From the NCBI GenBank assembly GCA_902557655.1, contig CACEAZ010000008.1, positions 1-62,678 of the forward strand: a DNA stretch of 62,678 nt, read 5' to 3'. The DNA is from an uncultured Bacteroidota bacterium (GTDB lineage: Bacteria > Bacteroidota > Bacteroidia > Flavobacteriales > Flavobacteriaceae). A model generated the notes under the pieces. The model was not told where the DNA came from and did no database searches. It saw only the letters and a list, made by a program, of their open reading frames with translations. Below are positions 1 to 62,678 of the stretch, piece by piece; position 1 is the first letter of the stretch; every line of letters starts with the position of its first letter. Position numbers and translations under genes: made by a program.

Positions 1-1017
1 TATTTGAGATTTATTAATGATTTCATTCCATTCATCGATCGGATTACTATCTTTAGTTATTCCTCCGCCAACGAAAAGGGTTAAATCATTATTAAGAATT
101 TTAGCACATCTAATATTAACATAAATATCACAATCATAATTATCAATAAAACCAAGATATCCGGTATAATATGATCTGTCATAATCTTCAAAATCATTTA
201 TATACTTTATTGCTAAATCCTTTGGAGTCCCCGCGACAGCTGGAGTTGGATGAAGCTTATTAATTAAAACTGTGGATTCATGATTTGTTTTGGCTTTTAG
301 TAATGTTTTCAAGTGATATAAAGTACCTGCCTTTACGGTTTGTAATACTCCAATTTCTAAATCATTACATGATCCTTTTAAATCTTTAATTATTTGTTCC
401 TGAACTATTTTTTGCTCTCTAAATTCTTTGTCACTCCATGTCTGGTTAAGATCCTTTTTTGTTGCCGCAAGTGCACATGTTGTTAGGGATCCATTTTCTG
501 TAGAGATTAATTTTTCCGGTGATGCCCCTGTCCAAATGCCGATGTTAGGGTCATAAAAAAAATAACAAAAAGCATCATGGTTTAACTGAACTAACTTTTT
601 AAAATAATCCACATATTTTTTAGAATCTATGCTTAAATTAAAAGTTGATGAGCAGACTACTTTTTCTAAATCTGTAGAATTAATTTGATTTATTGCATTC
701 TCAATGGATCTAATATGTGATTTTCTTTTTTTCAAAAAATTATCAATTTTAATTTTTGAATTCATTTCAAATCTTCTGTCTAAATAAAATTCTGTTTCTG
801 TTATTTTAGAGGGAGTTAAAATTAAACCTTTAGAATCGTGATTAAAGGGCATAAATAAAAAACCCTTCTCCTTATTTATTTCATTTAAGGATAAATAGGA
901 AACATTTCCCTGCCAGCAAATTATTTTATTATGACTAGGTTTTTTAAAAACGACAAAGGGGTCTTTATTTTTGAGTAGAAAATTAAATTCACTAAAAAAA
1001 TTGAATTCAGAAATCAT
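1..1017 (-). CDS. menF: Isochorismate synthase (C-terminus cut by window edge)
   Basis: Chorismate-binding enzyme that converts chorismate to isochorismate, the first committed step of menaquinone synthesis in the cytoplasm. I translated it by hand from the ATG at 1017: 339 codons are visible and the frame is still open at base 1. Family landmarks are visible, notably HPTPAVAGTPKDLA about two thirds of the way along and the C-terminal stretches RSYYTGYLGF and VGGGITKDSNP. Perhaps only ten residues are missing. Its ATG overlaps the stop of menG by four bases (ATGA), so the two are translationally coupled. MenF is favoured over a siderophore-type EntC because of the menG neighbour. Confidence 0.88.
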   Translation of the reverse strand, partial: MISEFNFFSEFNFLLKNKDPFVVFKKPSHNKIICWQGNVSYLSLNEINKEKGFLFMPFNHDSKGLILTPSKITETEFYLDRRFEMNSKIKIDNFLKKRKSHIRSIENAINQINSTDLEKVVCSSTFNLSIDSKKYVDYFKKLVQLNHDAFCYFFYDPNIGIWTGASPEKLISTENGSLTTCALAATKKDLNQTWSDKEFREQKIVQEQIIKDLKGSCNDLEIGVLQTVKAGTLYHLKTLLKAKTNHESTVLINKLHPTPAVAGTPKDLAIKYINDFEDYDRSYYTGYLGFIDNYDCDIYVNIRCAKILNNDLTLFVGGGITKDSNPIDEWNEIINKSQI

Positions 1018-1733
1018 TTTGTTGCAATATAAATTGTGGAAGAACCAAATAATTTAGGATCTATTTGAACCTTTTTAAAACCAACTGATTTTAATATTTT
1101 TCCGAATGCCTGTCCACACGGAAAAGCTTCAGCAGAATTTAACAAATAGTTGTATGCTGAGATATCCTTCGAAAATAAACGTGCCATTAAAGGAATATAA
1201 GTCCTGGTAAATATGGAATATAACAATTTCATAATTTTATTTTCTGGGACTGAAGTCTCAAGTATAATAAGTGTGCCTTTTTCATTTAAGATCCTAAAGC
1301 TTTCCTTTAATCCCTTTTGTAAATCTTGAAAATTTCTAACACCAAATCCAATTGTTACTAGGTCAAAGTAATTGTCTTTGAAATTTAAATTTTCAGCATC
1401 TCCCATTTCTAAACTCACGGATTCACTGAGTTTCATTTTTGATATTTTTTCTCTACCAACATTAAGCATTTTTTCAGAAATGTCTACTCCGGTAACTTTA
1501 CAATCTGGAATACTTCCCAGATTAATTGCAATATCTGCTGTTCCAGTTGCAATATCTAGTGCATTTTTAGGCTTGAGCTTTTTGGCAATATTCAAAATAT
1601 TTTTCTTCCATCTCTTATGATTATTAAATGTCATAATCCCGTTAAGCAAATCATATTCAAAGGATATTGAGTCGAACATTTTTTCAACTTGATTTTTTTT
1701 TGAGCTATCGGATTTTTGATTCGGTTTCAACAT
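1014..1733 (-). CDS. menG: Demethylmenaquinone methyltransferase
   Basis: SAM-dependent methyltransferase (UbiE/COQ5 family, 239 aa, normal length) that methylates demethylmenaquinone in the last step of menaquinone synthesis. The family signature MFDSISFEYDLLNGIMTFNNHKRW lies at residues 19-42, in two parts VEKMFDSISFEYDLLN and HKRWKK. SAM motif I is ALDIATGTADIAINL and the second signature is GFGVRNFQDL. The gene heads a two-gene unit with menF (4-base overlap). A -7 box sits 17 bases upstream of the ATG. Bacteroidota use menaquinone, which fits this role rather than ubiquinone synthesis. Confidence 0.93.
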   Translation of the reverse strand: MLKPNQKSDSSKKNQVEKMFDSISFEYDLLNGIMTFNNHKRWKKNILNIAKKLKPKNALDIATGTADIAINLGSIPDCKVTGVDISEKMLNVGREKISKMKLSESVSLEMGDAENLNFKDNYFDLVTIGFGVRNFQDLQKGLKESFRILNEKGTLIILETSVPENKIMKLLYSIFTRTYIPLMARLFSKDISAYNYLLNSAEAFPCGQAFGKILKSVGFKKVQIDPKLFGSSTIYIATK

Positions 1734-1749
1734 GAATATTTTGACAGTG

Positions 1750-1757
1750 CAAATTTA
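1750..1757 (-). promoter_or_regulatory. Candidate -7 box for menG-menF
   Basis: On the minus strand this reads TAAATTTG, an exact match to the Bacteroidota -7 consensus TAnnTTTG, 16 bases upstream of the menG ATG. No clear TTTG -33 box is seen at the usual 19-21 base spacing, so the call rests on one box only. Confidence 0.4.
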
Positions 1758-1848
1758 ACGATTAATGTAAATTAACTTTAATATTTAATTAACAATAATC
1801 ATGCTTAAAATCAATGATTAGATTATAGATTTGTAAAAAAAGCTAGAA

Positions 1849-2499
1849 ATGAGATATTTTTTATTTCCATTATTTATACTATTATTCACTAAAGCCTATG
1901 GCCAAGATGTTCAGCCAGTAGAAGTAATAAAATCTGATAGACAGGTAACAGAACTGTTAGATGAACTTGGAAATCATGAAATAAAGTTGGACGTAATTGA
2001 TTTTTTAACGCAGCCTGCTCTTAATATTGGATATGAAAAAATAAACGATTCATATTCTTCCTATGGAGCAGATGTATTTTTTAATTTTAATGATAATAAT
2101 TCATCCACCTCTTGGTCTGCAAGGTTTTCCTTGAATCCTTTCTACAGATTTTATTTTTTAAACAAAACTGATTTCGGTGGTGAGGGATATTTTGCTGAAA
2201 TATTCATTAAATTTTCAAATATAGAATACAATAGAGAAACATACAATAATGATCCAATGCCTAATGAGCCCTATTCAACAACTGAAGAAATAAAAGTATG
2301 GGACATAGCTCCTGGCTTCGGAGTAGGAAGGAAATGGGTAAACAAAAAAGGGTGGACTTTTGAATACATGGTTGGAGTAGGAAGATTCTTATTTGCTAAT
2401 AATGGAAACGATGATTGTACAAACTGTGGCTATGACGTGAACGATAATAGGCCTGAAGCCACATTTAAAGGGGGTATTTCAATCGGCAAGAGATTTTAA
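1849..2499 (+). CDS. DUF3575-like outer-membrane beta-barrel protein
   Basis: 216-aa exported protein. Residues 1-18 form a signal peptide ending in AYGQ. The rest alternates polar and aromatic residues like a small beta-barrel, with a strand-like C-terminus ending in Phe (GGISIGKRF), typical of outer-membrane insertion. The stretch PALNIGYEKI...GADVFFNF...FSLNPFYRFYF resembles DUF3575 proteins of Bacteroidota. It is divergent from menG and stands alone. The neighbour of ubiE in many flavobacteria is the secretion protein PorT, but this sequence looks more like DUF3575. The function is unknown. Confidence 0.6.
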   Translation: MRYFLFPLFILLFTKAYGQDVQPVEVIKSDRQVTELLDELGNHEIKLDVIDFLTQPALNIGYEKINDSYSSYGADVFFNFNDNNSSTSWSARFSLNPFYRFYFLNKTDFGGEGYFAEIFIKFSNIEYNRETYNNDPMPNEPYSTTEEIKVWDIAPGFGVGRKWVNKKGWTFEYMVGVGRFLFANNGNDDCTNCGYDVNDNRPEATFKGGISIGKRF

Positions 2500-2524
2500 T
2501 TATTAAATTTTTCTTTGTTTAGTA

Positions 2525-2929
2525 TTACTGACAATCAGAACTTAATCTCCAAAGGTGACTGAATTCACCATCCATAAAGAGTTTACCACCATCACATTCA
2601 AATGTTACGAGTGTTACTAATTCATTTCCAAAATCTAAATCAACTCTTAAGGTGTCATTTTCAAATGTATATGCATCTGTATCAGGAAGTGCATCAGTTG
2701 TATCTAATGAATTCCAATATGTGTCATCACCAGGACAAGTGATGCAATAATAAGTGTATCTTATGCTGTCAACAAACTCATACATTGTATTTGCGTCTGC
2801 TCTATTTTGACTTGGTGACCAAATCCATTTGCCTTCAACTGAATAATATGGTGCTGGCAAATTGATATCATCCTCATCACACGATACTAATGTAAAAACA
2901 GCTAATAATATTATATATAAATTCCTCAT
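2525..2929 (-). CDS. Small lipoprotein of unknown function
   Basis: 134-aa protein with a lipoprotein signal (MRNLYIILLAVFTLVSC, lipobox LVSC) followed by an acidic linker DEDD, the form that favours outer-membrane sorting in Bacteroidota. The body, beginning SVEGKWIWSPSQNR and containing CITCPGDD, resembles lipocalin-like proteins loosely but I do not recognise a family. Its promoter carries a perfect 16-bp palindrome that also appears before the Kazal-containing lipoprotein at 8054, suggesting co-regulation. Confidence 0.65.
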   Translation of the reverse strand: MRNLYIILLAVFTLVSCDEDDINLPAPYYSVEGKWIWSPSQNRADANTMYEFVDSIRYTYYCITCPGDDTYWNSLDTTDALPDTDAYTFENDTLRVDLDFGNELVTLVTFECDGGKLFMDGEFSHLWRLSSDCQ

Positions 2930-2942
2930 AACTAATTTTTAA

Positions 2943-2974
2943 CAAATATAAAAAAAATACTATGCGTGCATAGT
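2943..2974 (-). promoter_or_regulatory. Promoter with 16-bp palindromic operator
   Basis: On the minus strand the palindrome ACTATGCACGCATAGT (2974-2959; 7-bp arms, 2-bp centre) is followed after exactly 8 bases by TATATTTG (2950-2943), a perfect TAnnTTTG -7 box, 13 bases before the ATG at 2929. The palindrome covers the -33 region. The same arrangement, with the same 8-base spacing, precedes the gene at 8054. Confidence 0.6.
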
Positions 2975-3053
2975 AAATAGTTAAAAAACTAATGAATTAG
3001 CTTTTTTGGTTTTAATTAGGAAATATTAGTTGGGCTAAATGCTATAGAGATAA

Positions 3054-3245
3054 CTATGCAAGTTCTACTTTTGTAGCAGCTTTTCCTTTTCTACCTTCAC
3101 CTTCTTCATACTCTACTTTATCACCTTCTTTAATAGTAAGATTACCAAGTGCTGAATAATGAACGAAAAGGTCTTCTCCTGTTTCGTCGTTTGTAATGAA
3201 TCCATAACCTTTAGATTCATTGAAAAATTTTACTGTTCCTTTCAT
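3054..3245 (-). CDS. cspA: Cold-shock domain protein
   Basis: 63-aa single-stranded nucleic-acid-binding protein, the size of CspA family members. Both RNA-binding motifs are visible: RNP1 as KGYGFITND (around residues 12-20) and RNP2 as LFVHYSAL (around 26-33). It acts as an RNA chaperone in the cytoplasm. A TACATTTG -7 box lies 20 bases upstream of the ATG. It stands alone between a lipoprotein and a DUF2834 membrane protein. The exact paralogue letter cannot be told from sequence. Confidence 0.92.
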
Positions 3246-3264
3246 TGTAAATTATAAATTTCAG

Positions 3265-3272
3265 CAAATGTA
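3265..3272 (-). promoter_or_regulatory. Candidate -7 box for the cold-shock gene
   Basis: Minus-strand TACATTTG matches TAnnTTTG exactly and leaves a leader of about 15 bases before the cold-shock ATG. No clear -33 TTTG was found. Confidence 0.45.
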
Positions 3273-3314
3273 ATCTATATAATTAAAGAAAAAGAGTTTT
3301 TGACGCAATAATTT

Positions 3315-3623
3315 TTACTTTTTATAATTATCGTAAAAATATAAAGGGATTGATAAAGAAAATCCAACAAAAAATAGAGAAACAATATATTTTACAAAAC
3401 ACTTTGTTTTAATTTTTTTTTGTGAATATTGATAAATCAAATAAACCAAGAAAGAGCTTGCTGCAACAGTGATATCCATTGTAATCATTGAAATTGCATG
3501 ATTGGAGTAAATTTCAGACAAAAATCCCTCCATTGACCAATTATTTCCCTCCAAAAAATAATACAACTGGTAATATGGTAATACAACTCCTAACACACAC
3601 AAAACAAAAAATATTTTTTTCAT
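3315..3623 (-). CDS. DUF2834 family membrane protein
   Basis: 102-aa protein with three hydrophobic segments (about residues 4-24, 45-63 and 80-96). The pattern LPYYQLYYFLEGNNWSMEGF...SNHAISMITMDITVAASSFLVYLIY fits DUF2834, a family of small inner-membrane proteins of unknown function. Length is normal for the family. It is in the same direction as the cold-shock gene but 69 bases upstream of it, so co-transcription is possible. Confidence 0.7.
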   Translation of the reverse strand: MKKIFFVLCVLGVVLPYYQLYYFLEGNNWSMEGFLSEIYSNHAISMITMDITVAASSFLVYLIYQYSQKKIKTKCFVKYIVSLFFVGFSLSIPLYFYDNYKK

Positions 3624-3704
3624 AGTCTTCTATTAATTTAATTATGAATTTAATAAATCATACGAATCTTTATTATATCATTGTAATATAAAAATTAAAT
3701 AAAT

Positions 3705-3887
3705 TTGTTAGAATCTTATTTTGACTGCCCTTACTGCTGGGAAAATCAACTAAAAATGGTTGATTCCTCAATAAGCGATCAAAATTTTATTGAGGATTGT
3801 GAAGTATGTTGCAATCCAATTGATTTTAATATTAAAGTAAATAATAACGAAATAATATTTTTTTCGGTTGATCTGATCGATCAATAG
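3705..3887 (+). CDS. CPXCG cysteine-rich small protein
   Basis: 60-aa protein with two Cys pairs, CPYC (residues 8-11) and CEVCC (32-36), the layout of the CPXCG family of small putative zinc-binding proteins. The start is TTG: an in-frame stop lies three codons upstream and no ATG occurs before the first Cys pair, and family members begin with a similar MLE-aromatic-aromatic-x-CPYC. The function is unknown. Confidence 0.75.
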   Translation: MLESYFDCPYCWENQLKMVDSSISDQNFIEDCEVCCNPIDFNIKVNNNEIIFFSVDLIDQ

Positions 3888-3910
3888 TATAAATTTATCT
3901 AATTATCAAT

Positions 3911-5122
3911 ATGGAAAACAATCGAGATTTTGATTTAATAATATGGGGTGCTACTGGTTTTACCGGAGATTTAGTTTGTGAATACATAAACAACAACTAC
4001 GAATACAATGAATTAAAATGGGCAATCGGAGGAAGAAACCAAAACAAACTTTTAAAACTTCAAAAAAAGTTAAAAATTGATGACTCTAGAATTATTATTG
4101 CCGATAGTTCTGATAAGGAAAGTCTTGTAAAAATGGCCAAAAGATCAAAAGTCATCTGCACAACTGTTGGCCCCTATGCAAAATATGGAACATATTTAGT
4201 AGAAGCCTGTGTTGAGGCAAAAACAAATTATTGTGATATTACAGGAGAAACTCAGTGGATTAGAAGAATTATTGACAAATATCATTCAACAGCAAAAGAA
4301 AAACATATTAAAATAGTTAATTCCTGTGGTTTTGACTCAGTCCCATCGGATATGGGTGTTTACTATTCTCAAAAAAAAGTTTTTGAAAAAACAGGTAAAT
4401 ATGCCCAAATGATAAATATGAGGGTAGCCGGTGCTAAAGGTGGTATTAGTGGCGGAACTTACAATAGCCTATCCAATGTTTTAGAAGAAGCAAGAGTTAA
4501 TAAAGATGTCCGAAAAACTTTAGCAAACCCTTATGGTCTAAATCCTGAAGGAAAACAATTTGGGCCTGATAAGCCTGATCTTAGAAAAGTAATTTTTGAC
4601 AAAGTATCTAACTCTTGGATAGCTCCTTTTGTAATGGCTGGGATTAACACAAAAATTGTTAGGAGGAGTCATGCATTAATGGATTTTATTTATGGCCCTG
4701 ACTTTTCTTATGATGAAGCCACTATCTCTGGTAAGGGAATTTCTGGAAAAATAAAAGGTTACATGAGCCTAATTCCGATCTTTCTGGCAACAAGAAAAAA
4801 AGGTAGCTTGTTAAAAAATATTGTTGATTTCATATTACCAAAGTCAGGTGAGGGGCCCTCCGAGAAAAAAAGAATTAACGGATACTATAATCTTAGGTTT
4901 TATCTGACAACGGATGATACAACATATGTGAGTAAAGTAATTGGAGATATGGATCCTGGATATGGTTCAACTTCTAAAATGTTAGCCGAAAGTGCAGTGT
5001 GCTTAGCTTTAGATAAAACACCTGAAATCTATGGAGTTCTTACTCCATCCACGGCTTTAGGTGATCCCCTGAAAAAAAGGCTAGAGGAAAAAGCTGGCTT
5101 AACATTTAAAATAAATTTTTAA
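3911..5122 (+). CDS. Saccharopine dehydrogenase-like / trans-acting enoyl reductase family oxidoreductase
   Basis: 403-aa NAD(P)-dependent oxidoreductase. An N-terminal Rossmann motif LIIWGATGFTGDLV lies at residues 9-22, followed by VICTTVGPYAKYG and NSCGFDSVPSD, landmarks of the SCCPDH/trans-acting enoyl reductase group. Length is typical (about 400 aa). True saccharopine dehydrogenases have a different architecture, so a role in lysine synthesis is not implied; related proteins act on lipids. It begins 23 bases after the CPXCG gene and ends overlapping the stop of the convergent next gene by four bases. Confidence 0.8.
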   Translation: MENNRDFDLIIWGATGFTGDLVCEYINNNYEYNELKWAIGGRNQNKLLKLQKKLKIDDSRIIIADSSDKESLVKMAKRSKVICTTVGPYAKYGTYLVEACVEAKTNYCDITGETQWIRRIIDKYHSTAKEKHIKIVNSCGFDSVPSDMGVYYSQKKVFEKTGKYAQMINMRVAGAKGGISGGTYNSLSNVLEEARVNKDVRKTLANPYGLNPEGKQFGPDKPDLRKVIFDKVSNSWIAPFVMAGINTKIVRRSHALMDFIYGPDFSYDEATISGKGISGKIKGYMSLIPIFLATRKKGSLLKNIVDFILPKSGEGPSEKKRINGYYNLRFYLTTDDTTYVSKVIGDMDPGYGSTSKMLAESAVCLALDKTPEIYGVLTPSTALGDPLKKRLEEKAGLTFKINF

Positions 5123-5568
5123 AAATTCTTTTTTAGATAGATATTTTGATTGATTTTTCCGCTTTTTTCTTTAAGAAAGATAGACCCATCTTTTAAAACC
5201 CATTTATTATTATCTGAACCTATATTTATTTTTTTATTTAACGAGTCATCAATTAAAATTTCGTTATCAACGATTGACCATTTAATTTCTTCTTGTTCTT
5301 CATATTCTAGAAAGTCCACGGTAAGTAAAGCTGTATTATTTTTTTTAAAAAGTACATACATGTCAGCTGAATCGATAATATCTTCAGCAAGTCCAGATGC
5401 TAACTCAACAGCCATTTTTTCAAGCATATCAAGATTTTTAGTTTCCTGCTTTAAGAGCTGTTTCACTTTTACCTTTACCTCCCACTTACCAATTACGTCT
5501 GATTTAGTAATTTTATTTTGGGAAAATAAAATTGAAAAAATTAAGAAAAAGAAATAAATGATTCTCAT
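5119..5568 (-). CDS. Exported protein, lipocalin-like, unknown function
   Basis: 149-aa protein with a signal peptide (MRIIYFFFLIFSILFSQ). The mature part starts NKITKSDVIGKWEVKVKV, with the DVIGKW element seen in lipocalin-like stress or DUF proteins of flavobacteria, and then a region of predicted strands. It shares its terminal four bases with the convergent oxidoreductase gene. It lies 18 bases downstream of AMP nucleosidase and may be read through from it. I do not recognise a function. Confidence 0.55.
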   Translation of the reverse strand: MRIIYFFFLIFSILFSQNKITKSDVIGKWEVKVKVKQLLKQETKNLDMLEKMAVELASGLAEDIIDSADMYVLFKKNNTALLTVDFLEYEEQEEIKWSIVDNEILIDDSLNKKINIGSDNNKWVLKDGSIFLKEKSGKINQNIYLKKNF

Positions 5569-5586
5569 GTTATTGATTTGAATAAA

Positions 5587-6363
5587 TTAGAATTTTAGAT
5601 GCCTGACAGTATCCGTATTATCGTATTTAATTATTTCCCTTAAGGAAGCAATTCCAAGTTCTAAATGATTCTTATCATATAGTTTTGAATTCTTGTCATC
5701 CTCTTTATTGGTTTTTATTCCGTCTGGAATCATCGGCTGATCTGTTACTAGAAGTAATGCGCCTGTAGGAATTCTATTGTGAAACCCAACAGAAAATAAA
5801 GTTGCTGTTTCCATATCAATGGAATAGGCTCTAACTTTTTTTAGGTATTTTTTAAACTTTGCATCAAACTCCCAAACTCTTCTGTTTGTGGTAAAAATAG
5901 TTCCTGTCCAGTAGTCTGTTTTATTGTACTTTAAAGCAGAAGATATTGCTCTTTGTAATGAAAATGATGGCATTGCCGGTACTTCAATAGGGAAATAATC
6001 ATTTGACGTCCCTTCCCCTCTAATTGCCCCAATGGGTAAAATATAATCTCCGATTTGTATTCGATTTTTTAGGCCGCCACATTTACCAAGAAACAATACT
6101 GCTTTGGGCATCAATGCTGTCAATAAATCCATTATTGTTGCCGCATTGGGGCTACCCATACCAAAATTTATTATTGTAATATTATTATGCGTTGAAGATG
6201 GCATGTTTTTACCTAACCCGTCAACTTCAACATTATTTAAAGATGCAAAATCATCGACATATTTTTGAAAATTTGTCAATAATATATATTCTCCAAAATC
6301 TGGAATATTAACACCTGTATATCTAGTTATCCAATCTTTTACTATTTCTTTTTTTGTTTTCAT
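5587..6363 (-). CDS. amn: AMP nucleosidase
   Basis: 258-aa enzyme of the purine nucleoside phosphorylase fold that hydrolyses AMP to adenine and ribose 5-phosphate. Visible landmarks are NFGMGSPNAATIMDLL, FLGKCGG, the GDYILPIGAIRGEGTSNDY stretch and YSIDMETATLFSVG, with the Met-Glu pair that contacts ribose. It is the short Bacteroidota form, without the long N-terminal domain of E. coli Amn (484 aa). A TAACTTTG -7 box ends only four bases from the ATG, suggesting a leaderless transcript. Confidence 0.85.
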   Translation of the reverse strand: MKTKKEIVKDWITRYTGVNIPDFGEYILLTNFQKYVDDFASLNNVEVDGLGKNMPSSTHNNITIINFGMGSPNAATIMDLLTALMPKAVLFLGKCGGLKNRIQIGDYILPIGAIRGEGTSNDYFPIEVPAMPSFSLQRAISSALKYNKTDYWTGTIFTTNRRVWEFDAKFKKYLKKVRAYSIDMETATLFSVGFHNRIPTGALLLVTDQPMIPDGIKTNKEDDKNSKLYDKNHLELGIASLREIIKYDNTDTVRHLKF

Positions 6364-6367
6364 AGTA

Positions 6368-6375
6368 CAAAGTTA
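6368..6375 (-). promoter_or_regulatory. -7 box abutting the amn start codon
   Basis: Minus-strand TAACTTTG, an exact TAnnTTTG match, ends four bases before the amn ATG. Transcription would begin at or very near the start codon. trpS has the identical box and spacing. Confidence 0.5.
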
Positions 6376-6382
6376 GTAAATA

Positions 6383-6411
6383 AAAAAAACCCCGATTTTC
6401 GGGGTTTTTTT
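6383..6411 (-). terminator. Rho-independent terminator
   Basis: Hairpin with an 8-to-10-bp stem (arms AAAACCCCGA and its near complement TCGGGGTTTT) around a short T-rich loop, followed by a T run in both directions. It lies just downstream of the NTF2-like lipoprotein gene (6430-6930) and separates it from amn. Confidence 0.85.
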
Positions 6412-6429
6412 ATTTCACAAAAACAAAAT

Positions 6430-6930
6430 TTAATCTTGTTGTGGAATTCCTTGTGAATTTACTCTTGGAGACCAATGAGAGTGCATTACCTTCCATTCTC
6501 CATTATCGTTTACCCATGTTTGAGATGCCCTAGTCGCATAACCAACATTCTGCTCACCGTCTTCAAAATTAATTAGGCCATCTGCATCAAATGTAATAAC
6601 AGCTGTGTTCATATCCGAAGACATAAAAACTTGATGGTTTGACATTTCAAATGTGCCAAAATCCCATCCCCTGGTTGTATTTGTAACTTGTTGTTCGTCT
6701 TGAGCAACAAGTGTTGATCCATTTGAATTATAAATTGTTGTTCCCATATCTGATGAAATCCATTTACTAGCTGTATCCCAATCTTGGGTAATATATGCTT
6801 GCTGATAATCATTAGACGCAGAAATTAAATCTGCTGCTAATTGTTCTGAATCAACTTTTTCTGCAGTAACATCTGCGTTGTTACAGGAAAAGCCAAACAT
6901 AATAGCAAGTAAAAAAATAAGTTTTTTCAT
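6430..6930 (-). CDS. NTF2-like (SnoaL/DUF4440) lipoprotein
   Basis: 166-aa lipoprotein: MKKLIFLLAIMFGFSC with lipobox GFSC. The mature part holds a SnoaL/DUF4440-like cone fold: a helix (LISASNDYQQAYITQDWDTASKWI), then strands ending TWVNDNGEWKVMHSHWSP, a typical end for this fold. The catalytic identity is unknown. A similar NTF2-like lipoprotein lies at 17228. It has its own terminator. Confidence 0.7.
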   Translation of the reverse strand: MKKLIFLLAIMFGFSCNNADVTAEKVDSEQLAADLISASNDYQQAYITQDWDTASKWISSDMGTTIYNSNGSTLVAQDEQQVTNTTRGWDFGTFEMSNHQVFMSSDMNTAVITFDADGLINFEDGEQNVGYATRASQTWVNDNGEWKVMHSHWSPRVNSQGIPQQD

Positions 6931-6996
6931 AATTAAAAATAATTTGTTAGTAATATAATAACTATGAAAAATAAAAATTATTGTGTGAGGAATTCT

Positions 6997-7437
6997 TTAT
7001 TCAGCTGAAGATCTGCTGATAGTATATTCAAGAATTAATAGTAATATTATTATGGAACCATTTGCAACAGCAAGTTCTAAAATACTTGCATTGTTATTAG
7101 AAAGGGCGTTAATTGCTGAAACTCCAATCACAACAAAGAAATAAGTCATTTCTTTAACTTTAATTGTTTCAGTTCTAAATCTAAGAATTGCAAAAATTGC
7201 AAAAAGACCAAGGGCAAAACCTAAGTCTAATTTTACATTACTAAGTAAAAAACAAAGTAAGAAGGTGATTAGTCCTGCGGAATTATATGTAAAGAAAAAT
7301 TCGCTAAGTGACTTCTTACCTTTATTATTATATCTTAAATAGATGAATTTGGAAATAAAAAAAACAACAAAAATATTTAATAGAAGAATTGTAATTAAAT
7401 CTGACAAGTCCTGATTATTTGCAAAAATTAAATCCAC
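6997..7437 (-). CDS. DUF4956 membrane protein
   Basis: 146-aa integral membrane protein with four hydrophobic segments. The central LGFALGLFAIFAILRFRTETIKVKEMTYFFVVIGVSAINAL is characteristic of DUF4956. The start is GTG (7437-7435), giving MDLIFANNQD. The family is of unknown function and often found with polyphosphate polymerase (VTC-like) or CotH genes; neither is adjacent here. Confidence 0.75.
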   Translation of the reverse strand: MDLIFANNQDLSDLITILLLNIFVVFFISKFIYLRYNNKGKKSLSEFFFTYNSAGLITFLLCFLLSNVKLDLGFALGLFAIFAILRFRTETIKVKEMTYFFVVIGVSAINALSNNNASILELAVANGSIIILLLILEYTISRSSAE

Positions 7438-7551
7438 AATAAGTATTTTTTTAGTTGCGCATGCAATTAAGAAAAAAAATGAAAGAATTCCTAATCATAT
7501 TTGAATTTTAAAACAGTTTTGTAAATTGTTATAAACTATAAGCAAATAAAA

Positions 7552-7641
7552 ATGGAATGGTATAAAAAAAATAGAAAGTATCTTTTTGCAGTAGTAGTCT
7601 GCTGGTTTATATACAGACTGGTTACTTCGATGATGTATTAA
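7552..7641 (+). CDS. Tiny membrane protein (29 aa)
   Basis: ATG-to-TAA frame of 29 codons: a basic start MEWYKKNRKY, then one hydrophobic segment LFAVVVCWFIYRLV. Its stop overlaps by four bases the stop of the convergent gene at 7638. Small single-span proteins of this kind recur in this window. No family is recognised. Confidence 0.4.
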   Translation: MEWYKKNRKYLFAVVVCWFIYRLVTSMMY

Positions 7642-7958
7642 TCAAGCATATATTTTATTGCAAGTGAACTTTTAGAAAATGAAATTTTTAATTCGTTTTC
7701 TTTTTCATTAGCCCTTTTGATTTTTAAGGATAAGTAATTTGTATTGTAAAATTTATTAATTAAGTCGCTCAATGCACTTCCTTCAATGATTGGTTTACTT
7801 TTTTGTTTTTTGAATATTGCATTTATTGTAAGCTCTGAATTGTTTTTAATTTTAAATTCTTCAAACGAGATATTTTTAAATTGTACAATGTCTGCAGTGC
7901 CATTAGAAAACAATAAAAAGCCCTGAAAGAAAAAAAAACAAAATAATAATTGCTTCAT
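7638..7958 (-). CDS. Small exported protein of unknown function
   Basis: 106-aa protein with an N-terminal signal peptide (MKQLLFCFFFFQGFLLFSNG). The mature region is short, charged and strand-like (NSELTINAIFKKQKSKP). I recognise no family. It is convergent with the 29-aa gene. Confidence 0.45.
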   Translation of the reverse strand: MKQLLFCFFFFQGFLLFSNGTADIVQFKNISFEEFKIKNNSELTINAIFKKQKSKPIIEGSALSDLINKFYNTNYLSLKIKRANEKENELKISFSKSSLAIKYMLD

Positions 7959-8006
7959 AAATTTGAAGGTACAAAATAATTTTAACTGTTAATTTTTATT
8001 TAATAA

Positions 8007-8038
8007 GTTATGCATGCATAGTTATTTTCTTATCTTGG
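8007..8038 (+). promoter_or_regulatory. Promoter with palindromic operator
   Basis: GTTATGCATGCATAGT (8007-8022; perfect 12-bp core TATGCATGCATA) followed after exactly 8 bases by TATCTTGG (8031-8038), a near match to TAnnTTTG, 15 bases before the ATG at 8054. This matches the promoter at 2943-2974 in motif and spacing (13 of 16 bases identical). Confidence 0.55.
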
Positions 8039-8053
8039 CAAAAATATCTACAG

Positions 8054-9400
8054 ATGAAAAAATATATCTACCTCTTATTATTATCATTTTTTGTTGTTTC
8101 ATGTTCTAATTCTGATTCAAATCAGCCTAATGAAAATATGTCATCTGCTGAGCATATTCAACTCATAAAAAATCATAATGGTAAAATTGAAATTGGTTTT
8201 GAGGAACTACCGGAAGTTTCCAAGAATTACATTAATTCCCTAGAAAACAATGTTACAACGGGGCAAATATTACATGCTGAAAGTTTAGGTTACGAAGTTC
8301 AAATCAATCGAGAAACTAAAAGTTTAGTTTCTCTTCTAAACATGATTTATATTTACTTTGATCAAGATGGAGAACTGCTTTTTGATGACGAATACGATGA
8401 AAATAATGACGGAAATTATGATGTTTTTGAACAATGGGAAAACTTTATGTGTTTTGACGTACAATTTCCAATTTCAGTAAATATGCCCGATGGTTCTCAA
8501 ATTTCTATTGGGAACGAGGATGAATTATTTGATGCTGTTGAATCCTATTATGATATGAATGACGAATTTGAAGGTTTACCAGAAATAAATTTTCCATTCA
8601 ATATCATTTTTTATTATGAAGATGAAAACGGAAATGAAGCAGAAGATATAGTAGGAGTTGAAAGTTATGAAGAGCTAGAAATGTATTATGAATTGTGTGA
8701 AGAAGATTGGGGTGATGATGAGGGTGAAAATTACTGGGCACAGATCGATTGCTTTGATCTAGTTTATCCAATTTCCATTATGAATCCTGACGAAGAGATT
8801 CTTTCTGTTAATAGCGAAGAACAATTAAATGAATATGTAGAGCAGTGGTATATTGATAATGAATGTAATGATGATGAGTGTGGTGGTTTTGAAATAGTAT
8901 TTCCTTTGATGGTTGAATACTATTCTGAAACTAATGATCAAATCCAGACTGTTACAATTGATTCAGTTGAAGAATTGTCAAATTATATTGAAGAGTATTG
9001 TTCAGAGGATATCTGCCCAGAGATTTATGATCCTGTGTGTGGATCTGATGGTTTCTCCTATGAGAATTATTGTTATGCAGAATCTGCTGGAATATATGAC
9101 TATTCCTCAGGTGAATGTGACGATGAGGGGGGCGTAGATACCTGTGGTGAAGTAGTTTTTCCAGTGACCATAGAGGCTCCAAACGGGGAGCAGTATACAG
9201 GAAATAATGAAGGGGAAATTTATGAATTTATGGAAGAATGGTTTTCAAATAATTGTAATAATGTAGAGTGTGATGACGCTGAATTTGAAATTGTTTATCC
9301 AATAACGATGGAATTCGTTTCAGGAAATGAGGTTGTGACAGTTGTTGTTCAGTCCGAGGAAATGCTCAGTTCTTTAAACGAGCAATTTTGTGGAGACTAA
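8054..9400 (+). CDS. Acidic repeat lipoprotein with inserted Kazal domain
   Basis: 448-aa lipoprotein (lipobox VVSC, Cys17), very rich in Asp and Glu. After an N-terminal region it holds six related half-repeats of about 35 residues: 133-167, 178-215, 233-266, 279-316, 364-397 and 411-446. Odd ones read Cys-Phe-Asp-x-x-x-Pro-Ile-Ser and end in an acidic DELF...Y/W helix; even ones read EI-aromatic-P and carry a longer beta segment. A Kazal-type domain (321-354, CPEIYDPVCGSDGFSYENYC) is inserted between pairs two and three. Kazal domains usually inhibit serine proteases. The protein is presumably on the cell surface; its role is not known. Confidence 0.7.
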   Translation: MKKYIYLLLLSFFVVSCSNSDSNQPNENMSSAEHIQLIKNHNGKIEIGFEELPEVSKNYINSLENNVTTGQILHAESLGYEVQINRETKSLVSLLNMIYIYFDQDGELLFDDEYDENNDGNYDVFEQWENFMCFDVQFPISVNMPDGSQISIGNEDELFDAVESYYDMNDEFEGLPEINFPFNIIFYYEDENGNEAEDIVGVESYEELEMYYELCEEDWGDDEGENYWAQIDCFDLVYPISIMNPDEEILSVNSEEQLNEYVEQWYIDNECNDDECGGFEIVFPLMVEYYSETNDQIQTVTIDSVEELSNYIEEYCSEDICPEIYDPVCGSDGFSYENYCYAESAGIYDYSSGECDDEGGVDTCGEVVFPVTIEAPNGEQYTGNNEGEIYEFMEEWFSNNCNNVECDDAEFEIVYPITMEFVSGNEVVTVVVQSEEMLSSLNEQFCGD

Positions 9401-9492
9401 TTACATGTCTTAAAAAACAAACATCTTTCAGGGACACCTTAATTATTTTTTTCTTAACTTAAAGTGCTAACTATTTAATAACCAATTAATTA

Positions 9493-9588
9493 ATGGGATA
9501 CAAAAATGAATTTTTTATGTACCTATGGGTCACCCTAATTATTTATGCTATTCTATATACTTTTTATAAAAAATATATAAAAAAGTAA
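9493..9588 (+). CDS. Tiny membrane protein (31 aa)
   Basis: 31-codon frame with ATG start: MGYKNEFFMYLWVTLIIYAILYTFYKKYIKK, described as a short polar head, one hydrophobic span of about 18 residues and a Lys-rich tail, consistent with a single-pass inner-membrane protein. It ends one base before the stop of the convergent gene at 9590. No family is recognised. Confidence 0.4.
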   Translation: MGYKNEFFMYLWVTLIIYAILYTFYKKYIKK

Positions 9589-9589
9589 T

Positions 9590-9970
9590 TTACATAGATC
9601 TAATTACTGGCACACCTAGAATACCACTAACACAATACTCTGTTGTTAGTGAAACTAATTCTCCAAACATTTTTTCTCTTTCTTGACCTAGTGCCATATG
9701 TGCTTGGCATCCCTCAGGACCACGATAAATTTCTGTAATTCCATAGAGTGTGTTTCCAGTTTCACCACTTGCAAGATCTAAAGGATTATTGAATTCTGGA
9801 CTTTTAAGTACAGCGTAACATAATACTACAGGTTCAATATTACCCTCTAAATGATGAGTTTCTTTCATAAAACTTTCATGCGTATTGAGAAAGGTTTCCA
9901 TTCTGTCAGTTTGATCATTTGGGACTTTAAAAGCAATATGAAAGCCAAAAGAGTCAGTTGTAATTTTCAT
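9590..9970 (-). CDS. Conserved hypothetical protein, dimeric alpha/beta-barrel-like
   Basis: 126-aa cytoplasmic protein without a signal. The pattern FHIAFKVPNDQTDRMETFLNTHESFMKETH...LYGITEIYRGPEGCQAHM resembles the ferredoxin-like fold of antibiotic-biosynthesis-monooxygenase proteins. The family assignment is tentative. It is divergent from the monooxygenase gene at 10060, with 89 bases between them. Confidence 0.45.
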   Translation of the reverse strand: MKITTDSFGFHIAFKVPNDQTDRMETFLNTHESFMKETHHLEGNIEPVVLCYAVLKSPEFNNPLDLASGETGNTLYGITEIYRGPEGCQAHMALGQEREKMFGELVSLTTEYCVSGILGVPVIRSM

Positions 9971-10059
9971 AATAATTAATTTTATAAGTTTAATTTATAA
10001 AAAAAATAAAATATCTTGGTGGATTGTCACATTTTTATTTCATTTAGAAAAATTATTGT

Positions 10060-11499
10060 TTGAAAAATTTTACTGATATAATTATAATTGGAGCAGGCTT
10101 ATCTGGAATAGGAGCAGCATGTCATTTAGAAAGAAAAAATCCAGAAAAATCCTATCAAATTTTTGAGTCCAGAAAAGAAATTGGAGGAACTTGGAGTTTA
10201 TTTAAATATCCGGGTATTAGATCTGACTCAGACATGTACACCTTTGGATTTTCATTTAAAACTTGGGACAATCCAAAATCATTTGCAGATGCCCCTAGTA
10301 TTTTAAGTTACCTAAAGGAAGCTGCAGAGGAGTATAATGTTAAAGAAAAAATTAAATTTCAAACTCAGGTTTTAGAAGTTAGTTTTAATACTGAAAATAA
10401 AATCTGGTCTGTTACTACTTTAAATAATAATGTAAAAACTACACACCAATCTAATTTTTTATTTTCCTGCACAGGATATTATAATTACGATAAAGGGTAT
10501 ACCCCAAATTTTAAGGGGTTAAAAGATTTTCAAGGAAAAATAATTCACCCGCAACATTGGCCTGAAAAATTAGATTATGAAAATAAAAAAGTAATTGTGA
10601 TAGGTAGTGGAGCAACTGCTGTTACCATAATTCCTAAAATGGCAGATAAAACATCCGAAATTACGATGCTTCAGAGGTCGCCAACATATGTTGGAGCATT
10701 TCCAAATAAAGATAAGGCAGCAAAGTTTTTGAAAGCATATTTACCAAAAAGCTTAGCACATAAATTCATTAGATTTAAAAATATTTTTGTTCAAATTTTA
10801 TTTTTTCAAGCATGTAAGATATGGCCAAAAAAAATGAAAAAATGGCTCGTTAATAGTGCGCAAAGACAATTAGGTGAATTTACTGCAAAACCACATTTTG
10901 AGCCAAAATATAATCCTTGGGATCAAAGATTTTGTGTCGCTCCAGACGGAGATCTTTTTAAGTCAATAAGAAGCGGTAAAGCCAAAGTAATTACAAACGA
11001 AATTGACTGCATTACAAAAAAAGGAATCAGATTAAAAAATGGTACTGAGCTTAATACTGATATCATTATTACAGCTACTGGGTTGGAGCTCTTGGCTTTT
11101 GGGGGAGCTAAAATTAAGGTCAATGACAAAGACTATAATCCATCTGAGGCAGTTACCTACAAGGGATTAATGTTAAGTGGTCTGCCAAATTGTATATTTT
11201 TTGCTGGTTATACAAATGCGTCATGGACCTTGAAAAGTGATTTAACAAGTGAATACTCCAGCAGACTATTTAAATATATGAGCAAAAATAATTTTAAATC
11301 ATTTGTTCCAATTATTAAAAATAAAAAGATGACTATTTCTCCCCTTTTAAACTTAAATTCAAGTTATATACATAGATCATCCCATTTATTTCCGAAGCAG
11401 GGGTCAAAATTACCATGGAAATTATATCAAAATTATTTTTTAGATTTTATAACACTAAGGCTGAATAAAATTAATGGTGATTCTATAAAGTTTAAATAA
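10060..11499 (+). CDS. Flavin monooxygenase, Baeyer-Villiger type
   Basis: 479-aa FAD/NADPH-dependent monooxygenase. The FAD motif GAGLSG is at residues 11-16, the NADPH motif GSGATA at 182-187, and the Baeyer-Villiger fingerprint FxGxxxHxxxW is present exactly as FQGKIIHPQHW at 157-167. Such enzymes insert oxygen into ketones or oxidise heteroatoms; the substrate here is not known. The start is TTG, since an in-frame TAG lies 15 bases upstream and no ATG intervenes; the FAD motif position supports it. It is followed 17 bases later by the PNGase gene. Confidence 0.82.
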   Translation: MKNFTDIIIIGAGLSGIGAACHLERKNPEKSYQIFESRKEIGGTWSLFKYPGIRSDSDMYTFGFSFKTWDNPKSFADAPSILSYLKEAAEEYNVKEKIKFQTQVLEVSFNTENKIWSVTTLNNNVKTTHQSNFLFSCTGYYNYDKGYTPNFKGLKDFQGKIIHPQHWPEKLDYENKKVIVIGSGATAVTIIPKMADKTSEITMLQRSPTYVGAFPNKDKAAKFLKAYLPKSLAHKFIRFKNIFVQILFFQACKIWPKKMKKWLVNSAQRQLGEFTAKPHFEPKYNPWDQRFCVAPDGDLFKSIRSGKAKVITNEIDCITKKGIRLKNGTELNTDIIITATGLELLAFGGAKIKVNDKDYNPSEAVTYKGLMLSGLPNCIFFAGYTNASWTLKSDLTSEYSSRLFKYMSKNNFKSFVPIIKNKKMTISPLLNLNSSYIHRSSHLFPKQGSKLPWKLYQNYFLDFITLRLNKINGDSIKFK

Positions 11500-11516
11500 A
11501 TATATTTATTAATATT

Positions 11517-12860
11517 ATGATTATGAAAAATTTATATAAGCTACTATTTTGTCTTTTATTTCTCACCTGCAGTTCAGGTGATGATAATGATGAGAATCAA
11601 ATTATTGATCCTACAGTTAGTATTTCAGCAAACTTAAGCTCCCTAACTTTTGAAAATACAATGGTGTCTCAGGCTTCCATTCCAAAATTAATAATTATAA
11701 GTGCTGAAAATGCAACTTCTGAAATAACTGTTACTGCGCCAGATGGTTATGAGGTTTCGGTTAATAATTCTTTTTCAAGCAGTATTTCTTTTCAGCCTGA
11801 AATTTCAAATGAAGTATATGTACGCTTTGCTCCAAGTGAACCTGTAAATTATTATTCTACACTGCAGATTTCTTCTGAAGAACTTGACAATGTTATAAAC
11901 GTTAATTTATTTGGAATAGGAAGTCCTTTAAAATTTACTTATCAGGCTTTTGAAAACCAACCTCTTGGATTTGGTGGTGGATTTAATCAATCTGCAGTTC
12001 AAATATTTGATCTACACAATGACATTTCTGATATCAGCGAAATTAAAATGTTCTTACAAATAGACTGCCCAAGTTCAGGGTGTGATGACTGGGACCGATT
12101 TGCAAATGTAAAAGTTAAAGATCAATCGACCGGAAACTGGTACGAAATAGGCAGGTACATAACTCCCTATTGGGTTGGTACTCAACAATTAGACAGAGGG
12201 TTAGAATTTGATGTTACGGATTTTAAATCTTTTTTAACTGGCACTACAGAATTAATGATTTATATTGAAAATTGGACTGCTAAAGCAGATATAGTCTCTG
12301 TAGAATTTGATTACGTTTCTGGAATACCTGACTATCCATATTATGTTGTTTCTGAAGTTTTTAATCTTCATTCAAATTCGATAAGTGGAATTCCATACGG
12401 CGTTGATCATAATATAGATTTAGATAAATCTATTCAAATGCCTGGTAATTCTGAAAGTTCACACTTAAGGACAATCATCTCAGGTTGGGGACATGCAACT
12501 CCCTATGACGCGGACGGAAGACCTTGTGCTGAATGGTGTTTTAGAACCCATGAAATAAAAATAAATGGAGCCAGTACTTTTGAGCATTATATGGGGCCTA
12601 TTGGGTGTTGGTCAAATCCAATAAATAACCAATCTCCTGGAAATTGGCAGCCCGACAGGGCTGGGTGGTGTCCTGGGATGGTAGTACCAGTAAGGACAAA
12701 TAACCTTGATTTAAACTTGAATAGTACCACATTTACTTTTGAATATGATTTAGAAGACTGGACTAGTGATGGAAATGGAGGTAATGCGTTTTATGCTATT
12801 TCTACATATTTAGTTTTAAAAAGTAATTCAGAAATAGTTCCTGCCATTGTTCAAAATTAA
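11517..12860 (+). CDS. PNGase F-like peptide-N-glycosidase, lipoprotein
   Basis: 447-aa lipoprotein (lipobox LLFLTC, Cys18) that should cleave N-glycans from glycoproteins at the cell surface. Residues 35-135 form an Ig-like domain of the kind seen in flavobacterial exported proteins (SSLTFEN...ITVTAPDGYEVS...YVRFAP). Residues 138-445 match Elizabethkingia PNGase F closely, including SGWGHATPYDADGR, NPINNQSPGNW and RAGWCPGM. By alignment from memory, catalytic Asp60, Glu118 and Glu206 correspond to D193 (CDDWD), E251 (YIENW) and E339 (CAEWC), so it looks active. The gene follows the monooxygenase directly. Confidence 0.9.
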   Translation: MIMKNLYKLLFCLLFLTCSSGDDNDENQIIDPTVSISANLSSLTFENTMVSQASIPKLIIISAENATSEITVTAPDGYEVSVNNSFSSSISFQPEISNEVYVRFAPSEPVNYYSTLQISSEELDNVINVNLFGIGSPLKFTYQAFENQPLGFGGGFNQSAVQIFDLHNDISDISEIKMFLQIDCPSSGCDDWDRFANVKVKDQSTGNWYEIGRYITPYWVGTQQLDRGLEFDVTDFKSFLTGTTELMIYIENWTAKADIVSVEFDYVSGIPDYPYYVVSEVFNLHSNSISGIPYGVDHNIDLDKSIQMPGNSESSHLRTIISGWGHATPYDADGRPCAEWCFRTHEIKINGASTFEHYMGPIGCWSNPINNQSPGNWQPDRAGWCPGMVVPVRTNNLDLNLNSTTFTFEYDLEDWTSDGNGGNAFYAISTYLVLKSNSEIVPAIVQN

Positions 12861-13321
12861 TTTTCTTGCTCTAAAATTACTTCCTCAGGCAGAATAAAGG
12901 CACCTCTTTGGATTTCCCAAAAATTGGAAATGTTTTCTATTTTAAGTTGTGAGTAAAAATGAGGGAATAAACCCTTTCTTTTGTCTTTTGGATACGGTTC
13001 TTCAAAAACTAAGTTAGATCCTAAATCTTGCGAGTTAAACTGAATTAAAATAAGATCTTCGTCTTTTTCAAAAAAATAATAAAGCGTTCCCGCAAGTTGC
13101 TTAGCTGTTGATAAATGAATGAATCCATCTCTAATATCAAGATCGGTTGTTATGTATCCATTCTTTTTAGAAATCAACCATTGCTCCTGAGTTAAAATTT
13201 TGTAAACATTATTTTCTGTTTTCATTTCCAAATTTTGATTATTTTCAAAAATTAACATAATAATTGCTAGGGGAATGACTATCATTCCTAATGTTTTCCA
13301 GCTAAAATTCATTTTTGACAT
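12857..13321 (-). CDS. DUF952 family protein with membrane anchor
   Basis: 154-aa protein: one N-terminal hydrophobic segment (residues 12-25) followed by a DUF952 domain from about residue 38 (YKILTQEQW...GFIHLSTAKQLAGTLYYFF...LVFEEPYP...FPHFYSQL). DUF952 proteins are usually soluble and about 110 aa, so the anchor is unusual. The function is unknown. The stop overlaps the PNGase stop by four bases (convergent). Confidence 0.7.
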   Translation of the reverse strand: MSKMNFSWKTLGMIVIPLAIIMLIFENNQNLEMKTENNVYKILTQEQWLISKKNGYITTDLDIRDGFIHLSTAKQLAGTLYYFFEKDEDLILIQFNSQDLGSNLVFEEPYPKDKRKGLFPHFYSQLKIENISNFWEIQRGAFILPEEVILEQEN

Positions 13322-13328
13322 ATCTGTA

Positions 13329-13484
13329 TTATGAGTTAATTTCTTTAAGCTTGCTTTTTAATTTTTCTAGCTTAATTTTTCTCCACCAAATTTTGTTTTC
13401 ATTACCCTGTTCTTCAGCTCTATGAATTTTCTTATTTAGCTGATTTATCTTTTTTTTCAAATAAGGTGCGTTTACTTTTTTCAT
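13329..13484 (-). CDS. Small basic coiled-coil protein (51 aa)
   Basis: 51-codon frame from ATG at 13484. The product is strongly basic and helical (MKKVNAPYLKKKINQLNKKI, then WWRKIKLEKLKSKL), with a leucine/isoleucine heptad pattern suggesting a coiled coil. It lies upstream of the DUF952 gene in the same direction. No family is recognised; a role in nucleic-acid or membrane binding would be a guess. Confidence 0.45.
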   Translation of the reverse strand: MKKVNAPYLKKKINQLNKKIHRAEEQGNENKIWWRKIKLEKLKSKLKEINS

Positions 13485-13585
13485 AATAATTATTTATGGG
13501 CTTATACTTAAAGTTAAAAAAATCTAATTTGCTATACGTTAAAATAATATTAAAAATCTCCGCTTATTGTTAGTATATTTATTTA

Positions 13586-13816
13586 ATGAAAAAAATATTA
13601 TTTCTTTCTTTTTTAATTATTATTTCTTGCTCTGACAATGATGAAGAAATACCAAATATGTGTGTTGATGAAACGTTAATCAACTTAGAAATTCCTTGCC
13701 CTATGGTTATTGATCCTGTTTGTGGTTGTGACGGTATGACTTACAATAATAGTTGCGAGGCATTTAACTGGAATGGGGTAATTGCCTATTCAGATGGGAT
13801 ATGCGAAGACAACTAA
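13586..13816 (+). CDS. Small lipoprotein with Kazal-type inhibitor domain
   Basis: 76-aa lipoprotein (lipobox IISC) with an acidic linker and a single Kazal domain at residues 38-73, CPMVIDPVCGCDGMTYNNSC followed by the last Cys. This matches the Kazal consensus of Cys-x-PVCG-x-DG-x-TY-x-N-x-C. Such bacterial proteins probably inhibit serine proteases at the surface. It is the second Kazal protein in the window (see 8054). It stands alone, convergent with 13818. Confidence 0.75.
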   Translation: MKKILFLSFLIIISCSDNDEEIPNMCVDETLINLEIPCPMVIDPVCGCDGMTYNNSCEAFNWNGVIAYSDGICEDN

Positions 13817-13817
13817 T

Positions 13818-14246
13818 TTATTTTTTCAAGTGATTAAATAAACTTATCCCGTAAAGTCCTATCGCGCTCCACATTAGAAAAATAAAATGTGAGGATGGAA
13901 TCCAAAAATATGCTAGTATCAAATTTGATACTAGCAACAACCCTAAAGCTGTTAAAAGTCTATTTCTAAAAGCATGAATTTCTAAAAATTTATCCGAAGT
14001 AAAAGAGACAAGTAAAAATCCAATTCCCAAAACATAGAGTCCAAGAAATCTATAAATCTGAGTTAAATATGCACTTAATGTGGTATTTCCCTCAATCGAA
14101 AAAAGGTCTGAAAAGCTCATCCGCAATCGTTCTTCGTTTGCCACTTGATCTAAAATCCATGGTTCAGAGCTTATTAACCATCTAATGCCTGAAATACAAA
14201 GAACTAACCCTATTAAAACTATAGGATACTTAATTGATTTTTTCAT
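13818..14246 (-). CDS. Four-span membrane protein, DUF4345-like
   Basis: 142-aa integral membrane protein with hydrophobic segments near residues 7-25, 62-84, 92-113 and 118-137. The arrangement (a loop of about 35 residues after the first span, then three close spans) resembles DUF4345 proteins. The function is unknown. It follows the lipoprotein gene at 14263 after 16 bases and is probably co-transcribed with it. Confidence 0.5.
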   Translation of the reverse strand: MKKSIKYPIVLIGLVLCISGIRWLISSEPWILDQVANEERLRMSFSDLFSIEGNTTLSAYLTQIYRFLGLYVLGIGFLLVSFTSDKFLEIHAFRNRLLTALGLLLVSNLILAYFWIPSSHFIFLMWSAIGLYGISLFNHLKK

Positions 14247-14262
14247 TTAATGCGATTTGTAT

Positions 14263-14682
14263 TTAGTCTAATATGACTAGCTTCAATTTTAATCCTTTGA
14301 ATGTTTCTGCAATACCTTCTACTGAAGTTTCGCTTTGAAGTGAAATTCTAATAAACCCTTCTCCATAACTCAAATAGGAAAATGTTGTATCTCCAATTTC
14401 CTTCCAAACTGGATTATATTGTGGGAACTGACTCCATCTTTGAGGTCTCACATCCGTCGCTGCTCTTTCAATATATGCAAGTACGGCCCCATTCTGCATT
14501 ACATTATTATCAATTTCTGGAACCTTAATTTCAAAATTTCCATATTGTTTGTCATCACTTAAACTTGTTAAATCTCCAAATTCTACAATGACAACTTTGT
14601 TATTGTCTACATCAACTTTAGATTCAACATTCATGCAAGAGAAAAATAATAAGGGAATAAATAAGTAAAGTAAATTTTTCAT
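14263..14682 (-). CDS. Lipoprotein of unknown function
   Basis: 139-aa lipoprotein (MKNLLYLFIPLLFFSC, lipobox LFFSC). The mature part is beta-rich, with RWSQFPQYNPVW and an ending LKLKLVILD. I recognise no family. It is the first gene of a likely pair with the membrane protein at 13818. Confidence 0.55.
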   Translation of the reverse strand: MKNLLYLFIPLLFFSCMNVESKVDVDNNKVVIVEFGDLTSLSDDKQYGNFEIKVPEIDNNVMQNGAVLAYIERAATDVRPQRWSQFPQYNPVWKEIGDTTFSYLSYGEGFIRISLQSETSVEGIAETFKGLKLKLVILD

Positions 14683-14771
14683 TAGAGTGGTGTTTTAATA
14701 TTAGTTGTTACAATTTACAAATATTTAAGATAAATAAGATCTTAATATAAATTGGTAACTTAGATTTTCCT

Positions 14772-14900
14772 ATGAAAGTTTTATTGCACACTGATTCGTT
14801 GAAAAGCCCCTTCCTTAGTGATTGGCTTTTTATTGGTTTATTAATCGTTGTTGTAATATGTTTAATTTATTTAATCAAAAAGTATTTTAAAACCCTATGA
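14772..14900 (+). CDS. Small membrane protein (42 aa)
   Basis: 42-codon frame: MKVLLHTDSLKSPFLSDWL, then one hydrophobic span (FIGLLIVVVICLIYLI) and a basic tail. Its TGA overlaps the ATG of the CIA30-like gene (ATGA, 14897-14900), so the two are probably translationally coupled. No family is recognised. Confidence 0.55.
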   Translation: MKVLLHTDSLKSPFLSDWLFIGLLIVVVICLIYLIKKYFKTL

Positions 14901-15442
14901 AGAATTTTACATTTATTTTTTTTTTAATATTCACAACTATGAATAGTCAAAGTATAGATTTAATTAATCCGAATCAAAACATTGGCTTAAAAGGCTGGGG
15001 TATTGTTAATGATGATGTTATGGGGGGTGTTTCAACTTCCTACATATCACTAAATGAAGAAAAAAATTTGATTTTCAAGGGATATTTATCTCTTAAAAAT
15101 AACGGTGGTTTTGCTTCTTCAAGATTAGGTGTTAAAAGAAAAGCATTAGTTGGAGTTAAATCTTTTAAAATAAAATTTAGGGGAGACGGCAATACTTATA
15201 AATTACGGCTTAGACAAAACTATAGACGAGTTTCTTATTCCTGTGACTTTGAATCTACAAAAGATAAATGGGTTGAAGTAGATATTCCAATTGAAGATTT
15301 TAAACCCACATGGCGAGGTTATAATTATTCTGATTATCCTGCTTTGGAAATTGAAGAGATTAATTCTTTAGGTTTACACATTTCTGACAAACAAGAAGGT
15401 GAGTTCGAATTAGAAATAGAATATATCAAAGCAATTTATTAG
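14897..15442 (+). CDS. CIA30/NDUFAF1-like exported protein
   Basis: 181-aa protein with a signal peptide (MKNFTFIFFLIFTTMNSQS) and a CIA30 (complex I intermediate-associated protein 30) domain filling the rest. Landmarks are WGIVNDDVMGGVSTS (residues 35-50), NNGGFASSR and LRLRQN. Bacterial members are small galactose-binding-like proteins of unclear function; a link to respiratory complex I is not shown outside mitochondria. It is coupled to the 42-aa membrane protein upstream. Confidence 0.75.
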   Translation: MKNFTFIFFLIFTTMNSQSIDLINPNQNIGLKGWGIVNDDVMGGVSTSYISLNEEKNLIFKGYLSLKNNGGFASSRLGVKRKALVGVKSFKIKFRGDGNTYKLRLRQNYRRVSYSCDFESTKDKWVEVDIPIEDFKPTWRGYNYSDYPALEIEEINSLGLHISDKQEGEFELEIEYIKAIY

Positions 15443-15512
15443 TGTTTGATTCTACTACTTGTTAAAATATTAACAACTTACTATATTGTAAATAAATTTA
15501 AAACTTGATACT

Positions 15513-15857
15513 ATGGAAAATATATCATTAGCTTTTCAATTAATTGTTGCTATTTCTGTTCTAATCGTTTGGATATTTAGATTCGATAATATTGTAATCG
15601 AATTTAAACATTATGGGTATTCAGATTTATTAAGAAATTTTGTAGGGGCTTCAAAAATATCAACCTCAGCATTTTTAATATTGGGTTTGTGGTATAATGA
15701 AATAACCCTTTACGCGTCATTGTCAATGGCTTTCTTTATGTTATGCGCTCAACTTTCTCACATCAAGGTTAAAAACCCTTTTATCAAATTTGTGCCCTCA
15801 TTAATATTCTTGTGCATGTCCTTGTTTATTGCTTCATATAATTGTGGCTTAATATAA
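15513..15857 (+). CDS. DoxX-like membrane protein
   Basis: 114-aa protein with four hydrophobic segments. The motif LRNFVGASKISTSAFLILGLW fits DoxX/DoxX-like proteins, where this element joins spans one and two. The function is unclear in this subfamily. Its TAA overlaps the ATG of the next gene by one base (TAATG), indicating a coupled pair of DoxX-like proteins. Confidence 0.65.
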   Translation: MENISLAFQLIVAISVLIVWIFRFDNIVIEFKHYGYSDLLRNFVGASKISTSAFLILGLWYNEITLYASLSMAFFMLCAQLSHIKVKNPFIKFVPSLIFLCMSLFIASYNCGLI

Positions 15858-16192
15858 TGGATGTATACACAATAATCATAATTTTTACTGCCATATCTTT
15901 TATATCCTACGGATTAAATTCTTTTATTTCAAAAAAAATGATTTCTGAATATGAAAGATGGGGTTTAGAAAAAAGAAGAAAACAAATAGGAGGTATTCAA
16001 TTAATTTGCGGCCTTGGGATATTGATAGGGATAAAATATAATTCTGTACTAATTCCTAGTTCAATTCTTTTAATAATTATGATGCTTGTAGCAGTTTATG
16101 TTAGAATAAAAATCAAAGATAATATTTCTGACATTTTGCCTGCTATTGCGTACCTAGTTTTGGGTATAATAATACTAAAAGGATTTTTATAA
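15857..16192 (+). CDS. DoxX-like membrane protein
   Basis: 111-aa protein with four hydrophobic segments and the element SEYERWGLEKRRKQIGGIQLICGLGILIG, which resembles the DoxX-like loop (E-x-W-G...R-x-x-x-G-x-x-x-x-x-G). The start chosen is the ATG at 15857 within TAATG, overlapping the previous stop; a longer reading from TTG at 15842 would overlap the upstream gene by 16 bases and adds only five residues. It forms a coupled pair with 15513. Confidence 0.65.
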   Translation: MDVYTIIIIFTAISFISYGLNSFISKKMISEYERWGLEKRRKQIGGIQLICGLGILIGIKYNSVLIPSSILLIIMMLVAVYVRIKIKDNISDILPAIAYLVLGIIILKGFL

Positions 16193-16215
16193 AAAAATGG
16201 GGAATTTAGCGCTAT

Positions 16216-16353
16216 TTAGATACTTCTAAATCTCCTTGCACCCGCCCAAGCAACTTTTTTAGTTCTTCCTAAAAAGGACTTAAACTCAACCCTGTCGTTA
16301 AATTCGTTTCTTTCCAAATTTAATTGTACGTTACCGTTGTATTGATTATTCAT
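16216..16353 (-). CDS. Small protein of unknown function (45 aa)
   Basis: 45-codon frame from ATG at 16353. The product is polar at the start (MNNQYNGNVQLNLERNEFND) and basic at the end (RTKKVAWAGARRFRSI). Base composition is less AT-biased than the surrounding intergenic DNA, which supports coding. It lies between the DoxX-like pair and the HlyIII gene. No family is recognised. Confidence 0.4.
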   Translation of the reverse strand: MNNQYNGNVQLNLERNEFNDRVEFKSFLGRTKKVAWAGARRFRSI

Positions 16354-16444
16354 TATTTAATTTTGGGCTGCAAAAATAATATATAATTTATATTTAAAAT
16401 CTTTTTTTTAATAAAAAATTTATTTAGAAATTCTCTGTTTGTCT

Positions 16445-17098
16445 TTAAATAATATAGAGCAATACCATAAAGTAATGCAAAACCGACCCTGTTAAAACAA
16501 ATAGATGCCAAATAGAGTGGAAATATTTTATATTATCAAGTACATAGAATATAATTCCAGATGTGTAAGAAACTCCGCCAAGAATCAATAATAATTTTGC
16601 ATTAAAGTCAATTAAGTTGAATAAAGAATTAATATCAAAAATTATTAGCCAACCCATTGCTAAGTATAACAAAAGAGATATAAATTCAAGCTTACCTGCA
16701 AAGAACAATTTTTTTAAAGTTCCTATAATAGATAAAGTTAATACAGCTATAAATATAGAAACTCCTGAATAATCGAGTAGGGTTATTAAACATACAGGGG
16801 CGTATGAACCTAAAATTAGAAAATATATACTTATGTGGTCAAGTACCTGAAATCTCTTTTTAACTTTTGGGTTAATAACAAAATGATAAATAGATGAAGA
16901 TAAATAAACAAGCAATAAACCAAAAGAAAATAGCATGACTGAAAGGGTGCTCAGACTGGTTGTATTAGAGTCAAAATAAAATAAAAAAGGTATACCTATA
17001 ACAGACATAATAAAGCCCAAGAAATGTGTTAAAACATTCCAAAGCTCTTCATTTTTATAATCACTTAGACTAATAGATTGCACTGTAAAATGTAACAA
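16445..17098 (-). CDS. HlyIII/YqfA family membrane protein
   Basis: 217-aa protein with seven hydrophobic segments. It carries the metal-binding motifs of the HlyIII/PAQR-related family: SSIYH (around residue 68), LDHISIYFLI (around 86) and the paired His near the C-terminus (HSIWHLFVL...LHY). These proteins are zinc-binding membrane proteins; a haemolysin role is doubtful for most. The longest frame starts at TTG (17098); an in-frame GTG five codons later is an alternative, and the exact start is uncertain. Confidence 0.75.
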   Translation of the reverse strand: MLHFTVQSISLSDYKNEELWNVLTHFLGFIMSVIGIPFLFYFDSNTTSLSTLSVMLFSFGLLLVYLSSSIYHFVINPKVKKRFQVLDHISIYFLILGSYAPVCLITLLDYSGVSIFIAVLTLSIIGTLKKLFFAGKLEFISLLLYLAMGWLIIFDINSLFNLIDFNAKLLLILGGVSYTSGIIFYVLDNIKYFHSIWHLFVLTGSVLHYFMVLLYII

Positions 17099-17133
17099 TA
17101 ATTATGCCCATAAATTTTAACCAAAAATGTGTT

Positions 17134-17190
17134 GAACTATCAATGTCCGTATTTATTGCTTGTCAAACCCTAGATAACTTACTATCTTTA
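17134..17190 (+). repeat. Diverged copy of the 5' leader repeat
   Basis: Begins GAACTATCAATGTC and continues with TTGCTTGTCAAACCCTA, resembling the leader repeats at 18631 and 22181 (roughly three quarters identical by eye). It ends about 37 bases before the lipoprotein gene at 17228. Confidence 0.5.
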
Positions 17191-17227
17191 TTAAAATCAG
17201 AAATTATAAATATTTAAAATTAACAAT

Positions 17228-17713
17228 ATGAAAAAAATAATATCTTTTACAATAATTGCCACACTATTATATAGTTGTAATATAGAAGAGCCCAATCCTG
17301 AAAAATCTTTTGATGAAGTAAGTAATTTCATTTCAAATCAATTTGATTTTTTTACTAATAGCAGTTTAGAGCAAGCAAAAAATACATTTTCTAATGATGC
17401 TGTTTTAATCGGAACAGATGAAGCAGAATACCTGAGTGGTTGGAGTGAAATTGAACCTTCAATAGTTGGACAACTAGCAATTAAAAACCCTAAATTCGAA
17501 ACCAGAGATTTGAATATTATAATGAGTAATAGCGGGGATATGGCTTCTTATACACAACTTTTAGATTTCACTTTTACCGTTGGTGAAGATTCAGGAGAAA
17601 TCAATAATGTTAGAAATAGTGGAGTAGTCAAGAAAATTAACGGGGAATGGAAAGTTGTCCAAATTCATTGGTCAATTGGAGTTCAGGGACAAGCAGTAGA
17701 ATATGACTACTAG
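17228..17713 (+). CDS. NTF2-like (SnoaL) lipoprotein
   Basis: 161-aa lipoprotein (lipobox YSC, Cys17). It has the NTF2-like pattern: a helix with FDFFTNSSLEQAKNTFSNDAVLIGTD and a C-terminal strand NGEWKVVQIHWSI. It is a distant relative of the lipoprotein at 6430. The stop overlaps the next gene by 11 bases. Upstream lies a diverged copy of the leader repeat seen at 18631 and 22181. Confidence 0.65.
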   Translation: MKKIISFTIIATLLYSCNIEEPNPEKSFDEVSNFISNQFDFFTNSSLEQAKNTFSNDAVLIGTDEAEYLSGWSEIEPSIVGQLAIKNPKFETRDLNIIMSNSGDMASYTQLLDFTFTVGEDSGEINNVRNSGVVKKINGEWKVVQIHWSIGVQGQAVEYDY

Positions 17714-18092
17714 AATTTTTAAAAAAACCATTTTACTTCAAATTTTTATTTTTCTTTCCTTAATTATTTTGGCCATATTAGAGGAGTCATTAGTGCAGAA
17801 TGAAGAAGTTCCTTTGAATTTTAGCATTATTGAGGGAATTGTGTTCTTATTCATTATTGTGTTGTTACCATTTATGTGGTATTTCTTATACAAACTAAAA
17901 CCTATTGGTAAAAGGTTATTTATATTTTATCTTATTTTAGGCGCTATTAGTTATTTTGTAATATCGGATGATTCATATGTTCTTACAAGCTTAACCCCTT
18001 TTTTAGAATTTGGTGAAAATGCATTGATACTTTTAGATGGTGTAATTTTAGCATTTTTATTTTTCACAGATGTAAAAGAAAATTTTGAATAA
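17703..18092 (+). CDS. Membrane protein of unknown function
   Basis: 129-aa protein with four hydrophobic segments (about residues 9-26, 45-62, 75-90 and 104-121). It overlaps the NTF2-like lipoprotein gene by 11 bases, so is co-translated with it. I recognise no family. Confidence 0.5.
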   Translation: MTTRIFKKTILLQIFIFLSLIILAILEESLVQNEEVPLNFSIIEGIVFLFIIVLLPFMWYFLYKLKPIGKRLFIFYLILGAISYFVISDDSYVLTSLTPFLEFGENALILLDGVILAFLFFTDVKENFE

Positions 18093-18095
18093 TTT

Positions 18096-18272
18096 ATGGT
18101 TAAGTTCTTCTTAAAACTTCTTAAATATCTACTAAAATTTATCGATGATTTGCCTGTAATCGGTGCTGCTAGAAAATTTGCAGAAAAAAATTTAGAAATT
18201 ACATTAAGCGTAGTCTTTATTATATTTCTTATTTATTCACTATATATATTTAAAAAACAGAAAAAGAAATGA
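18096..18272 (+). CDS. Small membrane protein (58 aa)
   Basis: 58-codon frame beginning MVKFFLKLLKYLLKFIDDLP, an amphipathic basic segment, then one span (ITLSVVFIIFLIYSLYIF) and a Lys-rich tail. It starts three bases after the previous stop, and its TGA overlaps the next ATG (ATGA). Probably the last securely coding member of the 17228 operon. Confidence 0.5.
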   Translation: MVKFFLKLLKYLLKFIDDLPVIGAARKFAEKNLEITLSVVFIIFLIYSLYIFKKQKKK

Positions 18273-18397
18273 AAAAGCTCAAAATAAAAATATTATATTA
18301 TTGTTCGAGATTAGTTGTATATGGGTTATATTTTGATATAAGTCTAAGCAGAAAACTTTTTAAGAAAGATTTAAGGATTCATATTCTTCAAATATGA
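18269..18397 (+). CDS. Possible small basic protein (42 aa)
   Basis: 42-codon frame starting within ATGA of the previous gene (MKKLKIKILYYCSRLVVYGL). It is basic and has no clear membrane span. It ends in an ATGA overlap with an 11-codon frame (MKKLNKFFTNL) that is probably a remnant. Coding status is uncertain. Confidence 0.25.
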   Translation: MKKLKIKILYYCSRLVVYGLYFDISLSRKLFKKDLRIHILQI

Positions 18398-18410
18398 AAA
18401 AGCTAAATAA

Positions 18411-18429
18411 GTTTTTTACTAACTTGTAA
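18411..18429 (+). repeat. Short intergenic repeat, copy 1
   Basis: GTTTTTTACTAACTTGTAA, matching 17 of 19 bases at 20271-20289. Both lie about 22 bases before an ATG. It may include a weak -7 box (TAACTTGT). Confidence 0.4.
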
Positions 18430-18499
18430 ATAAATTAAACAACTAATATTATGAAAAGCTATTTTAAATTTTACTTGGTTAGGAATTAAAAACTTAAAA

Positions 18500-18622
18500 A
18501 TGAAAAATAAAGATCTAAAAAATAATTTATCACAAACAATTTCTAAAGAACTAAAAAAGCCTAATGGGGGCAATAAGAAACTTATTGATACACTTCAAAA
18601 GATTTTGGATAAGCTTTCATAA
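18500..18622 (+). CDS. Possible small soluble protein (40 aa)
   Basis: 40-codon frame: MKNKDLKNNLSQTISKELKK, then a helical, basic C-terminal half (KKLIDTLQKILDKL). No hydrophobic segment. It may be a real small gene or a remnant; no family is recognised. Confidence 0.3.
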   Translation: MKNKDLKNNLSQTISKELKKPNGGNKKLIDTLQKILDKLS

Positions 18623-18630
18623 TTAACTTG

Positions 18631-18686
18631 CGAACTATCAAAGTCTACATTTCTTGCTTGCTAAATCCTAAACAACTAATTCCCTT
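18631..18686 (+). repeat. 5' leader repeat, copy 2
   Basis: About 55 bases beginning CGAACTATCAAAGTCTACAT. It matches 22181-22236 at 46 of the first 50 positions and 17134-17190 more distantly. It lies 26 bases upstream of the ATG at 18712. All three copies precede genes for exported proteins, so it may be a shared promoter or leader. Confidence 0.65.
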
Positions 18687-18711
18687 TAGATACATTAAAC
18701 AACTAAAAACT

Positions 18712-19425
18712 ATGAAAAAAGTACTTTACCTATTTACAGTGTTATTATTTTGTTCTAACACATACTCTCAAAAACAAGCTATTGAAAAACTAACATATGA
18801 AGAAGCTAATAATATTGACTATTTTATTAAAGTCAAAAACAATACAAAAGTTTTTGAGTATATAACTCAGGACGGAAATAGTTTGAAAGTAGGAGATACA
18901 CTTGTTTTAGGTAGACCAACCTCTGAATCTTCGATTTCAACAACCTATGGTGGTGGTGCTTCTACAGCTGGTATTAGTGCGGGTGGCGCAAGAACAAAAA
19001 CACGGGTTAATAAGGAATTTGAATTTATTAGATTAGGAAGGCCTGCAGGCTTTGGTAATGTAATGTCTGCAATGAATGGTGAAGGTGCAAGTATGGCGGG
19101 TGTAAATTTGGCAGGAGAAGTTGTCAAAATCGACGAAATAAAAGTTGCTCATAAAGGATCTAAGAAGAAGCCCTTACGTTTAATCCTAATTATGGGTGAG
19201 ATAAATGGAAGGGCTTTTGGAATAAATAAATATCTAAGTGTCCTTGATACTGACCTTGCAATGTCATATGGTGAGATACTATTAAAGAATAGAAAAATGA
19301 CGAGGGATGAGGCAATTGCAAAACTTAAAGAAGCAAAAGATTTAATGGACTTAGGACTTATGTCTGAGGAAGAATTCAAAGCGATGAGAAGCGAATTACA
19401 GCCTTTGATAATGGGTAAAAACTAA
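18712..19425 (+). CDS. Exported protein with C-terminal SHOCT-like domain
   Basis: 237-aa protein. The ATG at 18712 was chosen because it gives a clean signal peptide (MKKVLYLFTVLLFCSNTYSQ); a longer frame from 18628 would translate the leader repeat. The middle part is Gly/Ala-rich (YGGGASTAGISAGGARTKT). The last 40 residues (MTRDEAIAKLKEAKDLMDLGLMSEEEF in part) form a SHOCT-like motif, a short helical module of unclear role. The protein at 24384 ends in a similar motif. Confidence 0.65.
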   Translation: MKKVLYLFTVLLFCSNTYSQKQAIEKLTYEEANNIDYFIKVKNNTKVFEYITQDGNSLKVGDTLVLGRPTSESSISTTYGGGASTAGISAGGARTKTRVNKEFEFIRLGRPAGFGNVMSAMNGEGASMAGVNLAGEVVKIDEIKVAHKGSKKKPLRLILIMGEINGRAFGINKYLSVLDTDLAMSYGEILLKNRKMTRDEAIAKLKEAKDLMDLGLMSEEEFKAMRSELQPLIMGKN

Positions 19426-19438
19426 ACAACTAAACCCT

Positions 19439-19591
19439 ATGCTATCTATATACAACTTTCTTAAAATCAAGCTATGTTACAGAACTTATTGGAAGCAATG
19501 GTTAGCATTTATAATGATATGTGTAATACTTTATCTTTGGGCAGAACTTGGTGTGGGTATTTTCTTTCAAGATAGTTGGGGTGGTGATTAA
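19439..19591 (+). CDS. Small membrane protein (50 aa)
   Basis: 50-codon frame: MLSIYNFLKIKLCYRTYWKQ, then one span (WLAFIMICVILYLWAELGVGIFF) and an acidic tail. It starts 13 bases after the SHOCT-like gene. No family is recognised. Confidence 0.4.
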   Translation: MLSIYNFLKIKLCYRTYWKQWLAFIMICVILYLWAELGVGIFFQDSWGGD

Positions 19592-19597
19592 AACAAT

Positions 19598-19711
19598 ATG
19601 AAAAAACTACCAAATTGGGCTAAACTTATTATCGTTGTTATTGGATTAGCAATTGGATATAAATTTGGTTATGCTGTTATGAATTGGTTATTGGACTTAC
19701 TAAACTTTTAA
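19598..19711 (+). CDS. Small membrane protein (37 aa)
   Basis: 37-codon frame: MKKLPNWAKLIIVVIGLAIG and a second hydrophobic half. It starts six bases after the 50-aa gene. Its first residues MKKLP match the 50-aa protein at 21363 (MKKLPK). No family is recognised. Confidence 0.4.
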   Translation: MKKLPNWAKLIIVVIGLAIGYKFGYAVMNWLLDLLNF

Positions 19712-19715
19712 AAAA

Positions 19716-19731
19716 GAAAAAGCTAATACTA
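19716..19731 (+). repeat. Orphan fragment of the signal-peptide repeat
   Basis: GAAAAAGCTAATACTA, 16 bases identical to positions 3-18 of the repeated signal-peptide DNA (see 24384), but located between two convergent genes and not encoding a signal peptide. Confidence 0.6.
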
Positions 19732-20172
19732 CATCCATCTTCTTGTTTTAGCCTTATATAGCGAATATTCTTTGCCAAATTTTTCTGTAAGGAAAATCTC
19801 TTCTCTTTTAATTTGAAATCTATTTATCCAAAAATAAAAAAAGATAGGTGTTGTAATTGAGAAAATATTCAAATAGAATAATGATGTTGATGTAACAATC
19901 ATCAACAAACCTAAATACATTGGATTTCTTGAATATTTATAGATTCCCGTTGTTATAAGTTTGTTAACTTTTTTAAACTTTATTGGATCAATTGTAGTTT
20001 TTGATTTTATAAACTTAAAAATTGGATTAATTAAAATAAGTATCCCAATTAAAAGTATAAGAATAGATATTAAGTCTTGATTTGGTAAATGAATTAAATC
20101 AATTTTTTTAGACGAAAAATAATTAGCAACAACTAAAATCAGAACTAATACAGGGGGTGGTATTTTTAACAT
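19729..20172 (-). CDS. Isoprenylcysteine carboxyl methyltransferase-like membrane protein
   Basis: 147-aa integral membrane methyltransferase of the ICMT/PEMT type. The diagnostic C-terminal part is intact: TGIYKYSRNPMYLGLLM (around residues 86-102) and REEIFLTEKFGKEYSLYKAKTRRW at the end. Substrates in bacteria are unknown. It is convergent with the small genes upstream and is the only long minus-strand gene besides 21609 within the array region. Confidence 0.8.
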   Translation of the reverse strand: MLKIPPPVLVLILVVANYFSSKKIDLIHLPNQDLISILILLIGILILINPIFKFIKSKTTIDPIKFKKVNKLITTGIYKYSRNPMYLGLLMIVTSTSLFYLNIFSITTPIFFYFWINRFQIKREEIFLTEKFGKEYSLYKAKTRRWM

Positions 20173-20241
20173 TTTTTAAATATCAGTTTAATGGTTCTTA
20201 ATTAAAATAATGAATTTTTTATAAATCAAGCATTTAATATA

Positions 20242-20256
20242 TAGAGTAACATACGA
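20242..20256 (+). repeat. ORF-less copy of the ACATACGAT box
   Basis: AGAGTAACATACGATAAG lies here with no adjoining start codon; the same GAGTAACATACGAT box directly precedes the ATG at 21175. This suggests that the box can be separated from the gene it normally precedes. Confidence 0.45.
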
Positions 20257-20270
20257 TAAGCCATAAACAA

Positions 20271-20289
20271 CTTTTTCACTAACTTGTAA
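20271..20289 (+). repeat. Short intergenic repeat, copy 2
   Basis: CTTTTTCACTAACTTGTAA, 17 of 19 bases as at 18411-18429, 22 bases upstream of the lipoprotein ATG at 20312. Confidence 0.4.
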
Positions 20290-20311
20290 TAACCAACCTT
20301 AAAAAATCATT

Positions 20312-20656
20312 ATGAAAAATCTTTTTATTTTATTATCATTTTTAATTTTATTTCAAAGTTGTTTTAGTTACAAATCTGTGAATTATGATACTATTTCAAG
20401 CGATGATAAAAAACAAAAGATTCAAGTTGAAATGCTTGACAGAACAAAATTTAGCGGTCAATTGGTTTCTAAAGATGACAAAACAATGACTTTAGAAAAT
20501 AATGGAAGCACACAAACGATTCTTAAGAAGGATATTTACGAAGTCAAAGTTGTGAAATTTTCAATACTTAAAACTCTTGGTAATACTGCTAAAGGAGGTG
20601 CTTGGATAGCAGCCGCAGCAGGGATGTATATTCTTATTTCTTTATTAGGAGTATAA
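20312..20656 (+). CDS. Lipoprotein with C-terminal membrane segment
   Basis: 114-aa lipoprotein (lipobox LFQSC). The middle resembles an Sm-like/SH3 strand set (QVEMLDRTKFSGQLVSKDDKTMTLENNG), then a C-terminal hydrophobic stretch (AAAAGMYILISLLG). The signal peptide DNA here is not the repeated type. It is followed 11 bases later by the TonB-like gene. Confidence 0.55.
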   Translation: MKNLFILLSFLILFQSCFSYKSVNYDTISSDDKKQKIQVEMLDRTKFSGQLVSKDDKTMTLENNGSTQTILKKDIYEVKVVKFSILKTLGNTAKGGAWIAAAAGMYILISLLGV

Positions 20657-20667
20657 AAACCATAAAT

Positions 20668-20705
20668 TTGAAAAAGCTAATACTATTACTATTTATTCCA
20701 CTTGT
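20668..20705 (+). repeat. Signal-peptide repeat copy A
   Basis: 38 bases encoding MKKLILLLFIPLV (first base T, giving a TTG start). 37 of 38 positions agree with copies C, E, F and H. Confidence 0.9.
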
Positions 20706-21138
20706 CTCTTTTGGGCAATCTAAAATTGAAAATAATTCTAAACTACCCTCTGAAATAATTGATAATATTCCAGTTTATCCTGGATGTAAAGGAAGTGAGT
20801 TAAAAAAGAGAAAATGTATGTCTGAAAGAATCGCGAAATTTGTGGAAAGAAAATTTAATACTGATATAGCTGAAGATTTAGGGCTAACTAGGAGACAACG
20901 TATTAGCGTTATATTTAAAATTGATACTTTGGGGAATATTACTGGTGTTAGAGCAAGAGCTCATCATCCAAGGTTAGAACAAGAAGCTGTAAGGGTAATA
21001 AATTTATTACCAAAAATGAAGCCTGGAATTAAAAATGGTAAACCTGTAATTGTTCCTTACTCTATACCGATAATATTCCAAGTAAAAGAAAAGAAAAAGA
21101 AAAAGAAAATACTAAAACCAGCTTATCTTGACTGGTAA
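20668..21138 (+). CDS. TonB C-terminal domain protein (energy transducer-like), exported
   Basis: 156-aa protein. The TTG at 20668 is preferred over an upstream frame from 20602 because it starts exactly at the repeated signal-peptide DNA and yields MKKLILLLFIPLVSFGQ. The rest matches TonB C-terminal domains of flavobacteria: VYPGCKGSELKKRKC, KFVERKFNTDIAEDLGL, ISVIFKIDTLGNI and VINLLPKMKPG. It lacks the usual N-terminal membrane anchor and Pro-rich spacer, so may be periplasmic rather than a classical TonB. Confidence 0.75.
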   Translation: MKKLILLLFIPLVSFGQSKIENNSKLPSEIIDNIPVYPGCKGSELKKRKCMSERIAKFVERKFNTDIAEDLGLTRRQRISVIFKIDTLGNITGVRARAHHPRLEQEAVRVINLLPKMKPGIKNGKPVIVPYSIPIIFQVKEKKKKKKILKPAYLDW

Positions 21139-21145
21139 ACCAACA

Positions 21146-21177
21146 CATAAAATAATCAAAGAGTAACATACGATATG
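21146..21177 (+). repeat. Cassette-boundary repeat, left copy
   Basis: 32 bases beginning CATAAAATAATCAAAGAG and ending at the ATG of the 63-aa gene. 29 of 32 bases recur at 21565-21596, so the two copies bracket the two small genes between them. Confidence 0.7.
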
Positions 21178-21366
21178 AAAAATCTTTTAGAATTAAGTTT
21201 AAAATCTACATTTGTTGCTTATATAGTAAGTGCTTTTGATATTATTGGAGGGTTTGAAATGCATTTAAATCCATTAGATTGGAACCAAAGAAAATTAATA
21301 TTATTTGTGGTGTTTTTTATATTAACTGCAGTTATAGAAAGTTTCTTTATTAAAAAGAAAAAATGA
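21175..21366 (+). CDS. Small membrane protein (63 aa)
   Basis: 63-aa protein with two hydrophobic segments (about 11-28 and 41-57) and a Lys-rich end. Directly preceded by the ACATACGAT box. Its TGA overlaps the ATG of the next small gene (ATGA). No family is recognised. Confidence 0.5.
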   Translation: MKNLLELSLKSTFVAYIVSAFDIIGGFEMHLNPLDWNQRKLILFVVFFILTAVIESFFIKKKK

Positions 21367-21515
21367 AAAAGCTACCTAAAATTGCGTTATTCGGAATACT
21401 TGTTCAATCTGCAGGGCTGATATATGGGATTGTAAATAAAGCCGATGACATAATTATAATGTGTCTAATTTTTATGTTTGTATCTTGCTTACCCTTATTT
21501 GATAAGAAAAAATGA
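21363..21515 (+). CDS. Small membrane protein (50 aa)
   Basis: 50-codon frame: MKKLPKIALFGILVQSAGLI, a second span (IIIMCLIFMFVSCLPLF) and a Lys tail. Both ends are ATGA overlaps: with the 63-aa gene before and with a 9-codon remnant (MKKALIFSI) after. No family is recognised. Confidence 0.45.
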   Translation: MKKLPKIALFGILVQSAGLIYGIVNKADDIIIMCLIFMFVSCLPLFDKKK

Positions 21516-21564
21516 AAAAGGCACTTATATTCTCAATCTAACAGACGGCACAAATACCTCAACT

Positions 21565-21596
21565 CATAAAATAATCAAATAGTAAGAAACGATATG
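21565..21596 (+). repeat. Cassette-boundary repeat, right copy
   Basis: CATAAAATAATCAAATAG and following bases, 29 of 32 identical to 21146-21177. Here the ATG that ends the repeat opens no lasting frame (stop after two codons). Confidence 0.7.
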
Positions 21597-21608
21597 CCTG
21601 TGATTTAG

Positions 21609-22073
21609 TTATCGCCTAACGTACCCGCCAATAGATTCTCTATATTCTATTTCAAACCCATTTTCTTTCGTAAACTTTTTGAATTCATCTGTTGCATTAC
21701 CTATTGTTAAAAATGATTCTATTTCAAAGATTTCAAAAAATCTATTGAAATTTGGGCCATTGATAAAATCTATTCCGTGTTGGATACCATCATCACTATT
21801 ATTATACCTTTCAATTAAAGTTACTTTTTTACCGTTTTCAGAGATGAAATAACCGTAAACAGTTGATGGCTCTCTTTCAACAATAAAATTAGAAAGTTCC
21901 TGAGTAAATGCCTCAACATCAACTCTTGAGTTATTTTTAGTGTTCAATTCTAAAATAAAAGTAATTTCTGAAGATTTAGAGTTGTCTAAAACCTTAACTT
22001 CTTTAGATTTTATATCAGTATTACAAGCAGTAAAAGTCATTGTAAATAACAGTACAAATAGTAATTTTTTCAT
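21609..22073 (-). CDS. Lipoprotein, antibiotic-biosynthesis-monooxygenase-like
   Basis: 154-aa lipoprotein (lipobox FTAC, Cys17). The mature part resembles ferredoxin-like ABM folds (ITFILELNTKNN...FTQELSNFIVEREPSTVYGYFI...LIERYNNSDDGIQH). Such domains usually act as small dimers; the assignment is tentative. It runs against the direction of the array. Confidence 0.5.
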   Translation of the reverse strand: MKKLLFVLLFTMTFTACNTDIKSKEVKVLDNSKSSEITFILELNTKNNSRVDVEAFTQELSNFIVEREPSTVYGYFISENGKKVTLIERYNNSDDGIQHGIDFINGPNFNRFFEIFEIESFLTIGNATDEFKKFTKENGFEIEYRESIGGYVRR

Positions 22074-22080
22074 AATTAAA

Positions 22081-22173
22081 TTGGTTTATAATTCAAATAT
22101 AAGAAAGGCAAATATAATTTTAGGGGTTTTATTATTTATTGCTATTCTGCTTCTATTATTGAAAAACATATAG
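22081..22173 (+). CDS. Possible tiny membrane protein (30 aa)
   Basis: 30-codon frame with TTG start (LVYNSNIRKANIILGVLLFI in one-letter form, then more hydrophobic residues). One span. It opens 8 bases from the start of the divergent lipoprotein at 22073. Weak evidence only. Confidence 0.2.
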   Translation: MVYNSNIRKANIILGVLLFIAILLLLLKNI

Positions 22174-22180
22174 CAACATA

Positions 22181-22236
22181 CGAACTATCAATGTCTACAT
22201 TTCTTGCTTGTTAAATCCTAAACAACTCATTACCTT
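22181..22236 (+). repeat. 5' leader repeat, copy 3
   Basis: Begins CGAACTATCAATGTCTACAT; 46 of the first 50 bases match 18631-18686. It overlaps the end of an ACATACGA box (22174-22182) and lies about 60 bases before the ATG at 22297. Confidence 0.65.
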
Positions 22237-22296
22237 GTAGGTAAACTTAAAAACTAATTAAAAATGGAAAGAAGAAAAGACTAACTAACATACGAT

Positions 22297-22674
22297 ATGA
22301 AAAAATTACTGATACTATTACTATTTATTCCACTTCTTTCATTTAGTCAAACTTTTGAATTGACCAATGGTCAGAGTATGTGTATGATTGGTAAAGGTAT
22401 GGGGCAAGATGCAACAATAAACCCATATGCTAATGAAGAGTTTTCATATGCTTTAATAGAAAATATTGGTACAGTTAAATTTAACATTAGAGTGGAATCT
22501 ATTGAAAAAGAAAGAAGGGAGTTTATAATAAAACCAAAGGATATAGTTGTGGTTAAACTCTACAGAAATAATATTTTATATTTTGATTCTTTAACAGTTG
22601 AAAAAGCTGAAGCAAAAATAAAGTATACGATAAACGAGAATGAACTTCCACCACCACCATCACCTGTTAAATGA
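22297..22674 (+). CDS. Exported protein of unknown function
   Basis: 125-aa protein with signal peptide (MKKLLILLLFIPLLSFSQ). The mature part is beta-rich (FELTNGQSMCMIGKGMGQ...YALIENIGTVKFNIRVES) and ends with a Pro run (ELPPPPSPVK). Its signal-peptide DNA is the diverged copy B of the repeat, preceded by the ACATACGAT box. Its stop overlaps the next start (ATGA). Confidence 0.55.
   Translation: MKKLLILLLFIPLLSFSQTFELTNGQSMCMIGKGMGQDATINPYANEEFSYALIENIGTVKFNIRVESIEKERREFIIKPKDIVVVKLYRNNILYFDSLTVEKAEAKIKYTINENELPPPPSPVK
22312..22335 (+). repeat. Signal-peptide repeat copy B (partial)
   Basis: 24 bases identical to the central part of the repeat (encoding ILLLFIPL), with a divergent first part carrying one extra codon. 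Confidence 0.75.
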
Positions 22675-22708
22675 AAAAGCTAATACTATTACTATTTATT
22701 CCACTTGT
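22671..22708 (+). repeat. Signal-peptide repeat copy C
   Basis: 38 bases, full match, starting at the ATG that overlaps the upstream TGA. Confidence 0.9.
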
Positions 22709-23012
22709 ATTTAGCTGTAGTGATGATTCAAATGAAATTAGTGTGCCTGAAAATTCAATTTGCATTGAATTAAGAATTGGTGAATATTATGCTGAAGATG
22801 GATCAAACAAAATTATTCTTCCAAACGAAATTGATGGCAGATTTGATTGGGGACAAGAACAAGATGGGGAAATTGTAATGTATGGATTTATAACTCAAAA
22901 CAATTGTGAATTAGATTTTACGGATACTTGGGGTAATTGGATTTTAACATTAACGGATAATGGAAATATATTGTCAGAGGACGGAAGTAAAATATATTAT
23001 TATATTGATTAG
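22671..23012 (+). CDS. Lipoprotein of unknown function
   Basis: 113-aa lipoprotein: MKKLILLLFIPLVFSC, where the repeated signal segment is followed by a lipobox Cys. The mature part is acidic with SIYYYID-like strands (CIELRIGEYYAEDGSN, FDWGQEQDGEIVMYGFI). No family is recognised. It starts in an ATGA overlap with the previous gene. Confidence 0.55.
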   Translation: MKKLILLLFIPLVFSCSDDSNEISVPENSICIELRIGEYYAEDGSNKIILPNEIDGRFDWGQEQDGEIVMYGFITQNNCELDFTDTWGNWILTLTDNGNILSEDGSKIYYYID

Positions 23013-23034
23013 ATAAATTAAACCAACATACGAT

Positions 23035-23205
23035 ATGAAAAAGTATTTATGGGCAATTACAATTTTAATAATATTTGTTAACGCTTATTTCTTGTTTTTT
23101 ACAGAAGATTGGATTTATGGAGAATATATAAACCTTGCAGCTGCAATAGCAATGATTTGGTTAGGTGTTACTGATATTTCTAAGAATAAAGATTCTAAAT
23201 CATAA
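23035..23205 (+). CDS. Small membrane protein (56 aa)
   Basis: 56-codon frame: MKKYLWAITILIIFVNAYFL, a loop, a second hydrophobic segment (INLAAAIAMIWLGV) and a charged tail. Directly preceded by the full 15-base box AAACCAACATACGAT. No family is recognised. Confidence 0.5.
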   Translation: MKKYLWAITILIIFVNAYFLFFTEDWIYGEYINLAAAIAMIWLGVTDISKNKDSKS

Positions 23206-23208
23206 TTA

Positions 23209-23233
23209 ATGAAAAAGCTAATACTATTACTAT
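23209..23233 (+). repeat. Signal-peptide repeat copy D (truncated)
   Basis: First 25 bases of the repeat, encoding MKKLILLL and then running into TGA. It is joined directly to the ATG of the next small gene (23232). It encodes no useful protein by itself. Confidence 0.85.
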
Positions 23234-23387
23234 GAAAGAATCAAAAATATCTATAGGTGCAGGCATAGGATTGCTTGCAGGAATTATAATTGGAAGTGCT
23301 ACTGATAATGTTGGTTTATGGATTGCGTTAGGTTTATGCTTTGGTGCAGGTATTGGAACTGTATTTGAAAAAAAAAATACTAAATGA
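23232..23387 (+). CDS. Small Gly-rich membrane protein (51 aa)
   Basis: 51-codon frame: MKESKISIGAGIGLLAGIII, then a second Gly-rich span (LWIALGLCFGAGIGTVF). The GxxxG spacing suggests a glycine-zipper pair of helices. It overlaps the truncated repeat copy D at its start and copy E at its end (both ATGA). Confidence 0.5.
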   Translation: MKESKISIGAGIGLLAGIIIGSATDNVGLWIALGLCFGAGIGTVFEKKNTK

Positions 23388-23421
23388 AAAAGCTAATACT
23401 ATTACTATTTATTCCACTTGT
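23384..23421 (+). repeat. Signal-peptide repeat copy E
   Basis: 38 bases, full match, beginning at the ATG that overlaps the upstream TGA. Confidence 0.9.
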
Positions 23422-24370
23422 GTTTAGCTGCAACGGGGCAACTAAATATAGTAATGAATATGAGCTGATTGAAAATTGGATGAAAATTCCTGTCGATTAT
23501 GTTTTTGGAAATCCTACGGGGCTTGCATTGAATTCGAGTCAGAATTTAGTAGTTTACCATAGGGGGTCAAGATCTTGGCAAGTGCCTATGCCAAAAGAAA
23601 AAATAATGGAGGACACCTTTGTCGAAATAGATAAAATTTCAGGAGAAATAATTAAATCTTGGGGCTCAGATCTTTTTATAATGCCTCACGGATTAGAAAT
23701 TGATAATGAGGATAATATTTGGATAACAGATGTCGGTTTACATCAGGTAATTAAATATGATTCTGACGGAAATGAATTAATGGTGCTTGGGGAAGAAAAT
23801 ACTCCGGGTAATGATTCATTACACTTTAACTTGCCTACGGACATAGCTGTGTCAGAAAATGGATCTTTTTATGTAAGTGATGGTTATGGAAATAGTAGAA
23901 TAGTTAAGTTTTCATCTGCAGGAGAATATTTGCTTGAGTGGGGTGTGTTTGGAGAAAATAAAAATGAATTTAATATTCCTCACGGCTTAGACTTGGATAA
24001 AGAAGGGAATGTTTATGTCGCCGACAGAGAAAATAATAAGATTCAAAAATTTGACTCATTAGGAAACTTTATCGGTGAATGGAAAAATGATGTAATTGGA
24101 CAATTATATTCTGTTAATATTAATAATTATGATAACCACCTTTTTGGAATTGATTATATAGGAATCGAAAATTTAGTCCCTGTAGGTTCAGATATTATCA
24201 AGTTTGATCTTGATTTAAATTTAAAATCAAAGTTTGGTAGAAGCGGAAACTATAATGGACCTAAAACAAGATACCACGATATTCAAGTTGACAATAAAGG
24301 AAATCTATATGTGGGGGATATTCTAAATAATACTGTTCAAAAGTTTAAACCAATTAAAACGTTAGATTAA
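23384..24370 (+). CDS. Lipoprotein of the peptidyl-alpha-hydroxyglycine amidating lyase (PAL)-like NHL family
   Basis: 328-aa lipoprotein (repeat-encoded signal ending LVFSC). The rest is a six-bladed NHL propeller. It resembles PAL: NPTGLALNSSQNLVVYHRGS, LFIMPHGLEIDNEDNIWITD, LHQVIKYD, FNIPHGLDLDKEGNVYVADR and YHDIQVDNKGNLYVGD, with the blade His residues that bind zinc in PAL kept in PHG motifs. In animals PAL finishes C-terminal amidation of peptides; no hydroxylating (PHM) partner is seen in this window, so the bacterial function is open. Confidence 0.7.
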   Translation: MKKLILLLFIPLVFSCNGATKYSNEYELIENWMKIPVDYVFGNPTGLALNSSQNLVVYHRGSRSWQVPMPKEKIMEDTFVEIDKISGEIIKSWGSDLFIMPHGLEIDNEDNIWITDVGLHQVIKYDSDGNELMVLGEENTPGNDSLHFNLPTDIAVSENGSFYVSDGYGNSRIVKFSSAGEYLLEWGVFGENKNEFNIPHGLDLDKEGNVYVADRENNKIQKFDSLGNFIGEWKNDVIGQLYSVNINNYDNHLFGIDYIGIENLVPVGSDIIKFDLDLNLKSKFGRSGNYNGPKTRYHDIQVDNKGNLYVGDILNNTVQKFKPIKTLD

Positions 24371-24383
24371 ACCAACATACGAT
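24369..24383 (+). repeat. Upstream box AAACCAACATACGAT
   Basis: 15-base box immediately before the ATG of 24384. Identical copies lie at 23020-23034 and 25231-25245; shorter or diverged forms precede 21175, 22297 and 26185. Confidence 0.85.
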
Positions 24384-24421
24384 ATGAAAAAGCTAATACT
24401 ATTACTATTTATTCCACTTGT
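24384..24421 (+). repeat. Signal-peptide repeat copy F
   Basis: 38 bases, full match. With the upstream 15-base box the conserved block is 53 bases (24369-24421). Confidence 0.9.
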
Positions 24422-25232
24422 CTCCTTTGGGCAAGGAAGTTATTGTGATGGGTATAAAGCAGGTTTGGCAGAAGCAGAAAAAGTATATATATGCGTGGCA
24501 GGAGTAGCTAACTGTGGTGTTCCCCCAAGCGGAGGCAATAATTATTCTACAGGTTATGGCGAGGGCTATGCTGCTGCTGAAAGAATTTGTAATAAGAGAA
24601 GATTGGAAAGAGAGGAAAAGGAAAGAGAGGAAAAAAGAAAAAATAATACTTCATCAAGTATTCCCTCTGCTCAAATTGATTGGGATAAAATTTATCCAAA
24701 AACTCCTCGACCTGATTATAGTAAAAGTTATGAGGAAAATGAAAAGTTTTTAAAAAGTATTGGTTGGGCAGGGTTTGAAAAAGAAGAGGAAGTAGTTGAA
24801 GAAGAAAAAATATCAGAAACAAGAACCATCTATATTAATAATTCAGAGGAGGTAAATGATTTAAGAAAAGAGATTATAAAACTAAAATCCGAAAATATAA
24901 AGTTAAAAAATGATGTTAAGAAAATTAACAACAAGGTGAATTCAAATATGACAATGGATGTTTTAGGTGGAGTTAGTGTTAATAGTATGAAAAAGATGCT
25001 GAATAACAATAAAAAAACAAATGCTTTAGGTGGGCTAAGCATTAGTGAAATAAACACTTTATTTTCAGACATAAAAAATTTAAATGATGATTCTCTTTAC
25101 ATAGACACAGTTGATTTTAAAGATACTATTGATAAACTCAAAAAATTAAAAGAACTAATTTCTAAAGGAATAATTACCAAAGAGTCTTACGACTATAAAA
25201 TTGATGAATTAAAAAAGATCTTATTAGACTAA
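24384..25232 (+). CDS. Exported coiled-coil protein with SHOCT-like C-terminus
   Basis: 282-aa protein with the repeated signal peptide ending in SFGQ. Residues 20-65 hold a Cys/Gly-rich segment (YCDGYKAGLAEAEKVYICVA...GYGEGYAAAERIC) with paired Cys likely to form disulfides. A charged helix (LEREEKEREEKRK) and a coiled coil (about 150-190) follow, and the last 60 residues read like a SHOCT module (LKKLKELISKGIITKESYDY). A similar end occurs in the protein at 18712. Function unknown. Confidence 0.6.
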   Translation: MKKLILLLFIPLVSFGQGSYCDGYKAGLAEAEKVYICVAGVANCGVPPSGGNNYSTGYGEGYAAAERICNKRRLEREEKEREEKRKNNTSSSIPSAQIDWDKIYPKTPRPDYSKSYEENEKFLKSIGWAGFEKEEEVVEEEKISETRTIYINNSEEVNDLRKEIIKLKSENIKLKNDVKKINNKVNSNMTMDVLGGVSVNSMKKMLNNNKKTNALGGLSISEINTLFSDIKNLNDDSLYIDTVDFKDTIDKLKKLKELISKGIITKESYDYKIDELKKILLD

Positions 25233-25245
25233 ACCAACATACGAT
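25231..25245 (+). repeat. Upstream box AAACCAACATACGAT
   Basis: Exact copy of the 15-base box immediately before the ATG of 25246. Confidence 0.85.
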
Positions 25246-25277
25246 ATGAAAAAGCTAATACTATTACTATTTATTCC
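25246..25277 (+). repeat. Signal-peptide repeat copy G
   Basis: First 32 bases match exactly; the end diverges (IPYVIFAQ in place of IPLV). Confidence 0.85.
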
Positions 25278-26172
25278 GTATGTAATATTTGCTCAAGACT
25301 TCAAGATTGAACATAAAGTGAACGATGATAAAACTGTTGATTTTTCGTATAAAAACTTGAGCCCAAATACAATCACAGTGATAGTCAATTTTAGTTTTTT
25401 AGAAAATACTATGAGCTCGACAAGAGTAGTTGAAAAGGTGTCAAAACCTGAGGGAAAGCTATTTAAACTAAAGCCTATGAATAACGAACAAAATATAGGC
25501 TTTAATTATTCTTATTTGTTTTTTAATAATAATATAAATCCAAAAGTAGATGATAACTTTGTTTATATATTGCCATATAAAAAAGAAACACCAATGTTTG
25601 TAGAGGAGCTTTCTTACTTAGGCTCAACCTACTCAAACAAAGAAGAACCAAAAGGTTGGAAATCTTACTCATTTTCAAGCGATGAAGTTCAAAAAATATT
25701 TGCTGTAAGAAAAGGTGTTGTTATTGATGTTGTTAGAGACTACGATGTTGATACAACAAAAACATTCACATATTATAACAAAATGAACTCCGTTAAAATA
25801 GAGCATAATGATGGTACATTAGCTTTATACTCAGGATTTAATAAAGATGAAATATACGTCAATGTTGGAGATATAGTATATCCAAAATATAATACACTTG
25901 GAAAAACAGAAGTTTATGATGCAAGGAAAAAACACAGAATCAATTTTTCTTTATTCTATTATTCAACAAAAAAAGGTGTAAAATTATCGAGTCTATTTAA
26001 AAACGATCAAACGGAAGTAATCTATATAACGCCAACTTTTTATCAAAATGGTGAGTCTGTAAACTTGAAGAAAGATTTTTTTTATGAATCAGATTATGAT
26101 GACAAGACACTATTTCAGAACCTTAGTAAAAGACAAATCAAAAAATATAAAAAAGGAAACTTAGTATTATAA
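25246..26172 (+). CDS. Exported degenerate M23 (LytM)-like protein
   Basis: 308-aa protein with signal peptide. Residues 25-110 look like a beta-sandwich domain. Residues 145-250 follow the course of a LytM/M23 peptidase: YSFSSDEVQKIFAVRKGVVI, VKIEHNDGTLALYSGF, VNVGDIVYPKYNTLGKTE and an ending KKHRINFSLFYY. The metal ligands are missing: the first His-x3-Asp site is gone and the final HLHF is replaced by KHRINF. It is probably a non-catalytic binding or regulatory protein. Confidence 0.6.
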   Translation: MKKLILLLFIPYVIFAQDFKIEHKVNDDKTVDFSYKNLSPNTITVIVNFSFLENTMSSTRVVEKVSKPEGKLFKLKPMNNEQNIGFNYSYLFFNNNINPKVDDNFVYILPYKKETPMFVEELSYLGSTYSNKEEPKGWKSYSFSSDEVQKIFAVRKGVVIDVVRDYDVDTTKTFTYYNKMNSVKIEHNDGTLALYSGFNKDEIYVNVGDIVYPKYNTLGKTEVYDARKKHRINFSLFYYSTKKGVKLSSLFKNDQTEVIYITPTFYQNGESVNLKKDFFYESDYDDKTLFQNLSKRQIKKYKKGNLVL

Positions 26173-26184
26173 CAAACATAAGAT

Positions 26185-26222
26185 ATGAAAAAGCTAATAC
26201 TATTACTATTTATTCCACTTGT
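26185..26222 (+). repeat. Signal-peptide repeat copy H
   Basis: 38 bases, full match, preceded by a diverged box (AACAAACATAAGAT). Confidence 0.9.
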
Positions 26223-26553
26223 TTTTGCTTGTAGTAGTGGTGGTGATAATTCTGAAACTTCATACACCTTAAGACTAACAGAAAACTATGATAGAATAGC
26301 GTTCCAACAAGTTCAACTCCCGGGATATAATTTTGAGATGGATGGACAAACTGATATGATTTTTAATCTTAATCAGGGTATGCCTAATGGAACCGCTGAT
26401 GTAAAGGTTACGCTAACTTACTATTGTACTGTGAATGGTGTGATTGTGAACAGAGATGTATACGTAAACTTCTTTGAAAATTTAACTACTCTTATCAATG
26501 TTGAGAGTGTTATAACTTGTGGTATTGTTACTACTGTTACTATATTAAACTAA
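26185..26553 (+). CDS. Lipoprotein of unknown function
   Basis: 122-aa lipoprotein (MKKLILLLFIPLVFAC). The mature part is beta-rich (YTLRLTENYDRIAFQQVQLP...VKVTLTYYCTVNGVIVNRDV). It is the last gene of the array; no family is recognised. Confidence 0.55.
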   Translation: MKKLILLLFIPLVFACSSGGDNSETSYTLRLTENYDRIAFQQVQLPGYNFEMDGQTDMIFNLNQGMPNGTADVKVTLTYYCTVNGVIVNRDVYVNFFENLTTLINVESVITCGIVTTVTILN

Positions 26554-26570
26554 GCTGCCCTTTAATTAAA

Positions 26571-26592
26571 GAGTGCCAAATGAGTGCCAACT
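26571..26592 (+). repeat. Tandem 11-base direct repeat
   Basis: GAGTGCCAAAT followed directly by GAGTGCCAACT, 10 of 11 bases identical. Adjacent short repeats of this size are found at integrase arm sites, but no integrase gene is in the window. Confidence 0.55.
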
Positions 26593-26630
26593 TTTAGTAT
26601 ATTTATATATCGTTCTTTATAAAGTGCTGT

Positions 26631-26666
26631 AAAAAAAGAAGCCCCCGATTTCTCGAAGGCTTTTAT
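26631..26666 (-). terminator. Rho-independent terminator
   Basis: On the minus strand the arms AAGCCTTCGA and TCGGGGGCTT pair over ten positions (two G-T pairs) around a GAAA tetraloop, followed by CTTTTTTT. It would end transcripts arriving from the CDF transporter gene. Confidence 0.8.
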
Positions 26667-26688
26667 CTGAGTAGTGTAGCGGTTTCGC

Positions 26689-26699
26689 TTGCTCCCCCT
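26689..26699. repeat. Copy of the tRNA-Asn 3' end (possible att site)
   Basis: TTGCTCCCCCT, identical to 28525-28535 at the 3' end of tRNA-Asn (which reads on the minus strand). Beyond it the T-arm resemblance is weak. The two copies bracket 1.8 kb with the CDF transporter and acetolactate decarboxylase genes. Confidence 0.4.
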
Positions 26700-26941
26700 A
26701 TTATTCAAAGTTGCAACACAATTTCTTCTTTTAACGACCCACTCGCCTTGGACGATATCCGTTTCTCCTTCATTAAGAATATTAAGGTATCGTTTTAAAC
26801 CTCCTTTAATTTTGAAGGAAGTGGATTGATGAAATCGTTGGTTTCTAATTTGTAGTTAACGGTCTTTGTAAATAAACACAAACCTATCGGAAAACCTTTG
26901 CTAGCTAAATTTTATAGACGTTATTGTAAGTAGTGCTTCGT

Positions 26942-27736
26942 TTACTTGCTCAATTTCAGTATTCGAAATGCACCTTGAATTACCAACACAAAAACGATTG
27001 TTCCTATAATCAAGTCAGGTTTATTGGAACTCAACCAATTTACCAAAATTCCTGCAAATATTACTCCTAAATTGATAATCACGTCATTCGAGGTGAAAAT
27101 CATACTTGCTTTCATATGTGCTTCTTCTTTGCTCTTTGACTTTTGCAAAATATAAAGACAAAACCCGTTTGCTATAAGTGCAAAAATCGAAACGATAATC
27201 ATTGTCGAAAAATTGGGGAGTTTCTCGTCTCCGAAAAATCTTCTTAATACTTCTAAAAATCCAATAATCGCAAGTGTTATTTGAAAATATCCAGCAAGTT
27301 TTGCTATCCGTTTTTTCTTAATTAAAGTTCCCCCTACGGCAAACAAACTAATTCCGTAAACGAAACTGTCGGCAAGCATATCTAAACTGTCGGCAACAAG
27401 TCCCATTGACTTAGAGATAATTCCTGTTGTTATTTCAATTATGAAAAACGTAAAATTTATAGCAAGTACAGACCAAAGTAGTTTTTTTTGGTTTGAATTT
27501 TCTTTAAATTCTGTTTGGTCAGTTTGTTCGGTCGAGATTTTCTTTCCGCCTAAATTTAGTTCGATAATAGACTTTTCGATTTGGTGAATTTCTCCGCAGT
27601 GAAAAACAGTCAATTTTCGGTTGAGAATATCAAATTCTAAATTTGCAATACTTGAGATCCCGTCTAATTTCATTCGGATTAGATTTTCCTCTGATGGACA
27701 GTCCATTTTGGTGATTTCAAATATTGTTTTTTTCAT
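26942..27736 (-). CDS. Cation diffusion facilitator transporter with N-terminal HMA-like domain
   Basis: 264-aa inner-membrane metal transporter. Residues 1-70 resemble a heavy-metal-associated domain (IFEITKMDCPSEENLIRMKL) but with a single Cys in place of CxxC. Spans follow from about residue 87, with the CDF metal site motif SMGLVADSLDMLADSFVYG (Asp residues on two turns). The usual cytoplasmic C-terminal domain is missing. This short form is common on mobile elements of Bacteroidota. Codon use (more CGA, TCG and GTC) differs from neighbours, suggesting transfer. Zn, Co or Cd are likely substrates. Confidence 0.75.
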   Translation of the reverse strand: MKKTIFEITKMDCPSEENLIRMKLDGISSIANLEFDILNRKLTVFHCGEIHQIEKSIIELNLGGKKISTEQTDQTEFKENSNQKKLLWSVLAINFTFFIIEITTGIISKSMGLVADSLDMLADSFVYGISLFAVGGTLIKKKRIAKLAGYFQITLAIIGFLEVLRRFFGDEKLPNFSTMIIVSIFALIANGFCLYILQKSKSKEEAHMKASMIFTSNDVIINLGVIFAGILVNWLSSNKPDLIIGTIVFVLVIQGAFRILKLSK

Positions 27737-27764
27737 TCGATTTGTTTGTTTTCAGACGATAAAA

Positions 27765-28466
27765 TTACTTTGAAACTTTTATGGTAACGTTAGAAGAATT
27801 AAAGTCAAGTTCATCGATATGCCCCAATACTTGACGATCGTCGGAAATAAAGTGCGCATGGAAAAAACTATCATGATGGGTGAAAACAGCCTTATGATGG
27901 CGAGAAAAGAAACCAATTAAAGATCCGCTAATACCATTCAACTCATATTGAGTTAATCCTTGGTGAGCTTCATCTGGTGATGACACTTGCTTACCCTCAG
28001 GTAAATTAACACTATGAAGTTTCATTTTATTAAAAACCCCATCAATACGTATCAACAAAGGTTGGTCATAATTTTTATAAACTGAATCAATCTGTTCTTC
28101 TATTTCTTTTAGCGAGTAATTATCAAGAGTAAGTTCAACAACTTTTAAATCACTATTTGTGCTGTATACAAAAAAGGGAGCCCTGACTGAGGGGATTTTA
28201 GTTACCTGATGAGAAACACTATCAATAACCTTCGATACATATGTTTGTCCTTCAAATACTACTATTTCTCCCTTCAAAAACTCAATAGGTCCTAATCCAT
28301 AGGTTTCCTTGTTATTTAATGAATCTGTTGCAATCTTACCTTTTAAATCTCCTTTCCACATCACATCTCTCATTTCACCAACAACCTTTATAGAGGAAGT
28401 GTTAGTCGATTTAGTACATGAGACAAACAGAAGCACGCAAAAGATGTAAATAATATTTTTTAACAT
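27765..28466 (-). CDS. Lipoprotein acetolactate decarboxylase
   Basis: 233-aa lipoprotein (ATG at 28466 chosen, giving MLKNIIYIFCVLLFVSC with lipobox FVSC; the longer frame starts inside a terminator hairpin at 28481). The remainder fits alpha-acetolactate decarboxylase: GPIEFLKGEIVVFEG, RIDGVF, LIGFFS and the metal site HAHFISDDR followed by GH. The two zinc His in HxH and the third His after GG/LG are present. It would decarboxylate acetolactate to acetoin outside the cytoplasm. It is 28 bases upstream of the CDF gene. Confidence 0.78.
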   Translation of the reverse strand: MLKNIIYIFCVLLFVSCTKSTNTSSIKVVGEMRDVMWKGDLKGKIATDSLNNKETYGLGPIEFLKGEIVVFEGQTYVSKVIDSVSHQVTKIPSVRAPFFVYSTNSDLKVVELTLDNYSLKEIEEQIDSVYKNYDQPLLIRIDGVFNKMKLHSVNLPEGKQVSSPDEAHQGLTQYELNGISGSLIGFFSRHHKAVFTHHDSFFHAHFISDDRQVLGHIDELDFNSSNVTIKVSK

Positions 28467-28480
28467 GCTGTAAAAATACA

Positions 28481-28513
28481 AAAACGGCTACACTATAAAA
28501 GTATAACCGTTTT
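28481..28513 (-). terminator. Terminator after tRNA-Asn
   Basis: 33 bases forming a 13-bp stem (arms AAAACGGTTATAC and GTGTAGCCGTTTT, two G-T pairs) and a 7-base loop, followed by T-rich sequence. It lies 15 bases beyond the tRNA 3' end on the minus strand. Confidence 0.8.
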
Positions 28514-28527
28514 ATCATTATAAGTTG

Positions 28528-28601
28528 CTCCCCCTCTAAGACTCGAACTTAGGACCCTCTGATTAACAGTCAGATGCTCTAACCAACTGAGCTAAGGAGG
28601 A
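28528..28601 (-). tRNA. tRNA-Asn (GTT)
   Basis: 74 bases folding as a full cloverleaf: acceptor arms TCCTCCT and AGGGGGA (one T-G pair), D-arm with AGCTCAGTTGGT, anticodon loop CTGTTAA with anticodon GTT, and T-loop GTTCGAGTC. Discriminator base G. CCA is not encoded. A clear terminator follows. Confidence 0.95.
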
Positions 28602-28682
28602 ATTTACTTTTCAGTGAGGGCAAATATATGTAATATTTTTAAAATTTAATTTTTTTTAATTAAATCTTTTTTATCTGATAAT

Positions 28683-29423
28683 TTAAAAAATAAATGGTAT
28701 CACCGCTTTTCTGTCATCAGGATAATCTTTAAAATAGTTCTTATACCAATTATGATGATTTAAAGATCTAGGAATTAAATTAAAAGCAGTCCATAATGCA
28801 AAGCTTAAACCCCCAAGATTAAATAAAATTACAGCAAAGCCTGTCCACTCAACAATTTCTCCAAAATGGTTTGGACAAGAAATGTATTTGAACATTGCAC
28901 CTTTAGGAATTTGATACTCCTTATTGTTCTTACGTAATGATATTAATTTGTTGTCAGATGACCTATTAATATACATTCCACACAAAAAGATAATTAGCCC
29001 AATTATTGTATTAATTCCAAAATCTAGTTTAGAAATATAGGCGATTTCATAACCGACAAAAAAACCGTTAAACAGATTAAAAACGAATGCGCTTAAAACA
29101 ATTATGACAGGCATTTTTTTGTCTTTGGTTTTAAGCTTAATGGGGAATAAAATTGTTCTGTAGAAATAATGAAAAGCCCAAAGAAAAGTTACAAGTAAAA
29201 TAGTGTTATTTATTTCAATTGGTGATGTTAAAATAATCACTGGCATAACAAGTAAAGCTGGTAATTCCATCCAGAACCAACCCCATCTATTATCTATCAT
29301 TAATCCCCATTTTGAACTGGAATGTCTTCCGTATGGGGCAACCGTATTAGAAAACATTAGAAATATAAAAGTAGATAGTCCTATAAATATCCAAAGGATT
29401 AGCAAATTATAAAACCAACCCAT
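28683..29423 (-). CDS. Steroid 5-alpha-reductase-like membrane protein
   Basis: 246-aa integral membrane protein with about six spans. It matches the 3-oxo-5-alpha-steroid 4-dehydrogenase family: GRHSSSKWGLMIDNRWGWFWMELP (start of that stretch at residue 33), then ISCPNHFGEIVEWTGFA and the C-terminal NHHNWYKNYFKDYP. These are NADPH-dependent double-bond reductases. The natural substrate in bacteria is not known. The stop of rseP lies just upstream (one base gap), so the two are co-transcribed. Confidence 0.82.
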   Translation of the reverse strand: MGWFYNLLILWIFIGLSTFIFLMFSNTVAPYGRHSSSKWGLMIDNRWGWFWMELPALLVMPVIILTSPIEINNTILLVTFLWAFHYFYRTILFPIKLKTKDKKMPVIIVLSAFVFNLFNGFFVGYEIAYISKLDFGINTIIGLIIFLCGMYINRSSDNKLISLRKNNKEYQIPKGAMFKYISCPNHFGEIVEWTGFAVILFNLGGLSFALWTAFNLIPRSLNHHNWYKNYFKDYPDDRKAVIPFIF

Positions 29424-29424
29424 A

Positions 29425-30771
29425 CTAAACTATGAAATTGAAAAGCTTATAAATATCATTTCCGTTAGCAAAAATAACCAACGTTAAGAGGATTATAAAT
29501 CCTATAACTTGCACTGTTTCCAAAAATTTATCAGATGGCTTTCTTCCTGAAGCCATTTCATAAACTAAAAACATAGCATGCCCTCCATCAAGTGCCGGAA
29601 TTGGTAATAAATTTAGTACTCCTAACATCACAGAAAGAATTGCTGTCCTATCCCAAAAAGACTGCCAATCCCATGTTCCTGGAAATATATTTCCAATGGC
29701 CAAAAATCCGCCTAAGCCTTTATATGCTCCTGTACTTGGATTAAAGATCGCAGCAAATTGTTCTAAATAAAATCCAAAAAATGATACAAAATTATTTGTT
29801 CCAATTCCGATACTTTCTACAAAAGAATAAGAATTATTTGTTACCTCAAAGACGTCAAGTTGTAACATGTCTTGTATAGAAGCACCCGGCATAAAACCTA
29901 ACTTTCCGTTGCTATCTACATTTAATGTCTTTTGAATTATAAATGAGTCTCTTAAAAGTTCAACTTCGACGGTTGTATTTTTATTTTTTTCAAGAAGAGG
30001 TATTAATTGATCAGTATATTTTATTTGCTGATTATTTATGGATACAATCATATCTCCCTGTCTTATATCATAGTCTTTGTTTAATGATTCCTCTGAAACA
30101 CTTTGGATTATAAATGGAGCTCTGAATTCGAATAGTGAAGGATTGTCACTAGAGGATAATCTTCCTAAGAAATCAGTTGGTAAGCTAATTTCTAATATTT
30201 CTCCATCTCTTTCAACTTCATAAATTGATGCACTAACAATGGATTTTCTTAGCTCTGAGTAAGTACTAATTTCTTTGTTATCATACGATAATATTTTATC
30301 TCCTGTCTTAAACCCTGATTCTACAAGAATAGGATTATCAATTACAAAACCGTCCTTTACAGAGCTTAATGAAATAGAGGAAGAGCCATAGACATAAGCT
30401 AGACCGATGTAAATTATAATCGCAAGAATGAAATTTACCGTTACACCACCTAACATTATAATTAATCTTTGCCAAGAAGGCTTAGATCTAAACTCCCAAG
30501 GTTCTGGTGGTTTAGCCATTTGTTCTTTATCCATACTTTCGTCGATCATTCCAGCAATTTTAACATAACCACCAAGAGGCAACCATCCGATACCCCATTC
30601 CGTTTCGCCGATTTTTTTCTTAAACAAAGAATACTTTACGTCAAAAAACAGATAGAATTTTTCAACTTTTATTTTAAAGTATTTTGCAGGCCAATAGTGC
30701 CCAAACTCATGTAAAACAATAATTAATGAAAGACTTAAGATAAATTGAAAAACTTTTATGAGGATTTCCAT
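29425..30771 (-). CDS. rseP: RseP-type site-2 protease
   Basis: 448-aa M50 intramembrane metalloprotease that cleaves anti-sigma factors and signal-peptide remnants. The zinc motif HEFGH is at residues 21-25, one or two PDZ domains occupy about 130-300, and the second metal motif is NLLPIPALDGGHAM near residue 390. Length matches E. coli RseP (450). It is followed directly by the steroid-reductase-like gene. Confidence 0.92.
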   Translation of the reverse strand: MEILIKVFQFILSLSLIIVLHEFGHYWPAKYFKIKVEKFYLFFDVKYSLFKKKIGETEWGIGWLPLGGYVKIAGMIDESMDKEQMAKPPEPWEFRSKPSWQRLIIMLGGVTVNFILAIIIYIGLAYVYGSSSISLSSVKDGFVIDNPILVESGFKTGDKILSYDNKEISTYSELRKSIVSASIYEVERDGEILEISLPTDFLGRLSSSDNPSLFEFRAPFIIQSVSEESLNKDYDIRQGDMIVSINNQQIKYTDQLIPLLEKNKNTTVEVELLRDSFIIQKTLNVDSNGKLGFMPGASIQDMLQLDVFEVTNNSYSFVESIGIGTNNFVSFFGFYLEQFAAIFNPSTGAYKGLGGFLAIGNIFPGTWDWQSFWDRTAILSVMLGVLNLLPIPALDGGHAMFLVYEMASGRKPSDKFLETVQVIGFIILLTLVIFANGNDIYKLFNFIV

Positions 30772-30834
30772 ATGAACAATTAATTAGCTGACAAAAGTAA
30801 ATTATTAGTGGTAAATTAAAAATACCTATGATGA

Positions 30835-32775
30835 TTATTTTATTATAATGCTCTTATAAATATTTCCCGAATCGTTATGCATTTTTACTATATACTTCCC
30901 AGCATTTAAATTTTTAATATTTAGGTTCTCTGAGAAATTTTCACTCATAACAATTTGTGCATTCATATTGTAAATGGCTACAGTATCAATTACAAGATTA
31001 TCTGGCTTTATAAAATTTATGGTTGAAGACGCGGGTGTTGGATAAATACTTACCTGATTTTGAAAAACACTTTCCTGTTGGCTCAAGGTAATTTGATTAT
31101 TTCTAGAAATTATATCACTAAATGGGTCAAAATTGACTTCGTTTACCTGAAAATCTACGGGTGCAGTAAACTCTTGACCGTTGTATTCTAAATTAAATTC
31201 CAGGACCAATTCCTCAGAGTTTGAGCCTTCAAGCTTAAATTTTAATTTTGATTCAAAAAAATCAACTGAGGGGTGGCTTTGATCTTGAAAAATTTGAAAA
31301 GTAACTAAATCTGACTCCGGCTGACTCCACTCAATTTGAAATGAAGGGTATCCCTCGCCATATAGCCAGTCTGCAAAAAACTCGGTTAAATCTCTATTGG
31401 TTGTGTTTTCAACAGAATCTATAAATTCGTCAGATTTTGCATACGCGTATGAAAAATTTTCATCTGCTAAATAATTTTGTAGACTTTGGAAAAAGGGCGC
31501 ATCACCTAATTCATTTCTTAACATATGTAATACCATTGCCCCTTTACTGTACGAAAGTCTTCCGCTAAAGACTCTAGAAACAGTCGTGTCATTTCCTGAA
31601 ATGTAGACTGACCCGTCTGGCTGATTGGTAATTGAGTTGATACGTGATTGCTTCCAATTGGTAAAGTCATTTTCACCGTCTAGATTTTCTTCAACTATTC
31701 CCGACAAATAGGTTGCAAATCCTTCATTAAGCCATATATCTCTCCAGCTCCCACATGTGATTTTATTTCCAAACCATTGATGAGCAAGTTCATGAGCAAT
31801 AAGAGATCTTGAAAAACTTCCCATAAAAGAAACAGTTGTATGCTCCATACCTCCACCCCAGCCAAATTGAGCATGACCATACTTTTCATCAGAAAATGGA
31901 TATTCTTCAAAAAGCTCGGTAAATAAATTCATTATTTCTACAGTAACAGGTGTATTAGCAGTAGCATAATCAATAGACTCTGGGTAAACATAATTTACTA
32001 TTTCAAATGGATTACCATTGTTTTCAACGGTATGGTTGTATACATCATAATTTGTGATGGCAACTGCAATTAGATATGCAGGTATTGGGTACTTATGTTT
32101 GAAGTGTGTTGTTTTTAAATCTTCAGAATATGATTGGCCTATTTCCAATCCATTAGAAACAGCAACGTACTCCTCATTATTAGGGTTAAATTTTGGGGTA
32201 GTTATAAAAACATCTATGGAATCAATTTTATCATTTAAATCTTGTTTACATGGCCACCACGCCTTGGCGCCATATGGTTCAGATAAGGTCCACATAATTG
32301 GAGAGTCGTCATGAGTGCTAACCTCGTAAGAACCAAAGCCAGAACTAACCGGATTTCCAGAATAAGCTACTTTTAATGAGTCCTTTACGCCCGAGAGTAA
32401 AGGTTCTTCTAAAAAAACTATTAATTCGCCATCCGAGTTATTTTGTTGGAATTCTAAAAAATTTCCAGTGGTTAAGCTAATAACCTCACTGGCTACAATA
32501 TTTTCATCCATATCAAAGACAACTTCTGATATATCAGTCTTAGCAACAAAATGAGATGTAATCTGACCAGAAATTTCACTGCTAGAAGGATCAATTTGAA
32601 ACTCTAGCTTGTGGTATTTTAAATCATAGTCTGAGGTGTTTAAATTAGATTTATAGTTTATCTTTTTGCCAGCAATAATTGATTCAAATTCAGCAATTGA
32701 CTCAATGTCATTTTTTTGACAAAACGAAACAATTGGGTAAAGAAAAAAGAAAATTAAAATAAAGTGAGATCTCAA
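30835..32775 (-). CDS. M1 family aminopeptidase exported by the type IX system
   Basis: 646-aa protein with a signal peptide (ending SFCQ). The M1 motifs are complete: GGGMEH at 307-312, HELAH at 328-332 and the third zinc ligand Glu351 in LNEGFATYL. After the catalytic part and a beta domain, residues 575-646 form a T9SS type A sorting domain (SIYPTPASSTINFI...NMNAQIVMSEN...LNAGKYIVKMHN). It should be surface-bound or secreted and degrade peptides. Confidence 0.92.
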   Translation of the reverse strand: MRSHFILIFFFLYPIVSFCQKNDIESIAEFESIIAGKKINYKSNLNTSDYDLKYHKLEFQIDPSSSEISGQITSHFVAKTDISEVVFDMDENIVASEVISLTTGNFLEFQQNNSDGELIVFLEEPLLSGVKDSLKVAYSGNPVSSGFGSYEVSTHDDSPIMWTLSEPYGAKAWWPCKQDLNDKIDSIDVFITTPKFNPNNEEYVAVSNGLEIGQSYSEDLKTTHFKHKYPIPAYLIAVAITNYDVYNHTVENNGNPFEIVNYVYPESIDYATANTPVTVEIMNLFTELFEEYPFSDEKYGHAQFGWGGGMEHTTVSFMGSFSRSLIAHELAHQWFGNKITCGSWRDIWLNEGFATYLSGIVEENLDGENDFTNWKQSRINSITNQPDGSVYISGNDTTVSRVFSGRLSYSKGAMVLHMLRNELGDAPFFQSLQNYLADENFSYAYAKSDEFIDSVENTTNRDLTEFFADWLYGEGYPSFQIEWSQPESDLVTFQIFQDQSHPSVDFFESKLKFKLEGSNSEELVLEFNLEYNGQEFTAPVDFQVNEVNFDPFSDIISRNNQITLSQQESVFQNQVSIYPTPASSTINFIKPDNLVIDTVAIYNMNAQIVMSENFSENLNIKNLNAGKYIVKMHNDSGNIYKSIIIK

Positions 32776-32823
32776 GATGAAAAATTAAAAATTAAATGTA
32801 CTAATTAAAAAATAAATGTGTTG

Positions 32824-32831
32824 TATTTTTG
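32824..32831 (+). promoter_or_regulatory. Candidate -7 box for the SCO1 gene
   Basis: TATTTTTG, an exact TAnnTTTG match, 22 bases before the ATG at 32854. It lies inside the longer frame that opens at 32818, which supports the later start. Confidence 0.4.
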
Positions 32832-32853
32832 CATATTACGATATCAATATATA

Positions 32854-33519
32854 ATGAAATTATTCAGAAAAAGAGATTTTATTACAGTTGGGTTTATAAT
32901 AGTTTTTGGAGCCGTTTCCGTTACTCTATTCTATTTTATACTAACGCCCGAAAAAACACTCCCCATATACCAGCCATACGAGGTGAATGAAAAATTGGTG
33001 GACTCTTCAATTTCATACATATCAAAATATCATAAAATATCAGATTTTGAATTAACAAATCAAAATGGAGAAACCATAACTCAAGAATATTATAAAAATA
33101 AAATATATGTGGCAGATTTCTTTTTTACTACTTGTCAATCCATCTGCCCTATAATGACAAAAAATATGCTTGAAGTACAGAAAGAGCTTAAAAATGATAA
33201 AGATATTTTATTGCTTTCTCACACGGTTATGCCTGAGATTGACTCGGTTCAACAGTTAAAAAAGTATGCATTAGAAAACAGAATTGATGACAACAAATGG
33301 AATCTTGTTACGGGTGATAAAAAACAAATTTATGACTTGGCAAGAAAATCTTATTTAGCAGTAGAAGATTCAGAATTTGGTAATTTTGACATGATTCATA
33401 CTGAAAATTTTATGCTAATTGATAAACAAAGGCAGATCCGGGGATTTTATGATGGAACCGATAAAAAGGAAATTGAAAGACTACTATTAGACATTGAAAT
33501 TTTAAAAAATTTAAATTAA
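32854..33519 (+). CDS. SCO1/SenC copper chaperone
   Basis: 221-aa thioredoxin-fold protein anchored by one N-terminal span (residues 9-29). It helps load copper into cytochrome oxidase. The copper ligands are present: Cys-x3-Cys in TTCQSICPIM and the distal His in IHTENFMLID. The ATG at 32854 is chosen over a frame opening at 32818, because a -7 promoter box lies between them. It is followed 18 bases later by a P19-like metal-binding protein. Confidence 0.85.
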   Translation: MKLFRKRDFITVGFIIVFGAVSVTLFYFILTPEKTLPIYQPYEVNEKLVDSSISYISKYHKISDFELTNQNGETITQEYYKNKIYVADFFFTTCQSICPIMTKNMLEVQKELKNDKDILLLSHTVMPEIDSVQQLKKYALENRIDDNKWNLVTGDKKQIYDLARKSYLAVEDSEFGNFDMIHTENFMLIDKQRQIRGFYDGTDKKEIERLLLDIEILKNLN

Positions 33520-33537
33520 CAATAATTATTTTTACCC

Positions 33538-34080
33538 ATGAAAAAACTATTATTTTACTTCATTGTCTTCTTTGGACTTAATATAAGCTCTTCACAGGAA
33601 TTAATTATTGGAGAAGAAACAGTAGACCCTGGAATAGTATTCATTTTTGAAGGAGCAGTTAAAGATCACGTAATGCCAGAGGGAATGCATTTAAAAGAAG
33701 ATCAGACCAATATTCATATAGAAGCAAGAGTGAATTGGGACACTACCAATATTCCCGAAGGAACACCGCCTGGTGGATTTGTAGCCTACCTTCACATAAC
33801 TGCAAAAGTCACTAATCATAATTCAGGAATGAGTACTTTTATTGATTTATTGCCTCATATAAATCTTGTAGATAATTATCATTATGCAAGAAACATATCC
33901 TTGCCGGGTAATGCAGACGATTTGTATTTGGTTGAATTTAATATTTTACCTCCTACTCACATTGACTTGTCTCTACATAAAGACTGGTTAGACAATTACG
34001 GAAATGAGTTGATGAAGAATCAATATTTTAAATATAGTAATGTTGACTTCGAAGAAATTGCAAATAGTTCAAGAAGATAA
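33538..34080 (+). CDS. P19/Tp34-like periplasmic iron-binding protein
   Basis: 180-aa exported protein (signal peptide to residue 20). It follows the P19/Tp34 pattern: MHLKEDQTNIHIEARVNW, GGFVAYLHITAKVTN and LLPHINLVDNYHYARNISLPG, with the Met/His residues that bind Cu or Fe in P19. Such proteins work with FTR1-like permeases in iron uptake. The SCO1 neighbour upstream points to copper, the family points to iron; which metal is used is not known. Confidence 0.65.
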   Translation: MKKLLFYFIVFFGLNISSSQELIIGEETVDPGIVFIFEGAVKDHVMPEGMHLKEDQTNIHIEARVNWDTTNIPEGTPPGGFVAYLHITAKVTNHNSGMSTFIDLLPHINLVDNYHYARNISLPGNADDLYLVEFNILPPTHIDLSLHKDWLDNYGNELMKNQYFKYSNVDFEEIANSSRR

Positions 34081-34082
34081 AA

Positions 34083-34940
34083 TTATCCTAGTGCAACGTC
34101 TAGGCACATCATTACAATAAATCCTGCAATGAGCCCCATTGTAGCAATATCAGCATTTCCACCACTTTGACTTTCAGGTATTACCTCTTCAACAACAATA
34201 AAAATCATTGCTCCAGCAGCAAAAGCTAGTGCATAAGGAAGTACAGGATAAACAGAAATTACAATTGCAGCTCCAATAACCGCAAATATCGGCTCCACGA
34301 TTGCTGAGAGTTGACCCCATTGCCATGCTTTAAATCTACTAAAACCAGCTCTTCTCATTGGCATGGAAACTGCAAAGCCTTCAGGGGCATTTTGTAATCC
34401 CATTCCTATTGCTAGAGCAATAGCCCCTCCAAGGGTAAATCCAATGTCCATTCCTGATGCTATTGCACCAAAAGCTACTCCAACAGCTAAACCTTCAGGG
34501 ATGTTATGAATCGCAATAGCTAATACCAGTAACTCTGTTTTTTTTAAATCAGATTTTGGACCCTCGGCTTCTTCTATTTTTTTGAATAAATGTAGGTGGG
34601 GTATTTTTTTATCTAAAAAATACAGAAAAAAAGCACCAAGAAAAAATCCAATAGCTGGTGGTAAAAAAGACGGAAGAGATGTTAGTCCAAGTTCGTGTTG
34701 CTTTTCAACTGCAGCAATAGCTGGTGATAGTAATGACCAAAAACTAGCTGCAATCATTACACCGCCGGTAAAACCCAAAGCTGCATCTAAAACTTTTCTA
34801 TTGGCAGATTTAAAGAAAAATACAAGTGAAGCCCCAAGAGCAGTTAAAATCCATGTGAATAATCCAGCAACAAAAGCCTGTAAAATCGGATTCTCTAGAT
34901 TAATAAAAAAATTCTCTAATTGGGTTGATATAGTTTCCAT
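34083..34940 (-). CDS. ZIP family metal transporter
   Basis: 285-aa integral membrane protein with eight spans. The metal-binding motifs of ZIP proteins are present: IAIHNIPEGLAVGVAFG in span 4 and GMGLQNAPEGFAVSMPMR in span 5. The loop after span 3 carries a short His motif (KKIPHLHLF). ZIP proteins import Zn or Fe. It is convergent with the P19-like gene (2-base gap) and divergent from the bacilliredoxin gene. Confidence 0.88.
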   Translation of the reverse strand: METISTQLENFFINLENPILQAFVAGLFTWILTALGASLVFFFKSANRKVLDAALGFTGGVMIAASFWSLLSPAIAAVEKQHELGLTSLPSFLPPAIGFFLGAFFLYFLDKKIPHLHLFKKIEEAEGPKSDLKKTELLVLAIAIHNIPEGLAVGVAFGAIASGMDIGFTLGGAIALAIGMGLQNAPEGFAVSMPMRRAGFSRFKAWQWGQLSAIVEPIFAVIGAAIVISVYPVLPYALAFAAGAMIFIVVEEVIPESQSGGNADIATMGLIAGFIVMMCLDVALG

Positions 34941-34970
34941 GATTAAGTTTTGACGAAAATAGTAAATGAA

Positions 34971-35002
34971 TTGTTAATATAAGTTAAATCATTTTATATT
35001 TG
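34971..35002 (+). promoter_or_regulatory. Promoter for the bacilliredoxin gene
   Basis: TTG at 34971-34973 and TATATTTG at 34995-35002, separated by 21 bases: an exact -7 box and a partial -33 box at permitted spacing. The ATG follows after 24 bases. Confidence 0.5.
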
Positions 35003-35026
35003 TAGTAATTTAAATTGATTCTAATT

Positions 35027-35437
35027 ATGTATCCAGAAGAACTAGTATTTCCAATGAGAAAACAATTAACCGACCAAGGCTTTAGCGAATTAAAGACGGT
35101 TGATGATGTAGAAAATATGATAAAAAATAGTGGTACAACATTAGTTGTTGTCAACTCTGTTTGTGGGTGTGCAGCAGCAAATGCAAGGCCCGGCGCTTTA
35201 ACAAGTTTATTAAACGAGAAAAAGCCTAGCCATTTAACCACAGTGTTTGCGGGTGTTGACAGAGAAGCTGTTGAAAAAGTCAGAGATTTTTTAGCTCCCT
35301 TTCCTCCTAGCTCACCAGCTATAGCATTATTTAAAGATGGTGAATTGGTTCACATGTTAGAAAGACATCATATTGAAGGCAGGTCTGCTGAAATGATTTC
35401 TGAAAATTTAAAAGGGGCTTTTAACGAATACTGTTAG
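35027..35437 (+). CDS. BrxA/BrxB bacilliredoxin-like protein
   Basis: 136-aa protein of the YphP/YqiW family. The redox motif Cys-Gly-Cys is in VVNSVCGCAAANARPG. Members reverse bacillithiol mixed disulfides in Firmicutes and are also common in Bacteroidota that make bacillithiol. The ATG at 35027 (MYPEELVFPM) is chosen because family members begin MYPEEL; four upstream codons from an ATT are excluded. It overlaps the stop of the convergent plug/TPR gene by four bases. Confidence 0.85.
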   Translation: MYPEELVFPMRKQLTDQGFSELKTVDDVENMIKNSGTTLVVVNSVCGCAAANARPGALTSLLNEKKPSHLTTVFAGVDREAVEKVRDFLAPFPPSSPAIALFKDGELVHMLERHHIEGRSAEMISENLKGAFNEYC

Positions 35438-37491
35438 TTATAATACTTTAACACATCTAGTGTTACTTTTTGTTTTAATTTACTTAAATCAAGCAGTTCG
35501 ACCTTTCTGATTTCATTGGGCCTCCCATAGTTTTTATAAACGGTGTATTTAATATAGGTTGGATTAGTATTATCCTCGATAGAGTAATTTTCTATATTAA
35601 TTATCCAATTCCCTTTATCGGATTTCTCAATAATAAATTCTTCTGTATTATATCCGTAATTTAATTCATCTTCGAGAATTTCTTTATCATCAATAATCGT
35701 GTGGGACCAATTAAAATATTTGTTCTTTGGGTCCACAAACTGAATATTAAACTCAACCGCAGGATCATTCCAATCAAAAACTATTCTATAATCATACCCA
35801 AAATTCTTCCAATCATTTTCAGGAATGAATGTCTTTAGAGTTTTAAGAGGAAAATCTGTTAATATAAGTTTGTCTGCATTTGTCCAATACAAATGAGATG
35901 CTTCATTAACTATAGTCTCTTGAAGACCCAACACATTAACATTTGGAATCTTATTTTTAAGCATTTTATTATACATACTTGCAGCCAATTCGTACTCCTT
36001 ATTTTCAATGTAAACAAGCGCTAAATCTCTATAAGTTTGCTCGTCTTCAGGTCTAATATTTAACAACCTCTTATATATAATTTTTGCTTTTTCATAATCT
36101 CCGCTTTCTTCTAATTTATATGCAATTGTTTTTAAAGCTTTTGGATTATCTTTTGCTTTTTCAGAAACCGTTTTTAAAATTTCAACAGCAAAATTATAAT
36201 CCAGCTTTTTAAAATAATTATAGGATTCAATATAAAAGGGTATTGAAAGCTCATATATATTTTTTTGAAGTTTAAAAAATGTTTTTTTTGCCTCAGTAAT
36301 AGAATTAGCATTTTTGTAATCCTTAATATAGTAAGGGTTCAATGAGTCTAGATCAACAGAGTATATTTGCTCAGTATAATCATTTCCTTTAACCTCTAAT
36401 GTATTTAGAAGTCTTTTTGTTTTACGTGCGAGAGACTTAAGCTTAACTAAAAAAACCCCGCCTCTTCCTTGACTACCATACCTGTTAGTAGCACTCATAG
36501 AACGTAGCAGAGTAATACTCTCAATTTGCTGAGGGTCAAGAAAATCAGGAACATCAGGGTAAATAAATCCTTCAACATCAAATATTGCTGCTGCTGAATT
36601 ATTAATTGAAAGAGATCCACCCCTCACATAGACTTTTTGCTTATTACCAGTTGCTGCTCCATCCTGGTCATATGCAACCTGTACATTAGCAAATTTTCCG
36701 CGTATTGCATCTACAATTGTTAATGCTGCAGGTGAAATATCATCAGAAGTTATTGTTGAAGTTGAAAACCCAAGAGATTTCTTTTTTTTCTTACCATATC
36801 CGGTATCTACCTCATCGTTTAAATCTGATGAGCCAGTTATTGTAACCTGATCTAAAATTTGAGTATTAGTTTTTAACAAAACATATTTATCACTCAGATC
36901 TTCAATGAATAATTGTTTCTCAATCATTCCTAAATAATTAATCATAAGAACATCATCAACATCTGCTTTAATTTTAAAAAATCCTTCAAAGTCAGATTTT
37001 GCCTCTATTAATGAGTTTTTAACCTTAATCGAAGCACCTTGAATGGGGCCTTTGACATTGAATATTTTTCCAAAAATAAAATTCGCGTTATCAGTATCCT
37101 GCTCAAACCATAGATTATTTGATTTGGTTTTATTCAGATAAAATCTATTCGTATTATTTAGAAATTTATATAATCTAGCTACTGAGGTTGAAAGAGTGTC
37201 ATAACCGTTTGCGGCTAATTGAAAAACCTCGTTGTCATCCACATTACGCTCAAAATAATTCAGTGAAAATTTTCCGTCACTATCAGTTAAAGTTCCAATG
37301 TTTTTATTTTTAATTTTAACCTCTACAAAAGGAATTGCCTTTTGGGTATTATAATCCAAAACAAAAGCATTTAGGTTTACTTCAACCCACTGATCTTCTT
37401 GCGAGTGCAATAGAAATGAAGAAAAAAGTAAAAGAAATGTGATTATCCTAGTCAAATTATACAATTTTAAAGCGAAGATCTTCCAATTCAA
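35434..37491 (-). CDS. TonB-plug/TPR hybrid protein with carboxypeptidase-regulatory domains
   Basis: 685-aa exported protein without a beta-barrel. Signal peptide to about residue 30; two carboxypeptidase-regulatory-like domains (about 38-110 and 138-210); a TonB-receptor plug-like domain (about 235-355, ITSDDISPAALTIVDAIRGK...YVRGG...IESITLLRSMSATNRYGSQGRGGVFLVK); TPR repeats (about 395-515); and a C-terminal DUF2135-like beta domain. A plug domain normally closes a 22-strand barrel, which is absent. It is 29 bases downstream of the crotonase. Confidence 0.7.
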   Translation of the reverse strand: MNWKIFALKLYNLTRIITFLLLFSSFLLHSQEDQWVEVNLNAFVLDYNTQKAIPFVEVKIKNKNIGTLTDSDGKFSLNYFERNVDDNEVFQLAANGYDTLSTSVARLYKFLNNTNRFYLNKTKSNNLWFEQDTDNANFIFGKIFNVKGPIQGASIKVKNSLIEAKSDFEGFFKIKADVDDVLMINYLGMIEKQLFIEDLSDKYVLLKTNTQILDQVTITGSSDLNDEVDTGYGKKKKKSLGFSTSTITSDDISPAALTIVDAIRGKFANVQVAYDQDGAATGNKQKVYVRGGSLSINNSAAAIFDVEGFIYPDVPDFLDPQQIESITLLRSMSATNRYGSQGRGGVFLVKLKSLARKTKRLLNTLEVKGNDYTEQIYSVDLDSLNPYYIKDYKNANSITEAKKTFFKLQKNIYELSIPFYIESYNYFKKLDYNFAVEILKTVSEKAKDNPKALKTIAYKLEESGDYEKAKIIYKRLLNIRPEDEQTYRDLALVYIENKEYELAASMYNKMLKNKIPNVNVLGLQETIVNEASHLYWTNADKLILTDFPLKTLKTFIPENDWKNFGYDYRIVFDWNDPAVEFNIQFVDPKNKYFNWSHTIIDDKEILEDELNYGYNTEEFIIEKSDKGNWIINIENYSIEDNTNPTYIKYTVYKNYGRPNEIRKVELLDLSKLKQKVTLDVLKYYN

Positions 37492-37520
37492 CTGATTTGC
37501 TGTTAAAAAAAATATAATTT

Positions 37521-38297
37521 TTAGTTAAAGTCTGGTTTGGTTTTATTTAAGAATGCTGTAGTTCCTTTGACAAAATCGTTGGTTTGAAAACATTTACCAA
37601 ACTCGTTCATTTCAACTTTAAAACCATCAACTCCAGACTTATCATAAGCATTTATACTTTTAATTGAATGCTTTATTGCATTTGAAGAGTTTAATAATAT
37701 TTTCTTAGCAAGATCATCTGTGAAGGACATTAATTGGTCTGCTGTTGTTTTGTAATTTATTAATCCATAATCTAAAGCTTGGTCAGCGTTGATCATTTTT
37801 CCCGTCATAATCATATCCAAAGCTCTTCCTTTTCCGATAAGTTGAGGCAGTCTCTGAGTACCACCATATCCAGGGATAACTCCGAGTGAAACTTCAGGTA
37901 AACCCATTTTAGAATTCTCACTAGCTACTCTTAGATGACATGCCAAAGCTAATTCTAATCCGCCTCCTAATGCATAGCCGTTAATTGCGGCAATAATCGG
38001 TTTTGGACAATTTTCAATGGTTTCAGTTAGGATTTTATGACCTGATTCCGAAAGCTGAAACCCTTCTTCCATTGTAAATTTTACAAACTCTTTGATGTCC
38101 GCTCCTGCTACAAATGCTTTGTCTCCAACTCCGGTAATAACAATTAATCTAACTTCAGGGTTTGATACCGATGACTTAACAGCGTGGTCTATTTCAGAAA
38201 ATGTTTCAATATTTAAAGCGTTTAATTTTTTTGGTCTATTAATTGAAATAGTATTAACTCTGTCTTTGATAGTGTAGATTAAATTATTGTAGGACAT
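37521..38297 (-). CDS. Enoyl-CoA hydratase/isomerase (crotonase)
   Basis: 258-aa crotonase. The oxyanion-hole and catalytic regions are intact: VAGADIKEF (around residue 64), NGYALGGGLELALACHLRVAS (around 104) and MGLPEVSLGVIPGYGGTQRLPQLIG with both catalytic Glu. Length is normal. It probably acts on short-chain enoyl-CoA (crotonyl-CoA-like); exact substrate cannot be told. It starts 5 bases after the histidine kinase stop, so the two are co-transcribed. Confidence 0.88.
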   Translation of the reverse strand: MSYNNLIYTIKDRVNTISINRPKKLNALNIETFSEIDHAVKSSVSNPEVRLIVITGVGDKAFVAGADIKEFVKFTMEEGFQLSESGHKILTETIENCPKPIIAAINGYALGGGLELALACHLRVASENSKMGLPEVSLGVIPGYGGTQRLPQLIGKGRALDMIMTGKMINADQALDYGLINYKTTADQLMSFTDDLAKKILLNSSNAIKHSIKSINAYDKSGVDGFKVEMNEFGKCFQTNDFVKGTTAFLNKTKPDFN

Positions 38298-38302
38298 ATT
38301 TA

Positions 38303-39736
38303 TTATTTTTTTGGGAATGTTATGTTGAAGGTGGTACCTACATTGCTTTTTGAAGAAAATTTAATTGTTCCGTTGTAAGCTGTGATAATACTTTTTATCA
38401 TTGATAAGCCCAACCCCATACCACTAGATTTTGTTGTAAAACTTGGTTCAAATATTTTTTTAGTATCTGATTTTGATATTCCATATCCATTATCTGAAAT
38501 TGAAATCCTTACATCAGAGTTGTCTTCAAAAATTTTCACATTAATTTCAGGAGTCCTGTTTTCAGGAATTGCCTGAAAAGCATTTTTTAATAAGTTCGTT
38601 ATTACTCTGATTAACTGAGTTCTGTCAAAATTTGCTTCAATCTCTTTTGAAGAGCTTTCAAACTTAATATTGTCTCTGTTAAAAATATCAACAGCTAATT
38701 CTACAACTTCTACAACATTTAATTTTTCTTTTTTTGGCTCAGGCATTTCAGCAAAATCAGAAAACGCTGTGGCTATGGAACTCATTGTGTCAATCTGCTG
38801 TATTAACGAATCACTAAATTCTTTTATTCTTTGTTTTGTGAATTCTTCTCCTTTACTATATCCCCTTTCAAAAGTTTGTATACTTAATCTCATCGGAGTT
38901 AGTGGGTTTTTAATTTCGTGTGCAACTTGTTTAGCCATTTCTCTCCACGCAGTCTCCCTTTCACTTTTAGCAAGTTTTATTGCGCTACTCTTAAGCTCGT
39001 CTATCATAGTATTGTATGATTCTATAAGTGCAACAACTTCTGTCGGGGTATTGTCAATATCAATTTTAACATTTTGATTTTGAAGATTAGTCTTTTTAAT
39101 TGTGTCCCCAATTGAATCTAGTGATTTTGTAACAAAATTTGAAATAAAATATGCTATTACAAAAGCGATAAGAATCATGTTTCCATGAACAAATCCTAGT
39201 CTAATTAAAAATCCACTAAGCTCCATTTTACTTGAGGTGTCATCAGCAAAATAAGGAATGTATATAATTCCTAAAGGAGTGCCCTTAAAATCCGAAACTA
39301 AATTATAGGATGACTTAAAATAGCTGGAGTTTTTGTCGCTTTCAACATATCTGGAGGGAGATTCATTTTGGAAATAATCTGTAATTGATGAATCTAAAAT
39401 TGTTTTTCCTCTAATCCCGGTTACAGCTGTGGAACTTTTAATCAATATGCCATCCAAAGTGTATAATTCGAATTCTAAATTATGAATATCTGCTATTTCT
39501 TGGACTACAGAATTATTCAATGACAATAAAGAACTGCCATTTGATTTTTCAATTTCGTATTTAATATTTGTTATTAAATGGCTTTCTTTTCTTTCAAGCC
39601 TACCTTCGTGATATTCTGAATTTTGTTTATTAAACTGATACAATGTTACTCCTGCAATCATAATAGATTCAACTACTATAAAAACCATCATATAGTAAAA
39701 AATTCTAGAGCTTAAGGATATTTTATTTTCTCTCAT
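38303..39736 (-). CDS. NtrY-like sensor histidine kinase
   Basis: 477-aa membrane kinase. One span near residue 12-32, an extracytoplasmic sensor (about 35-175), a second span (about 182-202), HAMP (about 205-255), HisKA with the phosphorylated His in VAHEIKNPLTPMRLSIQ and an HATPase with NLLKNAFQAI, DNGYGIS and GMGLGLSMIKSI. The ENKNPLTP-type H-box is typical of NtrY/AtoS kinases. No response regulator is adjacent. Its output target is unknown. Confidence 0.88.
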   Translation of the reverse strand: MRENKISLSSRIFYYMMVFIVVESIMIAGVTLYQFNKQNSEYHEGRLERKESHLITNIKYEIEKSNGSSLLSLNNSVVQEIADIHNLEFELYTLDGILIKSSTAVTGIRGKTILDSSITDYFQNESPSRYVESDKNSSYFKSSYNLVSDFKGTPLGIIYIPYFADDTSSKMELSGFLIRLGFVHGNMILIAFVIAYFISNFVTKSLDSIGDTIKKTNLQNQNVKIDIDNTPTEVVALIESYNTMIDELKSSAIKLAKSERETAWREMAKQVAHEIKNPLTPMRLSIQTFERGYSKGEEFTKQRIKEFSDSLIQQIDTMSSIATAFSDFAEMPEPKKEKLNVVEVVELAVDIFNRDNIKFESSSKEIEANFDRTQLIRVITNLLKNAFQAIPENRTPEINVKIFEDNSDVRISISDNGYGISKSDTKKIFEPSFTTKSSGMGLGLSMIKSIITAYNGTIKFSSKSNVGTTFNITFPKK

Positions 39737-39847
39737 TTACCTCAAACGGGAGGAACCGATTTTTAGTTTAATTTAAATTTAGTAATAATTTGTTGACCTG
39801 TGAATTTTAGGTGGATCAAAATAAAAAAAGTTAGAATTATAAATTCA

Positions 39848-39855
39848 TATCTTTG
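39848..39855 (+). promoter_or_regulatory. Candidate -7 box for the serine hydrolase gene
   Basis: TATCTTTG, exact TAnnTTTG match, 17 bases before the ATG at 39873. No clear -33 box. Confidence 0.45.
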
Positions 39856-39872
39856 ATGAAAACAAACAGACT

Positions 39873-41018
39873 ATGAGCAAGATTTTGAAATGGATTTTTA
39901 TAATTATCACCTCTCTTATTTTACTTATTTATGCTTTTAATATCGAGTATTTAATCAAGGGAGTTAGAACAATTTATCTCACAGGAAATAATACAGCTTT
40001 TATTTCTGATTATGAATATTTTGATAATCGAGAGATTAAAAGTTTAAATCCGCAGCCTTGGGCACTTCATAAAAAATACAATACAGTTGTGGAATCCGAA
40101 GCGCTACAAAATCTTAATACAGGCGGTAAAACTAAATCATTTCTTGTCATTAAAAATGACAGTATTTTATTTGAAAAATATTATGATGGATATGACAAAA
40201 GCAGTCTTTCTAATTCGTTCTCTGTTGCAAAAAGTATTGTTACAAGCATGATGGGTAAGGCAATTATGGAAGGGAAAATCAAGGGGCTGGATCAGCCAGT
40301 TAGTGATTATTTTGATAAGTATAAAGAGGGGTTGGCTAGTGAATTAACCGTTGGTGATTTAGCGACAATGTCGTCAGGAATGAAATGGAGCGAAAAATAT
40401 TATAGCGTTATCAATATAACTTCCGAAAGTTATTTTACAGACGATTTGAGATCTGTTATCTTAAGACAAAAAATTATTGATAAGCCTGGTCAGAGTTTTA
40501 GATACTCAAGTGGAGATACACAATTGTTGGGAATGGTAATAGAAAAGGCAACAGGTGTTAGTTTGTCAGATTATTTAACGGAAAAGTTTTGGATACCAAT
40601 GGGTGCTGAAAACAACGCTCTTTGGCAACTTGATAGTGAAAATTATGGGATGGAAAAGGCATATTGTTGTATAGCTGCTACAGCAAGGGATTTTGCTAGA
40701 TTTGGTAAATTATATATTAATAAAGGTGAATGGAATGATGAAGTTATTCTAGATTCTTCTTTTGTAGAACTTTCTATTCAGCCTTCGTTTAAAGACAGCC
40801 CATATTATGGATATGGGTGGTGGCTTTATGATTATGAAGGGGAAAAAGTCTTTACTATGAATGGTCATCGTGGACAATTCGTCATATCATTTCCTGAAGA
40901 AAATATAATTATAGTTAGACAAGGAGATTTTAACGAAAAAGGAAGAGTCAGCAATGGGACAGGTGATTTATATAAATATATTTCTGAAGGTTATAAGCTC
41001 GCAAAATCAATTGAATAA
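39873..41018 (+). CDS. Beta-lactamase-fold serine hydrolase
   Basis: 381-aa membrane-anchored hydrolase (one N-terminal span, residues 7-25) of the class C/EstB type. Motifs are the catalytic SVAK (Ser117, Lys120), YSSGD (the Tyr motif) and the third box HRG in NGHRGQFV. Possible activities are esterase or D-amino-acid peptidase. The next gene starts only 3 bases after its stop, so they form an operon. Confidence 0.8.
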   Translation: MSKILKWIFIIITSLILLIYAFNIEYLIKGVRTIYLTGNNTAFISDYEYFDNREIKSLNPQPWALHKKYNTVVESEALQNLNTGGKTKSFLVIKNDSILFEKYYDGYDKSSLSNSFSVAKSIVTSMMGKAIMEGKIKGLDQPVSDYFDKYKEGLASELTVGDLATMSSGMKWSEKYYSVINITSESYFTDDLRSVILRQKIIDKPGQSFRYSSGDTQLLGMVIEKATGVSLSDYLTEKFWIPMGAENNALWQLDSENYGMEKAYCCIAATARDFARFGKLYINKGEWNDEVILDSSFVELSIQPSFKDSPYYGYGWWLYDYEGEKVFTMNGHRGQFVISFPEENIIIVRQGDFNEKGRVSNGTGDLYKYISEGYKLAKSIE

Positions 41019-41021
41019 TTT

Positions 41022-42704
41022 TTGAAATCAAATAAAAACACATTACTAGAGATTAACAATCTAAATATTTCTATAGCTCAAAATCAAAGCTCAAAATCAT
41101 TAGTAAAAAATATTTCCTTTCAGATAAAAAAGAACGAAATCGTAGGCTTAATAGGTGAGTCTGGTAGCGGAAAGTCTCTTACTTCATTAGCTATTTTAAA
41201 CCTTTTAAATAAAGATAAATTTAAAGTTACGGGGGAAGTTTTGTTTAAAGGAAACGACCTTTTAAAAATCTCAGAAGAGGAAATGCTAAAAAACAGGGGG
41301 GCTGAAATTTCAATGATTTTTCAAGAACCTATGAGTGCTTTAAACCCAACCATGAAAATAGGTGATCAATTATATGAAATGTATAAAGCCCATCAAAATA
41401 AATCTTTTTTAGAAATTACAAATAGGATTAAAAAACTAATCAAAAAAGTAAAATTAGAAGGAGTTGAAAATCTTTTTGAAAAATATCCGCATGAAATTTC
41501 TGGAGGTCAAAAACAAAGAGTTATGATTGTAATGGCTTTAGCTTGTAACCCAAAACTTTTAATTGCAGATGAGCCCACTACAGCCCTAGATGTAACGGTT
41601 CAAAAAGAAATTATAGACATTCTTAAATTACTTCAAAAATCCGAAGGTCTATCTATATTGTTTATTTCTCACGACTTAAAGTTAGTTTCTAAAATAACCG
41701 ACAGATTAGTAATATTAAAAGATGGTGTTGTTGTAGAAACGGGAATAAATAAAAAAATTTTTAAAGGCCCAATTTCTGATTATACAAAAGCGCTACTTTC
41801 TGTTATTATTGATCCAAAGAAAAGATTGAAAACTTTACCTACAATCGAAACTTATGAGTCAAATAAAAAACTTGTAAAAGAAAATAAAAGTCAAAGACAA
41901 AAAAGACAAAAAAAGATATATTCAAATGAACCAATATTAAGAGTTAATAATGTTTCTAAATTTTATAACTTCTCATCAAATTTATTTCAAAAAAATAAAC
42001 AGTACCAGGCTCTAAATAATATCAATTTAAAATTATATTCAGGTGAAACTTTGGGTTTAATTGGAGAATCTGGTTCAGGTAAGACCACATTGTCTAATGC
42101 AATATTAAAGATTCATAATTTCGAAAAGGGCAAGATTTATTTTAAAGAAAAGGACATCTCTAATTTGAATGGCAAAGACCTGTTAAATTTTAGAAAAAAA
42201 GTTCAAATAATTTTTCAAGACCCGTATGCTTCTTTGAATCCCGTTCAGAAAATTCAAGATGCAATCATTGAACCCCTAAAATATCATCAGCAAATTTCAG
42301 GACAAAAAGAAGTCGAAAAAAAAACCATTCAATTGCTAAAAGATGTCGGTCTTGATGAATCATTTTTGTCACGCTATCCTCACGAGCTTTCTGGGGGTCA
42401 AAGACAAAGGGTTTGTATTGCTAGAGCAATAAGTTTAAAACCTGAAATAATAATATGTGATGAGTGTGTGTCGGCATTAGATGTATCTGTTCAAGCTACA
42501 ATTTTAAACTTATTAAATTCGTTAAAAGAGAAGTATGGTTTTACATATATTTTTATCTCACACGATCTTTCGGTCGTAAAATATATGTCCGATAGAATTG
42601 TTGTATTATTTGACGGAGAGATAGTTGAGTATCAAGAGGCAGATAAAATGTTTTTAAAGCCAACAAACGATTATACAAGAAAATTAATAAAAGCGTCCTT
42701 ATAA
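41022..42704 (+). CDS. Oligopeptide-type ABC transporter, fused dual ATPase
   Basis: 560-aa protein of two joined ATPase domains (DppD-DppF or YejF-like). Each has a Walker A (first at residues 45-52, GESGSGKS; second GESGSGKT near 350), an ABC signature (ISGGQKQR and LSGGQRQR) and a Walker B. The start is TTG, three bases after the hydrolase stop. No permease or binding-protein gene is adjacent, so the membrane partners lie elsewhere. Peptides are the likely cargo; acting with the surface M1 peptidase is possible but inferred. Confidence 0.88.
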   Translation: MKSNKNTLLEINNLNISIAQNQSSKSLVKNISFQIKKNEIVGLIGESGSGKSLTSLAILNLLNKDKFKVTGEVLFKGNDLLKISEEEMLKNRGAEISMIFQEPMSALNPTMKIGDQLYEMYKAHQNKSFLEITNRIKKLIKKVKLEGVENLFEKYPHEISGGQKQRVMIVMALACNPKLLIADEPTTALDVTVQKEIIDILKLLQKSEGLSILFISHDLKLVSKITDRLVILKDGVVVETGINKKIFKGPISDYTKALLSVIIDPKKRLKTLPTIETYESNKKLVKENKSQRQKRQKKIYSNEPILRVNNVSKFYNFSSNLFQKNKQYQALNNINLKLYSGETLGLIGESGSGKTTLSNAILKIHNFEKGKIYFKEKDISNLNGKDLLNFRKKVQIIFQDPYASLNPVQKIQDAIIEPLKYHQQISGQKEVEKKTIQLLKDVGLDESFLSRYPHELSGGQRQRVCIARAISLKPEIIICDECVSALDVSVQATILNLLNSLKEKYGFTYIFISHDLSVVKYMSDRIVVLFDGEIVEYQEADKMFLKPTNDYTRKLIKASL

Positions 42705-42706
42705 AT

Positions 42707-44629
42707 ATGTCTAAAATTTGGGAGCCAAAAAATTTTAAAAAATCAAACTTATACCGGTTTGAGTCATTTCTAAAAAAGGAATTTAAAAAAAGTTTTTCGG
42801 AGTACTCAGAAATGCATAATTGGTCGATTAACCAACCCGATCAATTTTGGCTTGCGATAAGTAAATTTTTTAAAATTGAGTTTCGTAAATCTTATAAAAG
42901 TGTATTAATTCAGAAGAAACCATTTTATAAATCTGTATGGTTTGAAAATTCAAAACTCAGTTATTGTAATCACCTCTTAAGACATGCTAAAAAAGGAGAA
43001 GTTGCAATAATTTATAAAAATGAAAAAAACAAATTATTAGAAATTTCGTGGAATAGCTTACTTAAAAGATCAAAAGAAATTCGATCTCAACTAATTAAAA
43101 ATAATATCAAAAAAGGAGATGTTGTAGTTGGTTATTTGTTAAATCATCCTGACACTATAGCTTCTTTTATAGCTGTAAATTCTCTTGGCGCTATTTGGTC
43201 GTGTTGCTCCCCTGATTTTGGAGTTGAAAGCACAATCAATAGGTTTGATCAGCTCAATCCAAAAATGCTTTTAGCACATCAGAAATACATATATAGTGGC
43301 AAATATTTTGATCAAAGTGATAAAATTGAAGAACTAAAAATAAAACTTAAAAGCTTAAATAATACAATAATTTTCTCGTCTGATTTTACAAACTGGGATT
43401 TAAATAGTGATTATTGGATTGATTTTAATATGGAATCTGTAGATTTTGATCATCCTATATGGGTTTTATTTTCGTCTGGTACAACTGGGAAACCAAAAGC
43501 CATTACACATCGAACAGGAGGAATACTAATTGAACAATACAAATCACTATCTCTACATCAAAATATTTGTGATGGAGATAGATTTTTTTGGAATACCACA
43601 ACGGGTTGGATGATGTGGAACTATGCACTGGGTTCACTGTTATGTGGGGCAAAGTTATGCTTGTACGATGGGGCTGCTAACTATCCTGATATTGGAGTGC
43701 AATGGAGATTTGCTAAAGAGGCTCAAATAAATCATTTCGGTAATGGATCGCCACTGTTTATTGCAAGCATGAAGCAAAATATAAAGGATGTAAACCAAAT
43801 TGAATTATCCAAACTAAAGACAATTGGTGCGACAGGATCGCCTCTTTCAGAAGATGCTTTTATATGGCTGCAAGACAAATTACCAAAAACACAAATTATA
43901 TCTCTTAGTGGGGGAACAGATGTTTGCTCTGCATTTATTGGAGGATGTGCAATGCTTCCTGTATATTCAGGATATTTACAATGCAATATGTTAGGGGCTG
44001 CAATTGAAGCTTGGGATGAAAATAAAAAATCTATTTTAAACCAAACAGGAGAGTTGGTAATTACAAAGCCATTGCCATCGATGCCAGTTTTTTTCTGGAA
44101 TGATCCTAATTTTAAAAAATATCATAGTTCTTATTTTGAAAAAAATAAGGGGGTTTGGACTCATGGAGATTGGATCTATATAGATCCTAAAAAAGGCATC
44201 GTTATGCAAGGAAGGTCAGATGCAACACTAAATAGAAATGGAATAAGAATTGGAACCTCAGAAATCTATAATGTTCTTGATCAATTTGATGAAATTAAAG
44301 ACTCGTTGATTATAGATTTAACAATTCAGAACAGTAGTAAACTAGTTTTATTTCTCACTACAATTGACCCTATTAATAATGAACTTAAGAAAAAAATAAA
44401 GAAAGTAATTAAATTAAAATGTTCGCCAAGACATATCCCAAATTTAATCTTTAGTGTGTCTGAAATTCCATACACAATTAGTGGTAAAAAAATGGAAATC
44501 CCAATAAAAAAAATAATGTCTGGAAAAGAAATAAGGGAAACAATTTCAGAGGGGGCTATGAAGAACCCCGGTTGCTTAAATGAATATATAGATATTAAAA
44601 ATCAATATCTAGAATCTCTTGATCGGTAG
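42707..44629 (+). CDS. Acetoacetyl-CoA synthetase
   Basis: 640-aa ATP-dependent acyl-CoA ligase that activates acetoacetate. Motifs are SSGTTGKPKAI (around residue 257), THGDWIYIDPKKGIVMQGRSDATLNRNGIRIGT in two parts and the acetylating-type Lys in TISGKKMEIP near the end. Length and the N-terminal region (WSINQPDQFWLAISKFFKI) match AACS rather than acetyl-CoA synthetase. It starts two bases after the ABC gene and overlaps the stop of convergent PBP1A by 35 bases. Confidence 0.87.
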   Translation: MSKIWEPKNFKKSNLYRFESFLKKEFKKSFSEYSEMHNWSINQPDQFWLAISKFFKIEFRKSYKSVLIQKKPFYKSVWFENSKLSYCNHLLRHAKKGEVAIIYKNEKNKLLEISWNSLLKRSKEIRSQLIKNNIKKGDVVVGYLLNHPDTIASFIAVNSLGAIWSCCSPDFGVESTINRFDQLNPKMLLAHQKYIYSGKYFDQSDKIEELKIKLKSLNNTIIFSSDFTNWDLNSDYWIDFNMESVDFDHPIWVLFSSGTTGKPKAITHRTGGILIEQYKSLSLHQNICDGDRFFWNTTTGWMMWNYALGSLLCGAKLCLYDGAANYPDIGVQWRFAKEAQINHFGNGSPLFIASMKQNIKDVNQIELSKLKTIGATGSPLSEDAFIWLQDKLPKTQIISLSGGTDVCSAFIGGCAMLPVYSGYLQCNMLGAAIEAWDENKKSILNQTGELVITKPLPSMPVFFWNDPNFKKYHSSYFEKNKGVWTHGDWIYIDPKKGIVMQGRSDATLNRNGIRIGTSEIYNVLDQFDEIKDSLIIDLTIQNSSKLVLFLTTIDPINNELKKKIKKVIKLKCSPRHIPNLIFSVSEIPYTISGKKMEIPIKKIMSGKEIRETISEGAMKNPGCLNEYIDIKNQYLESLDR

Positions 44630-46910
44630 TTTTTCCAGATCCAATACTGTCAATAACAAACTTGTTACAATCCAATTCTATGGTTAATTTTTTGGGTCTA
44701 TCAAACGACTCATTAGAAATCATTAAAGTTGAATCTTGATAAATGCTTTTCATATACACTCCCCAAATGGGTAGAGCCATTGATGCCCCTTGGCCGTAAG
44801 CAATATCTTCAAAATGAATTGCTCTATCCTCTGCCCCAACCCATACACCTGTAACCAAATTTGGGACCATACCAATAAACCAACCGTCACTTTGATTTTG
44901 GGTTGTACCTGTTTTTCCTGCAATTGGATTTGTAAACTCATAAGGATAACCGGTAACAATATTTTGATACGCCCTGTTGTATTCGTCCGCTCCCGTGGTT
45001 CTAAGTCTAGTTCCAGAACCAGCCATTGTTACACCCTCTAATAAATTTACAGTAACGTATGCAGCCTCTTCGCTTAAAACATCTTTTGTTAAAGGCTGAT
45101 GTTTGAATAATGTAGTTCCATTTTTATCCTCTATTTTTTCAATAAAAACCGGTTGTGTATAAACCCCTTTGTTCGCAAAAGTAGAATATGCTGCCACCAT
45201 TTCGTAAACACTTAAATCGGGTGTGCCTAAGGCAATTGAAGGTACAGGCAAAATTCTTTGTTCTATCCCTAAATCTTTGGCTAATTTTACAACAGTTTGG
45301 GGACCAATTCTATCCATTAATCTTGCTGTGACAGTATTAACAGAATTTGCTAATGCATTTTTCAATGTCCTTGTTCTCCCGTACTTATCTCCAGAATTTT
45401 TTGGACACCACTGCTCAATATTTCCAAATTTATTTTTTTCAATGCAAAACTGACTGTCTGGAAATGTATCACAAGGAGATAGTTTAAGCTGATCGATTGC
45501 AGCTGCATATACAAAAGGCTTAAAAGTAGATCCAATTTGTCGCCTTCCCTTTTTTACCATATCATATTGAAAGTGTCTGTAATTCATTCCTCCAACCCAT
45601 GCCTTAATATGGCCATTGGTAGGGTCCATAGACATCATTCCAGGCCTAAAAAAGGACTTGTAATATTTCATGGAATCGAGAGGAGTCATAATTGTATCTA
45701 TGTCTCCCTCCCAAGAAAAAACTGTCATATCAACAGGTTCAAAAAAGGAATTCTCAATTTCCTCATTATCTTTTTTAAGATCATATTTCATTTTTCTCCA
45801 CCTTTCGGACCTTCTCATTGAAATTCTAAGTAATGTATCAACTGCACCAGAAGTTAATTCCCTAAATGGAGCTATCGAATCGTCGAGAGTTTTATTTTGT
45901 TCAAAAAATTCTTTTTGTAATCTTGGCATATGTTGCTCTACAGCAAGCTCTGCCATTTGTTGCATGGTATAGTTAATGGTTGTATATATTTTTAAACCAT
46001 CCGTGTTTAGATTATATTTTGATCCATCTGGCTTTCGATTATTTTCATCATTAATCCACTTTTTCATATGTGACCTTAAAAATTCTCTAAAATATGTAGC
46101 CAAACCTTCCCTGTGAGATTCAGGTGTATAATTCAAATTTAATGGTTCTAGTCTAAGTGAATCAACTAAGTTTTTTTCTAAATACTGATATTTACTCATC
46201 TGACTTAGAACAACATTTCTTCTATTTTTAACTCCGATTGGATTTCTATGAGGTCTGGGATTATATAGAGAAGAGTTTTTTAACATGCCAACTAAAATTG
46301 CTGATTCATTTATATCTAGATCAATAGGTTCTTTACCAAAATAAATCCTAGCAGCACTTCGAATACCGTCACCGTTATTGCCAAAGTCATATAGGTTTAA
46401 ATACTGAGTAATTATTTCTTCCTTTGTATAATTCCTTTCAAGCCTTACAGCAATTATATATTCTTTAAATTTTTGTGTAAGCCTTTCTAAAATATCTTTT
46501 GAACCTTCGCCTGTAAAAAGTAATTTAGCTAATTGTTGAGTAATGGTACTTCCCCCTCCATCTTTTCCAAACTTTAAAGCAGCGCCAAAAGTTCTTTTAA
46601 AATCAATTCCACTATGAGAATAAAATCTAATATCTTCAGTAGCTATTAATGCATCAACCAAATGAGTTGGGAGTTCGTCAAAAGTTACTGGGGTTCTGTT
46701 GTCATTAAAATAATATTTAGCTAATGTCTTTCCGTCAGATGTAAAAATTTCACTTGCTAAATTTGTTTTGGGATTTTCTAGAACCTCAAGATCTGGCATA
46801 TCTCCAAAACCACCAGTTGAAGCGTAATAAAAAAGAAATGTTATTATAGATATTGGGGTTAAAAAAATTAACCACATAAAAAAAGAATACCACTTATAAT
46901 TGTTATTCAC
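44595..46910 (-). CDS. mrcA: Penicillin-binding protein 1A
   Basis: 771-aa bifunctional cell-wall synthase. One N-terminal span, then a glycosyltransferase domain (IATEDIRFYSHSGIDFKRTF and GGSTITQQLAKLLF, about 90-130) and a transpeptidase domain with STFKPF, SVN and KTGTT boxes. It polymerises and cross-links peptidoglycan. The start is GTG at 46910, two bases after the gldH stop; it runs in the same unit as gldH, ricT and trhO. Overlaps the convergent AACS gene by 35 bases. Confidence 0.92.
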   Translation of the reverse strand: MNNNYKWYSFFMWLIFLTPISIITFLFYYASTGGFGDMPDLEVLENPKTNLASEIFTSDGKTLAKYYFNDNRTPVTFDELPTHLVDALIATEDIRFYSHSGIDFKRTFGAALKFGKDGGGSTITQQLAKLLFTGEGSKDILERLTQKFKEYIIAVRLERNYTKEEIITQYLNLYDFGNNGDGIRSAARIYFGKEPIDLDINESAILVGMLKNSSLYNPRPHRNPIGVKNRRNVVLSQMSKYQYLEKNLVDSLRLEPLNLNYTPESHREGLATYFREFLRSHMKKWINDENNRKPDGSKYNLNTDGLKIYTTINYTMQQMAELAVEQHMPRLQKEFFEQNKTLDDSIAPFRELTSGAVDTLLRISMRRSERWRKMKYDLKKDNEEIENSFFEPVDMTVFSWEGDIDTIMTPLDSMKYYKSFFRPGMMSMDPTNGHIKAWVGGMNYRHFQYDMVKKGRRQIGSTFKPFVYAAAIDQLKLSPCDTFPDSQFCIEKNKFGNIEQWCPKNSGDKYGRTRTLKNALANSVNTVTARLMDRIGPQTVVKLAKDLGIEQRILPVPSIALGTPDLSVYEMVAAYSTFANKGVYTQPVFIEKIEDKNGTTLFKHQPLTKDVLSEEAAYVTVNLLEGVTMAGSGTRLRTTGADEYNRAYQNIVTGYPYEFTNPIAGKTGTTQNQSDGWFIGMVPNLVTGVWVGAEDRAIHFEDIAYGQGASMALPIWGVYMKSIYQDSTLMISNESFDRPKKLTIELDCNKFVIDSIGSGKTTDQEILDIDF

Positions 46911-46912
46911 CT

Positions 46913-47386
46913 CTAATTAATTTTTTCAATTTTATAACCCACATCAATTACACCATCCAAATTTTCTAACCCTGAAACTTTATTTATTATTCTCATAGCA
47001 TGTTCAATAGACACTGAATATTTTTTATTTTTTTCAAGTTTATAATTTTCCTTGTGAATTAAACTGTTTTCAATAATATTAACTCTTTTTTTTCCTAAAA
47101 ATTTACCAGATTTGTCAGCGAGTTTAAAATTTAATGTGTCTTTTGATAAAATATTTAAACTGTCCTTCAATGTAGTAATTAAAAAAATATTACTAAACTG
47201 ATATTCTTCATTAATCCGTAAGTTAATATAAGTATTGTATTTATTTGTGCTGGTTAATTCAAAAACAAAACTCTGAATTGAATCTCTATGCCAAACATTA
47301 TCTATAGAATTATAGTCCAAGAATTCTATTTTTGATTCACATGAAAAATTTAAAAAAACCAATAATAACAATATTTTAAATCGCAT
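46913..47386 (-). CDS. gldH: Gliding motility lipoprotein GldH
   Basis: 157-aa lipoprotein (MRFKILLLLVFLNFSC). ATG at 47386 is chosen because it gives the lipoprotein signal; the longer frame adds eight Lys-rich residues. The body (IEFLDYNSIDNVWHRDSIQSFVFELT, then KSGKFLGKK) matches GldH, required for gliding in Flavobacterium. The gene overlaps ricT by 11 bases and is followed by PBP1A, the usual order in flavobacteria. Confidence 0.8.
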   Translation of the reverse strand: MRFKILLLLVFLNFSCESKIEFLDYNSIDNVWHRDSIQSFVFELTSTNKYNTYINLRINEEYQFSNIFLITTLKDSLNILSKDTLNFKLADKSGKFLGKKRVNIIENSLIHKENYKLEKNKKYSVSIEHAMRIINKVSGLENLDGVIDVGYKIEKIN

Positions 47387-48467
47387 ATTTTCTTTTTTTC
47401 TTTTTATCAAATCTTGTTATGCTGTCTTCAGAAATGAGTTTTTTCACTTCTTCTTTATGAATCGAAAAGTCTTCAAGAGATGAAACCTCTTTACCAGATT
47501 TATTTATTTCAATCATTTTATTTAAGGATTTTAAATCAATTTCATGCCAATCCATGAAATTATTTTTATAAGAATACCATACAATCTTTTTGAATATATC
47601 GGTCTTCTGTAATATAGCGATCCCTTTTGTGGTTTTAATCTTTATATCTTTTTTTGGAAAATCTTTTAAAGCGTCTAAGTAGATGTCAAGCTCATAGTTT
47701 AAACAACATTTTAATTTTCCACACTGACCAGCTAATTTTTGTGGGTTGATTGAAAGTTTTTGGTAGCGAGCTGCTGAGGTATTTACTTTCCTAAAATCGT
47801 TTAACCAAGTTGAGCAACAAAGTTCTCTTCCACAAGAACCTATGCCGCCTAGTCTAGATGCTTCTTGTCTCAAACCAACTTGTTTCATTTCAATTCTGGT
47901 TTTAAATTCTGCAGCATATTTTTTAATAAGTTCTCTAAAATCAACCCTTTGATCAGCTGTATAATAAAAAATTACTTTAGATCCATCTGCCTGAAATTCA
48001 ACATCTGAAATTTTCATTTTTAAACCAAGATCTATTGCAATTATTCTAGCCCTCACCTGAATTTCTGACTCTTTTCTCATCAATTCCTGCCATTTAGAAA
48101 TCTCCTTTTCATTTGGAAATCTTTTTAAAGAAAAGAGTTCATCATCAATATTTATTCCTTTCTTTTTTAGTTGAATTCTTACCAATTCACCAGTCAAAGT
48201 AACCGCGCCAATATCATAACCTTTTTCAGATTCCGTCATTATGGTATCACCTATTGAAACATTAAGTTCATTATTTCTATAATATCCCTTTCTTCCATTT
48301 TTAAATCTAACCTCTACAATTTTAAAAGGGTTAATCTTAGAATTTGAAATATCAGAAAGCCAATCAAACACTGTAAAAGTTCCGCAACTTCCACTTGAAC
48401 AATTTCCGTTATTATTACAACCCCTAGGCAGTCCAGAACTGCCACTTTTACAACTGTTACAGCTCAT
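47376..48467 (-). CDS. ricT: RicT/PSP1 family protein
   Basis: 363-aa PSP1-domain protein related to B. subtilis RicT (YaaT), part of a complex tied to RNA processing. Cys-rich N-terminus (CNSCKSG, CNNNGNCSSGSCG) and a central region GIGSCGRELCCSTWLNDF, then LAGQCGKLKCCLNYEL, whose Cys could bind an Fe-S cluster. It overlaps trhO by 11 bases upstream and gldH by 11 bases downstream. Confidence 0.82.
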   Translation of the reverse strand: MSCNSCKSGSSGLPRGCNNNGNCSSGSCGTFTVFDWLSDISNSKINPFKIVEVRFKNGRKGYYRNNELNVSIGDTIMTESEKGYDIGAVTLTGELVRIQLKKKGINIDDELFSLKRFPNEKEISKWQELMRKESEIQVRARIIAIDLGLKMKISDVEFQADGSKVIFYYTADQRVDFRELIKKYAAEFKTRIEMKQVGLRQEASRLGGIGSCGRELCCSTWLNDFRKVNTSAARYQKLSINPQKLAGQCGKLKCCLNYELDIYLDALKDFPKKDIKIKTTKGIAILQKTDIFKKIVWYSYKNNFMDWHEIDLKSLNKMIEINKSGKEVSSLEDFSIHKEEVKKLISEDSITRFDKKKKRKYAI

Positions 48468-49500
48468 TTTTGTTAAAAGTTGTTATGTTATTTGTTCTAC
48501 CTTTTTTAAAAATATCATTACTATTTTTTTGGCCTTTTCTTAATTCCTTTTGTAATAAATACGGCATCTGAGTAATTTCAAGGCACTTATTAGAACAACA
48601 GTTTTTCATCTTTTTTTTACATTTATCACATTGGATAAACAGTAGATGGCAAGCATCATTTGCACAATTGGTATGGACGTCAAAAGGCGCCCCACACTGA
48701 TGACACTGCGCGATAATTTCTTCACTAATTTTTTCTACTCGTCTGTTGTCAAAAACAAAATTTTTTCCGACAAAATTATTTTTTAGTTCTTGTTCTTTAA
48801 CCTGCCTTGCATATTCAATTATTCCACCTTCAAGTTGATATACGTTCTTAAATCCTTTATGTTTAAAATAGGCACTTGCTTTTTCGCATCTGATACCCCC
48901 AGTACAATACATAAGTAGATTTTTATCTTCTTTATTATCTTTGAGTTTATTTTCTATTACATCTAATGAGTCCCGGAATGTGTCAACATCAGGACATATT
49001 GCATTTTTAAAATGTCCAATTTCACTTTCATAGTGGTTCCTCATATCTAATACAATTGAATCTTTATCACTCATTAAATTATTAAACTCCTTAGCATTTA
49101 AATGAATTCCTTTTTTAGTAACGTCAAAATTTTTGTCATTTAAACCATCTGCTAATATTTTATTTCTGACTTTTATTTTAAGTTTTAAAAATGATTTTGT
49201 TTCATGTTTCAAAGCAATATTTAATCTTACATTTTTTAAAAATGAAACCGAGTTAAGATGTTTGGTGAACTTATCAATATTTATTTCGGGTAACGATAAT
49301 TGTGCATTGATGCCTTCTTTAGCGATATATATTCTACCTAAAACATCTATACTATTCCAAAAAATAAATAATGAATCTCTAAATTTTTTTGGATCAATAA
49401 TATGTGCATATTGATAAAATGAAAGAGTAATTCTCTTAAGTTTTGAAGTCTCTAAAATCTTAGATCTTTCGTCCGCACTTAATTTATTGTACAGTTGCAT
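48457..49500 (-). CDS. trhO: tRNA uridine(34) hydroxylase, rhodanese family
   Basis: 347-aa enzyme that forms 5-hydroxyuridine at tRNA position 34. The rhodanese active site is MYCTGGIRCEKASAYF near residue 200. The N-terminal acylphosphatase-like part (GRIYIAKEGINAQLSLP) and the C-terminal Cys-rich zinc part (CHQCGAPFDVHTNC, QCDKCKKKMKNCC) match YceA/TrhO. A TACTTTTG -7 box lies 24 bases upstream of the ATG (49525-49532). It heads the trhO-ricT-gldH-PBP1A run. Confidence 0.87.
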   Translation of the reverse strand: MQLYNKLSADERSKILETSKLKRITLSFYQYAHIIDPKKFRDSLFIFWNSIDVLGRIYIAKEGINAQLSLPEINIDKFTKHLNSVSFLKNVRLNIALKHETKSFLKLKIKVRNKILADGLNDKNFDVTKKGIHLNAKEFNNLMSDKDSIVLDMRNHYESEIGHFKNAICPDVDTFRDSLDVIENKLKDNKEDKNLLMYCTGGIRCEKASAYFKHKGFKNVYQLEGGIIEYARQVKEQELKNNFVGKNFVFDNRRVEKISEEIIAQCHQCGAPFDVHTNCANDACHLLFIQCDKCKKKMKNCCSNKCLEITQMPYLLQKELRKGQKNSNDIFKKGRTNNITTFNKNEL

Positions 49501-49613
49501 GCTATACTAATTTGGATTTAATAACAAAAGTAGATAAAAAAGATAAAAATCATCCTTTTGTAAATTGTATTGTGTAAAAAGATATCCTAAATTAGTAATG
49601 AAATATAAATATT

Positions 49614-50606
49614 ATGGCCAACGCAAAAGCAGACAAATTAAAAGCACTTAAACTAACTTTAGATAAGTTAGACAAAACATACGGAAAAGGAACAGTAATG
49701 AAGATGGGTGATTCACCTGATGAATCTGTAGAGTCTATATCTTCTGGATCTTTAGGTTTAGATATTGCGTTAGGGGTTGGTGGTTATCCCAAGGGAAGAG
49801 TAATTGAAATTTACGGTCCAGAATCATCTGGAAAAACAACTTTGACTCTACATGCTATTGCTGAATGTCAAAAAAAAGGAGGCATTGCCGCATTCATTGA
49901 TGCAGAACATGCATTTGATAGATTTTACGCTGAAAAATTAGGTGTTGATATTGAAAATCTGATAATATCTCAGCCTGATCATGGTGAACAAGCTTTAGAA
50001 ATTACAGATAATCTAATTCGATCGGGTGCTATAGATATGGTTGTTATAGATTCTGTTGCTGCGCTAACTCCAAAGAGTGAAATTGAAGGAGAAATGGGTG
50101 ATTCAAAAATGGGGTTACACGCAAGGCTAATGTCTCAGGCATTGAGAAAACTTACGGGATCAATTAGCAAAACCAATTGTACAGTAATGTTTATCAATCA
50201 ATTGCGTGAAAAGATAGGTATCATGTTTGGCAACCCAGAAACTACAACTGGGGGTAATGCTTTAAAATTTTACGCTTCAATTAGACTGGATATTAGAAGG
50301 TCAACTCAGATCAAAAACAGTGATGGTGTAGTAATGGGTAATAAAACAAGAGTCAAAATTGTAAAAAATAAAGTTGCTCCACCTTTTAAATTAGCTGAGT
50401 TTGATATTATGTATGGTGAAGGAATTTCAAAAGTTGGTGAAATTATTGATCATGCAGTAGAAGCGGAAATTATAAATAAAAGTGGATCTTGGTTTAGTTA
50501 TGAAGGAACTAAATTAGGTCAGGGAAGAGATTCAGTGAAAAATTTACTTAAAGATAATCCTGAATTGATGGAAACTTTAGAAACCAAGCTTAAAGAAGTA
50601 CTTTAG
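49614..50606 (+). CDS. recA: Recombinase RecA
   Basis: 330-aa recombinase for homologous repair. Walker [10 protein letters not shown] at residues 68-76, [28 protein letters not shown] and the L2 loop [25 protein letters not shown] are intact. Length is slightly short at the C-terminus relative to E. coli (353), as is common in Bacteroidota. It is monocistronic; its stop overlaps the convergent plsC stop by four bases. Confidence 0.97.
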
Positions 50607-51367
50607 GCTGATCTCAAGTCCTTTAAAATAATTTCTCTCACTTTTTCATTGAGTTCAACTCTGTCATCTTTAACCATTCCTTTTGTTTGAATAGGCTCGT
50701 GAGTATTTACCCTTAAGATTCCTGGAGAACCCTTTGAAGCTCCGATTAATCCTCCATAGCTCCAAGGGAATCTTTTTTTATTGTCAAGAAAAGATAATGG
50801 AACCATTGGCACTTGATGCTCAATGGCCATTGTGAATGCGCCATGCTTGAAGGGAGCAAGTTCAACATCTATGCCTGGAACAGTACCTTCAGGAAAAATT
50901 GCAATACTTATGCCTAATTTTAATTTTGTTTTGGTTTGCTCAAACACACCCTTCTTACTTTCCTTGCTAGATCTATCAACTAATATCATCGTTTTTTTAT
51001 ACACAAAACCAAAAATTGGGATTTTCTCCAACTCTTTCTTTCCAATAAATACTATAGGATTATTTCTTACTGTAGACACTAAAAGCATAACATCAATCAT
51101 TGAAACATGATTGGCAACAAAAATATAAGGCTTATGTTTAGTTGTTTTTAGAGACTTATTTTTTTTTGGAAACATTCCCATACCAAATAAAATTAGGTCT
51201 GACCAAAGTACACCTGCACCATAAAAAAACTTATAGGGAGCACCACTTAATTGCATTAAAACAAAAGTTGGTAAAATAATTATTAATGTAAAGACTAATA
51301 CTAATATGTAAAACCATATATTGTAAATAGTCCAAAAAATATATTTAACTGCTATCACAAGTTTCAA
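50603..51367 (-). CDS. plsC: 1-acyl-sn-glycerol-3-phosphate acyltransferase
   Basis: About 250-aa membrane acyltransferase that makes phosphatidic acid. The catalytic [10 protein letters not shown] (HX4D) and the FPEGTVPG motif are present, with two N-terminal spans. The longest frame starts at TTG 51367, but that codon overlaps a TAGTTTTG -7 box; the GTG at 51358 (then IAVKYIFW) may be the true start. Divergent from trpS. Confidence 0.88.
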
Positions 51368-51396
51368 AACTAATTAAATTATTTTAATAAAAATTT

Positions 51397-51404
51397 TAAC
51401 TTTG
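51397..51404 (+). promoter_or_regulatory. -7 box abutting the trpS start codon
   Basis: TAACTTTG, exact TAnnTTTG match, ends four bases before the trpS ATG, as at amn. It predicts a leaderless transcript. Confidence 0.55.
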
Positions 51405-51408
51405 CTTT

Positions 51409-52389
51409 ATGGCCAAAAATTTGAAAAGAATTTTAACAGGAATCCAGAGTACTGGCGTTCCTCATATGGGAAATATTTTAGGTGCAATTTTACCTGCAAT
51501 TAATTTTTCAAAACAAAAGGAAATTGAATCTTATTTATTTATTGCTGATTTTCATTCCTTGACACAAATAAAAGATTCAAAAACACTAAAGGAAAATACT
51601 CTATACACAGCGGCAGCCTGGTTAGCTTTTGGATTGGATCCAAAAAAAACAGTTTTTTATCGTCAAAGTGATGTTCCTCAGGTAACTGAATTATCATGGT
51701 ATTTAAGTTGTTTTTTTCCCTTTAGCAGACTAACTCTTGCACATAGTTTTAAAGACAAAAAAGATAGATTAGAGGATGTGAACTCAGGGCTTTTTAATTA
51801 TCCATTATTGATGGCTGCAGATATATTAATGTATGATGCACATGTAGTTCCTGTTGGAAAAGATCAATTACAACATATAGAAATCACGAGAAATGTTGCT
51901 AATAGATTTCATAATTTATTTGGTGAGACATTCGTTGTACCTGAGGGTCATGTACAAGAAGAGGTAAAACTAATCCCAGGAACCGACGGAGAAAAAATGA
52001 GCAAGAGTAAAAATAACATCATAGATATTTTTGCGTCTGAAAAAACGTTAAAAAAACAAGTCCATTCAATTAAAACAAATTCAACACCAATTGAAGAACC
52101 CAAGGATTGGAAAAACTGTAATTTATTTAATATTTACAAGCTCCTAGCCTCAAAGGAAGAAATTGAAAAAATGAAAACAAATTACAAGACTGGAGGTTAT
52201 GGTTTCGGGCATGCAAAAAAAGAATTAACGGATTTAATACTTAAAAATTTTAGTAAAGAAAGGGAAAGATTTAATTATTTTATTAGTAATCCTGACGAAG
52301 TAGAACAAATATTACAAATTGGAGCAAAGAAAGCCAAAGTAACTGCCAATACTGTGTTGGAAAGAGTACGTAAAAAATTAGGTTATTAA
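51409..52389 (+). CDS. trpS: Tryptophan--tRNA ligase
   Basis: 326-aa class I synthetase charging tRNA-Trp. The HIGH-type motif is HMGN at residues 19-22 and the KMSKS motif lies near residue 200 (DGEKMSKSKNN). Length is normal. A TAACTTTG -7 box ends four bases before the ATG. It is followed by an HU/SPOR protein 49 bases later. Confidence 0.95.
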   Translation: MAKNLKRILTGIQSTGVPHMGNILGAILPAINFSKQKEIESYLFIADFHSLTQIKDSKTLKENTLYTAAAWLAFGLDPKKTVFYRQSDVPQVTELSWYLSCFFPFSRLTLAHSFKDKKDRLEDVNSGLFNYPLLMAADILMYDAHVVPVGKDQLQHIEITRNVANRFHNLFGETFVVPEGHVQEEVKLIPGTDGEKMSKSKNNIIDIFASEKTLKKQVHSIKTNSTPIEEPKDWKNCNLFNIYKLLASKEEIEKMKTNYKTGGYGFGHAKKELTDLILKNFSKERERFNYFISNPDEVEQILQIGAKKAKVTANTVLERVRKKLGY

Positions 52390-52438
52390 AATAAATATTT
52401 GATATAATTTTATATCTTGAAGTATATTAGTAATACAC

Positions 52439-53311
52439 ATGAAAATTAGCTTACATATTTTTAATTTATTGAGAGATCATGATTGTGTAATTGTACCAAA
52501 TTTTGGTGCACTTGTCTGCAGAAATATTTCTGCAAAAATAAGCTCTGATAAAACAAAAATTTATCCTCCAAATAAAGAAATCTCATTTAATAGAAGTCTT
52601 GTTAAAAACGATGGGTTATTAATTAATCACATCTCTTACTCAGAAAAATTATCTTATGAAAAAGCCGAGAAAAAAATTGCTAATTGGGTTAATAAAAATT
52701 TAAAGAGGCTAGAGAATCAAGAGATGATTGAAATTAAAAATATAGGCTCAATACATCTCAAAGATGCAAAATTTATTTTTACACCCGATCAGAACTCAAT
52801 AGTACTAAAAAGCTCCTTTGGATTAAAAACAGTGGAATCTAGTGAGCTTATAAAAACAAATAAAAAGGTAAGTAATTCGTACTTAAGATATGCTGCGATT
52901 ATAATTGTATTAATTTCCTTGAGTGGTGTTTTCTCAAAATCCTATTTTGACTCAGTAGATGAATATAATATCGCATCTCTCGAAGAAGCCAATCAGCAAA
53001 TTGAGCAAAAAATTCAAAAAGCAACATTTAACATCAGCACTGCGTTACCTATAGTAAAACTTCCAATCAAAAAACAATATGGAAATTTCCATATTATAGC
53101 CGGATCATTCAGATTAGAAGAAAACTCAACAAAATTAATTTCACAATTGAAATCAAAAGGTTTCTTAGAGGCAAGAAAAGTTGGAGTCAATAAATATGGT
53201 TTGTTACAAGTTGCCTATAACAGTTATGACACCGTTGAGCAAGCTAGGACTGCACTTTCAGAAATTAGAAATACTGAAGACGAAAAAGCTTGGCTATTGA
53301 TTAAAAATTAA
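52439..53311 (+). CDS. CCDC81-like HU domain and SPOR domain membrane protein
   Basis: 290-aa protein. Residues 1-135 match the bacterial CCDC81-like HU region (HDCVIVPNFGALVCRNISAKI, then ISFNRSLVKNDGLLINHIS). One membrane span lies around 148-165 and a SPOR domain (FHIIAGSFRLEENSTKLISQLKSKGF) occupies about 215-290. SPOR domains bind denuded peptidoglycan, so the protein may link cytoplasm and cell wall. It is specific to Bacteroidota. Confidence 0.8.
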   Translation: MKISLHIFNLLRDHDCVIVPNFGALVCRNISAKISSDKTKIYPPNKEISFNRSLVKNDGLLINHISYSEKLSYEKAEKKIANWVNKNLKRLENQEMIEIKNIGSIHLKDAKFIFTPDQNSIVLKSSFGLKTVESSELIKTNKKVSNSYLRYAAIIIVLISLSGVFSKSYFDSVDEYNIASLEEANQQIEQKIQKATFNISTALPIVKLPIKKQYGNFHIIAGSFRLEENSTKLISQLKSKGFLEARKVGVNKYGLLQVAYNSYDTVEQARTALSEIRNTEDEKAWLLIKN

Positions 53312-53322
53312 ATTATAAAGGC

Positions 53323-53823
53323 ATTAAAACTCCACAAAATTCATTAACGATTTTAACAGATTCGGTATTACCGGGTGAAACTAATGCGCTAAATAATTTG
53401 TTTGGTGGAGAGTTATTAGCTAGGATGGACAGAGCGGCTAGTATTTCAGCTAAAAGGCATTCAGAAGAAATAGTTGTTACGTCTTCCGTAAATCATGTCT
53501 CATTCGGAAAAGCAATTCCGATAGGGACTACAGTTACAATTGAAGCAAAAGTTTCAAGAGCTTTTACAACATCTATGGAGGTTTTTATTGATGTTTGGAT
53601 TGATGATGATAAAGGAAAAAAAATAAAAGCAAATGAGGCAATTTATACATTTGTAGCTGTCGATAAAAATGGAAGGCCTACTAAAATTGATAAAATTGAG
53701 CCTGAGACAGAACAAGAAAAAAAGCGTTACGACGCGGCCTTGAGAAGAAAACAACTAAGTCTGGTTCTAGCTGGAAAAATGAAAGCCGATGATGCAACTG
53801 AGCTAAAAGCTCTATTCTCTTAA
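53323..53823 (+). CDS. Acyl-CoA thioesterase (hotdog) with ATT start
   Basis: 166-aa hotdog thioesterase hydrolysing acyl-CoA. The family N-terminus (KTPQNSLTILTDSVLPGETN and LNNLFGGELLARMD) is present only if translation begins at ATT 53323; in that frame an in-frame stop lies six codons upstream and no ATG, GTG or TTG intervenes. A TTG at 53398 would remove the first 25 residues including the conserved LPGETN region. The rest, SVNHVSF and the C-terminal ALRRKQLSLVLAGKM, is intact. A lost start or sequencing error is the alternative. Confidence 0.8.
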   Translation: MKTPQNSLTILTDSVLPGETNALNNLFGGELLARMDRAASISAKRHSEEIVVTSSVNHVSFGKAIPIGTTVTIEAKVSRAFTTSMEVFIDVWIDDDKGKKIKANEAIYTFVAVDKNGRPTKIDKIEPETEQEKKRYDAALRRKQLSLVLAGKMKADDATELKALFS

Positions 53824-55017
53824 CTACATTTTATAGATCCAAGAAGAAGGGTTTTGTGGAATACCATCCTTGAATATACTAAAACTTAAAATTGTTTGTT
53901 GGGTTGAAACATCTGTAGATATCTTACCAAGTAATTCTTTTGTTTTTACCTTATCCCCTTTTGAAATAAAAATTTCAGACAAATTTTTATACACAGTAAA
54001 GAAATTTCCATGCTGAATGAGAACAGTGTAAGTATTATTTTTTGAGAGAATAATCGAATAGATGAGACCGTCAAAAATAGTTCTTGCCTCAACATCACTT
54101 GAAGTTCTAATTCTAACACCATTACTCTGAATAGTAGTGGTTTTTACAATTGGATGTGGTTGTTTCCCAAACCCTAATACTACATAGCCTTTTGAAACAG
54201 GCCATGGTAGCTTGCCTTTATTTGTGTTAAAATTTTTGGAAATTAGCTGAGCTTCAGCAGTTAAACCAATTCCGTTTTCTTTCTTTTTAGATTTTGCAAT
54301 AGCTTCTGCTATTAACTTATTAATTTTTTTGTCAATTTCCTTCGATTGTTTTTGTTTACTCTTAATCTCTGCAGCATATTTTTTCTGATTTTGGCTAATT
54401 TTAGCAATCAAATTATTTAGGTTTCTATATTCTTTATTTAAATTATTTCTGATTTGTTCATTTTCATCTATCAAGTTTTGTTTTAATAACTTCTGAGAAT
54501 CAAGAATTGCAATTGTGGTTTCAATTTCTTTTGCTGTAGATTTAATTTTGTTAATTGTTTTTCTTTGAAAACTGGCATACTGTTTAAAGTACTGAATTCG
54601 TTTATATGCTTGTGCAAATGATGTAGATGAAAAAATAAACATAATCTTATTTAAATCAGACCTTTTCTTATAAGATTTTAAAATCATGTCCGAAAGCTCA
54701 TTCTTCAACAAAGATTCTCTAACATTTAATTCAGATAATTTATTTTCATTATAATCTATATCTGTAACAATAATATTCAACTGGTTGTTAATATTATTTA
54801 TTAAATTTTCCTGAAGTTTAATTTTAAAATTGATATCCTCTACATCTCCTATTATAATACCCTTTTCTTTTTTTGTATTAGATAGCTTTTTTTCAATTTG
54901 CCTAATATCGTTTAGTATCTCTTTTCTTTGATTCTCAAGTTCTGTTTTAGACTGAGCGTAAATATTTGAAGAAAAAAGAAAAGAGATTATAAATACAATT
55001 CTCAAAATATCCATCAC
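53824..55017 (-). CDS. EnvC-like murein hydrolase activator
   Basis: 397-aa exported protein (signal peptide to residue 22) with a long coiled coil (about 25-250) and a C-terminal LytM domain (about 290-395, LPWPVSKGYVVLGFGKQPHPIV...VLIQHGNFFTVYKNL). The metal-binding His of active M23 enzymes is not complete, as in EnvC, so it probably activates amidases at division. It overlaps the DUF4292 gene start by four bases (ATGA). Confidence 0.82.
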   Translation of the reverse strand: MMDILRIVFIISFLFSSNIYAQSKTELENQRKEILNDIRQIEKKLSNTKKEKGIIIGDVEDINFKIKLQENLINNINNQLNIIVTDIDYNENKLSELNVRESLLKNELSDMILKSYKKRSDLNKIMFIFSSTSFAQAYKRIQYFKQYASFQRKTINKIKSTAKEIETTIAILDSQKLLKQNLIDENEQIRNNLNKEYRNLNNLIAKISQNQKKYAAEIKSKQKQSKEIDKKINKLIAEAIAKSKKKENGIGLTAEAQLISKNFNTNKGKLPWPVSKGYVVLGFGKQPHPIVKTTTIQSNGVRIRTSSDVEARTIFDGLIYSIILSKNNTYTVLIQHGNFFTVYKNLSEIFISKGDKVKTKELLGKISTDVSTQQTILSFSIFKDGIPQNPSSWIYKM

Positions 55018-55769
55018 AATTCAATCTTTTTATAATTTTTTGGAATTCTAAATGGAATATTTATTTTTTCTAGGGCTGAAATTGATTTTATTTCAATATT
55101 AAGATTTTCTAAACCATCATTAGAAAACCTGATTTTTGTTGGAATATTTTGACCTTGAATTTCAATATAATCGTCATAAAAAACTTCTAACATATTTTCA
55201 GTGGTAGCAAAGGTTTGCTTGAGGATTGTGAAATTATAAGGGCTAATAGATACTGTTGACTCAACAGTTTTTGATTCTAAAATAGATTGGTTTTCTTTAA
55301 ACACATAGCTATTAATATTCCTTTTAAACAAAGATGAGGGAGAAAATTTTTCTATTAAAATACCTAAAAGTAAACTCTGAAGAATCTGGAAATTTGCTTC
55401 TATTCCAATCTTTTTATTTACATAATCAAAATCTGTCACAAAAAAGTTTTTTTCTATTTTATTATAATATTTTATGGAATCCTTGTCTATTAAAACTCTT
55501 GCCGCTCCAAGCGCTGCATTAATCCACAACTTTTCATCAGATGAGATCCTAAAAGTAACTGTATTAGATTTCATTTTTTTGTTGTCCCTAAAGGAAACTT
55601 TGGCCTTAGCTTGAATATAATCGAGGTTGTTTACATTCTTATTGGCGCTTCTTATTGATTTCTGAGCTGAGAATCTCCTATTTTCTTCTTTAGTGCTTTT
55701 TGATGCATTGTATAGTAAAGAGCAAGAGTTTAAAAAAATAATTGATAGTAAAAGAATAATTTTTTTCAT
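55014..55769 (-). CDS. DUF4292 lipoprotein
   Basis: 251-aa lipoprotein (ATG at 55769 gives MKKIILLLSIIFLNSC; a 10-residue longer frame overlaps dut and lacks a signal). The body (YIQAKAKVSFRDNKKMKSNTV, then LWINAALGAARVLIDKDSI) matches DUF4292, which resembles LolB/LolA-like folds. Function unknown, but it is regularly found before the EnvC-like gene. Confidence 0.78.
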   Translation of the reverse strand: MKKIILLLSIIFLNSCSLLYNASKSTKEENRRFSAQKSIRSANKNVNNLDYIQAKAKVSFRDNKKMKSNTVTFRISSDEKLWINAALGAARVLIDKDSIKYYNKIEKNFFVTDFDYVNKKIGIEANFQILQSLLLGILIEKFSPSSLFKRNINSYVFKENQSILESKTVESTVSISPYNFTILKQTFATTENMLEVFYDDYIEIQGQNIPTKIRFSNDGLENLNIEIKSISALEKINIPFRIPKNYKKIEL

Positions 55770-55779
55770 AATCTTAATT

Positions 55780-56211
55780 CTAAACTCCAGTGCTTCCAAA
55801 GCCTTTATCTCCTCTTTTAGATTCGTCTAATTTATCTACTATTTTCCAAGAAATTGTTTCATGCTTTGCTATTACCATTTGTGCTATTCTATCACCTGAA
55901 TTTATCTCAAAATCTGAATCAGATAAATTAATGAGTATTACCCCAATTTCACCACGATAGTCTGCATCGATAGTGCCAGGTGAATTCAAAACAGAAATTC
56001 CCTTTTTCAAAGCCAAACCACTTCTTGGTCTAATTTGCGCTTCGTATCCTTTTTGTAGGGAAATATACAATCCTGTTTTTACAAGCAACCTTTGCAGCGG
56101 TTTTATAATAATTGATTCATGTAAATTAGCCCTTAAATCCATTCCAGCAGAAAGAAGAGTTTCATATTTGGGAAGTTCATTCTTAGATTTATTAACTATG
56201 CTAACTATCAT
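55780..56211 (-). CDS. dut: dUTP diphosphatase
   Basis: 143-aa trimeric dUTPase. All five motifs are visible: [41 protein letters not shown] and GDKGFGSTG. It cleaves dUTP to dUMP and keeps uracil out of DNA. It overlaps the flippase stop by four bases (ATGA). Confidence 0.96.
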
Positions 56212-57674
56212 CTCATTAATTTAAGTAAATTAATTATTCTTTTTTTCTCGTTTAACAAAATTACTAGATTCATTATTAGTACACATAAAATTCCAATTAA
56301 TAAGTTGTCTCTATATACGTAAAAAGATATTGAAGATAGTGAAACAGACAATATTAAATAAAACAATATTTTATGTGTATTGTAGGGAATAGGATAATAT
56401 TTTTTTCCGATAACATAAGACAAAAATGCCATTGTAAAATATGCAACGAACGTTGCTATTGCTGAGCCCAGAAAGCTATATTTTGGTATCAATATAATAT
56501 TAATTAATAATGTTAAAGTAGCCCCGATAACGGAAATATAAGCCGCAAACCTTGTCATGTTAGTTACTTTATACCAAACAGATAAGTTTTGATAAATTCC
56601 TAAACAGAAATTAGCAAATAAAATTATAGGAACGATATACATTGCTTTCCAATATTCAGGATCACCAATAAAGATTTGTTTTAAAATATCCAAAGAAACA
56701 ACCACAAGGACTAAAATTGAAGATCCTACAATAACAAATATTTCTAAAACAAGAGCATAATTCTTTTTTGAATTCTTTTTATCTGCTTCGCTAAAGAAAA
56801 AAGGTTCTATAGCTAACTTGTAGGCTGTAGAGAATAGTGTCATAAATATTGCCAATTTATAACATGCTGCATACATGCCAATTTCTGTTTTTGCCACAGA
56901 AGCTGGGAGTAAAAAATCTAATAATATTTTGTCGAATGTTTCATTTATGGTAAAAGCCAAGCCTGATATTAGAATTGGGAACCCATAGAATAGCATCTTC
57001 TTAAGCAGTGCAAAATTTGCTTTATAGTTGATGTTAAAATAAAATGGAATTAGTAATAATAAAGATACCAGACTAGCAGCTAAATTAGCAATGAAAATAT
57101 ATGCAACTTGAAAATCTTCAAAATAAATATTATCAAAAAACTGATTGTTTTCTGATAAGTCTTGAAGAAAAATTAACAGAAAAATATTTAAAGAGAAATA
57201 TGTTAAAACATTAATTATTTTTATAACAGAATACTTAAACACTTTTCCTTTCACTCTTAGGTACGCAAAAGGAATAACCGTAAGCGCATCAATAACAAGA
57301 ATCCAAATAACAATTCGTAAATAATCAACTCCTATGCCTGTAAATTCTGAAATATTTATTTTGAAAATACTAAATATTGATATAAATAAAAATGAGGTAA
57401 TAATTATAGAAATTGCAGCTGTGTTTAACACATCTTTTTTGTTTTTTTCAGAATTATAAAACCTGAAAAATGAGGTTTCTAATCCATATGACAGTATTAC
57501 ATTAAAGAGAATAATGTATGAGAAAATTAAAGATAAAGTTCCAAAATCAGCAACTTCATTAATAACGCTTTTATCTGTATGAACTCTTACAAGAATGACA
57601 CTAATAATTCTTGGGAATACAGTAGCAATCCCATATATAAATGTTTGCTTAAATAGTTGTAAGAATTTGGCCAA
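56208..57674 (-). CDS. Oligosaccharide flippase (Wzx/PST family)
   Basis: 488-aa integral membrane protein with about 14 hydrophobic segments. It matches polysaccharide transporters of the MOP superfamily ([20 protein letters not shown] at the start, then conserved [14 protein letters not shown]). It probably flips a lipid-linked sugar. It heads the operon flippase-dut-DUF4292-EnvC. Confidence 0.85.
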
Positions 57675-57743
57675 GTTATTATAGTATTAAAAATCTAAAA
57701 ATAAACTAATAATGCTTGGAAAGCAAAAAGCTTTGAGAGGGAA

Positions 57744-58595
57744 TTAACTATTTAAAGCTTCAGCACCACCAACAATTTCCAAAATTTCATTTGTGATTGC
57801 TGCTTGTCTCGCTTTGTTATATGTTAATTTTAGCTGGTCTCTTAAGTCAGTGGCGTTATCTGTTGCTTTGTGCATTGCAGTCATTCTTGCGCCATGTTCA
57901 GATGCATATGAGTCTCTAACTGCCTTATATAATTGTGTCTTAAGAGACTTTGGGATAAGCTCAGAAATAATTTCTGTTTGAGAAGGTTCAAATATATAAT
58001 CACTTGAATTAATAGCATCATTAGAGTTTGTATTTTCTATTGGTAGATATTGTTCATCTGTAACTATTTGGGTTGCAGCATTTTTAAATTTATTATACAC
58101 AATTTTAATTCTGTCGAACTCTTTATCAGAAAACTTTGACATTAAAAAATCTGCAATTAATGAGGAGTTTTCGAAACTTAAATCATCGAAAATATCGTTG
58201 TTAGTCTCTATAACATTATGTTTTTTAGATAATATATCACCCCCTTTTTTACCAATACAGAAAAAAGAAACTTCATGGGTAGAGTTTTTGGCTATTTCTA
58301 TACATTCTTTAATAACATTAGAATTAAAAGCTCCACAAAGTCCCCTATTAGAAGTAACACAAACAACTAATAATTTGTTTGTTTCTCTTGATTGCAAAAA
58401 TTCATTTTCAAAATCTACAGACGCCGATAGATCGACTAACATTTGTGTTAACTTATCTGAATAAGGTCTCATTGCTGTAATCGCATCTTGTGCTTTTTTT
58501 AGTTTAGCAGCCGAAACCATTTTCATAGCACTTGTAATCTGCATTGTTGAAGATACAGATGAAATTCTATTCCTAATTTCTTTTAAGTTTGCCAT
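57744..58595 (-). CDS. atpG: ATP synthase gamma subunit
   Basis: 283-aa central stalk subunit of F1. Conserved N- and C-terminal helices are visible (IRNRISSVSSTMQITSAMKMVSAAK and TYNKARQAAITNEILEIVGGA), along with CGAFNSNV. It is the last gene of the atpBEFHAG run; atpD and atpC do not follow. Confidence 0.95.
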   Translation of the reverse strand: MANLKEIRNRISSVSSTMQITSAMKMVSAAKLKKAQDAITAMRPYSDKLTQMLVDLSASVDFENEFLQSRETNKLLVVCVTSNRGLCGAFNSNVIKECIEIAKNSTHEVSFFCIGKKGGDILSKKHNVIETNNDIFDDLSFENSSLIADFLMSKFSDKEFDRIKIVYNKFKNAATQIVTDEQYLPIENTNSNDAINSSDYIFEPSQTEIISELIPKSLKTQLYKAVRDSYASEHGARMTAMHKATDNATDLRDQLKLTYNKARQAAITNEILEIVGGAEALNS

Positions 58596-58598
58596 ATG

Positions 58599-60173
58599 TT
58601 AAAACTTTGCGACAATATCAGAACATACTTTTTCAAGCGTACCTGTCACTTCTTCTGTTAATTTTCCTTGTTTTATTGTTGATAAAGTGTCAGAATGTTT
58701 ATCATTCAAAACTCTAATGTATTCAGATTCAAATTCTTTAATTTTTTCAACGGGAATATCTCTTAGTAGATTTTTAGATCCTGCATAAATAATCGCTACT
58801 TGATCCTCAACTTTAAATGGATCGTTTTGAGCTTGTTTTAATATTTCTACATTTCTTTTTCCTTTCTCAATAACATTTAATGTTGCTGCATCAAGATCAG
58901 ATCCAAATTTTGCAAATGCCTCTAATTCCCTAAACTGAGCCTGATCAAGTTTTAATGTTCCTGAAACTTTTTTCATTGATTTAATCTGCGCTGAACCCCC
59001 TACTCTTGAGACAGAAATACCAACATTAATTGCAGGTCTAACTCCAGAATTAAATAAGTCTGACTCTAAAAATATCTGTCCGTCAGTAATGGAAATAACA
59101 TTTGTAGGAATGTAGGCAGAAACGTCTCCTGCTTGCGTTTCAATAATAGGTAATGCGGTTAAGGAACCGCCACCTTTTACCTTGGATTTTAAAGATTCTG
59201 GGAGATCATTCATCTCCTTAGCAATGGTGTCGTCATTAATAACTTTTGCAGCTCTTTCAAGTAACCTTGAGTGAAGATAAAATACATCACCAGGATATGC
59301 TTCTCTTCCAGGTGGTCTTCTTAATAAAAGTGAAATTTCACGGTATGCGACAGCTTGTTTTGAAAGGTCGTCATATATTATTAATGCTGGCCTACCAGTG
59401 TCTCGGAAATATTCTCCAATTGATGCGCCCGTAAATGGGGCATAAACTTGCATTGCAGCTGGATCAGATGCATTAGCTGCAACAATAGTTGTGTATGCTA
59501 AAGCCCCTTTATCTTCTAAAATTTTTGCAATCCCAGCGACTGTTGATGCTTTTTGCCCAACTGCTACATATATGCAATACACAGGCTCACCTGCATCATA
59601 AAATTCTTTTTGATTTAAAATTGTATCTATGCAAACTGTTGTTTTACCCGTTTGTCTATCACCAATTACTAGCTCTCTTTGACCTCTACCAATTGGTATC
59701 ATAGCGTCAACTGACTTAATTCCAGTTTGAAGCGGCTCGTTAACGGGTTGTCTAAAAATAACTCCAGGAGCTTTTCTTTCTAAAGGCATCTCAAAAAGAT
59801 CTCCTGTTAAATCTCCTTTTCCGTCGATTGGGATACCAAGCGTATCAACAACTCTTCCGACAATTCCCTCGCCAACTTTAACAGATGCAATTGTAGAAGT
59901 TCTTTTTACAGTATCTCCTTCTTTAATACCAGTTGAAGCTCCAAGCAGTACAATACCAACATTGTCTTCTTCTAAATTAAGGACAATTCCTTGAGTTCCG
60001 TTTGAAAATTCGACAAGTTCTCCATACTGAGCATTTGAAAGTCCGTAAGCTCTGGCAATTCCATCACCAACAGTCAAAACACTTCCAATTTCGTTCAATG
60101 ACGAAGAAGAGTCAAAATCTTTTAATTGTTTTTTTAAAATTGCTGAAATTTCAGCAGGATTTACTTCGGCCAT
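58599..60173 (-). CDS. atpA: ATP synthase alpha subunit
   Basis: 524-aa F1 subunit. P-loop GDRQTGKT at residues 171-178, [11 protein letters not shown] and the catalytic-interface Arg region ([17 protein letters not shown]) are intact. It lies 5 bases after atpH and 3 bases before atpG. Confidence 0.97.
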
Positions 60174-60178
60174 ATTAT

Positions 60179-60709
60179 TTAATTTGTAAGTTGGGTTTTT
60201 AAATTGTTTAAATTTTGCTTCACACTAGCATTATATTCTTTTCCATCAAATCTTATAATAAAACCACCCAAAATTTCTGGTTTAACAATATTTTTAAGAT
60301 TTATAGATTTAAGATCTGAAACATTGATCTTTGATAAGATTTTCTCTTCTAAGTCTTTATTTATTGGGCTTGCTGTAATTACTACAGCCTCCTTAATATC
60401 GTTGTGACTATTATATAATTGTATAAAGCTATTCGCAATATCATTAACTATGTAAACCCTTTTATTTTGAATTAATAAATCAAGAAGTTTTATAGTTAGA
60501 GAATTATGATCTTTAATTAAAGATAGTATTGCGGTTTTTTTCTCATTATAATTAATCTGTGAATTAGACAATAAATTTTTGAAATCATCTGAGCTATTGC
60601 ATAAGATCTCTACTGTCTTCATATCACTGAAGACTGAATCGATAGAATTCTCTTCTTTAGCAATTTCAAAAATTGCTTTTGCATATCTTATGGCCGCTCT
60701 TGACTGCAT
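60179..60709 (-). CDS. atpH: ATP synthase delta subunit
   Basis: 176-aa peripheral-stalk subunit. The N-terminal [13 protein letters not shown] and C-terminal [21 protein letters not shown] motifs are typical. It begins within the atpF stop (TAATG overlap). Confidence 0.92.
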
Positions 60710-61203
60710 TAATTTAATTTTGTTTTATCTAAAATTTCTTGGATATTTTCTAGCTGCTTTTCCTTATTCTCTAATTCTTTAGAAAGTAATTTTTCAGCAA
60801 TATTTAAAGAAAGGTCAACGACAGTATGTTTTAACTCCTTCATTGCTGCTGACTTCTCATTTTCAATGGCTGTTTTTGCAGATTCGATAAGCTTATTTGC
60901 TTTTTCAGTAGCTTCATTTTCAGCATCCGAAATAATTTTAGACTTGATTTCTCTAGCTTCTTTCAATAACAATTCTCGTTGAAGCTTTGCTTCATTTAAA
61001 ATCTTTTCATTATCAGATTTTAAATTCTCCATTTCATCTTTTGCTTTTTCAGCCGCAGAAAGCGCGTCTTTAATAGATTGTTCTCTTTCATTTACTGCTC
61101 CTAAAATTGGTTTCCAGGCAAATTTTGCCAAAATAAAATATAGGATCCCAAAAGAAACTGTTGTCCAAAAAATAAGACCAATGTCTGGTGTAACTAAGTC
61201 CAT
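60709..61203 (-). CDS. atpF: ATP synthase b subunit
   Basis: 164-aa peripheral-stalk subunit: one N-terminal span (PDIGLIFWTTVSFGILYFIL) followed by a long charged coiled coil. It lies between atpE and atpH. Confidence 0.93.
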   Translation of the reverse strand: MDLVTPDIGLIFWTTVSFGILYFILAKFAWKPILGAVNEREQSIKDALSAAEKAKDEMENLKSDNEKILNEAKLQRELLLKEAREIKSKIISDAENEATEKANKLIESAKTAIENEKSAAMKELKHTVVDLSLNIAEKLLSKELENKEKQLENIQEILDKTKLN

Positions 61204-61231
61204 ATTAGCTAATTAAGATTAATATTAGTAT

Positions 61232-62577
<1,346 letters not shown>

Positions 62578-62610
62578 TTTTGCTAAAATTTCTTCTAATT
62601 AATATGGTTG

Positions 62611-62641
62611 CAAATGTAAGCACATAAAAGGAAATTTCAAA
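62611..62641 (-). promoter_or_regulatory. Promoter of the atpBEFHAG operon
   Basis: On the minus strand TTTG (62641-62638), a 19-base spacer and TACATTTG (62618-62611) match the full Bacteroidota consensus TTTG-N19-21-TAnnTTTG. Initiation would fall about 25-30 bases upstream of the atpB ATG. Confidence 0.8.
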
Positions 62642-62678
62642 CAAAATAAAACAAGAAGTTTTAAATATTATTAAAGGT

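Follow-up and report, generated by a model that had tools for sequence, protein, structure and literature searches.

The closest known case to the locus described here is the Vpma system of Mycoplasma (PMC2268961). In its published account, the 5' untranslated and signal-peptide DNA is conserved among the lipoprotein genes of a single vpma, vsp or vsa locus, different mature parts become attached to it by recombination at the 5' end, the recombinase being Xer1, Mbr or HvsR, and the vpma locus is drawn with a tRNA gene. Such loci contain one gene family, whose expression is switched by inversion at a site that lies ahead of the start codon (-1 to -72), and the recombinase gene is part of the locus (PMC2268961). 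PARCEL repeats (PMC2996958) are also a DNA module coding for part of membrane-targeted proteins and have apparently spread by transfer and shuffling, but they are palindromic tandem repeats of a 25-residue motif, whereas the module reported here is a start-and-signal segment. Two further systems are relevant: integron cassette arrays, with small, promoter-poor cassettes in one orientation, a common joint and fast turnover, and tRNA genomic islands including tycheposons, which carry variable genes beside a tRNA gene and a tyrosine integrase in some members.

The locus lies in a window of 62,678 nucleotides, the whole stretch of DNA that was analysed, from an uncultured member of the Flavobacteriaceae. 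As in Vpma/Vsa-type loci, several genes of one locus carry conserved 5' and signal-peptide DNA and a tRNA gene is present; unlike in those loci, the genes are unrelated, the copies are direct, exchange would be between species, and no clear counterpart of their recombinase was found. The one-way arrangement of small cassettes resembles that of integrons, from which the locus differs in that no IntI reaches the cut-off in 21 genomes, the joint has no attC-like fold, and it overlaps the coding start. Relative to tRNA islands and tycheposons, cassettes bordered by a connector are an added layer within the island. Such a connector, present between many cassettes, would comprise the end of one cassette, in many instances a stop codon and then ACCAACATACGAT, and would continue into ATGAAAAAGCTAATACTATTACTATTTATTCC, where the next gene has its start codon and signal-peptide code. 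A search of titles and abstract openings, mostly outside subscription journals, returned no published description of such an arrangement.

An earlier note on this DNA had claimed that one 38-base signal-peptide segment is repeated at nine places, among them truncated and non-coding copies, and all nine are found, each on the + strand. Exact copies open the lipoprotein gene 22671-23012 (copy at 22671-22708, the ATGA of which overlaps the stop of the preceding gene), the NHL-propeller lipoprotein gene 23384-24370 (23384-23421; Pfam, E 1.6e-28), the coiled-coil gene 24384-25232 (24384-24421) and the lipoprotein gene 26185-26553 (26185-26222). A copy with one mismatch and a TTG start (20668-20705) opens the gene 20668-21138, which has a TonB_C domain (Pfam, E 6.6e-9), and one with three mismatches at its right end (25246-25283) opens the gene 25246-26172. 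The gene 22297-22674 begins with a partial divergent copy (22297-22337, with seven mismatches over 22300-22337). The truncated copy (23209-23233) encodes MKKLILLL and then a stop, the TGA of which shares bases with the ATG where the next small gene (MKESK...) begins, and the ninth place is an orphan 16-base piece (19716-19731), the final CTA of which is the stop codon TAG of a minus-strand gene (19729-20172). The 16-mer GAAAAAGCTAATACTA occurs eight times in the window, including the orphan and the truncated copy (23211-23226); in 100 dinucleotide-preserving shuffles of the window the maximum for the 38-mer is 0 copies, and GAAAAAGCTAATACTA is likewise absent from the shuffles. That the segment is joined to unrelated genes holds, with TonB_C and the NHL propeller as named; of the other domains proposed, the M23 match in the gene at 25246 falls under its cut-off (Pfam, E 0.0043), and SHOCT has no Pfam match in 24384-25232, a sub-cut-off match (E 0.0016) falling in 18712-19425 instead. 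The genes at 22297, 22671 and 26185 have no Pfam matches.

It is the DNA itself that recurs here and not the peptide alone, as the same note had argued. Under the codon usage of the window, the choice of the 11 codons in the segment has a probability of ~2.5e-6, and hence a separate origin of identical segment copies is not plausible. A 22-mer allowed up to three mismatches finds seven sites in the own assembly (1.39 Mb, 81.7% complete), every one within the island cluster. Outside the island, in a sample of 426 kb made up of 380 kb of the own genome (27% of the genome) and the window flanks, none of the 86 signal-like ORF starts has a neighbour within three mismatches over 32 nt, the smallest distance being 5 and the median 10, so that the conservation of signal-peptide DNA is not genome-wide.

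The segment is shared well beyond this genome. In related genomes, a 30-base core is present with up to three mismatches in 20 of the 21 genomes of the genus (56-86% complete) and exactly in 17 of them, in 6 of 397 genomes sampled from the family, three of which belong to the own genus, and in three of six genomes of one other genus. Exact matches to the core in a collection of 84,980 species comprise 35 stretches, from uncultured Bacteroidetes, Flavobacteriaceae, Flavobacteriales and one Ulvibacter. We take these genomes to be marine and those with AG- names to be single cells; a single-cell origin, if so, makes a shared assembly artefact unlikely. The comparisons below use an array set made up of the window and 20 further stretches. 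These come from 16 genomes among the 20 others of the genus, and the set does not include certain copies that lie on other contigs.

The arrays of this set contain 113 segment copies at up to six mismatches, and those at up to four mismatches are co-oriented within their own locus in 97 of 97 cases (21 array loci). Strand bias is complete for GAAAAAGCTAA (113 occurrences on the array strand, 0 on the opposite strand) and for the upstream joint motif CAACATACGA (65 and 0), which precedes many copies as well as other ATGAAAAA-starting genes and two recurrent blocks, putatively promoter-like by a flavobacterial consensus. Within the window, the joint motif AACATACGAT is found on the + strand only, at 20248-20257 and again at 21165, 22287, 23025, 24374 and 25236, and a recurrent, putatively promoter-like block lies at 22175-22236 (+) and 18625-18686, with a further occurrence at 69% identity at 17127-17188. 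Some genes between connectors are on the opposite strand. The left edge of the copies is well defined, at the start codon; on the downstream side the copies run into unrelated sequence and the edge is ragged, with exact runs of 11-36 nt over the 113 GAAAAAGCTAA sites and peaks at 31 (15 sites) and 36 (23 sites), as expected of homology-driven or occasional illegitimate joints and not of one fixed crossover base. Of 55 long copies, 11 have an ATGA overlap that ends a preceding ORF with a length of 40 aa or more.

Pieces of the segment also stand where no export signal is made. A GAAAAAGCTAA piece directly precedes the ends of a minus-strand gene family in four of seven cases (the window, L117, L118 and L120) and is absent in three, and an array-end element with repeated TGCC words, AGAGTGCC, lies directly behind GAAAAAGCTAA in L107, L120, L121 and L122 and behind other sequence in several more loci. 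The window has its own array-end element, AGAGTGCCAAATGAGTGCC, at 26570-26587 (+), and a ATGAAAAAGCTAA piece at 18394-18406 (+), exactly behind which homology to the relative G408 stops. Segment pieces act as DNA borders, not solely as protein parts, and the feature is wider than the earlier note described, since it takes in the upstream motif CAACATACGA, borders without export and a tRNA-Asn genomic island. It could be argued that selection on an RNA or peptide function of the segment (translation start, small-RNA target or export), and not recombination, has kept it constant, given that most long copies open real ORFs: 76 of the 113 GAAAAAGCTAA sites stand before ORFs of at least 40 aa, 36 before shorter ORFs and one lacks a start codon. 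We count the last two groups as copies with no coding role, in favour of recombination. The absence of such DNA from all 86 signal-like starts outside the island, the pieces at untranslated places (the minus-strand gene end and the array-end element) and the switching of homology on both sides of the segment make this explanation highly improbable.

The strict one-way orientation would fit a site-specific enzyme as well. A recombinase, be it a resident Xer-type enzyme, an island tyrosine integrase or another enzyme, would then insert cassettes in one direction at the CAACATACGAT-ATGAAAAAGCTAA joint, in the manner of Xer1 at Mycoplasma vpma loci or IntI in integrons, and the well-defined left edge at the start codon, together with the TGCC-repeat element directly behind GAAAAAGCTAA in four loci, agrees with this. 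Tyrosine integrases do occur near the arrays of G408 and G407, beside the tRNA end (matches in G403 are below cut-off, and there are none near the arrays of other genomes). The ragged right edge, by contrast, is at odds with such an enzyme, as is the outcome of the recombinase searches. The integron integrase model TIGR02249 has no match above cut-off in any of the 21 genus genomes, which are 56-86% complete, and its sub-cut-off matches, seen in 21 of 21, are likewise seen in 14 of 14 control genomes; tyrosine-recombinase matches are limited to one or two in each of 18 of the 21 genomes, and we take these to be XerC and XerD; and in a fold test for attC-like structure the connector and its complement do no better than shuffles (z +0.32 and +0.71). 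With neither an IntI above cut-off nor an attC-like fold at the joint, membership of the integrons is not supported, and insertion by a site-specific recombinase in general, the main rival explanation, we regard as unlikely.

A tRNA-Asn gene marks the downstream end of the array in 13 genomes, with equal polarity in 13 of 13 (ARAGORN): in the window, where tRNA-Asn (GTT) occupies 28527-28601 on the - strand, in L104, L107, L108, L109, L110, L114, L116, L117, L120 and L122, and in L140 and L143, the extension stretches for G407 and G411. One array (L121) adjoins tRNA-Ala instead, and no tRNA is seen in the DNA fetched for L105, L106, L111, L112, L113, L115 and L118, where several stretches run up to the end of their contig. 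The locus has the variable DNA beside a tRNA gene and the conserved flanks of a tRNA genomic island. The relative G408 illustrates this, as its flanks match those of the window at 92.4% identity over 4,236 and 93.6% over 2,299 aligned positions, and its island has only part of the blocks in common with the window, in changed order; it is thus not a relative with the same genes in the same order and ordinary divergence. Across 11 tRNA-Asn-linked loci (55 pairs), gene-family overlap averages 0.07 for the array side, against 0.44 for the side of the tRNA flank, and adjacency is kept in 4 of the 20 neighbouring family pairs present in both islands.

Breakpoints of homology concentrate at the segment. 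Alignments that run into a segment copy end at it in 273 of 281 cases when they come from the left and in 317 of 325 when they come from the right (97-98%), at other gene starts in 304 of 433 and 355 of 481 (70-74%), and inside genes in 4 of 296 and 5 of 292 (1-2%), figures that, the alignments being interdependent, describe a contrast and are not a test. At other starts beginning with ATGAAAAA alignments stop in 88% of cases and at the remaining starts in 55-64%; other array starts are thus frequent breakpoints too, and part of the effect is not peculiar to the segment. An unbiased k-mer enrichment at alignment ends recovers the joint and the segment, and both the upstream and the downstream neighbours of the copies are shuffled among arrays. 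At the base level, 12 ends of six blocks shared with G408 were inspected. Five of them (the ends of MTTRIF and IYNF, the start and end of LPNW, and the start of IPPP) fall within ATGAAAAA(G/A)CTA-type sequence in the window and in G408 alike; the IYNF start has such sequence in G408 only, and the remaining ends are without it. The seven of 12 ends at which the connector is not present in both genomes count against the explanation that we favour.

Islands at tRNA genes turn over, and it may be asked whether unspecific insertion and deletion suffice here, the segment being a passive relic carried with genes. Breakage at other array starts and the integrase-borne inserts at the same tRNA are in keeping with such ordinary turnover. 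We nevertheless judge it quite improbable, more so than a dedicated recombinase, on account of the higher proportion of breaks at segment starts than at other starts, the base-level joints against G408, and the mature parts themselves, as duplication alone cannot yield unrelated ones and families found with both kinds of signal require joints at the segment.

Families with both kinds of signal, labelled as having the segment at up to six mismatches in 32 nt, include the Kazal-like (10 members with and 6 without), CIA30-like (5 and 4), YKSVNYD (1 and 10) and acetolactate-decarboxylase-like (1 and 1) families, among others. The best tree of the Kazal-like family has two signal changes and none of 200 bootstrap trees has one, though no well-supported branch forces more than one; this suggests, on weak trees, that the family changed its signal more than once. 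The CIA30-like tree also has two changes, with one in 21% of bootstrap trees, and the YKSVNYD tree is uninformative. In 100 segment-bearing orthologous pairs the first 11 codons differ by 0.062, a figure that the segment label itself depresses, and the mature part by 0.180, compared with 0.226 and 0.235 in 556 pairs with ordinary hydrophobic N-termini. The lower divergence of the segment that had been anticipated is thus seen in 86 of the 100 pairs, and not in 14 pairs, with two of 11 family means reversed, exceptions that weigh against the explanation favoured here. For copies on unrelated genes the difference is as large inside the genome of a locus (0.063, from 125 pairs) as it is across genomes (0.059, from 2549 pairs), an indication that the genus has a common pool of segments. 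Recombination at a joining site, which the earlier note proposed with gene conversion as the alternative, gains from gene turnover and from families with and without the segment, while conversion inside one genome is not supported.

The connector is a DNA-level border common across species, homology switches there, and unrelated mature genes carry it; it is as though recombination were shuffling export signals in a fast-changing cluster beside a tRNA gene. We hypothesize, as the somewhat probable explanation, that this is a tRNA-Asn island of gene cassettes that exchange by way of homology connectors formed by their common 5' ends, the machinery being inferred. The connectors of one locus all face the tRNA, and when DNA of relatives arrives, RecA-type homologous recombination, suggested by the near identity of the connector everywhere, would swap, insert or delete cassettes at them. 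Shorter stretches, such as ATGAAAAA(G/A)CTAA, may sometimes seed the exchange, and more rarely the right end of a connector may join onto a new gene elsewhere, providing that gene with a start codon and an export signal. Useful secreted-protein or lipoprotein fusions would be retained and others would remain as non-coding debris. The evidence for recombination in this scheme is wholly comparative.

A more far-reaching proposal, which we put forward tentatively and hold to be rather doubtful, is that of an integrase-free cassette system, in which the connector common to the arrays of a genus combines recombination homology, a stop/start joint and an export signal, and the products of incoming genes are secreted on arrival. 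This would show how a cassette array can work with no integrase of its own in bacteria whose genomes are very small, and, if true, would be the bacterial analogue of exon shuffling, with signal peptides as the parts shuffled. Signal peptides diverge fast, and the origin of export signals in new secreted proteins is therefore hidden as a rule; here the common DNA has remained nearly identical, so that joining events can be read at base resolution and tallied over natural genomes.

A phage origin of the array was considered and rejected, as exact 30-mer matches in viral contigs number 0; megablast of 17100-28600 against phage records matched four records, solely at the tRNA, and a search of phage records with the propeller protein gives no match. 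The tRNA is also the one RNA family to reach its threshold in the window. Repeats of tRNA parts and integrases, where present, are seen in inserts beside the array. In the window, such an insert of ~1.8 kb (26689-28535) carries cation-efflux and acetolactate-decarboxylase-like genes without an integrase, between direct repeats of TTGCTCCCCCT (26689-26699 and 28525-28535). The insert at the tRNA of G407 has a 3' part of tRNA-Asn (5 mismatches over 38 nt relative to the intact gene), a tyrosine integrase and a ResIII-type gene, and the intact tRNA follows.

A repeated sequence, TATTCGCA(T/C)CACACAAAAAGAAT.GGTTTGATTG, is found a short distance after the connectors, the segment-containing joints of the cassettes, with slightly different joints, at L104:3480, L107:14569, L114:11665, L118:13160 and L119:17932 in array stretches of the same genus. 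Promoter-like blocks, so termed from the flavobacterial consensus, recur within the window array (17127-17188, 18625-18686 and 22175-22236) and are also present in other genomes immediately after the joint motif.

At the tRNA-Asn of the genome G407, the cassette array adjoins an integrative element (L140:680-9533) that encodes a tyrosine integrase and also carries a ResIII-type gene. The window harbors a small insert (26689-28535) with cation-efflux and acetolactate-decarboxylase-like genes, which is flanked on both sides by direct repeats of the tRNA-Asn end and contains no integrase; in L104, a homologue of its acetolactate-decarboxylase-like gene bears the segment. In G275, the same array end, comprising a connector and the TGCC-repeat element, adjoins tRNA-Ala (L121:11440-11700, in reverse-complement orientation), and a second array is present at tRNA-Asn.
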